Below, piece by piece: positions 1 through 64,000 of a stretch of 64,000 nt of DNA. The first letter of the stretch is position 1. Each line of letters starts with the position of its first letter. The notes beneath the pieces are model-generated. The model made no database searches, was not told where the DNA came from, and saw nothing but the letters and a program-made list of their open reading frames with translations. A program made the translations under genes and the position numbers. This DNA comes from Terebella lapidaria (lineage: Eukaryota > Annelida > Polychaeta > Terebellida > Terebellidae): contig OX424560.1 in the NCBI GenBank assembly GCA_949152475.1, positions 41,534,219-41,598,218 of the forward strand, in the 5' to 3' direction.

Positions 1-1846
1 AGACTAAACCTACACAGAAAGTGAACATACCATGAGAAAGCTGAGAATCTCAGTATTTCAGATCTGTTTTTGTTTTTACTCTGCCTTCAAAATTGACAAA
101 GTTACAGAACTTTGAATGACACACCCGTAGGTCCCCAAAATTGGTCGAAAAGTTAAAATTTGGCCCAAAAAATGTTTTGCAATGTAGATAGTAAAAATAT
201 TTCTTTTTAATCATCATCACTATACTAGTTTGAAGCACAGACATATACTGAATTGAAAAAATACCAGGTTATGTGGAAATATTGATACTGAGAGTCTGTA
301 TACACCCAAGAGTACAGGTACCCTCTAGAAATTTTGAGCACTGTTTGTTTAAAAATAGAGAATAATATGTTTGTTCCACCACTTTTTGCCTTTTTTGTCA
401 CATGATACAATACAGAAGTAAGGTTAAACACTCAAACATGACATTTCAGGACACTGAATAAAAAATAACCAACAAAAGCCCCCTTTTATCTGTGTTTATA
501 ACAAAAATATGAAAAAAAAACAGAAACAAGAACTGTCTTTTAAAAAAACATTTGAGGAAATGCAGGGAAAAATTGTGTAGAAAAATAAACTTGATCCAAG
601 AGGCATGGGCATAGAATGATGATGTTTACAATAATTCTCAAGCGTGTTTCAAATTTTTCTCAATCATCCTGAACAGCATGCATCGAGTTCATGTGGCCCT
701 CGCATACCACACCGCGGGTCCAACGTAACACATAGGCTCCGCTAAAAAAAAAAGTTCCCCAAAATGGCCTACCCCCACCAACTTCAAATGCCAAATACGG
801 CAAAAGCGCTGAAAAGCGCCAGCTAATTCTAGGCAAATAGTTCACTGAAATATTTAACTTTGTTGTAATATATGTCTCCACAATGCGAAATACTGCGAAG
901 TTGTTAAATTTTGTCAATTTCCAACATTTCACATTGTCGTTCTCACTTTCGTTGCTCACCATGTGGAAGTTCGACTGTGTACACAAGTTTCAATGACGTA
1001 TACACATGGATCAATATCTTCTGGAATTGATTAATATGACGTTGTTATACATACGTCAAGGGAAACACCCAGATTTCCCTCCCAAAATGGCCCACCCATT
1101 GGGCGCCATTTTCGTCACTTGAAGGGGACACTTTCTGGCACAAAAAAATTTCCGCGATGCGAGCGCCATCTGACGAACGCGCCCATACCTAGTGTTGCTG
1201 CTCCAAGTACCGTACAATTACTCAGACTGGGGTTAAAGTGTAAAGTACCTTTGATAGAGGATTTAGTTCGGCTGAAAAGAGCGCTATATCAAATCTGATA
1301 ACTTTAACTTTAACTTTGATCAGGTGATGACCCAGAGCATGACGCAGAGCAGATGTTGGATAAAGCACACAAAGTTACGACTCGTCGGGAAATCGCCACG
1401 GTGTATCCCACACAAAAATATGACATGTGATTCTCTGTCTCAGATTGCCCATATGGGTATATGGGTTGCATGAGCAACCCATGTACTTGACTCTGTTGCT
1501 TGTTGATTGACATGCTTAAATTCTGTTTATATGACCAGCTGAATAATCGACGGCCGATTCATGTGTAGATCTACTAAGTGCCCGGATTGGCTAATCCGTC
1601 ATTGATGTGGTTTGTCGTGATTGACTGATGATTGAGAGACAATTGGGCTTTCCTGTAAAAATCTCCTGGGCAATTTCATTCCATGCATTACCATAAAATT
1701 AATACAGTGACAGACATAAGGAGTCTTATAGGTGTTGCCATTGTCAAGGACTAATATATGGCTATACCATTCTGTTTGAAATCCTATACATGTTGTTGGG
1801 TTCCCATTTCAGAAATGATTTTTCAGCATTTATCATTTTGTGTTAA
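1..1846. other. AT-rich intergenic stretch, no gene seen
   Basis: All reading frames here are short and AT-biased, with no recognisable protein family and no plausible chain of splice sites. The only element I can name is the LINE/SINE-type tail near 1.2-1.3 kb, listed separately. The stretch near 1060-1140 is rich in C and G but gives no protein match that I recognise. Confidence 0.5.
1230..1320 (+). repeat. L2/SINE-type 3' tail
   Basis: The segment reads GTGTAAAGTACCTTTGA, then GAGCGCTATATCAAATCTG, then a short TTAACT microsatellite. This resembles the conserved 3' tail shared by L2-clade LINEs and the SINEs they mobilise, where a TGTAAAG..CTTTGA block is followed by GCGCTATATAAAT and a short repeat. 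No LINE coding sequence or tRNA-like head can be seen upstream, so it is either a severely 5'-truncated LINE or the end of a SINE. The assignment rests on remembered consensus only. Confidence 0.4.
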
Positions 1847-2091
1847 TTAAAGTACCAGTATAGTGAAAATTTGATGTGAATGTATATGAAAGATCTCATT
1901 AATCTGAGCAAAATGGTTTTTACGGCATGTAAATATCACAATCCGTTCAAAAGTTATAGCACTTTGAAGACTGAAATCGGCAAATTTGCTTTTTCAAAAC
2001 AATTTAGCTAATTAGTATGCAAATGAGATATTCATGACGTCATCGGGGGAAGTTGTTTTAATTAGGTACTTTGATATGTATTCTTCATTCA

Positions 2092-2143
2092 TTAGGCATC
2101 CCGATTGAAAATCGGGAGGCCTTATGTTTTTGTCTGTTTTTTT

Positions 2144-2175
<32 letters not shown>

Positions 2176-3232
2176 TTTTCTTCCGCCGTTCGGTTTCCGG
2201 ATCATAACTCTTGAACGCCTTAATCTATCTTTCCGAAATTTTCACAGCTCATCCGAAATACTTTGCTCCTAACCCCTATTGTTTTTCGTCGAGACCCGAA
2301 ATCCAAGATGGCCGCCAGCGGCCATTTTGGAAAAAAAAATCGGGCGATTCCTGTCAATGTCATAATTTGATTCAGGCAATTTCCAGGGGGAAAAAATTTT
2401 TTGGGTGTATTTTTTTTTGGACTTAGAATTTTTCCCTCACCTGCCCCCATGCAGATGTAATACTGTGACTGAGCCATGCTACTGTATTCACTGACTGCAG
2501 CCTGCATGTCCAGCATGAGGCTAGGCTCTGCCCTCTCAGCCAGTGCAGTATATGAGAGCCCTGCTCAGTAATGCCTGTGATAAGGCAATACCCCCCCCCC
2601 CCCTCTCCCTCCCCCACCTCCACTGTCAGCCAGTCTAATCTGCATATGAATGTAGCAATGTATCAGTGACTTGTATGCACTGCCCCTCTTCCCCCCCCCC
2701 CCCCTCTCCTGTCCATTCACCCCAGTTTACTATACTAACACCAACAAGTTGGAACAATGCCCTCCTTCCCTTTCTAAAGAAAACAATAGGTGGTTATATA
2801 ATGATGACCCAAACTGAAGATAACAGCTTTGAAGGTCTGCCTGGGCCTTGCTTGCCGGTCAATTGTTCATTGTATTCAGTTAAAACAGCACTGTGTTTAT
2901 CTGGATGAAACTACATGCATTGTTTTGTTTTCTAGCTGTATTTCACATGCAGTGACCAAATTATCATTGTTTTACTTAGTCAGAACCCAGAATAATTTCC
3001 TTTTTGCTTGTATTATGAATGTCTGTCATGTCTGTACATTTAATACCTATTGAGATTAAAACAAATATCTGATGGACATTTGTCTAGTGAGCAACTGCTA
3101 TAATTTGAACTCTCACTCCCACCTGTGTTCAATAATCCTGGTATATGTATTATAATAACAGTCAAGTTTCACCATTAGAAAAGAAAAGAAAAATTGGGGG
3201 ATGCCACAAAGCCTATAGGCTTTCATGTCTAG
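2092..3232 (+). mobile_element. Helitron-like non-autonomous element, copy 1
   Basis: This is a full-length copy of a family seen three times in the window. It begins TTAGGCATCCC with a short 5' hairpin (CCCGATT-GAA-AATCGGG), runs through long poly-T and poly-C tracts, and ends with the palindrome AAGCCTATAGGCTT followed about 6 bases later by CTAG and a flanking T. A 3' hairpin just before a CTRR end, insertion between A and T and absence of a target duplication are Helitron traits; the 5' end lacks the usual TC, so a Helentron-type or related rolling-circle element is possible. It carries no Rep/helicase. The 71- and 98-codon frames inside recur in every copy and are not genes. Near-identity to the other copies indicates recent activity. 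Confidence 0.6.
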
Positions 3233-3317
3233 TTTAATGTTATGATTATTCATCAAAACTTATTCTATACAGATTTTAATATGAATAATCAGTGTTTTCA
3301 CTTTTTCAGTTGTTGTC

Positions 3318-3545
3318 AAGGTAACCAGTGACCTGGTATGGCCCATAGCAACCATGGTTGCTAGGGCCAGAAACCCACTTAGAACAGGGTATGCACAAAT
3401 AAAAATGGTGCCAACTTGAGATCTATAATAATTTATTTCATAAATAATCGACAGAAAGTCTGTGGAAAGACCGAGTTGGCAGTTAATGGCCATGGCAACC
3501 ATGGGTAACTACGGCTATAGGGAACATCTAGTAACCATAGCAACA
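3318..3545. promoter_or_regulatory. Cluster of RFX/X-box-like motifs
   Basis: Positions 3531-3544 read GTAACCATAGCAAC, a perfect match to the X-box consensus GTNRCC-(0-3)-RGYAAC bound by RFX factors. At 3347-3362 lies a 16-bp perfect palindrome, AGCAACCATGGTTGCT, and near 3490-3508 a related CATGGCAACCATGGGTAAC. They sit inside the transposon at 1847-5081, about 2 kb upstream of NDUFS1. Function is unproven; they may be chance or part of the element. Confidence 0.35.
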
Positions 3546-3655
3546 GTAGAGTTTGTGTGGATATTGACTATGTATGGTACATAATAATATGCACTAGTCA
3601 GATTGTCAGAACCTTCAATAAGAATCATTATATCATGGCTTGAAATTTCCTAATT

Positions 3656-4876
3656 AAAATTTGTTCCCCTCGTGACGTCATGGTTTTGTTTGTTTGTTTT
3701 TTTTTTGGTTTTTTTTTTTCACTTTTCGGTTTCCGGACGATAACTCAAGAACGCCTTGACGAATCTTCGAGAAATTTTCACCAGTTATCACATATATTAC
3801 ATAGATGAACCCTATTGTTTTGGAGCCGGCTCCGAGGTCCGGTTAGTCCGTGAGGATGAATTTCGTGTCAAATGAAATTCTGAAACTTGACATATATGTT
3901 GATATAGTGTCGCAGAGGAGCCCTGTCGATTACGGGGTCAATCCCTCAAACGACCTTTGACCCAGGGGCCAAAAACAATTTTGATGAGTCATCCTTGAGG
4001 CTCATTGCATATCTCGGAAGCGGTGCGTCGTAGAGCGAAACGGACATTATTTTCGGACTCGTCGACCTAGACAAACATGTCTAAAGGGTATTACCTATGG
4101 ATGAACTTTGACCTTGACCCAAATTTTTTTTGCCGAGTCGGCATTTTCCGTTTTCTTCGATATCTCGGAATCGGTGCGTCGTAGAGCGAAACGGACGTTA
4201 TTTTCTGACTCGTCGACCTAGACAAACATGTCTTATGTGTATTGTGGATGAACTTCGACCTTGACCCGAAATTTTTTTGCCGAGTCGGCATTTTTCGTTT
4301 TCTTCGATATCTCGGAAACGGTGCGTCGTAGAGCGAAACGGACGTTATTTTCGGACACGTCGACCTAGACAAACATGTCTTAGGTGCATTATGGATGAAC
4401 TTCGACCTTGACCCGAAATTTTTTTGCCGAGTCGGCATTTTTCGTTTTCAGCCATATCTCGGAAACAGTGCATCGTAGAGCGAAATGGACGTTATTTACG
4501 GACTCATGACAGTATGGCAAATATGTCTTAGGGGTATGTTGGGTCAAGTTGATCCTGGGCCAATCTTTTTTGCTTTTTCATTTTTGGCCATATCTCGGAA
4601 ACGATACATCGTTGAATGAAATCTATGTTATTTTTGGAGTCGTGGTACTAGACAAAGATATCTTAGGGGTAATTTTTTTTTTTCTGCTGAGTCGGCATAT
4701 TTCATTTTCGGCCATATCTCGTTTATTTTCATTTATATCTCAGAAACCGTCGTCTTGGATTGAAATGGATGTATCTACATAATCATTTTGGTTGCAGAGT
4801 TGTCAGTAATTAACAGTTCACCTGTGATTGTGTTGTGTATCGCAATGCCCCAAGGCCTCTAGGCCTTCACGTCTAG
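3656..4876 (+). mobile_element. Diverged Helitron-like element of the same superfamily
   Basis: The segment holds a poly-T tract and then a block starting TTTCGGTTTCCGGACGATAAC, which aligns with the corresponding block of the three near-identical copies but is clearly diverged. It ends with the palindrome AAGGCCTCTAGGCCTT, a short spacer and CTAG next to T, the same 3' signature as copy 1. The left boundary is uncertain. The interior is a tandem repeat, listed separately. It lies within the larger TTAA-flanked transposon. Confidence 0.5.
4008..4600 (+). repeat. Tandem repeat, period about 136-151 bp (mostly 147)
   Basis: The phrase ATATCTCGGAA recurs at about 4009, 4160, 4307, 4454 and 4590, giving spacings of 151, 147, 147 and 136 bp. 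Each unit contains GAGCGAAACGGACGTTATTT and GACCTAGACAAACATGTCT. The 115-codon minus-strand frame at 4091-4438 is a by-product: its protein is itself a repeat because 147 is divisible by 3. Inverted relatives of the same repeat occur at about 33.2-34.0 kb and 27.1-27.4 kb. Confidence 0.75.
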
Positions 4877-5081
4877 TTCTCATTAGCATCTAATTTGCAT
4901 ATTGATGAGTTGCTAGAACTTTTCAAGTGGCTTCTGTAATGTAGTGCCGGAATGGCAGTTTCAAATGGCTGTAACTTTTGAACGGATAGAGATATTGATA
5001 TACCGTAAAGACCATTTTGCTCAGATCCATGAGATCTTTCATATAACAAAACATCATATTTTCACTTTACTAGTACTTTAA

Positions 5082-5654
5082 ATTCATCAGTATCATTGAT
5101 TTCAATGAAGGAACAAAATTTCCCACAAGATTCAAAACACGGTGAAATTTATTTGTAACAAAATTGTAGGGACATAACATTTTACCTTGATACAAAAGAA
5201 GTTTGTTACATCAATCAGACGGCAAAAGCAGATTTCCTCATTGGATAACGACTCATGTTGTGTTCATGACATATGATATGAGCTATCCGTCCTAAATTTG
5301 CATCATCCTTAAGTTAACTAAATGTAGAATTAGCACAGTACATGTACAAACATAATTTTCTAGACTTGCAACTCGGTATCAAATATAACTCGGCAACTTC
5401 ACCCAGGGATCAAACAGCAGTTTTCTGTGCATGGAACTGAGAAAGTTACCGTAATTTACTGCATTGATGAATTTTATGGATAGATGGGTCATAAATACAC
5501 AATGACATTGTGATTGATGCAATTAACAACCTCATGTCGGGCGATTTCATTGAGCCGATTTCACTGAATCTTATTGTATGGCTCATAAAAGTAACTTGAT
5601 GGTATATAAGATCATTAAGTCTATTCCTGTGATTTTGTTCCTGACAGAGTCAGC
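5082..5654. other. NDUFS1 upstream region
   Basis: No ORF of note. Near 5282-5312 there is a diverged copy (GAGCTATCCGTCCTAAATTTG) of the repeat seen at about 18.8-19.0 kb. Just upstream of the NDUFS1 ATG the sequence TTTTGTTCCTGACAG looks like a splice acceptor, so the first coding exon may be preceded by an untranslated exon that I could not locate. No TATA box is evident. Confidence 0.4.
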
Positions 5655-11973
<6,319 letters not shown>

Positions 11974-12331
11974 GAATCAAGTCGCTAGCATCCTGTATTT
12001 ATAGACTGTTAAATTATGGCCTCTGCTTCTTGTGTCACTGAGGGCTCAGATTTTGTGAAGCTCGCAGGCCATGGTATTTGTAGTAAAATACTGTAGTTGC
12101 AATATTTTTCATTGGGTTACATGATAAATGGAGCAAGATTTCTGGAACTGATTACTTTTGTAGCTGTTCCTTCTGTGAACACAGTGACTACATTCTTGTG
12201 GTGAAAGACTACTGTATTTTTTCAGTTACTTTAGTCACAACAGTTCCTAGTGAAGTGATAGAGAAGGGTATTTGCTGTACATTTATTGCAAGTTTTACTT
12301 GTACATCTGTGAAATATGTTGAGTGTGAATG

Positions 12332-12337
12332 AATAAA
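12332..12337 (+). terminator. NDUFS1 polyadenylation signal
   Basis: A canonical AATAAA lies about 360 bases after the NDUFS1 stop codon, in AT-rich 3' UTR. It is the first canonical hexamer downstream of the stop that I noticed. The HCN stop codon on the other strand is about 370 bases further on. Confidence 0.6.
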
Positions 12338-12702
12338 CTGAAGTTGGTTTAAACTTTGATTTGACATATTGCACACTGCATCACACACTTAATAAATGTA
12401 CACTCATAAATAACATCAGTCACAGAATGTCCTGCAGCAAATACACTGTACAACACACTCATCACAGATCACAAACCAAGTGATTTGAATGTAAAATATA
12501 TCACAATTATGGTTGTCACAGTTCCCCAGACTTACAATTTACATGTATAATGTCATGAACTATCGGGATGAGGAGAGTTGCCATTGGATATTTACAATTG
12601 ATGTGATGAAATATGTACAGAATGAATCTGATGATGATATCGTGAGCGATGTTCAATTTGCTGGCTGAGATATATACAGTGGAATTCCTAGCTGCTTGTC
12701 TG

Positions 12703-15700
12703 CTATGTGTCTCCTTCATCGTCAGTGTTGATTGCAAGTGAGCTGCAGAAAAAAATAGGAACTGAAATGTAGCAGTTTGGAAGCATCCGTGGAAATTTTA
12801 TGTGATTCTGAATTGAACCTGCGTGTTGAATGGGTTTGATACTCGGTGCACTGTTTTAGATACCTATGTTCTGTCGGATCAAGTTGATCGAGTCGACTCT
12901 GTGCTTGTGTCTGAAGCAAGGCTTTCATCTCTGGATATTCTCGCAGTGCCAGGTGAAAGTCCACTTTCTTCAGACGGTATACATCGCATATCTCCAAGGC
13001 AACAACAGATGCTGTCCGTCTTTGATCCAACAGCAGTGCGATTTCTGAATATATGTCGGATGTTATGTGCAGTGAATGTTTTTGTCAAATGTTCAGACTA
13101 GGTGTAGATAGAATAAACTTTACCTCCAAAGTAGCTTCCATCGCTCAGCTGCATTATAACGTTCCCATTTGGTTGCTGAATCTCGACCACACCATGTTCG
13201 ATGAAGTACATGCAGTCTCCTCTCTTTCCTGTCAAATCAAATCACTTGGTACTGATCTATGTAGCTTTGGCACAAAATTCAATTGCATGTACAGTGAAAT
13301 AAACAAGACTGCACCAGCGCTGAGGATGACATCATCGGGGAAGAAAACTTGGAACTCGAGCTTGCATATGACCTCATACAGGAAGTCAGGCGTGGCGTTG
13401 GCAAGGAACGGTACTTTGGAGACCAACGCTCGGCAGTTATGTACCAGAATCTCCTGCAAGACGACAGATACTTTGTGTGACTTCCCTAACACAGAGTAAG
13501 AGATAGTTCAGTTTGCAATGAGTGACTTCAGTAGACTAACATGTTTGAGGGGGTGAGAGAGATGAGCCGGTCCGTCTCGGAGAATGCTTCCTTCATCAAA
13601 GTACTTGCGCTGGAACTTGTGATCGTAGTAGTCCAGGATACGGTGCTGGATAGACAGCGGAACTCGCCGGAACTTCAGGTACTGCTTCACCTCGGATATC
13701 TGGGAGAAGAGGGTTCTGGGCTGAGCTCCATGATTAGTATAGATTATATGTCAAGTGATCCCTTGACGAGGCATGTAAAACAAAAGTGAAATGGAGGATT
13801 TACCAATTGACACCACTCCATACACCAAGTTCCCTACCATCTCCTCGTACTTGCGGCCGGAGAAGTCGATAGTCATGATCAGCATGGACATGTGAGCGAT
13901 GAACAGTGCGTAGAAGGTTGCGCCGAGGGTCATGCTGAACATGACGGCCCATGTGTCTGCGGTGGATGTCGGCGGGGTCAGACCGTAGCCGATACTCAGC
14001 ATGTGTGACATGGCCCTCCACACCGAGCGACTGTAACAACGCCACGTCGTCGCTGTCACTATCTGAAACAAAATTCTCAGCTCCAAATATCTGATGAAAT
14101 TGAGAGATCATGACTGTTTCGTAGAAACAGAGAGTTCTGTCCTGCTATGAAAACATTAGCATTCATTTCAGAAGTTGTTATCATAGCTCCATGTTTCATG
14201 ACAGGTATGCTGATAATTCCGTCATGGCTATGGGGCGAATTCTCAGAACATGTTAACGTTCGAAATGGACTGGACATAATGAGTAAAGATGGAATATCTT
14301 TGGTACAATTGGACGGTACAGTTACTCGAGACTGCTGGCCATTTATTACCGTGACATTGGTGTCGTTGAAGGTGTCGACGATTTTGTCCGTGCGTGTCCA
14401 GGACTCCTCGGGGAAGCCTTCAAGGAAGGCCGCGAAGTACTGCATACAGCCATTCCAATGGCAGAACACAAACATCATCATGACAAGATTCACGATACTC
14501 ACAACCTTGCCCTCGATGTCCAACAACTGCAGCACAGAAACATCCACTCTGAGGTGCACGACAAGCGGGTGTAAATTCTACATAGAACTGTACAAGTAAA
14601 TGTTCAATATTTTGTTACCTCCTCCAGCTTGTGGACGTAGCGCATCAGACGTGCCACTCTCAGAATCTTGAGTAAACTCAATAATTTCGTAAATCTGTGG
14701 AACATAGCAAAAATGTATATGTGTACCTCGGTCGCCATAAATGTATACAAAATCTTCACACATTACTCTTGTGTTTACCTTAAGATCTTCAGAGTGAGAT
14801 ATAAAGATTCAAGTGACTCGTTATTGGACCCTATCAGGTACGTGAACCAGGAATACACGTTGTCGAACGGAAATGATGATGCAAAGTCGAGTAAGAACCA
14901 GGTCTTGGAGTACTGAGCAGCCACCTTCCGCGATTCTATCTCAACCTGGTAAAACACATGGACATATCATCAGGTTGTCAAAGATTGGAGTCATTTGATT
15001 ATGAGAAGGCTCTACATTTATCTTTTGGAGAAAATAATTCCTCATCCAAAGGTGCACAGTACGGAGCCGCTGAAAGGACATGGAAGAAATATTTTTTGAC
15101 ATACGGTTATTGCGTTCCCTCGCAATAATATTGCGTTCCCTCGCAATATTATCGCGTTCCCTCGCAATCCGGATCGCGTTCCCTCGCGATCTTATTGCGT
15201 TCCCTCGCAATCCGGATCGCGTTCCCTCGCGATCTTATTGCGTTCCCTCGCAATCCAGATCGCGTTCCCTCGCAATATTATCGCGTTCCCTCGCGATAAT
15301 ATCGCGTTCCCTCGCATTCCGGATCGCGTTCCCTCGCGATCTTGTAGAATACCTTCTCAGAAGTCATTGGCGTCAGCACAATGCGAGGGAACGCGATCCA
15401 GAATGCGAGGGAACGCGATAATATCGCGAGGGAACGCGATCTGGATTGCAAGGGAACGCGATCCGGATTGCGAGGGAACGTGATCTGGATTGCGAGGGAA
15501 CGCGATCCGGATTGCGAGGGAACGCAATAAGATCGCGAGGGAACGCGATCCGGAATGCGAGGGAACGCGATAATATTGCGAGGGAATGCGATAATATTGC
15601 GAGGGAACGCAATAACAATGTGCTAAAAATATTTCTTCCATGTCCTCTCAGAGGCTCCGTAGCACAGCCCACCAGGACTAAAGCCTGCGCTGATGGGGAG

Positions 15701-16312
15701 GTAGCGGTACGCTTCTCCGATGCCGTGACGAGGTCGTCTATACCGCCGGGTACATAGGCGGTCCTGAAGTTGATAACGATGTCCAGCATAAAGATGATTT
15801 CCAGGATCAAGTTAACTGCGTTCCAGCCGCTGCCACTCTGACTCTCGGTGTCCGAGTAAAATGCTATTTCCACCGGCAGCAATAACAGTGTACAGGAGAG
15901 GGTCAGTACCATGATCAGGTCCCAGTACCACCTGGATTAATCATTACCACATATATTAATACCTAATTTGGGAATTATTATAAAACATGAATAGATCGTT
16001 AAACACGAGTATGCTGAGTTGATATATCGGTAAATTCAGGCTATATGGATATTAGAGAATTTGGAAGAGAAGACAAATGACGCACCTGAATAAACTGAAT
16101 GGATGTATGATAAATCTGTTCTCCTGTTTCTGGCGGATTTTCTCAGCGCAGACGGCCTGGCTGCTCCTGAAGACTCGATGGGACATCTTGTTGTTGCCGT
16201 CAATCTCTAGGATTCGGTCGATGAGCGAGAGGAGCTGACTGCGGAGTTTCTGGCGTGTGGACTGTCCTCTCTCCCCGGCCTCCACGCTCATGGTCGCGTC
16301 ATGAACAGACAT
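12703..16312 (-). CDS. HCN-type hyperpolarization-activated cyclic-nucleotide-gated channel, complete, 11 exons
   Basis: Voltage- and cyclic-nucleotide-gated cation channel of the plasma membrane. Coding exons on the minus strand, in order: 16086-16312, 15673-15931, 14779-14945, 14619-14694, 14350-14526, 13838-14062, 13541-13699, 13315-13453, 13124-13228, 12864-13044, 12703-12742. The sum is 1,755 bp (584 codons plus stop) with consistent phases. The S4 segment RFTKLLSLLKILRVARLMRY has the arginine/lysine ladder and wording typical of HCN. S5 reads CHWNGCMQYF. The pore helix and filter are MSHMLSIGYGLTPP; HCN channels usually have CIGYG, so Ser replaces the common Cys. The cyclic-nucleotide-binding domain has DGSYFGEIALL and RRTASV, including the phosphate-binding Arg. 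The protein ends soon after this domain, unlike vertebrate HCNs with long tails. The exon 2 donor (CTG|GTGGGC) is the least certain border. The next gene, UBE3D, is divergent. Confidence 0.9.
15060..15661. mobile_element. Palindromic MITE with 6-bp target duplication, in HCN intron 2
   Basis: The element starts TACGGAGCCGCTGAAAGGAC and ends with its reverse complement; the terminal inverted repeats are about 37 bp with two mismatches. Both sides are flanked by GCACAG (15054-15059 and 15662-15667), a 6-bp target site duplication. Between the ends, each arm is a tandem array of 21-22-bp units with core GCGTTCCCTCGC, and the second arm is the reverse complement of the first, so the whole 602 bp can fold into one hairpin centred near 15.36 kb. 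No transposase. The several long overlapping frames through the arms are repeat artefacts. Confidence 0.85.
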
Positions 16313-17621
16313 CCCTGAACGTATACAGCATAGGCTACATAGTATCGTGACATATACTGTACGGGATCTATTTGTACATCCATATTAACCAATTAGGCCT
16401 ACATCTATAGTATACATGTCTAGATCTAGAGATCTAAATCATCATAATAGATCTAGTAGGTGTTATCCCTCTTCAAGTTGGGCTTTCTCCATAATTTAAT
16501 AGGCCTATGTCGTTTTAAAAACTTTATCATGCGTCATTTTGGACAATCGCCGAAATTCCGAAATTTAAATAGATCTAGACTCTAGCATAAAGTGACCAGT
16601 ACAGGGACCAGTGCTCGTACAGTCAATGAAACAATTAAATTATGGCAGACACATTTCTCATGATTCTCCAGACATGTAAAAGGACGAATGGGAGTGAATT
16701 TACATGGAAACAAATAATTCCAAATTCATACCATGTCAGCAGCTCATATGACACATTTCATTGAATGTACGAGCACTGGTCCTAGTCAGCTAGTGCGAGC
16801 ACTGGACCGGTCACCACACTATATACATGTTTATTTTACATGCTTCAAAGTGTTGCCTGGCGTTTGAATGATGTTTCTGAATTAGATACAGTAGATCTAC
16901 TAAAGATTCAGCAAAGGGCGCAACCACTGGGGAGGGGAGGGTCGGTGGGCGGGGTACGGTCACAAGCCCCCCCCCCCCCCCCCCCCCAACTTTGGGACAG
17001 AGGTTATTTTTTGTGGGAGATATTATAATGTTATATGTTTGTGGAATTAATGCTAAAAAGCCATCAGATGAAACCAAATACCACCATTTATCATGTGTAA
17101 TTCCAAAATTCTCCCGGGGGCATGCCCCCACACCCCCAAATAGTGTTGCTTCACCCCTTTGGCTTTGGCTTTGGGGCTCACGTTAGAAAATCATGTTTTA
17201 TCCAAACATTGGACCGACCCCCAAACTTTTACACCGTGGTTGCGCCCCTGGATTTAGCTGTATCGTAGGCTTCTTTCAAGGACTGTTCAAGCTTAAAATT
17301 GGTTGGTAGAAAAAAGCGGCAAGCCCAGTTAATTGGCAGTTTGAGCTCTGAGGCGGCTGTATTTTATGGCTACACAGCAGTTTGCAGACTGAGCCTGACC
17401 TGAGGCGTGCTGTACGGTGTAGATTTTCTATCTTTCCTACACAGAATGGCACGTTTTTGTCCTGTCCCTTGTCAGTCGTGCTCAGAATTCTACACGTAGA
17501 ACCTTATTTGATGTCATTTGCAGTACATGGCCATAGAAAGGCAAAAATAAAAAGTAAACAAACTCGTGTGTCATCACTTCAGGAAGTGGCCATAAATAAA
17601 TGTGTTGCCATGGGACATTTA
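16313..17621. other. Region between HCN and UBE3D starts
   Basis: No coding exon recognised. It must hold the promoters and any untranslated first exons of the two divergent genes. The only structured element I see is the small inverted-repeat element at 16916-17247. Confidence 0.4.
16916..17247. mobile_element. Small inverted-repeat element (MITE-like)
   Basis: Ends are perfect 12-base inverted repeats: GGGCGCAACCAC at 16916-16927 and its reverse complement at 17236-17247. Inside are a poly-C run, a CCCGGGGGCATGCCCCC palindrome (about 17114-17130) and no usable ORF. No clear target duplication is visible, so the family is undetermined. Confidence 0.5.
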
Positions 17622-17689
17622 AAAATGGCGCGCGATATCCAGGTTGTGACGTCATAACCGGAAGTTGTAATTGGACTGAAAAACGCGTG
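17622..17689 (+). promoter_or_regulatory. Probable UBE3D core promoter
   Basis: Immediately upstream of the UBE3D ATG lie AAAATGGCG (17622-17630, YY1-like), a perfect CRE palindrome TGACGTCA (17647-17654), an ETS-type ACCGGAAGT (17657-17665) and an inverted CCAAT box, ATTGG (17670-17674). This mix is typical of TATA-less housekeeping promoters. Motif identity is seen directly; use as a promoter is inferred. The ATG lies within 20 bases of the last motif, so the 5' UTR would be very short. Confidence 0.6.
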
Positions 17690-20600
17690 ATGGATGTGAA
17701 AGTTACAGAAATTAGTCCTAAAATCGTGCTCTATTTGGAGTATAAATCCAAGTTGTCAGTTGCACAATTAGTTGTAAGCGTATCGAAGAAGTCCAGGTGA
17801 GTATAATTTTTGTTTCAGACACGTAGTTTGCCCCCATTTTTATGCCAAATTAGTAGACACTCTAACTAACAATCTGACAATCACAAGGACAGTGGCGCAC
17901 CAGCAGCTGCCAGCCTGAGCGAGCGGAGCGTCTGACTCTGAGATGGCTGTCATTCACCCTCGGGACTAAACAAAGTACGCCTTTCGGGGATACCTGCTGA
18001 GGACCGCAAGTCCGAAAGACGAAGTGCCATGCATGATAAAAAGTGTACCTCGATGCAAATGAAATCTATTCGCCGTTTGATAGCTCAAAACATGGTGAAA
18101 ACTAATAAAAATTACAGCTAAACCTACCAAAATGGCCAGTATAATCATTTATAAGTTGCTATCTGCATTAAATCGCTGATTTATTTTGTTTTACAAACAT
18201 CTTGAATCGTTTGAACCAAAGATGCAAAATCTGGCAACTTTCTCGCTTCGAAACAATGGCGGTTTTATACGGTGTTGAATCAAATAGAAACTGGCTTAGT
18301 GTTGCGTACATGTTGTTTTGCTTTATGCAACTCATTCTCCGTGTCGATTAGATTCTACACCGTATTTCTGTGTCACGGAGTTCATCCAGGCAATGGTTAA
18401 ACCGCCATAGAATCGAAGCGAGAAACTTGCCGGAATTTGCCGCTTTAGTTCAAGCGATTGAAAATGTTTCTAAGACACAATGAATCAACGATTTTAACAC
18501 AGATAACAACTATGAAATGATTATGCTTGCCATTTAGGTAAGTTTAGCTGTAATTTCCGTTAGTTTTCACAAAGTTCTGAGCTGTCAAACGGCGAATAGA
18601 TTTCGTTCGTTTCGAGTAACACATTTGACAATGCATGGAACTTCGTCTTTCGGACCTGCGGTCCTCAGCAGGTATTCTCGAAAGACGTTCTTTGTCTACC
18701 TCGGGACGGATATCGTTTGGCCATCTTTTCAACTAATAAATCAAAATCTTCCACAACTTTACCATGTTTACCCTCTATAGGCCTCATCTATATACCGAGA
18801 GGACATATGAGCCATCCGTCCTAAATTCGCCGCATCCCCAAATTCGCCAACGTGGATTTCGGGCCTTGTAATGTAAATGAAACTAACAAGTTCGATCGTC
18901 AATCGAGACTGATATCCTGTCTTTGTTCCAGTAATTTATTTTCCACAAAACGAGCTTCTGAGATTCTGATAATATCAAGTTGGCGAATTTTGGGATGCGG
19001 CGATTTCAAGACGGATGGCTCGTAGGGGATACATGTTTTACAAACAATCAATGACTTTATCACTGAAATATCCCAACTTGAAAACGCGAACCAGATTTTG
19101 ACAAGCTCTTGGCCGGGCCATGGGTTTATCCATTTTCTCAATAGTATGACATCAAATTCGCTTGGTGGCGCCACAACTCGATCTCAGATAATGAGAAGTG
19201 GCGCCACCAAGTGAATTGTGAGGTCAATGCAGCTGGAAATATGGATGCGCCCGTGAGATGTGTCAATTTGTCACAATCTGGTTCGCGTTTTCAAGTTGGG
19301 ATATTTCAGTGATAAAGTTACTGAACACGGGCCGAGGGCGGTTGGGAAACAGTGTAGTAGAATAAATCGCACCTATAACCACAACTGTTCCCTCTACATG
19401 CTCTAGGCCTCATCTATATACTATATACTAAGGTGACATAGAAGAAGAAGAAAATTGTAATTGCCTTATATTACAATTACAGGAGACAAACAACATCGTT
19501 CTCTCGAAGGGGCAATGCCTCAAGCTCCTCGTTATAAAAGACGATGTTGTTTGTCTCGAGGACATATAGGTGATACATATTTCACTAACGATAAACAATG
19601 ACTTCTTCACTTAATATTCCCAACTTGAAAACTGGAGCCATCATTTCTCAAGCTCATTGGCGCATCCCTTTTGTCAGCTGTGTTGACCTCAGGAGCTAGC
19701 TTTCTCTTGCCTCAGTCTCATTATTTGAGATCTAATTGTGACGCCACCAAGCGAAGTTGGATGTCATTACTGCTGACAAATAGGATACACCCATGAGCCA
19801 CCATGAGCTTGTGAAATTACACCTTCGTACTCCCTGGAACTTTGATCCCATTCAGGCTCTGAGTTTTACAATGTATGCTGATGAATAACATAGCATTTGT
19901 GAATTATAGCATGACCATGCATGAAGGTAATCAATGTATGTGCACACAATGTACTCCCTTCACCACTCTTTGACCAACTCTTATACGTGATATTCCAACA
20001 AAAACCAGTGACTCATGTCAATTACCAAATAACAACAAATTCTCCCAATTTACATTTTGATTTACTGCCAATTAAAAATGAAAAGGTTTTTTTCCAAATG
20101 AGATACTGGGTAGAATAGAATTAAGGAGTATACTGAAACTGAAATTGGGCATTTTAATTCTGATCATTTCAAGATACCCGGTAATAAATAAATTTTGCTT
20201 GTAGATTTTCTATTGCAAACTAAATTCAATCGAATTATCGAAATGTACATGCACTTCACTTACCGTGACACAGAATCGACTCAACGTTCACCATCAGCAA
20301 GACAGGATTGAGTCTGACTCACAAGGCAGATAATGTCAGCACAGATGTCGTGTTCAAGGGCCTTAGATTAGTGCCTCCGTCTTGTCATAGCATGCAAGTA
20401 AGTGACAATATCAAAACACATGAACTGTACAATGCAAAGATAAATGTTCACAGACTTGTGCTGACATCAAACGCATGATGTATAATCCGGCACAGGGTAA
20501 GCAATATTTGGGAATTAAAGTATGGAACTACTCCTCATAGATATTATTGTTGAGTGGATATTTGATGCAGCAGTTCAATTTTGCCTGCCATAAAGTTCTT

Positions 20601-23600
20601 TTGATCATTTAAAATGCCATAGAATATTACAATTCAATTCATTCAAAATTTTGACCTTCAGCACAATTATGAAATAATTCTGCAAATGGCACAATAACAT
20701 GTCCAAAACCATACAGTCAAATTTGTTTGGTTTATAGCAGTCATTGGCTGTTGTCAAGCAGTGGTCACTAAGCCATGGTTGTTATATTTCTGTGTCAGTG
20801 GGTTCGTGACGGAGAGCTACAGATGCGGCTGCAGGCGTACAAGTACGTGAGCGGAGAGAAAGGCCGCCATCGAGAGCGTGTACTCTCTGGCGAGTACACC
20901 AATGGGGAGAGCAGCGAAGACGCAGGGAAGGTCACAAGGGTCGAGGAGGTGCCGCCAATACAGAAGGGAGTAGATACCACGCTGTTGTGTTCTTCTTGTG
21001 GAAACTGCATCATCCTTACACACAGGTAATGTGAGCCAGATGCCAGTGACCTTCAGACAAAGTTTGCCTTGTTCCTGTCTGAAGGAGGATTAGTGAGTGA
21101 GTGAATAATGTAAATACTCGTGATGCACTTGTACTGCAGGTTTGAGCGAGTGCTGCCACTACCATCCGACAACTGGCAGGAGCTGACTGACTCGTGGTTC
21201 TGTTGTCAGCATAACCAAGGCGACCATGACAAGTTTCCACAGGGTCGGCCGCTGGTGCCGAGGGCTGGAGATTTCCTGTACAGCGACACGTCGGTCGTCG
21301 TGCTGCAGTCCATCTTGAGTCCTGTCGGTGTCAGTGGCGCCGCCCGGGGAGTAGTCAAGTGTGCGCGCTGCTGTAACACACTCGGCCGCAGCACTCGACC
21401 TGGTACGCCAACTCCTGTGGGAGTCAACCGTGATACTTGAAATAACTCAGGAATATCACATATTATGTTGGACGATACTTTGCTTCTGAATTGTTGTTGT
21501 TGGAAATATGATATTATCAATTACAGTAGCACAGTCATCATAACCAGTTCACAGGGTCAATGTATTGGGGTTTTACAGACAACGGAGTCAGTGTGGATGA
21601 GACGGCCATTGTTCTATACAAGTTCCAGGTTCACATCCAGCAGGGTCTCATCAACGGTCCTCTTCCTGGCTACGTGTGCAATAAACGGCTCTGGTCAGTC
21701 AAATGCTACATCTGCGTATCTAAATCCTACACATTATAATACATGTATTGGTAGTTGTCTACTGGGAAGGATGTATTCACTTATGTTCCCTGCGATGGCT
21801 GAGAAATTGTTGTTGGATTGTTGCAGGCTTCAGAGTGTTGAAAGGGGCGTGTCCAATCTTCTACTGAAGTATGCGGACAAACACAACTGTTTCCGTTTTG
21901 TGATAGAAACTAGACGAGAGGCCACTAAAGTAGAACCGTACATGATAGTGAGTGTGATACACCAGGCATATTCCACACGTGCTGCCGCCTTCTGATGTTT
22001 CAAAATGTACATTGTTGATAACTATGATATTCACCTGTACGGTCCTGTCCCTGGATGTCTATAGCTATCATCAGCATGTTATCTCACAGAAGCGCTATGA
22101 ATTCAACCTCTACATACTTAGCACACACTGAGCTGTTGCAGGTTTGGCTGATGGACGCAGACAATGTGATATATCAGAGCTCGGTCGCTGTAGGTCGGGA
22201 CGAACCCGAGATTCTACAACCGCGATCTGTGGCTAAAGTCATTTACAGGGACAGCTTCAGCGACACCAAGTAAGTCTTCTTCCTGGCTCAGTACATAGAA
22301 CCAAACTTCTCAGCACGAAATGTGGCCATATACTAGTGTGCCGGTATGTGTATTGTCCAAATAAGATGTATTGTCTGGTTGCTTTATTCGTGATAAAGGG
22401 GAGGATGTGATAGGTACTGGTCTCGACAGATTAGCACCTTTTATGGTATGACAAACATTGCATGAAGTTATCGATTGAGTTGAGTGTGCAGGCTGTTTTT
22501 AATGGATGTTTTGTGTTGACAGATGTTTTGTGTTTACGGATGTTTTGTGTGCAGGCTGATGGAGGTTCGTGTTGATGGATGTTTTGTGTGTGCAGGCTGA
22601 TGGATGTTTGTGTTGACAGATGTTTTGTGTGTGCAGACTGATGGATGTTTCGTGTTGACATATGTTTTGTGTGTGCAGGCTGATGGATGTTTCGTGTTGA
22701 CAGATGTTTTGTGTGTGCAGGCTGATGGATGTTTGTGTTGACAGATGTTTTGTGTGTGCAGGCTGATGGATGTTTGTGTTGACAGATGTTTTGTGTGTGC
22801 AGGCTGATGGGTGTTTTGTGTGTGCAGGCTGATGGATGTTTGTGTTGACAGATGTTTTATGTGCAGGCTGATGGATGTTGTGTGTGCAGGCTGGTGGATG
22901 TTTTGTGTTGACAGATGTTTTGTGTGTGCAGGCTGATGGATGTTGTGTGTTGACAGATGTTTTGTGTGTGCAGGCTAATGGATGTTTGTGTTGACAAATG
23001 TTTTGTGTGCAGACTGATGGATGTTTGTGTTGACAGATGTTTTGTGTGTGCAGGCTGATGGATGTTTGTGTTGACAGATATTTTGTGTGTACAATCTAAT
23101 GGATGTTGTGTGTTGACAGAAGTTTTGTGTGTGCAGGCTGATGGATGTTTGTGTTGACAGATGTTTTGTGTGTGCAGACTGATGGATTTTCGTGTTGACA
23201 GATGTTTTGTGTGTGCAGGCTGATGGATGTTTGTGTTGACAGATGTTTTATGTGCAGGCTGATGGATGTTTTGTGTTGACAGATGTTTTGTGTGTGCAGG
23301 CTGATGGGTGTTTTGTGTGTGTGCAGGCTGATGGATGTTTGTGTTAACAGATGTTTTATGTGCAGGCTGATGGATGTCTTGTGTTGACAGATGTTTTGTG
23401 TGTGCAGGCTGATGGATGTTTTGTGTTGACAGATGTTTTGTGTGTGCAGGTTAAGGAATTTTTTGTGTTGACAGATGTTTTGTGTGTGCAGGCTGATGGA
23501 TGTTTTGTGTTGACAGATGTTTTGTGTGTGCAGGCTAATGGATGTTTGTGTTGATGGATGTTTTGTGTGTGCAGGGATGGATTTTTGTGTGTGCAGGCTG

Positions 23601-23717
23601 ACGGATGTTTTGTGTGTGCAGGCTGATGGATGTTTGTGTTTATGGATGTTTTGTGTGTGCAGGCTAATTAGGCATCCCGATTGAAAATCGGGAGGCCTTA
23701 TGTTTTTGTCTGTTTTT

Positions 23718-23749
<32 letters not shown>

Positions 23750-24225
23750 TTTTTTTTCTTCCGCCGTTCGGTTTCCGGATCATAACTCTTGAACGCCTTA
23801 ATCTATCTTTCCGAAATTTTCACAGCTCATCCGAAATACTTTGCTCCTAACCCCTATTGTTTTTCGTCGAGACCCGAAATCCAAGATGGCCGCCAGCGGC
23901 CATTTTGGAAAAAAAAATCGGGCGATTCCTGTCAATGTCATAATTTGATTCAGGCAATTTCCAGGGGGAAAAAATTTTTTGGGTGTATTTTTTTTTGGAC
24001 TTAGAATTTTTCCCTCACCTGCCCCCATGCAGATGTAATACTGTGACTGAGCCATGCTACTGTATTCACTGACTGCAGCCTGCATGTCCAGCATGAGGCT
24101 AGGCTCTGCCCTCTCAGCCAGTCAGCCAGTGCAGTATATGAGAGCCCTGCTCAGTAATGCCTGTGATAAGGCAATACCCCCCCCCCCCCTCTCCCTCCCC
24201 CTCGGGAGGCCTTATGTTTTTGTCT

Positions 24226-24257
<32 letters not shown>

Positions 24258-24731
24258 CTTCCGCCGTTCGGTTTCCGGATCATAACTCTTGAACGCCTTA
24301 ATCTATCTTTCTGAAATTTTCACAGCTCATCCGAAATACTTTGCTCCTAACCCCTATTGTTTTTCGTCGAGACCCGAAATCCAAGATGGCCGCCAGCGGC
24401 CAGTTTGGAAAAAAAAATCGGGCGATTCCTGTCAATGTCATAATTTGATTCAGGCAATTTCCAGGGGGAAAAAATTTTTTGGGTGTATTTTTTTTTGGAC
24501 TTAGAATTTTTCCCTCGCCTGCCCCCATGCAGATGTAATACTGTGACTGAGCCATGCTACTGTATTCACTGACTGCAGCCTGCATGTCCAGCATGAGGCT
24601 AGGCTCTGCCCTCTCAGCCAGTCAGCCAGTGCAGTATATGAGAGCCCTGCTCAGTAATGCCTGTGATAAGGCAATACCCCCCCCCCCCCTCTCCCTCCCC
24701 CTCGGGAGGCCTTATGTTTTTGTCTGTTTTT

Positions 24732-24763
<32 letters not shown>

Positions 24764-26165
24764 TTTTTTTTCTTCCGCCATTCGGTTACCGGATCATAAC
24801 TCTTGAACGCCTTAATCTATCTTTCCGAAATTTTCACAGCTCATCCGAAATACTTTGCTCCTAACCCCTATTGTTTTTCGTCGAGACCCGAAATCCAAGA
24901 TGGCCGCCAGCGGCCATTTTGGAAAAAAAAATCGGGCGATTCCTGTCAATGTCATAATTTGATTCAGGCAATTTCCAGGGGGAAAAAATTTTTTGGGTGT
25001 ATTTTTTTTTGGACTTAGAATTTTTCCCTCACCTGCCCCCATGCAGATGTAATACTGTGACTGAGCCATGCTACTGTATTCACTGACTGCAGCCTGCATG
25101 TCCAGCATGAGGCTAGGCTCTGCCCTCTCAGCCAGTGCAGTATATGAGAGCCCTGCTCAGTAATGCCTGTGATAAGGCAATACCCCCCCCCCCCCCTCTC
25201 CCTCCCCCACCTCCACTGTCAGCCAGTCTAATCTGCATATGAATGTAGCAATGTATCAGTGACTTGTATGCACTGCCCCTCTTCCCCCCCCCCCTCTCCT
25301 GTCCCCTCACCCCAGTTTACTATACTAACACCAACAAGTTGGAACAATGCCCTCCTTCCCTTTCTAAAGAAAACAATAGGTGGTTATATAATGATGACCC
25401 AAACTGAAGATAACAGCTTTGAAGGTCTGCCTGGGCCTTGCTTGCCGGTCAATTGTTCATTGTATTCAGTTAAAACAGCACTGTGTTTATCTGGATGAAA
25501 CTACATGCATTGTTTTGTTTTCTAGCTGTATTTCACATGCAGTGACCAAATTATCATTGTTTTACTTAGTCAGAACCCAGAATAATTTCCTTTTTGCTTG
25601 TATTATGAATGTCTGTCATGTCTGTACATTTAATACCTATTGAGATTAAAACAAATATCTGATGGACATTTGTCTAGTGAGCAACTGCTATAATTTGAAC
25701 TCTCACTCCCACCTGTGTTCAATAATCCTGGTATATGTATTATAATAACAGTCAAGTTTCACCATTAGAAAAGAAAAGAAAAATTGGGGGATGCCACAAA
25801 GCCTATAGGCTTTTATGTCTAGTGGATGTTTGTGTTTATGGATGTTTTGTGTGTGCAGGCTAATGGATGTTTGTGTGTGCAAGCTGATGGATGTTTTGTG
25901 TGTGCAGGCTGATGGATGTTTGTGTTTGGATGTTTTGTGTGTGCAGGCTGATGGATGTTTGTGTTTATGGATGTTTTGTGTGTGCAGGCTGGCAGACGAA
26001 TGGAGGAAAGACCTCGGAGCTCACTGTCTGGAGCTGCCGGAGAATCAGTGTGACGAGATTCTTCAGTTACTGATGACTCGCACTGAACTACTGCCAGAGA
26101 GTCTGCGAACCGCCAACAACTTCCTGGTGAAGTCCGCTAGACTCAATTACATCAGAAACCCATAA
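17690..26165 (+). CDS. UBE3D: HECT-like E3 ubiquitin-protein ligase E3D, complete, 8 exons
   Basis: UBE3D (also called UBE2CBP) is a HECT_2-family protein reported to bind the E2 UBE2C/UbcH10. Coding exons: 17690-17796, 20274-20397, 20799-21025, 21140-21402, 21579-21693, 21827-21947, 22142-22269, 25988-26165. The sum is 1,263 bp (420 codons plus stop); phases agree throughout. Family signatures visible are GLRLVPPSCHSMQ, two zinc-binding-like pairs (LLCSSCGNCI and KCARCCNTLG), RVLPLPSDNWQELTDSWFC, FRFVIETRREATKV and a C-terminal LLPESLRTANNFLVK resembling the human ending. Exon 1 was found by its GTGAGT donor, its phase and weak similarity to the human N-terminus, and is the least certain. 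Intron 1 is packed with fold-back repeats. Intron 7 (3.7 kb) is a minisatellite plus a Helitron-like insertion that reach the acceptor of the last exon with no spacer. Confidence 0.88.
17935..18727. mobile_element. Long imperfect palindrome (fold-back element) in UBE3D intron 1
   Basis: The left arm (about 17.94-18.28 kb) is the imperfect reverse complement of the right arm (about 18.36-18.73 kb), centred near 18.32 kb. Matching blocks include GATACCTGCTGAGGACCGCA (from 17980) with its complement near 18.65-18.68 kb, and CTTTCTCGCTTCG (about 18240-18252) with CGAAGCGAGAAAC (from about 18414). Arm divergence is roughly 15-25% by eye, so the element is not very young. No ORF. Confidence 0.7.
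18809..19330. repeat. Adjacent inverted repeats in UBE3D intron 1
   Basis: Two inverted-repeat pairs follow each other. 18809-18851 (starting GAGCCATCCGTCCTAAATTC) pairs with about 18978-19022. About 19050-19180, containing GATATTTCAGTGATAAAGT in inverted form and CTTGGTGGCGCCA, pairs with about 19195-19325. A weaker relative of the second pair continues to about 19.8 kb, with an extra pair GGAGACAAACAACATCGT (19481-19498) and its inverse near 19538-19555. These look like decayed fold-back elements of related families; no coding capacity. Confidence 0.65.
22490..23667 (+). repeat. Minisatellite (~41 bp) carrying a 3' splice-site motif, UBE3D intron 7
   Basis: Units of about 39-42 bp read roughly GATGTTTTGTGTGTGCAG then GCTGATGGATGTTTGTGTT then GACA. 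Every unit contains the acceptor-like TTTTGTGTGTGCAG|GCTG, the same sequence that forms the real acceptor of the last UBE3D exon at 25974-25991. About 28-30 units occur before a Helitron-like element interrupts at 23668; the array resumes at 25823. Units vary by small substitutions and by deletion of the GTTGACAGATG block. Confidence 0.9.
23668..25822 (+). mobile_element. Helitron-like element, copy 3, with triplicated 5' part
   Basis: Same ends as the other two copies (TTAGGCATCCC start, CTAG end), inserted in the minisatellite. Joining the flanks restores a normal repeat unit (GCTAA then TGGATG), which shows directly that no target bases were duplicated or lost beyond the A/T junction. The first ~0.5 kb is present three times in direct orientation (starts near 23668, 24200 and 24713). 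Each join runs from the poly-C/CTCCCTCCCC tract back to TCGGGAGGCC in the 5' hairpin. The element then continues once to the 3' end. Confidence 0.8.
25823..25987 (+). repeat. Continuation of the UBE3D minisatellite up to the last-exon acceptor
   Basis: Four to five more units follow the Helitron-like insertion. The final unit's TGTGTGCAG is the acceptor AG of exon 8 (25988), so the array and the splice site are physically the same sequence. The first exonic bases, GCTGGCAGACGAATGG, resemble the unit's GCTGATGGATG, which suggests the array grew from this junction. Confidence 0.85.
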
Positions 26166-26538
26166 GAGAGATCTCTCTTATGGGTTTCTGATTACATACA
26201 AACAGAATGTCACATTCTCATAGTAAATATCATGTCTCTGTTATAACAGGGCTATCAGTAACTATCAATAACAAGGCTATGGGGCTGTCCGTGTCTTGAT
26301 AAATGATGATGTCTGACTTGATTCATGACTGATTGTTGTATGTTTTCAGGTCAGTTACCTCGAAACAGATCGACCGTGCAACTTGTGACCAACACATATT
26401 CTAATGTTTTCAGTAGTCATCAGAGATACAAATTGTGCCGAACTTATGGAAATCACATCTGTTGAAATCAGGAGGGAATTCATTGGATATATTGGTGAAG
26501 TTATTCTTGAACATATAATCATGTATAATTTTGTGTTA

Positions 26539-26650
26539 AATAAAAACCAGAGATCTCATACTTTGTTATATGCAAGTCATCAGTTGGTTTCACCTTACCA
26601 GTTGGTATTTAATAGCCAATATATGCTTTGTTCTGTTTTGTTGTAATAAA
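26539..26650 (+). terminator. UBE3D polyadenylation signals
   Basis: Two AATAAA hexamers at 26539-26544 and 26645-26650 lie 370-480 bases after the UBE3D stop codon. A 29-bp region at about 26151-26187 just around the stop is a near-perfect hairpin (GAAACCCATAAGAGAGATCT with its complement), an unusual structure at a stop codon. Confidence 0.5.
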
Positions 26651-27033
26651 AACTATACAACCTTTGTTTCTCAATATTGAGCTGTTTACGCTGACCCACA
26701 ACTGCTAAAACTTCTTGTCTAAGAGTATGAGACATGTTTTCCTTTCGTGTTGACTAATGCATTCAATGCAACTTCAAGCCATAATCACCTGCTGGTATAC
26801 TAAATTTTTTCTAACCTGTTTTATTGATACATTTTTATCCATAGATGAGTGAAACACTCAACTATCGTGACACAAATTGATTACTTTTTCCTTAAAAACA
26901 CATGACAAAATCCCCGAATCGGCCCAGACTCACATTCTAGACTGAAATGTGTCATTTGCGTTGATACCTAGTGTCGGAGATACAGGTCTGAAATTATATA
27001 AAAGCGATGTTGTTTGACTCTGAGGTGTGTGAA

Positions 27034-27412
27034 ACTAGACGTCAAGGCCTAAAGATGCCTTGGGGGCGTTTCGACTATAAATTCATATGTATCTCCACCA
27101 TTAGCGACCAATATAAAAGATGGTGACTCCGCGGAAAATTTTCAGACTGAGGTTGAAGTTCACTCAACATTACTCTGCGAAATATTTGTTTAGGTAAAGG
27201 AGTCTGAAAATAACGTCTCGTTCTACGATGTTCCAAAAATGAAAAATGCAGACTGCCAGAAAAATATCAGCGAGGGCCAAGTTCACCCAACAGATCCCTA
27301 AGACATGTTTGTCTGGTGCCACGAGTCCGAAGCTAACATCCGTTTCTCTCTATGACGCACCGCTTCCCAGGTATGGCCGGAAATGAAAAAATTAGCCCAA
27401 AGGGCTAAGATA
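27034..27412 (-). mobile_element. Fragment of the diverged Helitron-like family, inverted
   Basis: Begins CTAGACGTCAAGGCC, the reverse complement of the hairpin-plus-CTAG 3' end seen at 4876, and continues with inverted blocks of the same tandem repeat (GTTTGTCTGGTGCCACGAGTC; TCTCTCTATGACGCACCG). No ORF and no clear 5' end; it abuts the next transposon. Confidence 0.55.
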
Positions 27413-27439
27413 GGTTACCGGACAATATATAATAGCTAT

Positions 27440-28480
27440 ATTTTGTCCCGTGATCTTGAAAATAAGGTCACTGGTCGAATTTAAAGTCACAAGAGTGTTC
27501 AGCATATTTGATTTCCTATAGTTCACAATTGATTACTAAGCTGTAAGTTCAATATTAGGAGAGATATTAATCATTATGTCCTGTGACCTTGAAAATGAAA
27601 TCAAATGTCAAATTAAAGGTCTACAGAATATTCGGCATTTATCATTTTCTGTATGTCAACAATTATTCCTAAGCTGTGAAGTCGATAATAAGCGAGATAT
27701 TAGCCATTTAGTGCTGTGACCTTAAAAATAAGGTCAAAGGTCAAATTCAAGGTCATGACAATACAGCATATCTTCCTATATGTCGACAATTGATTTCAAG
27801 TTGTGAAGTTGATAAGCGAGATATTACCCATTTTGTGGTTTGACCTTGAAAATGAGGTCAAATTCAAGGTAATGACAATCAGCATATATCATTTCCTATG
27901 TGCCCACAATTGATTCCTGAGCTGTAAAGTCAATAATAAGCGAAATATCAGCCATTTTGTGCTCTGACCTTGAAAATGAGGTCAAATTCAAGGTCATGAC
28001 AATATTGCACATATATCATTTCCTATATGTCCACAATTGATTGTGAAGTTGATAATAAGTGAGATATTACCCATTTTGTGATCTGTCCTTGAAGATGAGG
28101 TCGATGGTCAAATTCAAGGTGATGTCAATAATCAGCGTATATCATTTCCTATGTGTCCACAATTGATTCCTAAGCTGTAAGTAGATAATAAGCGAGATAT
28201 CAGCCATTTTGTGCATGACCTTGAAAACGAGGTCAAAATGTCAAATTCAAGGTAAAAAATATTCGGCATACATCATTTCCTATACGTCCACAATTTAATC
28301 TCAAGCTGTAAGGTTGATAATAAGCGAGATATTAGCCATTTTGCTCTTTGACCTTTAAAATCAGGTCAAAGGTCAAATTCAAGGTCATGACAATAATCAG
28401 CATATATCATTTCATATGTGTCCACAATTGATTTCTAGCCTCTAATCTCAATATTAAGTGAGATATTAGGATAATGTGTC
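27440..28480 (+). repeat. Tandem repeat (~125-140 bp) with nuclear-receptor-like half-sites
   Basis: About eight units, each with GAGATATTAGCCATTTTGTG, GACCTTGAAAATGAGGTCAA, CAAATTCAAGGTCATGACAA and CATTTCCTATATGTCCACAA. GCGAGATAT or close variants recur near 27692, 27815 and 27940, spacings of 123-125 bp. Some units hold AGGTCAAAGGTCA, a perfect direct repeat of AGGTCA spaced by one base (27731-27743; 28363-28375). No coding capacity. Confidence 0.75.
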
Positions 28481-28532
28481 CCATCATAGAGCATAGGAGA
28501 GTTTAACATGGGAAAGTCCCATTTGGGACCTG

Positions 28533-31500
28533 TAGTGCAGGTTCTTAGCTCATAATTTTGAACGAATTGTTCACATTGTGATAAAAGCACGAAACTTTGC
28601 AGAGGGGTAGAGTATCACACACTGGTCAATATAAGCTAGGGAGCCATCCTCAATATGGCCTGTGACGGATATGGCAGCCATTTTTCTTTTTGCAGTAAAT
28701 CGACCTAAAACGGCCGGTTTGGGGAATTGGTTATTTCTACCTGTGCATGTCAAATAGTATCCAATATCAACAAAATTGGTATCAAACTGACCAGAATAAT
28801 AAGGCCAACTCACATATAATGACCAAAGATAATTATATTGATTATTCTTCAGCAAAATGTCCAAAAAACAGCTTTTTGCTCGAATTTGCTGAAAATTTGT
28901 CTACGGATCTCGTAGTCGGGAATGTACAAGGTGTGCCTGCACCCCCTCCTCCCATGATCATTTGAAATAAACTTTTTTAGTTAGATTATATCCTATTGTT
29001 GATTATTAGAGATGTTTTCAGAGACCCACCCCTGGCAAAAAATTTTTGGCCCTTTTTAAAAATGGCCGCCATCGTAAATGCGGAAATCATAATTTACTCG
29101 GCTTCTATTGCAGGTAGAGACATGGTTTTGGTGTCTATACCCATGTGTTTGATACTGGAGAATCCAATTTCGTCATTACTGAGTACCTGTGACTGTTGGT
29201 TGCTACAAAAATCAAAAATGTCTGACAATGAACCGGTGAAAATCACATTTCCAACCAAGGTGTGCATGATATGTGTAGAAATCCTGACAGGGGGGCAGAT
29301 CAATAGTAAAAGCAGTTCCATTCCCACAGAACAAGCTCAGAAGATAAGAATCAATTTATAGAAATAGTGCCTAGGTGATTGGTTTTTTTTTTTAATTCCT
29401 GTACACAAAATTTTTCTGTAATTTTTTATGACATTTGACCTGCCATTCGACCTGGTAATATCATTATTTTTATTGTTTTATCAGCTATGAAGCATGGTTA
29501 TTGTTGAAAAGCTTGGATCCTTGTTGACACAGGAGCATAATTGTGCTAATGTGTTTAATACAATAAAAACTGATTACCCTTATGCTTGACACAGAAATGA
29601 TGTTTAAATTTTTTTTTGCAACACGGTATGACAGTGAACTGAAAACTGCAGTAGTTCCAGACAAATTCTATGCCAATGTTAGCTTGACCTCTAGTCTCAA
29701 GAACGAATACATGGTAAATAAAATATAAGCATTGGTATATACATGTTAATTCTAACTTAGATCTTCTGGATACGCAAGGTGAACAATATTTTGAGCAGTG
29801 GCATATGACAGAAAAGTCAAAGACATCCCTGAGAAGAGGCATTATGGTCTGGATGGGAACCGATCTCAGTCCATCCATGATCGGTGGTGTTTTGAACAGA
29901 TCTAGTGGCTGATGAGCTCTAGTTTGTGTCCTTAATTGGAGGTCTGAGATGTTGTTCCAGCACATCACTTTTTTTGAGAAATTCATTGCATATATCTGGT
30001 CTTGTGACAGAGAACCTTAATCCCAACAATGTCAATGTTGATGTCATCAGTGATAAATTCATGATCCTGTTTCATACATTCACTGGATCTGACATTGCGT
30101 CCTCCTCCATATGCTAGATTCATCTGAGCTGAGAGAAGTGATGATGCATTTGGTCTATGGGCTGTCCTCCATTAAATCTATCATTGCTGACATCAACACT
30201 GACCTCTTTAGCACAGGGACTAGAGCCCATCAACAACTATGGGCTGTTCACAACCCCACAGGGCATGGAAGGTCTCACCGCAAGAAATTTCCCATGCTTA
30301 CCACAATATCTTGTATCAGGGATGTCTTTGATCTTGATGTCGTATGTCATCGCACAAACCCTTGTCAATTTTGCGAATGCAAACGGTCTAACTTGGAATG
30401 TATACATGTAAATGCCATTCCAAATTTTCCGTTAAATCGTTCTTGAGTCTAGAGGTCAAAGCTACCATTGGCATAGAACATTTGTCTCGAGCTACTGCAT
30501 TGTTTTCGGGTCAATTTCATACCGTTCTGGCCACACACATCATTACTGTATCATACATAAGGGATAACTCCTGTGTCACCCGGAAACCATTCAACAATGA
30601 ACATGCTTCATTTGTCACGCAGAACAAATGAACTTTACTGGCATTCTTTGTGCATGGATTCCGATGCAATAGAAGGAACATTACAGGATCCGTACTGGTC
30701 TATTATTGGATTGTGTAGTTTTAACATTACTGGTAATTCTTATGCAGGGGCCTTGCTTCAATTCAGAAATTATCTGTTGGCTGTGAGGGCCATCAAAAGT
30801 GTGGCATTCCATGCACAACTAATAATGATGGCTTCTGCAGACCCTAAATACTAGTTCATTTGCATTTTTCACCATCTTAATAGGTAAATGACAGAAAAAT
30901 GCAATATGTTTCAAAGACATCACATTCATCATCATCGAGTCATGTATCCAGGAGTTCAAAAGAATCTACCTGGGCAATATTTCTGTAAATTGATACTTAT
31001 CTTTTGAGCTAATATGTGGGAATGGAATGGCTTTTGCTATCAATCTGGGCCCCTTTCAGGATTTCTACACATGGAAATGTGATTTTCACCGGTTTCATTG
31101 CAATGACAAAATTGGATTCTTCAGTATTCAAAACATGGGTATAGACACCGAAACCATATCTCTACCTGCAATAGAAGTCGAGTTATGGCACAAAACATGA
31201 TTTCCGCATTTTCGATGGAGGTCATTTCGAAAAAGGCCGAAAAAAAACTTTTGCCACTGGTGGGTCTCTGGAAACATCTCTAATAATCAATAATAGGATG
31301 AAATCTAACTGAAAAAGTTTATTTCAGCTGATCATGGGAGGAGGGGGTGCAGGCACACCTTGTACATTCCCGACTACGAGATCCGTAGACAATTCAGCAA
31401 ATTCGAGCAGAAAAAATTTTTTTTAGGACATTTTGCTGAAGAATAATCAATATAATTATCTTTGGTCATTATATGTGAGTTGGCCTTGTTATTCTGGTCA

Positions 31501-31746
31501 GTTTGATACCAATTTTGTTGATATTGGATAATATTTGACATGCACAGGTAGAAATAACCAATTCCCCAAACCGGCCGTTTTAGGTCGATTTACTGCATAA
31601 AGAAAAATGGCTGCCATATCCGCCACAGGCCATATTGAGAATGGCTCCCTAGCTTATATTGACCAGTGAGTGATATTCTACCACTCTGCAAAGTTTCATG
31701 CTTTTATCACAATGTGAACAATTTTTTTGCTAAGAACCTGCACTAC
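28533..31746. mobile_element. 3.2-kb imperfect palindrome (fold-back element)
   Basis: The ends GTAGTGCAGGTTCTTAGC and its complement bound two arms: about 28533-29990 and about 30210-31746, centred near 30.1 kb. Outer arms match well (for example GGGAATTGGTTATTTCTACC from 28722 against its complement near 31551-31572). The inner arms pair at protein level too: the minus-strand frame 29555-29986 (RDVFDFSVICHCS) and the plus-strand frame 30111-30446 (RDVFDLDVVCHRT) are homologous, so they derive from one ancestral sequence duplicated in opposite orientation. I do not recognise that protein; several frames are short or interrupted. No target duplication was found. Confidence 0.7.
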
Positions 31747-32902
31747 TGTCAAGAAAATGAAAATGGCCGCCACACACAGACCGGCGATTCAGGGGCAACG
31801 AAACTTACACACATCACAGAGGTATAGGGCAATGTTATGTAAAAAATCTAACAAGGTTCACAGTGTGAACATATGACCTTGAGATTTACCAATCAGGGTC
31901 ATCCGTGTGAACTTCGATGTCACCATTACATTATATTATACATGTATGTGTGCGGCATTTGATATTGTATATGTTCATAATACAAAGATATATCTGGGTG
32001 GAATCGTTTAGGCCGCCCAGGTCAATTTACACATTCCGAGTCAGACATTTGGCACTCAAGGTCATCTGATGTCAAGTTCAAGGTCATCATTAGTTGTGCC
32101 ATATATGTCTTCCTATATGTTCATAATGCAAACATAAGCTCTATCTGCAAGCATTTCATCTATAGAGGCAAATCTGGGCATTTTTCGACCCATAAATGGC
32201 TGTTTTGACTTTCAAGGTCATCCAAGGTCAAATTCAAGGTCACCACACAAGTCGCCATATATGACTTCCCATTTGAAAGTGCCAATTTCTAAGCTGTATC
32301 TTCAAGTGTTCTATGAGTACAGTCTTGACAGCTCTAGTCAAGAAAGTGCCGAAAATTTTCTAAGTCCAAAATTTTTTTCAAATGGTGAAAAAAAATTTTT
32401 TGCCTAGAAATGGCCCAAAATGGATAGTAATGCGATTTGGGGCGAAAAAATTTTTCAAATGGTAAAAAAAATTTTTTGCCTAGAAATGGCCCAAAATGGA
32501 TAGTAATGCGATTTGGGGTGATAAAAATTTTTTTTGCCGACTCGTCAAAAATTCAAAATGGCCGCCACACGGAGACCGGCGAATTTAGGGCAACCAAACT
32601 TATACATATCACAGAGGTATATGAGGGGAATCTTTTGAAACCAAATACTCTAAACTGATCAGACAGTTTTTGAGAAAATGGCCGTCAAAGTCCAAAATTG
32701 AGCGTTTTTCGACAAAAACGGCCGTCATTTTGAAAAAAAAGCGAAAATCAAAAAACAGAAAAATACCTCCTCAAAATATTTTTAGACATTTTTGTGCAAA
32801 ATTTCAGAAAGATTCGATCGTAAACTTTAAAGATAAAAATGTTAACGCCGGACGGACGGACGACGGACGCAATGCCATGCCAAAAGGTTATTGGGTAACC
32901 TA

Positions 32903-35100
32903 AAAACTCTCCAAACAGTTTTTGAGTAAATGGCCGCCAAAGTCAGAAATTGGCTGTTTTTCCTCAAAAATGGCCGCCATTTAAAAAAAAACGCGAAAAA
33001 AAAAAATATATATATATATCCCTTTTTAAAATTATTTTTAGGCATATTTGTGCAAAATTTCAGAAAGGTTCGCCTGTAAACTTCAAAGATAAAAATGTGG
33101 ACGGACGACGCCGACGACGGACGCAACGCCATACCAAAGGTTATCGAACCATAGGTCTGATAATCTAAAATGCCAACTAGGCAGAAAAAAATTTGGCTCA
33201 GGGCCAAGTTCACATACCCTTAACACATGTTTGTCTAGTGCCAGGATAAAATAACGTCCGTTTCAGTCTGCGACACACCGTTTCAGAGATATGACCGGAA
33301 TTGGAAATGCTGACTCAGGGAGAAAAAATTTGGCCCAGGGCCAAGTTCACCCAACATACCCCTAAGATATGTTTGTTCTTTGCCACGAGTCCGAAAACAA
33401 TGTCTGTTTCAGTATGCAATGCACCGATTACTGGATCTGGCCGAAAATGAAAAATGCTGACTCAGCAAAAAAAATTCAGGTCAAGTCAAAGTTCATCCTC
33501 AATACCCATAAGACATGTTTGTCTAGGGCGACGAGTCCGAAAATAACCTGCGTTTCGCTCTACGACGCACCATTTCTGAGATATCAACGAGTATGAAAAA
33601 TGCCAACTCGGCAAAAAAAAATTAATATCCCTTAGACATGGTTTAGCTCTATGACGCACCGTTTTCTAGATAGCGTCGAAAACGAAAAATGCCGGCTCAG
33701 TGAAAAAATTTGAAGTCATGGTCAAAGGTTACCCTTAGTAACCCTTAGACATGTTTGTCTAGGACGATGAGTCTGAAAATAACGTCCATTTCGCTCTACG
33801 ACACACTGTTTCCGAGATATCAACGAAAACGAAAAATGCCGACTCGGCTAAAAATTTGAGGTCAGGTCGAAGGTCATCCCTAAGACCCCCCTTAGACATG
33901 TTTGTCTATAGCGACGAGTCAGAAAATACCATCCATTTCGCTCTACGATGCACCGTTTCCGACTGAAAATAACGTTTCTACCCTGGTGGTATATGAAACT
34001 CCAAGTTCTGCAGCCATTGCCTGTATCGTTTTGAATTATTGGTAGAAACAAAGTGCAATATCGACATGGATTTCATCCTCACATACCTCGGATCCGGCCG
34101 AAAAACAATAGGGTTCTTCCACACAATATGTTTGACCAATACTGAAGATTTGGCGAAGGTACATTGAGGCAAACTAAAGTTTCCGAACAGAAATCAACAC
34201 AGCGGAAAAAAATAAAGGCATTTCTGCCGAAATGCAAAAATTGGCGACCATTTTTTACGAAGACGGTCAAATGGACTTTGGCAGCTGTTTTTTTTTCCAA
34301 AAACTGTCTGATCAGTTTTGAGATTTTTGTTTCAAAACATTCCCCTCATGTACCTATGTGATGTGTATAAGTTTGGTTGCCCTTGAATCACCGATCTGCG
34401 TGTGGTGGTCATTTTGAATTTTTGACAGGTGGGCGAACAAATATTTTTTTGCCCAAATCACATTACTATCCATTTTGGGCCATTTCTAACCCCAAAAAAT
34501 TTCCCCTTTGGAAATATTCTTGGACTTGGAAATTTTTCAGCATTTTTTCCTTCACAATGGGAGCTGCCAGAACTGTACTAATAGAACGCCTGAGATAGAG
34601 CTTAGAAATTGGCACTTTCGAATGGGGAGTCATATATGGCGAATTGTGTGGTGACCTTGAATTTGACCTTTGATGACCTTGAAAAGTCAAAACAGCCATT
34701 TTGAGGTTAAAAAAATCCCAAATTTGCCGCTACAGATGAAATGTTTGTAGATAGAGCTTAAGTTTGCATTATGAGCATATGGGAAGTCATACATGGAACA
34801 ACTAGTGATGACCTTGAGCTTGACGTTGGATGACCTGGAGTGCTAAATGTCTAACGTGAAATGTGTAAATTGGCCACTGAGGCTTGCATATACACTTGCA
34901 TATAGAGGTTAGGAGCTTATAAGAAGTCATGTATATATGGTACATCTTCTGGTGACCTTGAATTTGACCTTAATCGATCTTGAAGGCGAAATCTCAAAAT
35001 CTTGCCTGACCTAACTTGCGTAAATTGGCCTCTACAGACAAATTACTTGTTGGTGGAGCATATATGTTTGTATTAGGCCATAGTTATTTAAATCGCTGGT
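32903..35100. repeat. Mosaic of transposon fragments
   Basis: 32903-33150 repeats the 3' portion of the AGGTTACC family, including GGACGGACGACGCCGACGAC. About 33170-34000 holds inverted units of the diverged Helitron-like tandem repeat (TTTCGCTCTACGACGCACC). About 34100-35090 is largely the inverse of 32030-32740 (compare CAAAATGGATAGTAATGCGA with its complement near 34462-34481). The two outer parts form a second, looser palindrome centred near 33.5 kb. No gene. Confidence 0.6.
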
Positions 35101-35392
35101 TTACGGATCCCCCCGACCCTATTTTTTTTTTCAAATGGAAAATAAATATAATTGGTTCCAAAGTACCAAATTATTTATTTTGCAACCGACTGTAGTGTCA
35201 AGCTCATAAAATATATTAATTATCCAGTGCTGGCATGCTATATGTGGCGATTTCGTCCAAAGATCACGGCAGGAGATTCTTTGTAAACACTACTCTTGTT
35301 TCTGGCCGCTTCGTGTTTGAAGCACGTGCACTGCATAGCAACGCCCTATCCGGGCTATTAGTAGTCTGGGGGCCTCGGGGATTGCGGCGCTG

Positions 35393-36004
35393 ATGCACGC
35401 TCGGGAAGAATACCCCTGGGATCACCCCCAGCAGGGGAGGCTCACCCGAGCGGCGGAATACCTTGTGGCGGAGACGGACTGCTCTCTGGAACGACTTAGC
35501 CGGTACCGGGCGGAGGCCGCTCGGGTCATGTGCCACCTTGCACACGACCAACGCCTCATGGAAGGTACCCGGCATTGCCTGGAAAGCTACCGGAATCTGG
35601 CGGCCACTCGTGAGCGGCAAGCTTTCAAAGAAGGGAAAGCTGCTGCTCAAACCGCCGAGTCCGAGAAGGTCTCCATCACCCCCGAGGTCACCACTGAGTT
35701 ACATAGACTCGTGCGTGAGAATGAGGAGCTACGGCGACGTCTAGACAAAGCTGAGGCTGCTCAAGCTCGCCTGCAACATGGCGTCGACGACCCGATGTCG
35801 TCTGCCCTCGCGCAATCTATGGCACAGCGGTCGGAAGCTGCTCTGGAGCTGGCTATTTTCCGCATTTTAGTCCGGAAATGGGGAGGACGTACGTCCGGCC
35901 CACAGCGCACCCGAGATACGGTAGACATGTTCGCCGCCATCCAGATCTTGGCACGGCAGGTCTACCGGCCTCCGTTTTGGCTGCTCCGCTGCTCACCAGT
36001 TTGA
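35393..36004 (+). CDS. Uncharacterised 203-residue coiled-coil ORF, copy 1
   Basis: I do not recognise the family. The frame is open from an ATG at 35393, is clearly GC-richer than its surroundings, and its codon content looks protein-like. Residues about 60-135 are Arg/Glu/Ala-rich with heptad spacing (LVRENEELRRRLDKAEAAQA), predicting a coiled coil. The N-terminus (MHAREEYPWDHPQQGRLTRA) has no signal peptide or membrane segment. An AATAAA follows about 190 bases after the stop. It could be a host gene, a captured exon or part of a mobile element; nothing here decides. An identical copy is at 37121. Confidence 0.4.
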   Translation: MHAREEYPWDHPQQGRLTRAAEYLVAETDCSLERLSRYRAEAARVMCHLAHDQRLMEGTRHCLESYRNLAATRERQAFKEGKAAAQTAESEKVSITPEVTTELHRLVRENEELRRRLDKAEAAQARLQHGVDDPMSSALAQSMAQRSEAALELAIFRILVRKWGGRTSGPQRTRDTVDMFAAIQILARQVYRPPFWLLRCSPV

Positions 36005-36588
36005 GCCCCTGCAACCGCCGCCTGGCCTGCCACGTCCGCCCGCGTGGCCGGAGTTCCAGTTTCCGGCCCCGCTCTCGGAGCACGCCGTCCATGGACAGGA
36101 AGGATGGCACGGACGAGCAGCCGATGGAGGAAGGCTGTGGTCAGGCTGTGGTTGATTTGGGACAGAAAATTTTTCCCCAACCAGTCGAAAAATAAAGTTT
36201 TTTTTTAATATGGACTTAGTAACTCGATAATATCGACTTAGTATTTTAGATATACTTATAATAATATTTAACTCGGTATAACGTTAGTCATGTGATTTGC
36301 CTGTCGTCATGGTGTAAATCAAGATTAGACTACACTTATGGATGCACTAGAGAGTCAATATCGATGGTTCTAACTCAACAAGATACACCGGTACAGAGTC
36401 TTGTGCATGTTGGGAAAGTCAAAATGTTCAATGCTAATGTTGCGAGAGTGAACAATAAGGAATAATTAACAATATTCATGAATATTGTTTAATATCAAAA
36501 TCAACTATATATCATGTCACAGGTTTCACATATAATGCCACAAATAAACAGTTCATTTGTTTCTAGTACATTGACAATCTTCAGCCCT

Positions 36589-36825
36589 CTACCACAGAAA
36601 AGGGATGAGGACTTTGGTGTTTCTGATGTACTGTTGATAGGCTGGGTCCGAGCCCCACTTCTTCAATGCTCTGTTCTCAAGCATGGGTATACCGCTCACT
36701 CTGGTGAGCAGGAGCGTGATGAAAATGGGAGACAGCGCCCCGGCAGCCAGCTCCCAGCCTTGCAGCACGGACGTGGACGATATGTAGAGGCCTAGCCAAA
36801 GCAAAATCTCCCCAAGGTAGTTAGG
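36589..36825 (-). pseudogene. Partial duplicate of the last DUF1295 exon
   Basis: Identical to 38317-38553, encoding LLWLGLYISSTSVLQG through to the end VLIPFLW, but cut off before the exon's acceptor and its SRHPNYLGEI segment. It lies downstream of the complete last exon in the gene's own direction, so it would not be used unless transcription reads through. It arose as part of the 1,728-bp tandem duplication. Confidence 0.85.
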
Positions 36826-36828
36826 TAG

Positions 36829-38553
36829 TTACGGATCCCCCCGACCCTATTTTTTTTTTCAAATGGAAAATAAATATAATTGGTTCCAAAGTACCAAATT
36901 ATTTATTTTGCAACCGACTGTAGTGTCAAGCTCATAAAATATATTAATTATCCAGTGCTGGCATGCTATATGTGGCGATTTCGTCCAAAGATCACGGCAG
37001 GAGATTCTTTGTAAACACTACTCTTGTTTCTGGCCGCTTCGTGTTTGAAGCACGTGCACTGCATAGCAACGCCCTATCCGGGCTATTAGTAGTCTGGGGG
37101 CCTCGGGGATTGCGGCGCTGATGCACGCTCGGGAAGAATACCCCTGGGATCACCCCCAGCAGGGGAGGCTCACCCGAGCGGCGGAATACCTTGTGGCGGA
37201 GACGGACTGCTCTCTGGAACGACTTAGCCGGTACCGGGCGGAGGCCGCTCGGGTCATGTGCCACCTTGCACACGACCAACGCCTCATGGAAGGTACCCGG
37301 CATTGCCTGGAAAGCTACCGGAATCTGGCGGCCACTCGTGAGCGGCAAGCTTTCAAAGAAGGGAAAGCTGCTGCTCAAACCGCCGAGTCCGAGAAGGTCT
37401 CCATCACCCCCGAGGTCACCACTGAGTTACATAGACTCGTGCGTGAGAATGAGGAGCTACGGCGACGTCTAGACAAAGCTGAGGCTGCTCAAGCTCGCCT
37501 GCAACATGGCGTCGACGACCCGATGTCGTCTGCCCTCGCGCAATCTATGGCACAGCGGTCGGAAGCTGCTCTGGAGCTGGCTATTTTCCGCATTTTAGTC
37601 CGGAAATGGGGAGGACGTACGTCCGGCCCACAGCGCACCCGAGATACGGTAGACATGTTCGCCGCCATCCAGATCTTGGCACGGCAGGTCTACCGGCCTC
37701 CGTTTTGGCTGCTCCGCTGCTCACCAGTTTGAGCCCCTGCAACCGCCGCCTGGCCTGCCACGTCCGCCCGCGTGGCCGGAGTTCCAGTTTCCGGCCCCGC
37801 TCTCGGAGCACGCCGTCCATGGACAGGAAGGATGGCACGGACGAGCAGCCGATGGAGGAAGGCTGTGGTCAGGCTGTGGTTGATTTGGGACAGAAAATTT
37901 TTCCCCAACCAGTCGAAAAATAAAGTTTTTTTTTAATATGGACTTAGTAACTCGATAATATCGACTTAGTATTTTAGATATACTTATAATAATATTTAAC
38001 TCGGTATAACGTTAGTCATGTGATTTGCCTGTCGTCATGGTGTAAATCAAGATTAGACTACACTTATGGATGCACTAGAGAGTCAATATCGATGGTTCTA
38101 ACTCAACAAGATACACCGGTACAGAGTCTTGTGCATGTTGGGAAAGTCAAAATGTTCAATGCTAATGTTGCGAGAGTGAACAATAAGGAATAATTAACAA
38201 TATTCATGAATATTGTTTAATATCAAAATCAACTATATATCATGTCACAGGTTTCACATATAATGCCACAAATAAACAGTTCATTTGTTTCTAGTACATT
38301 GACAATCTTCAGCCCTCTACCACAGAAAAGGGATGAGGACTTTGGTGTTTCTGATGTACTGTTGATAGGCTGGGTCCGAGCCCCACTTCTTCAATGCTCT
38401 GTTCTCAAGCATGGGTATACCGCTCACTCTGGTGAGCAGGAGCGTGATGAAAATGGGAGACAGCGCCCCGGCAGCCAGCTCCCAGCCTTGCAGCACGGAC
38501 GTGGACGATATGTAGAGGCCTAGCCAAAGCAAAATCTCCCCAAGGTAGTTAGG
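36829..38553. repeat. Copy 2 of the 1,728-bp tandem duplication
   Basis: Identical by eye to 35101-36825. This copy runs seamlessly into the intact 5' part of the DUF1295 last exon (AGGATGTCTGC onward), so copy 2 is the original exon context and copy 1 is the derived one. Confidence 0.9.
37121..37732 (+). CDS. Uncharacterised 203-residue coiled-coil ORF, copy 2
   Basis: Same protein as the ORF at 35393. It lies convergent to, and about 580 bases from, the stop codon of the DUF1295 gene. The same doubts about function apply. Confidence 0.4.
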   Translation: MHAREEYPWDHPQQGRLTRAAEYLVAETDCSLERLSRYRAEAARVMCHLAHDQRLMEGTRHCLESYRNLAATRERQAFKEGKAAAQTAESEKVSITPEVTTELHRLVRENEELRRRLDKAEAAQARLQHGVDDPMSSALAQSMAQRSEAALELAIFRILVRKWGGRTSGPQRTRDTVDMFAAIQILARQVYRPPFWLLRCSPV

Positions 38554-41500
38554 ATGTCTGCTTATGCTCCACAAGCCCGAGGAGATAAACTTGTCCTGTC
38601 ACGATCATACAACGTTACATACATTGCATTCTTACCAATGACTTTTCCAATACACCGATGTCAATTGATTAAACATATTTAACAGTTGTCATATTTTTTT
38701 TTGGGGGGGGGGGGGGGGAGCAGGAGTGGACAATCACGCTGAACCAGCACACATTATACCCGAGTCTTACCGCATTGGCTGGGTCCGCCTTGAAGACTGA
38801 CTTCTGATGATCGGCCACGACCTCCAGGAGGAAGCCCAAGCCCCAGATCCCCCAGCCCAGGTAGTCCCGGGTCGTCAGGGGCTGATCCTCCCGCTTAGAG
38901 TTCACCAGAAGTGTGGGCAGCATCGTGATAAATACCCACAGCGCTGCAAACAATAATCACTCAGCCAAGTAACAACAGTCAAGCAGTTCAGAGATAACGT
39001 GTGCTAGCTTGATCTCAAAGCGAATGGATGATCACTTTATTTCATTCCAACAAAATCGGAATAGAGTAATCACCTTGTAATGTCCAAACTTGCCAAAATA
39101 ACAGTGGTTTTTGCTTGATTTTATCGAACCGCCCATCTTTGCCGGCTTTGAGGATTCTGCTTACTAGAAAGTATCCCAACCTATGGTAAGATAATCAGAG
39201 CTGTCACGTGAAGAATGGCAAGACATAAAATTCAGCGGACGATGCTGAAAAGTGGCAAGTGATGGTTATATCATTTATATCAGATTAGTACAAATCATAT
39301 TTTTTATTCGATTGGTTTCTACTCCATATAAAACCGCTAGCCTGATAAGATCGGTACCTGACTGCCCATATCCCGACCAAAGTCGACTGAACTTTCTGTC
39401 TCTGAAAGTAGGTTTTGCCCCATTCCAAGCTTTTGTAGGCGAGATACAAAAACGTCCCAGAGCCTGTGAACGAAACAAATCATTTGATTTGATTTGAATT
39501 TAGTCGATAGATAAAATACAAAATTAATAGTATGAAAATATATGACATCCAGGATAACACAAGGAAGTCAAAAGACGTTGTTTTTGTTACATTCTTCCCA
39601 GCTGGGATCACCACTATTGATCAGGGTAAGATCCAGATCATTTAAAGCAGTCCATAAAATTTTAAGTGTCCACTAAAATCCATTTCATTAAAAACGTTAA
39701 AATTTGGAGGCTAAGAACCAGTCGCGCTATGGTGTCCGCACACAGTGGATCAACAGCTTCCATCTGAGCACATGGGGAGTGTGTAACCAGTCTCAGGAGG
39801 AGTAAGTGATAGTGGGAGGTGATTGGCGTCAAGCCTGATAACGAGTTTGTTGTCACTTGATAATTCGTTCCATGCCAGTCGTCCATCACTAGGAACTCGC
39901 TGTTGTTGAGGGTCAAGGTCGGGACTTGCAGTGCCTGCCCACCAGCGTTGGAGTACAAGAGTACAGCCGACTTCATGCTGTTGATGGAGCATCGACCCTG
40001 TTAGGCCAGTGTCGGGTGATCTTGTACAATAGACAGCTTTGGCTGAAGTTCAGACTACAGGGTAGGGAAGAGATCACAACGTCATCGGCATAGATGGGTG
40101 CTGCAGCACCAATTGTGGCTCCAAGATGTTTACTCTCTATTACCAGGAGCATGCCATTTACGTCGGCCATGAAGAGACCAGGTGACACAATGCCACCCTG
40201 GTCGTCTTGTAGAACGTCGAATGGTTTTGACAGAGGGCCACCCCATCTCACACGGCTAGAGAAACCTGAGTACCAGTCCCTCATGACATCCAAAATCGTG
40301 TTGGAATGCCCATGTGATGCAACTTTACAAACAGGTCATCACGGCAGACTCTGTTTGAGGCTTTTTCCGCACAGCATTACAATACCTAGATCTCGTCCTT
40401 GGTCTCTGATTCCTGAATTGTATCTGTAACAGACAGAGCTGCATAAAAGGGTAAGGTTATCTCTGTGAAGCCTTTTTGGAGAACATACTGCCCCAGAGTG
40501 AAGAGACATCGAAAGCGACCAAGGATGACGAGCTCCAGCAGCTTTCCTATTATGGAAATGACTGTGATTCCTCGGTAGATTGTAGGTGCATATATGCCTT
40601 CACCAAAAGCGGTATGTGCAGTACGATTATTGTCAATGTATAATCCCAAGTATGGTGATTGGGATGCCATACAGCCTAAGGAACTTGAAATAAAAATAGT
40701 TTTCCAGCTATTTATATCTAAGGTTGGAGTTTGATAAAAATTCTAACCTGTCAACTAAATTATATTACAACTGTGATTATTTCAATTTTGCATATACAAT
40801 TTCCCTTTCTACCTAGCGACATTCCTACATCGCCAGCTTATGATGCATAACAACTCATAACTGCTGTACAATATGTATAACCAATGTATATATATGTTTA
40901 ACCAAGACTAATACTAGTAGTAGCTGCTTTTAAGAAATTATGTGGATGTCATCACGACCTGTTTGATAAGTACACCAAATCCAGTAAGCAGCATGAACCT
41001 GTTTGCATGTTTACTTTTTTGAAATTCACAACGGGTGCCACATGTGGGGCAGGAAATGTTCACTGTTTCCAGAACACCTGATTTCACCTCCTTATGGCCA
41101 TATACTAGTATGGGAGTTCGTGACTGTGGCGATTTTGCCAGGTTTAGGACATGTGTTTTGGTCACAATAGGGCCTCCGACCCTATACCTTGGCCGCCTCG
41201 GATTCGGAGCTCGCATCACCACGGTGACGTTTGTCCTTTATCGACAGCCTTGCGTTCTGTGACAGCGAGTGCTTTGCGAACGTTCGCCGTTGCTCCCTAA
41301 TTGCTATGCAAGAACAATAGAAAATACTACGTAGCGCCACAGAACGTTTTGTTCACTGAACGCAAGGCTGGTTTCACTGTTTCAAGTATTGTGACGTTTT
41401 CCCTCGTGCTCGTGCGCTGGCAGTATAAATAATGCCAGCGCCTGGAAATCTGGGAGTTTCATCTTCCTGATTGCCAGAGAGCACGAACGAGGGACAACCA

Positions 41501-42724
41501 AATTGTAGGCAACCTCAAGGGAAATGCCTTTGTGACCCATGCTTGCTTGTTCAGCTGAAGGCCCTACCCTCTGGCAGTCCGTCAGGCTACCCGGGGTTCT
41601 GTTCCTGTGGTGGACCATCGGCGAACCCGACCAGCTTTGCGCCCGCGTACCCCCGTTCATCGTTCCGATAATATGGCCTTTGTTCCTGGGTACATCGGGC
41701 TAAATGACGATAATGAAACTCTTCTGAGTCATGTATTGTAGTCATGTATCAGTCAGACTTCGTCATCCTCAAGTTATTTACCTCAAGTTAGTTACCTGGT
41801 TTATGAGCACCGGCAAGGACCGTGCCGAACGGCAGGGCACATGCGCCCTACTAGAGCCTGCGTCACACGAAGTTCCATACTAATTTGTTTAACACTGGAG
41901 TTTGTTATTAGATAACGGATTCGGAACTGTGTACACACTCAGAGTACTTTTTACTTGGGTCTTGGTTCCATGTTTTTAAAGGATTTGTGCACAGTCCCGG
42001 CCCCAGGGTGCTGGTGAAGAGGTCGGTAATGAACGGAGCGAGACCTTCAGTAGTGTGTATAACGTGTCCGGCACTGATCCCGTTGATATCAGAAGCCTTG
42101 CCCTTCTTCGTCCGCACATGTATGACTGACATGTGGTGATGTGAGATTACCAAAGCAGTGTGCCCAATCATCTCTGATATCATCCACTGTGTTGTGATTG
42201 TGTAGGCCTACTTCAAAGCTATGTCATAATGTCAATACACCATTTATCTATGCTGAATCAATTGGTATAGAACACGGAACTTGAAGAGGCATATGGCGGT
42301 TCTTTAATTGGTGCATGGCTTTTCCTATTTCCAAAAGCTAGAGAACTAACTTACCAGCAAAGTCGAAGAATTTCTCAGTGTTCAGCAGAGCTGCCACCAC
42401 GAACAACCCCCACTGAATGGCCAGGTCGTGGACAGCTGACTTCACCAAAATGTTCCCCATCGTGAAGCTAAAGGACATGTTACGTTTGCTGACAGTCCAA
42501 AGTTGTGTGTCGTTTATCTGTAATTTGTCCAGAGTGCACGGTGACTTGGCCAAAGGCGCCCCACTCACTGTGGATAGCCGTCGTCGAGATGTCTGTAGTG
42601 GCGCAGTGAGTAGGCGTGCCCGCAGTGCAACCAATCCAGTCCTATTGTTACAACAAATGCTAGAATAATTTGAACATATCACGCGAAAGCAGCCTGAGTT
42701 GGGTAACAACAGGCGATACGACAT
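38317..42724 (-). CDS. DUF1295 / steroid 5-alpha-reductase-like membrane protein, 5 exons
   Basis: Polytopic membrane protein of the DUF1295 family, related to the C-terminal part of 3-oxo-5-alpha-steroid 4-dehydrogenases and to isoprenylcysteine methyltransferases; substrate unknown. Coding exons: 42355-42724, 39358-39463, 39074-39180, 38771-38943, 38317-38595. Sum 1,035 bp (344 codons plus stop), phases consistent. Visible motifs are FFDFAGSGTFLYLAY, VQSTLVGIWAVRLGYFLVSR, GLGFLLEVVADHQKSVFK, the signature LWSISRHPNYLGEILLWLG, and a C-terminal LLLTRVSGIPMLE. The start is taken as the ATG at 42722-42724; the first ~80 residues are basic and Ser-rich (LLTAPLQTSRRRLSTVS), suggesting an organelle-targeting extension, but an internal ATG (MSFSFTMGN, about 42470) is an alternative. 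Intron 1 contains LINE fragments. The 3' part of the last exon is tandemly duplicated downstream. Confidence 0.85.
39662..40670 (-). mobile_element. Degraded LINE reverse transcriptase, downstream part
   Basis: Three consecutive minus-strand frames carry non-LTR reverse transcriptase motifs in the right order: YRGITVISIIGKLLE (40670-40386), then QGGIVSPGLFMADVNG and the catalytic YADD (40293-39973), then a C-terminal part (39976-39662). Frames shift between them and stops intervene, so the copy is dead. Clade not determined. It lies in intron 1 of the DUF1295 gene, in sense with it. Confidence 0.75.
40690..41900. other. Unidentified 1.2-kb segment splitting the LINE
   Basis: This stretch separates two LINE reverse-transcriptase parts that should be only some tens of codons apart, so it looks like a later insertion. 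It has no recognisable ORF. It contains the small inverted-repeat element at 41245-41370 and a GC-richer region near 41.4-41.7 kb. I could not define matching ends. Confidence 0.35.
41245..41370. mobile_element. 126-bp inverted-repeat element
   Basis: Perfect 13-base inverted repeats CAGCCTTGCGTTC (41245-41257) and GAACGCAAGGCTG (41358-41370) bound a 126-bp segment containing further inner complementarity (TTCTGTGACAGCG against CGCCACAGAACG). This is MITE-like in size and form; no target duplication is obvious. Confidence 0.55.
41908..42183 (-). mobile_element. LINE reverse transcriptase, upstream fragment
   Basis: The minus-strand frame contains KKGKASDINGISAGHV, the fingers motif that precedes the YRGIT motif in many LINE reverse transcriptases. 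With 39662-40670 it forms one broken LINE, separated by about 1.2 kb. Confidence 0.65.
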
Positions 42725-44166
42725 GTTCAAGATCGGTCTACCTCCGTGTATGCACGCTCAGGGACACCTGAATACACAGTCGACAAACAAAACAAAACAA
42801 CTTATATAACCATCCACACACGTGGCTTTGTTTACAAAACCACCTCCTTGCATGCTATTGGACAAAATCGCAGCCGGTGACATATCATTCAATGTTGTGG
42901 TGAGGGCGATGGAATCAAACATGATAAATTCACCAAATACGTTACATTCGACTTTCATATTAGTCCAAGCTTAGACGTTTAGATAGCTAGATAGATAGAT
43001 GTTTTATTAGCCCATTTCTGGGAATTTGCCTTGCATTCTTTATTTGTTTCACCTTTCTGGAAAAAGTCTGGGTTTACTTTAGTGACGATGGACATACATG
43101 TATTGTAGGCACATACCGGTATGCTAAATAATATACAAGTATTGATATATGACCTTGAAGGCTAAATCTCGAAGATTTGCCTGACCTGAAATGTTAAATG
43201 GTGAAGGACTTGGTGTGTTTTTATCATCGTATATTATTCACCATTATATATATCATGTGTTTCTGATTTGGCTATGTCGCTCTCTCTGATGTATTGAAAA
43301 AAAAAGTATATTATATGTTGTATGGTTGTGGGAGTTACAGTCCTCGGACTCAGTGGCACAGCTGAGCTATGGGACATGTGTGTAGTTTTCATGTGCGATG
43401 TAATTCACTTCTGTAGTTACATATCTTCATAATTCGAATAAATTCTATTCTTTTCTGTTAAGTTGGCTTCTACAGACAAAATACTTGTTGATAAAGCTTA
43501 CATGTTTGTATTATGAAGATATGGTAAGCCATATGCAACACACATAACGGTGACATTAAAGTTTACAAAGATTTCATTGATTGGTAAATCTCAAGGTCAT
43601 ATGTCACCTGCAACCAAAATTGTCCAGTAATCTATCTTAGCCCTTGGGTAAATTTTTCACATAATACGCTTTCATATTGCAATTGCCAATATTGTATACG
43701 CATTCAGTGGAGTGCGAGGCATCCCCTGATCTATTTATAGCTTCGAGCCGTCGGTAACAGTGAAACAGCTTCTGAGACTTTGTTTATGCAAGTCAATACA
43801 GTCAATAATTTAACACAGAATACATTGGAAATTAAATTTAAGGTTCGTGCAAAACTCGTGATGAACATACTCTATCACTGTATTAATAAGAAACGAAATC
43901 CATCTGTATGCATGAGCTGCTGTATTGCCGAGAGATACAGTCCCGGGTACGGAATCTAAACACAACCATGGTCAAGACTACTAGACTCCAATTATCTCCT
44001 TGTGTTCGCACACGAGATTGTGAAGTTGCATCCCATAATGCCATAAAGTACATAAAGATAGTCATACAAGAGACCGGTCAGAAGTTAGGTAACACATTTA
44101 TTAGTTTGTGACATCGGCATGAACATTAAAACAACTATTCTTAAATGAAAAGTACAAATTAAAACA
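42725..44166. other. Region between DUF1295 start and ASB-like 3' end
   Basis: No coding exon recognised. At about 42983-43007 a GATA microsatellite followed by GTTTTATTAGCCC resembles a LINE terminus. At about 43140-43200 and 43465-43640 there are fragments of the repeat family seen near 35.0 kb (GACCTTGAAGGCTAAATCTC; CAGACAAAATACTTGTTG). The rest is AT-rich and unremarkable. Confidence 0.4.
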
Positions 44167-44172
44167 TTTATT
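44167..44172 (-). terminator. ASB-like gene polyadenylation signal
   Basis: TTTATT on the plus strand reads AATAAA on the minus strand, about 105 bases after the ankyrin/SOCS-box stop codon. A second one lies near 44096. Confidence 0.5.
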
Positions 44173-44274
44173 AAAAAGCATACAAAATTTGCATAACCAA
44201 CTCATTGCAACAGGTAACATTTTCAGGTGAAAAACATATACCGGTATATCCGGTTATTTTTATCACAACATACA

Positions 44275-46062
44275 TCAACAGGCAGGTTCTACTTCCCAGA
44301 AAGCCATCAGGTAGAACTTGAGGGTCTCTGGTAGTGGCAGACTGTGGACTTTCTCAGGACACTTGGTACTGCCCAGAAGACGGATGATGTCCTTCCGCAG
44401 CAAATCTTTGAGCGAGAACATTCTGACAAGAGACGACGACAGCTGTTTCTGGATATCTGAGAACACCTCGTGGTCGGCGAAGGCCAGAAGACTCTCCACG
44501 ATGTCATGATGTTCTGACTGACTCTGACTCTCCAGGTAGGTTTCCAGGAAGTGGCCATGTTTCTGAGGATCGACGCACAGAGCGAGGAAGAACTGTGCAG
44601 GCTGGTTGACCTTGCAGCCGAGTCTACAGAGGCGTGTGAACACTTCTAGGATCGTCTTCATGCCACGCTGGTGCATCTCAGGCTCCTCAATCTGTAGTGG
44701 GAACAGCACCAGCAAGGTGACCAGAACGATGTCCAGGGCCGAGTATGTGCCAGATGCCGAGTCCACAGACAAAGTCTTCCTGCACTCCTCGGCAAGCAAG
44801 TCCTTGAGTTGTGTTGCACATGGCAGGGAGTAAGGTATCAGGAACTGTAGCCCTCTCAGTCGCTTCTCGCCCTCGTCTGCAGGTTCTGACGTGTTGGGGT
44901 TGGCTCCATTCTCCAGCAAGATGGTGATGCAGTCTCGGACAAACTCCATCATATCTATGTGTCTGACGATGTTGTCATAATCGCTACTTCTGCGAAGCTG
45001 GCTGCACAAGAACTGGAGTTGATGACAGAGCAGCATCAGGGAGCTGTCGACGATCGACTTCTCGGTCACGGAGGCGAAGAAGTTGATGGCCTTTTTGTAT
45101 AGAGCACAGTTGGTTGGGTCTCCAAGGAGGTCCTGCAGTTTGCGGCGGATATTGTTACAGAAAATCCTTAGCGGAGGCCGGCTCCTGTCATTGACATCGA
45201 GTCCTTTGTTCATCAATAGACTGGCCAGCTCCACGATGTTTGGCGCAATGTAGAGGAGGTCATGGGGAGCGGTCATCGCTCGCGGTCTCCCGTGACTCTG
45301 TATAGTGGGGCATGGATCACTATCCTCCACGCGAGTATTTTGCATCATTATACAACCACTGCACAGAATTTGCAGGGCGTTTTGCTTTTCTTCTCCTTGA
45401 TGCACGAAAACATCCGCATTGTGATGCAGTAGTGGGGGTATAAAGTTTGGTTGGTACATTGCGGCCAGCAGAAGGGGCGTCCAGCCTTCCAAGTCCTTGA
45501 CATTTATTCGCTGGCGACAGTCTTCAAGAGACAGTAGATATTCTAGACATTTCTGTGATTTATGAACCATTGCAATATGTAATGGATATCTTCCTTCATT
45601 CCCCAGAGTTTCTCCATTGTAATGCTTCATCAGGATTTGGAGAACTTCAACATGATCTTCAATGATTGCCAACTCGACTGGACAATGACAAAAGCAAAGT
45701 CTGGGTTGTGTTGTGAATATGATTCCTGGTTCAGTTGCCAGAGTTGGATAGACTTCCAACATTGCCTCAACAACACCAACATGATTTTTGCGGACAGCTT
45801 CGTTGATGGATGTGGCCATGTCCTTGCCGGCTATAGGATACTCTGTCCCGTGTACCCCCAGCTTGGCCCGAAGCTCAGCATTGGGCACAAGAAGCTCCCG
45901 GACGAGTGGCACGTGGTTAGCCTGAGCCGAGAAGAACATCAGCAGCCATGCAAACTGACTGCGCTCCGCCTCTCTATACACAGTCACATACTTCTCCAGG
46001 ATGTCGGCAGGGGGCGCTCCCTCCTTCACCAGCAGCCAGATCGAGGCGTGCAGTGTTGTCAT
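44275..46062 (-). CDS. Ankyrin-repeat and SOCS-box protein, single coding exon
   Basis: Probable substrate receptor of a Cullin-5/Elongin B-C ubiquitin ligase. The 595-codon frame is uninterrupted. Ankyrin-like helical pairs are visible in the first half: INEAVRKNHVGVVEAMLE, PVELAIIEDHVEVLQILMK, YPLHIAMVHKSQKCLEYLL and WTPLLLAAMYQPNFIPPLL. The C-terminus carries a SOCS box: SLKDLLRKDIIRLLG (BC box) followed by VHSLPLPETLKFYLM, whose LPLP is the Cullin-5 box signature. The middle (about residues 250-520) is helical but not clearly ankyrin. A splice-acceptor-like CTCTACAG lies 5 bases upstream of the ATG on this strand, so an untranslated 5' exon is likely. ASB-family membership is inferred from ankyrin plus SOCS box; orthology to a numbered ASB was not determined. 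Confidence 0.85.
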   Translation of the reverse strand: MTTLHASIWLLVKEGAPPADILEKYVTVYREAERSQFAWLLMFFSAQANHVPLVRELLVPNAELRAKLGVHGTEYPIAGKDMATSINEAVRKNHVGVVEAMLEVYPTLATEPGIIFTTQPRLCFCHCPVELAIIEDHVEVLQILMKHYNGETLGNEGRYPLHIAMVHKSQKCLEYLLSLEDCRQRINVKDLEGWTPLLLAAMYQPNFIPPLLHHNADVFVHQGEEKQNALQILCSGCIMMQNTRVEDSDPCPTIQSHGRPRAMTAPHDLLYIAPNIVELASLLMNKGLDVNDRSRPPLRIFCNNIRRKLQDLLGDPTNCALYKKAINFFASVTEKSIVDSSLMLLCHQLQFLCSQLRRSSDYDNIVRHIDMMEFVRDCITILLENGANPNTSEPADEGEKRLRGLQFLIPYSLPCATQLKDLLAEECRKTLSVDSASGTYSALDIVLVTLLVLFPLQIEEPEMHQRGMKTILEVFTRLCRLGCKVNQPAQFFLALCVDPQKHGHFLETYLESQSQSEHHDIVESLLAFADHEVFSDIQKQLSSSLVRMFSLKDLLRKDIIRLLGSTKCPEKVHSLPLPETLKFYLMAFWEVEPAC

Positions 46063-46222
46063 GGTTACTGTAGAGATGAATATATATCAAAATCTTTTTT
46101 TTTTTCAGATACATAATCTCCCTTCTACTTGTAGTATTTACCAACGTCAAACTTCATTCCTAATTCAATCATTAAACATTTTACAGAAAATGTTTAGAAA
46201 AATACGGAAAAAATTTGCCCAA

Positions 46223-47888
46223 AGGCTTACCGGACAATTTTTTACATCTTAGATTTAAAACATTGTCCATTTTGTCTTACAAAATATGGACAATCCACTT
46301 TGTTTTAGCCATTTTGTCCCGTGAAAATCCATTTTGTTTTAGCCATTTTGTCCCGTGATTATTGAGCTGTAAAGTTGATAATAAGTGAGATATTAGCCAT
46401 TGTATGCTCTCACCTTGAAAATGAGGTCAAAGCACAAGTTCAAGGTCGTTCCTACATGTCCCCAATTGATTTGTAAGCAATAAGGTCGATCATAAGCGAG
46501 ATCTTAGCCATTTTGTGCTCTGACCTTGAAAATGAGGTCAAAGGTCAAATTCAAGGTCACGACAATATTCAGCATATATCATTTCCTATATGTCCACAAT
46601 TGATTCCTAGACTCGCAATATTAAGTGAGATATTAGCAATAATGTCTCCCATTATAAAGCATAGGAGAATTTAACATGGGAAAGTCCTATTCGGGCCAAG
46701 TTTGGGCCAAAATGGCCCACTTCGAACGGTTCAAGCGCAACGAAACTTATAGACATGAAAGGAGTATGAGGAGTGTTATGTATCAAAAAGAAAAAAGTTA
46801 CTGAATAGATTTTGAGAAAATGGCCCCCAAAGTCCAAAATCAGGCATTTTTCGTCGAAAACGGCCGCCATTTTGAAAAAATGCGAAAATCGGAAAACTAA
46901 ATAAAAACTTTCTTGGAAATAATTTTCAGGTTTTAAGATTCGACCGTAAACTTTAAAGATAAACATAGCACCAAAGGTGCTGTAGCTTACCGTCAATCAT
47001 GAGAAACGCAGAGTATTGATTTTCCAACATATAAATTGTTACACGGATCTTGAACTCTAATTGTCAAAACATGTTCGTAAATGTTGCTGGAAACACATTT
47101 TCTGCATGGACTATAATACGAAATCAAATTACACATCACAAAGGTAGATAAAGAGAAACTTATACATTATATTGAGAAAAACTGTCTGAATAGATTTTGA
47201 CAAAATAGCCACCAAAGACAAAATTCATCGTTTTTGACCTTTCAAGGTCATTGAAGGTCAAATTCAAGGTCATCACTCAAACCGCAATATATGATTTCCC
47301 ATTTGAATGTGCCAATACTTAGGCTCTATTTTGAAGTCTTCTATGAGTTTACTCCGCACAGCTCCCATTATGAAGGAAAATTGGGTGAAATTCCAAAACA
47401 ATTTTCAATGGCCAAAAAAAAAAACTTATTTTTTTTGCTGGAAATGGCTCAAAACGAATAGTGACTTGATTTTGGACGAAAAAAATTTTTTTCGCTGACC
47501 CGTCAAAAAATCAAAATGGCCGCCACACGCAGACCGGCGATTCAAGGGCAACGAAACTTTTACACATCATAAAGGTACAAGAGAGGAATGTTTTGAAACA
47601 AAAATCTCAAAACTGATCAGACAGTTTTTGAGAAAATGGCCTCCAAATTCTAAAATTGGCAATTTTTCAAAAATGGCCGCCAAATAGGCAAAAACGATTC
47701 AATCAGAAAAATTAAAAAAACGTCTGTAGATACTGGCCTAAGGCATGTTCTGACAAATTTATGGGGAAATTCATCATGTCAAAAAAAAGTTACAGACCCG
47801 GACGGACGACGGACGCCGGACGACGGACCGAAAGGGCCGACGTACGCAACGGACGACGTACGCAACTCCACCAAAGGTCCGGTAACCT
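46223..47888. mobile_element. Full-length AGGTTACC-family DNA transposon
   Basis: Ends are inverted repeats: AGGCTTACCGGAC at 46223-46235 and GTCCGGTAACCT at 47877-47888. Internally it has the same order of blocks as 27413-32902: the AGGTCA-rich repeat (with AGGTCAAAGGTCA at 46535-46547), CATGGGAAAGTCC, AATGGCCGCCACAC, then a GGACGGACGACGGACGCCGG run before the 3' end. No transposase, about 1.67 kb. It lies upstream of the ASB-like gene. Confidence 0.75.
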
Positions 47889-49843
47889 AAAAATGGGGTA
47901 CATATAGTTTTCTGTATTCACATTGGCATATAATTACTTTGCATGGCTGTGTAAAATATATATAAGCTCATTCGTGTCCGCATCTAAACTAAACCCCTGA
48001 TTTAGGAGGATAACAGAACAGGTTAGAGTGCATGGTATATCGCCATATATACAAACCACGTGTCTTTGTTTATATACCTATTGATTTTGACATGACCCCT
48101 TACCATCACGCGGTATTGCGCATGCTCAGAGTGTTGAATATCGATCCAGTACATACTCCCAGGCCAAAGGCCTACATTGTTTACATTGATTGAGGGGAGG
48201 GGCGGCTTTGGTCCATGGTTAATACTTACGAACATGTGTGTTATAAAACACTAGTTTTAACACGAACATATATCTGCTCAAAGCTAAATGCCAAATAATA
48301 CAAGCATATATTTTTGTGAGGGTTCGAATATTACCTGTATTCACCTGTATACGTAGTACTACGTCAGATTAGTGTTCTTATAAACCTTGGCCCCATCTCA
48401 TTAAGGGGCCGTATCAAGAATCCGATCCCAGAGAAGACCGTTCATACTCCATTTGAATACACTAGTTAGCGGCACTATTGTGGCATTATTCAGCCAGATA
48501 CTATAGTAGTACTCACGTTATTTTTTACGCAATATGATTCCAACACTGCCACTCTCACTCCACAGATCCTTTCCCGTTTGATCATCACGAATTGACCAGG
48601 TATCACTTTTAAGATGTAAGTGATGCTCACAGCGCCACCGTGCGAGTAATGAATGACTCACCACAATGTCCATATTTGGGCATTCGGTACCTAGATAGTC
48701 ATGAATCAGCACAAGTGTACTATGATCGGCCTATATGATGAATAAATCTTCGTTTCGCTCATCCATGGTCTGCTCGACTTATATGGAAACGACAACACCA
48801 TTCGCAAGGGCTATTGGGCCAGTATATAAAGCGTACTGTTATATTATACTGATCAGCGATGCAGAAAAAAACTCCTTGTATTGAATCGCCTTATATGGCA
48901 GGGTTGTTGAACCATGTACTGTCCTATCAATGCGTGTAGTAATGTTATCGTGAAATACTTTTGTGTGTACAATTAATCAAAACAAAAATTGTGCAACTAC
49001 AAAATTTCTAGATAATTCCTGATAATTATAAGATATTTTACCAGGTTATAAAGCTCTCGGATGCATACACAATTACACATACAACACTAGCTTTTCCCAC
49101 AATATTTGTATGTTAAATATCGCTATATTTATGATATGATGAACATAATCCAAACATACAGAAAACATATATATCGACCAGTGTCTATTTACGCAATAGC
49201 GGCGAATATATGTAAGATATGTACACGAGGGGTTAACACATAACACTGCAGTGAAAGCAGTGCATGCTCTGAACCAGTGTGTGAATGGCCGTGACTTGAA
49301 TGGGACACTCGGTTGACACCTAGTATACAATACATGGTAATCAATCTTTTTTAAAGTGTTGAATGGGACCGAGTGATATATATTCTAGTGACCTACCGGA
49401 CGAAATAGCTTCGCGATACAAGGTTACCCGTGACGGCAGGGTTTTTTTTATATTCCCCACATACATTCACTTCTACTGTACACGCACGAAAGACGCAGAG
49501 AACAAATACACGGGAGCCATCCACGATCCTGCACTTGATATCGCCTGCTATTACTCTTTCCGCATCTTTCGGGGTTTTTTTTTACAAATGAAAAGACCAG
49601 CGATTCCCAATGACCCACATTCCTGTACTTTTTTTTTAAAAGCTCGTGGCCCGTATGACAGGAAACATAATATATTAGCTGGATTTTTTTGCCTCTGTGT
49701 GTCTACACAGCGAGTTGACAGACGTGATTTTCACATAATACCTCCCAAGCGCTTGTCTGGTGAAGTTGTGCGTAACTGAATGGGTTGTAATATTTACTCT
49801 CCCAATCTGGATCACTTTTGAGTGCTTGCTAAACCCTGGTAAT
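47889..49843. other. Region between ASB-like gene and transporter gene
   Basis: The starts of two divergent genes face each other here, so promoters and untranslated exons are expected, but none can be pinned down by motif. Frames at 48518-48712 and 49363-49779 have no family resemblance that I recognise. No clear repeat. Confidence 0.35.
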
Positions 49844-52800
49844 ATGTCGAACAGCACGGATAACACACAGAGTACCAATGGAACGGAGTAAGTATATTTT
49901 ATCAGAATACATGCGATTTGATCTCACAGATCTTATTTTTTTCAAATCACATAATATAATATCTATATTGAAATTATCCGGCATTGAAGTCACCGCGATC
50001 CGCTTTACATGTATGCTTAATTGGCCTGAATAGTCCATCTACTATTGTCCCAGAATTTATAATTAAGATCTGCGGCTCAATGCTATACCCGCTTGTAGAG
50101 ACTGCTGGAACACGCTGTCGACCCTCAACACGGACTTTCTCCGAGGTGACGCGAATATCGCGGGTATTATCGGCGTCGCTGTGTTTTACGCCGTGATATT
50201 CGGCGTCGGGATATTTGCGTCGTGGCGCGCCAGACGTCAGCAAGCACGTGACCCCGAGGGTTCACGCAAGGATCACGTGATGCTCGCGGGGCGCTCCATG
50301 GGAACGTTCGTCGGCTTGATGACGCTTACTGGTACGGGCCAAACCAGAGTTCTACACTCTCTAGTGACATGTGGAGTTCTCTGACCGGCCAGATTATATA
50401 ATGCATAGAATCTCTATTTTTTTTATGGAATGCTGTGAATATTGGTAAAATAATGATTGCTATAACTATATGTTCATTTGATTGAAATCACATGCGGGAT
50501 ATTCAACAATTAGATATACGTACTTGAATAAGTATGAATAAAGCCTTATCTATTAAAATATCTTTAATTTTAGAACAACCCTCAGATGAGGGTCGTTTGA
50601 ATTCGACTATTGATAATTTTTTTCAACAGCGACAGCAATCGGGGGCGGGTACATTAACGGCACGGCCGAGACTGTCTTCAACCCTGGCATGGGATTTGTG
50701 TGGTGTCAGGCTCCCGTCTACTACACCCTCGGCATACTCTTTAGTGAGTTAGTACACAATTATATAACCCTCGGCATACTCTCCAGTGAGTTAGTACACA
50801 ATTATATGACCCTCGGCATACTCTCCAGTGAGTTAGTACACAATTATATAACCCTTGGCATACTCTCCAGTGAGTTAGTACACAATTATATAACCCTCGG
50901 CATACTCTCCAGTGAGTTAGTACACAATTATATATCCCTCGGCAAACTCTCCAGTGAGTTAGTACACAATTATATAACCCTCGGCATACCCTCCAGTGAG
51001 TTAGTACACAATTATATATCCCTCGGCAAACTCTCCAGTGAGTTAGTACACAATTATATAACCCTCGGCATTATACCCTCGGCATACTCTTTAGTGAGTT
51101 AGTACACAATTATATAACCCTCGGCATACTCTCCAGTGAGTTAGTACACAATTATATATCCCTCGGCAAACTCTCCAGTGAGTTAGTACACAATTATATA
51201 ACCCTCGGCAAACTCTCCAGTGAGTTAGTACACAATTATATAACCCTCGGCATACTCTCCAGTGAGTTAGTACACAATTATATATCCCTCGGCAAACTCT
51301 CCAGTGAGTTAGTACACAATTATATAACCCTCGGCATACTCTTTAGTGAGTTAGTACACAATTATATAACCCTTGGCATACTCTCCAGTGAGTTAGTACA
51401 CAATTATATAACCCTCGGCATACTCTCCAGTGAGTTAGTACACAATTATATAACCCTCGGCATATTCTTCAGTGAGTTAGTACACAATTATATAACCCTC
51501 GGCATACTCTTTAGTGAGTTAGTACACAATTATATATCCCTCGGCATACTCTCCAGTGAGTTAGTACACAATTATATAACCCTTGGCATACTCTCCAGTG
51601 AGTTAGTACACAATTATATGACCCTCGGCATACTCTCCAGTGAGTTAGTACACAATTATATAACCCTTGGCATACTCTCCAGTGAGTTAGTACACAATTA
51701 TATAACCATCAACATACTCTTTAGTGAGTTAGTACACAATTATATATCCCTCGGCATACTCTCCAGTGAGTTAGTACACAATTATATAACCCTCGGCATA
51801 CTCTTTAGTGAGTTAGTACACAATTATATAACCCTCGGCATACTCTCCAGTGAGTTAGTACACAATTATATAACCCTCGGCATACTCTCCAGTGAGTTAG
51901 TACACAATTATATATCCCTCGGCAAACTCTCCAGTGAGTTAGTACACAATTATATAACCCTCGGCAAACTCTCCAGTGAGTTAGTACACAATTATATAAC
52001 CCTCGGCATATTCTTTAGTGAGTTAGTACACAATTATATAACCCTCGGCATACTCTCCAGTGAGTTAGTACACAATTATATAACCCTTGGCATACTCTTT
52101 AGTGTGTACAGTTATATAAGTTAATACTTGGGATACATAAACAGCACCACGATTTGTGCTATTTGTGTTATCTAAAAAAAATACTTGTAAGTTACAAAGA
52201 TATGAGACATTAAATCTTTGGATCTTTCCATGTGTGTGGCGTTTTGGGTCACGTCGTTTGAATATTTCTTGTCATTTCAGTATAAGAGTCACCTTGTATA
52301 GTCTCAAGACCGCGGGATTTTATCTACGAATCATTCTGTAGTTGGTTTCACGGGGGGGGGGGGGGAGAGGGGTCATGATTATATGGACTGGTGGTAAGGA
52401 CTCTGCCCAAACATTAATGGTAATAATTGGAATATTATGGCGCAAAAACAGCTACAAATTCACAAAGGTACACCGTAGCTATCCATGGCACGTTTATTTC
52501 ATGATATTTACCATTATTTCATGATATTTACCATTATTTCATGATATTTACCATTATGGGACAAATGTCTTCCTTCCATCTCCAAATATTCACTGTAACC
52601 TCAATACAACTTCCTGAGTATAACCCCTGAATATACCCCCCCCCCGGTATGAACAAGGGCGGACCACGGGGGCAGCACGGGGGCAGCACGGGGGCGGCAC
52701 GGGGGCGGCACGGGGACAGCACGGGGGCAGCATGGGGGCAGAAATGTGTCCTTTCGTGAGTCAGATTATCTCATATTGGGATAAATGGCTTTGTTAAAGT

Positions 52801-55800
52801 CAGTGAAATCTTTACAAACAATGGTTGATCTGTACCTGTAGTCAAAGTGGGCGCAATTTGACCACAACCCAGTTAACCCGCTGATATCTAGTTTTCAGGT
52901 TACCCAGCCTATGGTCCCATAATTTATCTTTAAAATTTACAGTCCAATCTTTAGAGGAAGTTTTCTTTTCGAATTTCGTCAAAAATGGCCAACGTTGGAC
53001 TTTGATGGTCATTTTTTTCAGTATCTGGTCAATAGTGTTTCTTTTTGATTTCGCACAAGCAGGACCCTTCAGGTCATAGATGTATATAGATTAAATGCTT
53101 TGAATCGCTCCTGGATAATCTATTCATTATCTTCCTCACTAATTTTACACATTCATGACATTCTGAAATACTTGGTTTGTTTATGAAGATAAAATGCTAA
53201 AATTTGTTTATGAAGATAAAATTACTCGAAATGACCTATATTGGAGGCGTAACGCTTGTATATACAGCTTGGACATGTATTGTGAGCATACAGTAAGACT
53301 AAATACAGTAAGACTAAATACATATTTATTGGGTTATTTTATATAACTACAATGTGGAGTAGTCTAATAGATATGTTTGCAAGGCATGATAAAGTAGGAT
53401 ACTAGTATTTTGGATAATGAGTACTGTTTATTAAACAAGAACACAAGTGAGCAAGCGCATGGGAGTTACCACATACCCCTTCAGGTTTATTCTTTAATTT
53501 ACGATTTTTTATTTAGCCAGCTATAATGCCCTTCTGATGAAAGCTGCCCCTGCCCTTCAAATTTGCTTCCGGCGCCCCTGGGTATGAATACACATCCAAG
53601 CCTAGCATCAAATATATCACTTAGATCCACACATGTTGACTTACAGACGGGCTGTTTTTCGCCAAGCCAATGCGTGATGCGGGTTATACGACCCTCATGG
53701 ATCCTTTCCAGAAGAAGTTTGGACGGATCATGACTGCCTTGCTCTACATCCCGTCCATGCTGGGCAGCACTCTGTGGGCCGGTACCATACTCGCCTCTCT
53801 CGGTATGTAACGGATCATTCAAGTAATATTTTCTCTCTGGACAATGTCACATCTCTGGAGAATATTACATATCTAGTACCTCCCTGTCAGATCACTTTCA
53901 GCGATACGTTGTATAGAGATATCCTCGTTCTGGCGACGAAGTCCGGTCAAAAATGCAAAGTCAGAACTTCAAAATTCGAGGTATACATTTGAATACATAT
54001 TTCCAAGGTACACTACACGTGGTATTATACACGACACAGGCGCCACTCTGAGTGTCATTATCGGCCTAAGCTACCTGTGGGCTGTGGTGATCTCCTCGGG
54101 GCTCGCCATCATCTACACCGTGGTCGGCGGCCTGTACTCGGTCGCTTACACGGACGTCATCCAACTCTTCTGCATCTTCTTCGGGCTTGTGAGTGTCTCA
54201 AATGCGTCACTACTCTATTTGTATGTTCGTCGAGATAGCTATTTAAACATGCCTTGAAAACCCTGATAACGACAGAGAGTTCTAGATCTATGATACATCT
54301 CTCCGTCATTTGAGGAAGACTTTCAGTCGAGTTCCCGTCTGTGTGCCTGATGTAAGTTCAAACGAGTTCTCCAGTACATGTCCCGACCCTATCCCCTGCA
54401 GTGGCTCGCCATCCCTTTCTCCATGATGCACCCGGCCACCACGAGTATTCTGGACACGGCACGCTCCGAGGGCGGCTGGATAGGAGTGAGACCCACGGGG
54501 CCCGCGGTCATGATGTACATAGACTTCGCGCTCCTCCTGATCTTTGGCGGGATGCCCTGGCAGGTACACGGTCCATAGCCTAATAAATCAAAGATGAGGG
54601 AAATAGTGTACTTAAATTACCAAACTATCAAGCCATATCATTTCGAACAGTTTTTTTTTCAGATCTGGAAATCAAATTGTTTCATGTAAATTTATAGATA
54701 GTTGTATTCACCAGCACACACATTTATTCTAGGAGTACTTCCAGCGAGCCCTGGCCGTGAAGACCTCCAGGAGCGCCGTGGTTCTCTCCATCTCCAGCAT
54801 GTCCATGATCTGGTTTTTACATTCTAGGAGTACTTCCAGCGAGCCCTGGCCGTGAAGACCACCAGGAGCGCCGTGGTTCTCTCCATCTCCAGCATGTCCA
54901 TGATCTGGTTTTTACATTCTAGGAGTACTTCCAACGAGCCCTGGCCGTGAAGACCTCCAGGAGCGCCGTGGTTCTCTCCATCTCCAGCATGTCCATGATC
55001 TGGTATTTACATTCTAGGAGTACTTCCAGCGAGCCCTGGCCGTGAAGACCTCCAGGAGCACCGTGGTTCTCTCCATCTCCAGCATGTCCATGATCTGGTT
55101 TTTACATTCTAGGAGTACTTCCAACGAGCCCTGGCCGTGAAGACCTCCAGGAGCGCCGTGGTTCTCTCCATCTCCAGCATGTCCATGATCTGGTATTTAC
55201 ATTCTAGGAGTACTTCCAGCGAGCCCTGGCCGTGAAGACCACCAGGAGTGCTGTGGTTCTCTCCATCTCCAGTATGTCCATGATCTGGTTTTTACATTCT
55301 AGGAGTACTTCCAGCGAAGTATGTGCCCTGGCCGTGAAGACCACCAGGAGCGCCGTGGTTCTCTCCATCTCCAGCATGTGCATGATCTGGTCCATTTTAG
55401 GATTACTTCCAGCGAGCCCTGGCCGTGAAGACCTCCAGGAGCGCTGTGGTTCTCTCCATCTCCAGCATGTCAATGATCTGGTATTTACATTCTAGGGGTA
55501 CTTCCAGCGAGCTCTGGCCGTGAAGACCACCAGGAGCGCCGTGGTTCTCTCCATCTCCAGTATGTTCATGATCTGGTTTTTACATTCTAGGAGTATTTCC
55601 AGCGAGCCCTGGCCGTGAAGACCTCCAGGAGCGCCGTGGTTCTCTCCATCTCCAGCATGTCCATGATCTGGTTTTTACATTCTAGGAGTACTTCCAGCGA
55701 GCCCTGGCCGTGAAGACCTCCAGGAGCGCCGTGGTTCTCTCCATCTCCAGCATGTCCATGATCTGGTTTTTACATTCTAGGAGTATTTCCAGCGAGCTCT

Positions 55801-58800
55801 GGCCGTGAAGACCACCAGGAGCGCCGTGGTTCTCTCCATCTCCAGCATGTCCATGATCTGGTTTTTACATTCTAGGAGTACTTCCAGCGAGCTCTGGCCG
55901 TGAAGACCACCAGGAGTGCCGTGGTTCTCTCCATCTCCAGCATGTCCATGATCTGGTTTTTACATTCTAGGAGTACTTCCAGCGAGCTCTGGCCGTGAAG
56001 ACCTCCAGGAGCGCCGTGGTTCTCTCCATCTCCAGCATGTCCATGATCTGGTTTTTACATTCTAGGAGTACTTCCAGCGAGCCCTGGCCGTGAAGACCTC
56101 CAGGAGCGCCGTGGTTCTCTCCATCTCCAGCATGTCCATGATCTGGTTTTTACATTCTAGGAGTACTTCCAGCGAGCTCTGGCCGTGAAGACCACCAGGA
56201 GCGCCGTGGTTCTCTCCATCTCCAGCATGTCCATGATCTGGTTTTTACATTCTAGGAGTACTTCCAGTGAGCCCTGGCCGTGAAGACCACCAGGAGCGCC
56301 GTGGTTCTCTCCATCTCCAGCATGTCCATGATCTGGTTTTTACATTCTAGGAGTACTTCCAGCGAGCTCTGGCCGTGAAGACCACCAGGAGTGCCGTGGT
56401 TCTCTCCATCTCCAGCATGTCCATGATCTGGTTTTTACATTCTAGGAGTACTTCCAGCGAGCCCTGGCCGTGAAGACCACCAGGAGCGCCGTGGTTCTCT
56501 CCATCTCCAGCATGTCCATGATCTGGTTTTTACATTCTAGGAGTACTTCTAGCCAGCCCTGGCAGTGAAGACCACCAGGAGTGCCGTGGTTCTCTCCATC
56601 TCCAGCATGTCCATGATCTGGTTTTTACATTCTAGGAGTACTTCCAGCGAGCCCTGGCCGTGAAGACCACCAGGAGCGCCGTGGTTCTCTTCATCTCCAG
56701 CATGTCCATGACCTGGTTTTTACATTCTAGGAGTACTTCCAGCGAGCCCTGGCCGTGAGGACCACCAGGAGCGCCGTGGTTCTCTCCATCTCCAGCATGT
56801 CCAAGATCTGGTTTTTACATTCTAGGAGTACTACCAGCGAGCCCTGGCCGTGAAGACCTCCAGGAGCGCCGTGGTTCTCTCCATCTCCAGCATGTCCATG
56901 ATCTGGTTTTTACATTCTAGGAGTATTTCCAGCGAGCCCTGGCCGTGAAGACCTCCAGGAGTGCCGTGGTTCTCTCCATCTCCAGCATGTCCATGATCTG
57001 GTATTTACATTCCAGGAGTACTTTCAGTGAGCCCTGGCCGTGAAGACCACCAGGAGCGCCGTGGTTCTCTCCATCTCCAGCATGTCCATGATCTGGTATT
57101 TACATTCTAGGAGTACTTTCAGTGAGCCCTGGCCGTGAAGACATCCAGGAGCGCCGTGGTTCTCTCCATCTCCAGCATGTCCATGATCTGGTTTTTACAT
57201 TCTAGGAGTACTTCCAGCGAGCCCTGGCCGTGAAGACCACCAGGAGCGCCGTGGTTTTCGCCATCTCCAGCATGTCCATGATCTGGTTTTTACATTTTAG
57301 GAGTATTTCCAGCGAGCCCTGGCCGTGAAGACCTCCAGGGGCGCCGTGGTTCTCTCCATCTCCAGCATGTCCATGATCTGGTTTTTACATTCTAGGAGTA
57401 CTACTAGCGAGCCCTGGCCGGGAAGACCTCCAGGAGCGCCGTGGTTCTCTCCATCTCCAGCATGTCCATGATCTGGTTTTTACATTCAAGGAGTACTTCC
57501 AGCGAGTTCTGGCCGTGAAGACCTCCAAGAGTGCAGTGGTTCTCTCCATCTCCAGCATGTCCATGATCTGGTTTTTACATTCTAGGAGTACTTCCAGCGA
57601 GCTCTGGCCGTGAAGACCACCAGGAGTGCCGTGGTTCTCTCCATCTCCAGCATGTCCATGATCTGGTTTTTACATTCTAGGAGTACTTCCAGCGAGCTCT
57701 GGCCGTGAAGACCACCAGGAGTGCCGTGGTTCTCTCCATCTCCAGCATGTCCATGATCTGGTTTTTACATTCTAGGAGTACTTCCAGGGAGCTCTGGAAG
57801 TGAAGACCACCAGGAGTGCCGTGGTTCTCTCCATCTCCAGCATGTCCATGATCTGGTTTTTACATTATAGGAGTACTTCCAGCGAGCCCTGGCCGTGAAG
57901 ACCTCCAGGAGCGCCGTGATTCTCTCCATCTCCAGCATGTCCATGATCTGGTTTTTACATTCTAGGAGTACTTCTAGCGAGCCCTGGCCGTGAAGACCAC
58001 CAGGAGCGCCGTGGTTCTCTTCATCTCCAGCATGTCCATGACCTGGTTTTTACATTCTAGGAGTACTTCCAGCGAGCCCTGGCCGTGAGGACCACCAGGA
58101 GCGCCGTGGTTCTCTCCATCTCCAGCATGTCCATGATCTGGTTTTTACATTCTAGGAGTACTACCAGCGAGCCCTGGCCGTGAAGACCTCCAGGAGCGCC
58201 GTGGTTCTCTCCATCTCCAGCATGTCCATGATCTGGTTTTTACATTCTAGGAGTACTTCCAGCGAGCCCTTGCCGTGAAGACCTCCAGGAGTGCCGTGGT
58301 TCTCTCCATCTCCAGCATGTCCATGATCTGGTATTTACATTCCAGGAGTACTTTCAGTGAGCCCTGGCCGTGAAGACCACCAGGAGCGCCGTGGTTCTCT
58401 CCATCTCCAGCATGTCCATGATCTGGTATTTACATTCTAGGAGTACTTTCAGTGAGCCCTGGCCGTGAAGACATCCAGGAGCGCCGTGGTTCTCTCCATC
58501 TCCAGCATGTCCATGATCTGGTTTTTACATTCTAGGAGTACTTCCAGCGAGCCCTGGCCGTGAAGACCTCCAGGAGCGCCGTGGTTTTCGCCATCTCCAG
58601 CATGTCCATGATCTGGTTTTTACATTTTAGGAGTATTTCCAGCGAGCCCTGGCCGTGAAGACCTCCAGGGGCGCCGTGGTTCTCTCCATCTCCAGCATGT
58701 CCATGATCTGGTTTTTACATTCTAGGAGTACTTCTAGCGAGCCCTGGCCGTGAAGACCTCCAGGAGCGCCGTGGTTCTCTCCATCTCCAGCATGTCCATG

Positions 58801-61800
58801 ATCTGGTTTTTACATTCAAGGAGTACTTCCAGCGAGCTCTGGCCGTGAAGACCTCCAAGAGTGCCGTGGTTCTCTCCATCTCCAGCATGTCCATGATCTG
58901 GTTTTTACATTCTAGGAGTACTTCCAGCGAGCTCTGGCCGTGAAGACCACCAGGAGTGCTGTGGTTCTCTCCATCTCCAGCATGTCCATGATCTGGTTTT
59001 TACATTCTAGGAGTACTTCCAGCGAGCTCTGGCCGTGAAGACCACCAGGAGTGCCGTGGTTCTCTCCATCTCCAGCATGTCCATGATCTGGTTTTTACAT
59101 TCTAGGAGTACTTCCAGCGAGCTCTGGAAGTGAAGACCACCAGGAGTGCCGTGGTTCTCTCCATCTCCAGCATGTCCATGATCTGGTTTTTACATTATAG
59201 GAGTACTTCCAGCGAGCCCTGGCCGTGAAGACCTCCAGGAGCGCCGTGATTCTCTCCATCTCCAGCATGTCCATGATCTGGTTTTTACATTCTAGGAGTA
59301 CTTCTAGCGAGCCCTGGCCGTGAAGACCTCCAGGAGCGCCGTGGTTCTCTCCATCTCCAGCATGTCCATGATCTGGTTTTTACATTCAAGAAGTACTTCC
59401 AGCGAGCTCTGGCCGTGAAGACCACCAGGAGTGCCGTGGTTCTCTCCATCTCCAGCATGTCCATGATCTGGTTTTTACATTCTAGGAGTACTTCCAGCGA
59501 GCTCTGGCCGTGAAGACCACCAGGAGCGCCGTGGTTCTCTCCATCTCCAGGATGTCCATGATCTGGTTTTTACATTCTAGGAGTACTTCCAGCGAGCCCT
59601 GGCCGTGAAGACCTCCAGGAGCGCCGTGGTTCTCTCCATCTCCAGCATGTCCATGATCTGGTTTTTACATTCTAGGAGTACTTTCAGCGAGCCCTGGCCG
59701 TGAAGACCTTCAGGAGCGCCGCGGTTCTCTCCATCTCCAGCATGTCCATGATCTGGTTTTTACATTCTAGGACTACTTTCAGCGAGCCCTGGCCGTGAGG
59801 ACCACCAGGAGCGCCGTGGTTCTCTCCATCTCCAGCATGTCCATGATCTGGTTTTTACATTCTAGAAGTACTTCTAGCGAGCCCTGACCGTGAAGACCTC
59901 CAGGAGCGCCGTGGTTCTCTCCATCTCCAGCATGTCCATGATCTGGTTTCTACATTCTAGGAGAACTTCTAGCAAGCCCTGGCCGTGAAGACCACCAGGA
60001 GTGCCGTGGTTCTCTCCATCTCCAGCATGTCCATGATCTGGTTTTTACATTCTAGGAGTACTTCCAGCGAGCCCTGGCCGTGAAGACCACCAGGAGTGCC
60101 GTGGTTCTCTCCATCTCCAGCATGTCCACGATCTGGTTTTTACATTCTAGGAGTACTTCCAGCGAGCCCGGGCCGTGAAGACCACCAGGAGCGCCGTGGT
60201 TCTCTCCATCTCCAGCATGTCCATGATCTGGTTTTTACATTCTAGGAGTACTTCCAGCGAGCCCTGGCCGTGAAGACCACGAGGAGTGCCGTGGTTCTCT
60301 CCATCTTCAGCATGTCCACAATCTGGTTTTTACATTCTAGGAGTACTTCCAGCGAGCTCTGGCCGTGAAGACCACCAGGAGTGCCGTGGTTCTCTCCATC
60401 TCCAGCATGTCCATGATCTGGTTTTTACATTCTAGGAGTACTTCCAGCGAGCCCTGGCCGTGAAGACCTCCAGGATCGCCGTGGTTCTCTCCATCTCCAG
60501 CATGTCCATGATCTGGTTTTTACATTCTAGGAGTATTTCCAGCGAGCTCTGGCCGTGAAGACCACCAGGAGCGCTGTGGTTCTCTCCATCTCCAGCATGT
60601 CCATGATTTGGTTTTTACATTCTAGGAATATTTCCAGCGAATTCTGGCCGTGGAGACCACCAGGAGCGCCGTGGCTCTCTTCATCTCCAGCATGTCCATG
60701 ATCTGGTTTTTACATTCTAGGAGTACTTCCAGCGAGCCCTGGCCGTGAGGACCACCAGGAGCGCCGTGGTTCTCTCCATCTCCAGCATGTCCATGATCTG
60801 GTTTTTACATTCTAGGAGTACTTCCAGTGAGCCCTGGCCGTAAAGACCACCAGGAGCGCCGTGGTTCTCTCCATCTCCAGCATGTCCATGATCTGGTTTT
60901 TACATTCTAGGAGTACTACCAGCGAGCCCTGGCCGTGAAGACCACCAGGAGTGCCGTGGTTCTCTCCATCTCCAGCATGTCCATGATATGGTTTTTACAT
61001 TCTAGGAGTACTTCCAGCGAGCCCTGGCCATGAAGACCTCCAGGAGCCCCGTGGTTCTCTCCATCTCCAGCATGTCCATGATCTGGTTTTTACATTCTAG
61101 GAGTACTTTCAGTGAGCCCTGGCCGTGAAGACCTCCAGGAGCACCGTGGTTCTCTCCATCTCCAGCATGTCCATGATCTGGTTTTTACATTCTAGGAGTA
61201 CTTCGAGCGAGCCCTGGCCGTGAAGACCACCAGGAGCGCCGTGGTTCTCTCCATCTCCAGCATGTCCATGATCTGGTTTTTACATTCTAGGAGTACTTTC
61301 AGTGAGCCCTGGCCGTGAAGACCTCCAGGAGCACCGTGGTTCTCTCCATCTCCAGCATGTCCATGATCTGGTTTTTACATTCTAGGAGTACTTCCAGCGA
61401 GCCCTGGCCGTGAAGACCTCCAGGAGCGCCGTGGTTCTCTCCATCTCCAGCATGTCCATGATCTGGTTTTTACATTCTAGGAGTACTTCCAGCGAGCCCT
61501 GGCCGTGAAGACCTCCAGGAGCGCCGTGGTTCTCTCCATCTCCAGCATATCCATGATCTGGTTTTTACATTCTAGGAGTACTTTCAGCGAGCCCTGGCCG
61601 TGAAGACCTCCAGGAGCGCCGTGGTTCTCTCCATCTCCAGCATGTCCATGATCTGGTTTTTACATTCTAGGAGTACTTTCAGCGAGCCCTGGCCGTGAGG
61701 ACCACCAGGAGCGCCGTGGTTCTCTCCATCTCCAGCATGTCCATGATCTGGTTTTTACATTCTAGGAGTACTTCTAGCGAGCCCTGACCGTGAAGACCTC

Positions 61801-64000
61801 CAGGAGCGCCGTGGTTCTCTCCATCTCCAGCATGTCCATGATCTGGTTTTTACATTCTAGGAGAACTTCTAGCGAGCCCTGGCTGTGAAGACCACCAGGA
61901 GTGCCGTGGTTCTCTCCATCTCCAGCATGTCCATGATCTGGTTTTTATATTCTAGGAGTACTTCCAGCGAGCCCTGGCCGTGGAGACCACCAGGAGTGCC
62001 GTGGTTCTCTCCATCTCCAGCATGTCCACGATCTGGTTTTTACATTCTAGGAGTACTTCCAGCGAGCCCGGGCCGTGAAGACCACCAAGAGCGCCGTGGT
62101 TCTCTCCATTTCCAGCATGTCCATGATCTGGTTTTTACATTCTAGGAGTACTTCCAGCGAGCCCTGGCCGTGAAGACCACCAGGAGTGCCGTGGTTCTCT
62201 CCATCTCCAGCATGTCCACGATCTGGTTTTTACATTCTAGGAGTACTTCCAGCGAGCCCGGGCCGTAAAGACCACCAGGAGCGCCGTGGTTCTCTCCATC
62301 TCCAGCATGTCCATGATCTGGTTTTTACATTCTAGGAGTACTTCCATCGAGCCCTGGCCGTGAAGACCACCAGGAGCGCCGTGGTTCTCTCCATCTCCAG
62401 CATGTCCCTGATATGGTTTTTACATTCTAGGAGTACTTCCAGCTAGCCCTGGCCGTGAAGACCACCAGGAGCGCCGTGGTTCTCTCCATCTCCAGCATGT
62501 CCATGATATGGTTTTTACATTCTAGGAGTACTTCCAGCGAGCCCTGGCCGTGAAGACCACCAGGAGCGCCGTGGTTCTCTCCATCTCCAGCATGTCCATG
62601 ATCTGGATTTTACATTCTAGGAGTACTTCCAGCGAGCCCTGGCCGTGAAGACCTCCAGGAGCGCCGTGGTTCTCTCCATCTCCAGCATGTCCATGATCTG
62701 GTTTTTACATTCTAGGAGTACTTCCAGCGAGCCCTGGCCGTGAAGACCTCCAGGAGTGCCGTGGTTCTCTCCATCTCCAGCATGTCCATGATCTGGTTTT
62801 TACATTCTAGGAGTACTTCCAGCGAGCCCTGGCCGTGAAGACCACCAGGAGCGCCGTGGTTTTCTCCATCTCCAGCATGTCCGTGATCTGGTTTTTACAT
62901 TCTTGGAGTACTTCCAGCGAGCCCTGGCCGTGAAGACCACCAGGAGCGCCGTTGTTTTCTCCATCTCCAGCATGTCCATGATCTGGTTTTTACATTCTTG
63001 GAGTACTTCCAGCGAGCCCTGGCCGTGAAAACCTCCAGGAGCGCCGTGGTTCTCTCCATCTCCAGCATGTCCATGATCTGGTTTTTACATTCTAGGAGTA
63101 CTTCCATCGAGCCCTGGCCGTGAAGACCACCAGGAGCGCCGTGGTTCTCTCCATCTCCAGCATGTCCCTGATATGGTTTTTACATTCTAGGAGTACTTCC
63201 AGCTAGCCCTGGCCGTGAAGACCACCAGGAGCGCCGTGGTTCTCTCCATCTCCAGCATGTCCATGATATGGTTTTTACATTCTAGGAGTACTTCCAGCGA
63301 GCCCTGGCCGTGAAGACCACCAGGAGCGCCGTGGTTCTCTCCATCTCCAGCATGTCCATGATCTGGTTTTTACATTGTAGGAGTACTTCCAGCGAGCCCT
63401 GGCCGTGAAGACCACCAGGAGCGCCGTGGTTCTCTCCATCTCCAGCATGTCCATGATCTGGTTTTTACATTCTATGAGTACTTCCAGCGAGCCCTGGCCG
63501 TGAAGACCACCAGGAGCGCCGTGGTTCTCTCCATCTCCAGCATGTCCATGATCTGGTTTTTACATTGTAGGAGTACTTCCAGCGAGCCCTGGCCGTGAAG
63601 ACCACCAGGAGCGCCGTGGTTCTCTCCATCTCCAGCATGTCCATGATCTGGTTTTTACATTGTAGGAGTACTTTCAGCGAGCCCTGGCCGTGAAGACCTC
63701 CAGGATCGCCGTGGTTCTCTCCATCTCCAGCATGTCCATGATCTGGTTTTTACATTCTAGGAGTATTTCCAGCGAGCTCTGGCCGTGAAGACCACCAGGA
63801 GCGCTGTGGTTCTCTCCATCTCCAGCATGTCCATGATCTGGTTTTTACATTCTAGGAATATTTCCAGCGAATTCTGGGCGTGGAGACCACCAGGAGCGCC
63901 GTGGCTCTCTTCATCTCCAGCATGTCCATGATCTGGTTTTTACATTCTAGGAGTACTTCCAGCGAGCCCTGGCCGTGAGGACCACCAGGAGCGCCGTGGT
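49844..64000 (+). CDS. High-affinity choline transporter-like (SLC5A7/CHT1), 5' part
   Basis: Sodium-coupled choline uptake transporter of the SLC5 family. Exons 1-6: 49844-49887, 50099-50331, 50630-50743, 53647-53802, 54040-54188, 54402-54563 (858 bp, 286 codons, phases consistent). Exon 7 begins GAGTACTTCCAGCG ([19 protein letters not shown]), first at 54733, but is copied in a tandem array to the window end, so its functional copy and all later exons lie outside. The N-terminus carries Asn-rich glycosylation-like sites ([15 protein letters not shown]), then the first membrane segment ([20 protein letters not shown]). CHT1 hallmarks are [53 protein letters not shown] and GGMPWQEYFQRAL. Exon 3's donor lies in a 42-bp array and exon 7's acceptor in a 95-bp array. 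SLC5A7 orthology versus a paralogue is not settled. Confidence 0.88.
50728..52103 (+). repeat. 42-bp tandem array duplicating the exon 3 splice donor
   Basis: Each unit reads CCCTCGGCATACTCTCCA|GTGAGT then TAGTACACAATTATATAA. The first unit is the end of exon 3 plus its donor (GTGAGT at 50744). Donors then recur every 42 bp, with one unit lengthened by a 14-bp internal repeat near 51069, to a final, degenerate GTGTGT at 52102: 32 intact donors plus one decayed. Unit differences are few (TCC/TTT, ATA/AAA, AAC/ATC). The long frames through the array ([14 protein letters not shown] repeated) exist because 42 is divisible by 3. Confidence 0.95.
52104..53646 (+). other. Rest of transporter intron 3
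   Basis: No coding exon. It holds a poly-G run (about 52351), three direct copies of a ~20-bp unit with ATGATATTTACCATTA (about 52500-52556), a short GGGGGCAGCAC minisatellite (about 52667-52740), and about 52894-53060, a fragment of the AGGTTACC transposon family (CAGGTTACCCAGCC; CAAAAATGGCCAACG). A 20-bp duplication (CAGTAAGACTAAATA) lies near 53290. Confidence 0.6.
54731..64000 (+). repeat. 95-bp tandem array duplicating the exon 7 splice acceptor, at least 97 units
   Basis: The unit is the end of intron 6 (TTTTTACATTCTAG) plus the first ~80 bp of exon 7 (GAGTACTTCCAGCGAGCCCT to ATGATCTGG). Unit starts at 54731, 54826 and 54921 give a 95-bp period; the last start is at 63949, which is 97 periods plus 3 bp, and the array is cut by the window edge. 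One unit near 55.3 kb carries extra bases and its neighbour a small deletion. Most units keep an intact TAG acceptor; exceptions include AAG (for example about 57488). Because 95 is not divisible by 3, reading from any unit into the next meets a TGA in the GCCGTGA of the next copy. Blocks of several units are themselves repeated (14, 8, 20 and 34 units apart). Confidence 0.97.

Follow-up and report, generated by a model that had tools for sequence, protein, structure and literature searches.

Tandem arrays of splice junctions in a choline-transporter-like gene of the annelid Terebella lapidaria

A choline-transporter-like gene of Terebella lapidaria carries two minisatellites, by which we mean local tandem arrays with units of roughly 10 to 100 bp, that repeat the gene's own splice junctions. 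One repeats the acceptor and the start of exon 7 and the other repeats the end of exon 3 with its donor, and both consist of near-identical head-to-tail units with no spacer (95 bp × 149 and 42 bp × ~32). We consider it likely that both are neutral, locus-specific minisatellites that were begun by tandem duplication across splice junctions, with the copy joined to its exon staying the working site and the other copies tolerated via exon definition.

Results

The analyzed window is a 64,000-nucleotide stretch (C6:41534219-41598218) of an assembly of 761.6 Mb in 438 contigs. In the window alone, TRF reported a 95-bp unit repeated 97.6 times with 95% matches, running to the window end. Once the adjoining 80 kb of contig sequence was added, the array was found to end ~4.9 kb beyond the window, giving a total of 149 copies, 148 of 95 bp and 1 of 98 bp. 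The unit (ATTCTAG/GAGTACTTCC...) comprises the end of the intron and ~86 bases of exon 7, and the last copy continues as coding sequence past its end (ATGATCTGGTTTTT/CTCCATCCC), with a donor and exons 8 and 9 coming next. The original prediction that a splice acceptor and exon start had been amplified inside a transporter gene is supported by the TRF array and by the protein matches given below, and the 149 copies are contiguous, head to tail, and without intervening DNA, as it had described. Its estimate of about 100 copies (at least 97) holds for the part inside the window but not for the whole array, whose end lies outside.

By BLAST, the 95-bp unit had no match elsewhere in 344 kb (the window, the 80 kb beyond it, and two 100-kb blocks), and tandem exon 7 matches occurred at the array locus only, among the 78 of 223 genome candidates that were scored. 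An assembly artefact, in the form of an assembly loop, is unlikely because the 148 regular copies include 90 different sequences. The gap between exons 6 and 8 is 14.8 kb at the array locus, compared with 0.29 to 1.14 kb in seven of the eight CHT-like sets in which an exon 6 match could be paired, by our own pairing, with an exon 8 match, and 4.3 kb in the remaining set.

The gene also contains another array, overlooked in the original prediction, that spans the exon 3 donor (Table 1). Its unit joins 19 bases from the end of exon 3 to 23 from the start of intron 3. Both arrays thus carry splice sites within their units, in the manner of the IFI6 minisatellite considered below: the exon 3 donor A/GTGAGT is present 32 times, and the acceptor AG recurs across the regular exon 7 units.

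Table 1. Exons and tandem arrays in the window, the adjoining contig, and the sampled blocks. Extended positions continue the window numbering into the next 80 kb; b1 and b2 are the two 100-kb blocks.
Feature	Position	Strand	Description
Acceptor array, HECT_2-domain gene	22485..25987 (census entry, extended 22522)	+	~41-bp units, TGTGTGCAG/GCT-type acceptors, 34 TGTGCAG copies
Exon 1, choline-transporter-like gene	49844-49887	+	Joined frame; CHT1 match
Exon 2, choline-transporter-like gene	50099-50331	+	Joined frame; CHT1 match
Exon 3, choline-transporter-like gene	50630-50743	+	Joined frame; ends at first donor of 42-bp array
Donor array, exon 3/intron 3	50725..52098 (census entry, extended 50725)	+	42-bp unit, 32 intact AGTGAGTTAG donors; first joined to exon 3
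Exon 4, choline-transporter-like gene	53647-53802	+	Joined frame; Pfam SSF
Exon 5, choline-transporter-like gene	54040-54188	+	Joined frame; Pfam SSF
Exon 6, choline-transporter-like gene	54402-54563	+	Joined frame; Pfam SSF
Acceptor array, exon 7	54726..64000 in window, on to extended 68881 (census entry, extended 54726)	+	TRF; 149 copies, last adjoins rest of exon 7
Exon 7, choline-transporter-like gene	Extended 68796-68925, beyond window	+	Joined frame; starts in last array copy
Exon 8, choline-transporter-like gene	Extended 69423-69673, beyond window	+	Joined frame
Exon 9, choline-transporter-like gene	Extended 69834-70430, beyond window	+	Joined frame
Census array	Extended 73668-74354		20-bp motif; by eye, second half is reverse complement of first
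Census array	Extended 113619-115614		43 bp × 48, intronic, 8 bases after donor of minus-strand citrate-synthase-domain gene
Donor array, N-terminal exon of Kv-beta-like gene	C1:10012995-10015251 (census entry, b1 12995)		~40-bp units, ~56 copies
Census array	b2 43620		No junction on visual inspection
Census array	C2:20063219-20064587 (census entry, b2 63219)		52 bp × 27, in MATH-domain gene intron between two exons, most of intron filled

When the first exon 3 donor and the last exon 7 acceptor are used, nine exons separated by GT/AG introns join into one frame of 611 codons and a stop. The predicted product is a choline-transporter-like protein (CHT1/SLC5A7) of 611 aa: a 559-aa part of it, used as query, matched the high-affinity choline transporter CHT1 with an E value of 2.9e-138 over query residues 34 to 552, and Pfam placed an SSF domain (PF00474; E value, 5.3e-29) at residues 77 to 483. 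To judge from this frame, the gene can still encode the full protein. The original prediction had named an array lying in a dead gene copy as an outcome that would count against it; instead, exon 7 is completed after the array, exons 8 and 9 follow in frame, and the host gene does not look dead.

A rival explanation is that the host gene is a decaying extra copy, in which the arrays grew since its splicing no longer matters. Other CHT-like matches lie on C1, C2, C8, C11, and C14 (37 to 74% identity per exon match), and the host gene may be dispensable because they exist; judging by these matches, the CHT-like family is expanded in the T. lapidaria genome. We nevertheless consider decay quite unlikely, given the full-length open frame with its GT/AG introns, the presence of similar arrays in two other genes whose coding sequence is conserved, and the retention in the exon-joined copy of a residue that is common to CHT1 and lost in the decoys. 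This residue is a Phe in the last copy, like CHT1 at the aligned place, and a Ser in the decoy consensus. Several of the CHT-like transporter matches are clustered at C8:1514120-1634363.

The consequences of using each acceptor were read out for 133 of the 149 copies, those with an acceptor identical to one of three motifs; the other 16 were left out. Read-through met a stop in 132 of the 133, at 40 codons into exon 7 in 101 copies and between 3 and 95 codons in the other 31, and the last copy was the sole one to read on to the normal stop. This agrees with the original prediction that earlier copies shift the frame and terminate and that a full transporter needs the last copy.

Local site strength does not single out the exon-joined copies in either array, as scored with very small matrices (12 neighboring introns for acceptors and 13 neighboring donors). 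The last acceptor copy is equaled or outscored by 125 of the 147 acceptor decoys. For the first donor the score is 6.6, compared with 7.8 for 24 decoys, 6.6 for 6, and 4.6 for 1, so that 30 of 31 donor decoys equal or exceed it. We therefore rejected the idea that the used copy is chosen for its local strength as an acceptor or donor, because decoys mostly match or beat the exon-joined site. The expectation that each copy is a plausible 3' splice site holds weakly: the acceptor score falls inside the leave-one-out range of the 12 real neighboring sites, but in this rough matrix of 12 neighboring introns only, the exon-joined acceptor reaches just the 49th or 61st percentile of all AGs, depending on the pseudocount.

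Variation among the copies indicates how the decoys have evolved. Over 84 exon-derived bases in 147 regular decoys, we counted 82 distinct variants, of which 57 change an amino acid, 23 are silent, and 2 create a stop, compared with 58.3, 20.7, and 3.0, respectively, expected under neutrality given the observed balance of transitions and transversions. Of the 148 regular copies, 141 have an intact acceptor AG, and 140 were predicted from the mean of 2.60 differences per copy. The decoys drift like neutral DNA, and their AG is conserved no better than other sites. The last copy is at least 4 bases away from every other copy, which is true of 2 of the 148, and several copies share the exact sequence of the first. 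Blocks of copies have also been duplicated within the array: runs of ten copies recur with 0.3 differences per copy at a lag of 38 and 0.7 at a lag of 39, compared with ~4 overall, which points to block duplication or unequal exchange.

These data bear on the proposal, made in the original prediction, that the decoy acceptors act as a dosage brake through nonsense-mediated decay (NMD), whereby some transcripts would use upstream copies and stop ~40 codons into exon 7, and copy number would tune the transporter dose. The nearly universal stop on read-through and the decoy acceptors' scores, as good as that of the last one, are what such a brake would call for. However, the neutral variation of the decoys and the retention of their AG no better than other sites lend the proposal no support beyond frame arithmetic, and we regard it as very unlikely. 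Occasional low-level use of decoys followed by NMD is possible.

Under another reading, which concerns the donor array above all, the arrays would create protein variety, with alternative exon 3 donors inserting blocks of 14 residues; the IFI6 donor minisatellite is a small-scale example. Donors 1 to 8 of the 32 are indeed in frame, and each would add 14 residues (42 bases, or 14 codons). After a 56-base step, however, donors 9 to 32 are out of frame and reach a stop, the added blocks would sit in a conserved transporter domain, and no such variety is possible for the acceptor array, leaving this explanation highly improbable.

Junction-spanning arrays are also present in other genes. The window contains an acceptor array in a gene with a HECT_2 domain (E value, 6.3e-44), which we take to be UBE3D-like. 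The last copy of this array provides the acceptor for the exon that begins at 25988, and the array is broken by a dispersed ~500-bp element in three tandem copies (23701-25213). On C1, the donor of an N-terminal exon of a Kv-beta-like gene (TACAG/GTAACC) lies inside an array with 44 exact CAGGTAACC in ~56 units. The peptide across this junction matches Kv beta-2 (12 of the 12 PDB sequences listed; best E value, 0.0024), as do the exons downstream of the array (E value, 1.2e-51). Also in the window, at 15107-15610, are two neighboring arrays that are built of GCGTTCCCTCGCAATC-type units and oppositely oriented.

We took a census of local arrays in 344 kb (the window, the 80 kb beyond it, and the two 100-kb blocks), dropping from the 114 initial rows those with units of <20 bp, with <10 copies, or with a BLAST match elsewhere in the 344 kb. 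The two rows of the presumably UBE3D-like array were kept as one despite one match each, which we assigned to the remaining portion of the interrupted array. Eight local arrays were left (Table 1), and four of them hold a junction, three of three in the window and one of five outside. With an assumed 5% chance per array, which is our own estimate, P is 4e-4 for four of eight, a value biased by the picking of the window for such an array, and 0.23 for the one of five outside. Three arrays in one window may be more than chance duplication and go beyond a plain neutral account.

Two of the arrays without a junction lie in introns of genes that we assume to be TRIM37-like (the MATH-domain gene) and ATP-citrate-lyase-like (the citrate-synthase-domain gene). 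The flanks of the array with the 20-bp motif are also inverted, as in a foldback-like element. A further 20 kb, inspected by eye without the BLAST filter, added no qualifying array.

Genome-wide, a donor pattern of three tandem MAGGTRAGT with gaps of 23 to 53 gave 407 matches, compared with 135 for a control in which the pattern was read backwards. Places were compared over C1, C2, and C3 to 25.68 Mb, the stretch common to all match lists, and numbered 8 for the donor (two neighboring C3 clusters being counted as one), 3 for the backward control, and 0 for a second, rearranged 9-mer (MAGTGRAGT). The donor excess in places, which are pattern matches and hence candidate junctions, has a pooled P of 0.009 and a P of 0.11 against the first control alone. 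With gaps of 11 to 41, there were 204 donor and 148 control matches, and up to C3:37.84 Mb, the donor had 7 places and the control none, among the matches listed.

Two other counts point away from a donor bias. When the second control was read backwards, its matches numbered 551, above the 407 of the donor (matches, not places), and in 343 kb, the donor 9-mer was not commoner than the first control (9 versus 14). No acceptor excess was seen genome-wide (65 matches versus 174 for the control pattern, whose listed matches include a recurring dispersed element). A genome-wide lean of arrays toward donor sequence is thus suggestive but unproven.

Discussion

Under our preferred explanation of neutral minisatellites born at splice junctions, a tandem duplication spanning a junction would found each array, which would then grow by unequal exchange or block duplication. 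The working splice site would be the copy contiguous with the remaining exon sequence, which is the last in the acceptor array and the first in the donor array. It would remain so because the spliceosome recognizes an exon by pairing the sites at its two ends, and with that copy the exon keeps its normal length. In exon 7 the acceptor closest to the donor would win, in exon 3 the donor closest to the acceptor, and the other copies would be, in effect, intron. It is from the DNA that we infer both which copy cells splice and exon definition as the cause.

In a gene with a surviving reading frame, 148 near-identical acceptors precede the one joined to the exon. Rules that choose the first AG after the branch point or the strongest local site would miss the last copy, whereas exon definition would pick it. 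Because exon definition alone among these predicts the last copy, the locus is a natural test of splice-site choice.

A broader reading is that minisatellites in this genome arise preferentially at splice junctions, or at any rate at donors, such that many genes would have tens to hundreds of tandem decoy sites at exon edges. We hold this to be possible but doubtful. If it is true, the genome would provide a natural, genome-wide test of how exon definition turns away decoys that match the true site in strength. Should the excess of donor arrays hold genome-wide, splice junctions would be duplication-prone DNA and a route of intron growth.

Turri et al. are said to have reported in 1995 that a minisatellite in human IFI6 (6-16/G1P3) gives multiple splice donor sites. 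The IFI6 donor-site minisatellite is also cited in a passage of PMC4526556, and donor-bearing minisatellites are therefore already known; the structure described here is real and striking. Like the IFI6 minisatellite, the 42-bp array has a splice donor within its unit, at the border of an exon; unlike IFI6, the same gene also has a 149-copy acceptor array, and the arrays are known here from DNA alone. We recognized no acceptor-site arrays in the open-licence papers searched.

Three other systems share features with these arrays. The polyubiquitin gene UBC has tandem dual-specific splice sites and, as here, splice motifs in a tandem array; according to the passage concerned, however, each AGGT there is both donor and acceptor at ubiquitin-unit borders within coding sequence (PMC10809524), whereas by sequence each array in T. 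lapidaria contains either donors or acceptors and flanks a single exon on its intron side. In green algae, tandem repeats are denser near intron-exon junctions than elsewhere in introns, in a passage that is silent on whether the repeat units contain splice sites (PMC3887541). In Caenorhabditis elegans, the intronic minisatellite CeRep25B lies near alternative exons and has been proposed to influence splicing (PMC4039745). It resembles the arrays described here as a minisatellite in introns beside exons, but as that passage presents it, CeRep25B is a dispersed, nearly palindromic family with a proposed regulatory role (PMC4039745), whereas the units in T. lapidaria are the gene's own junctions.
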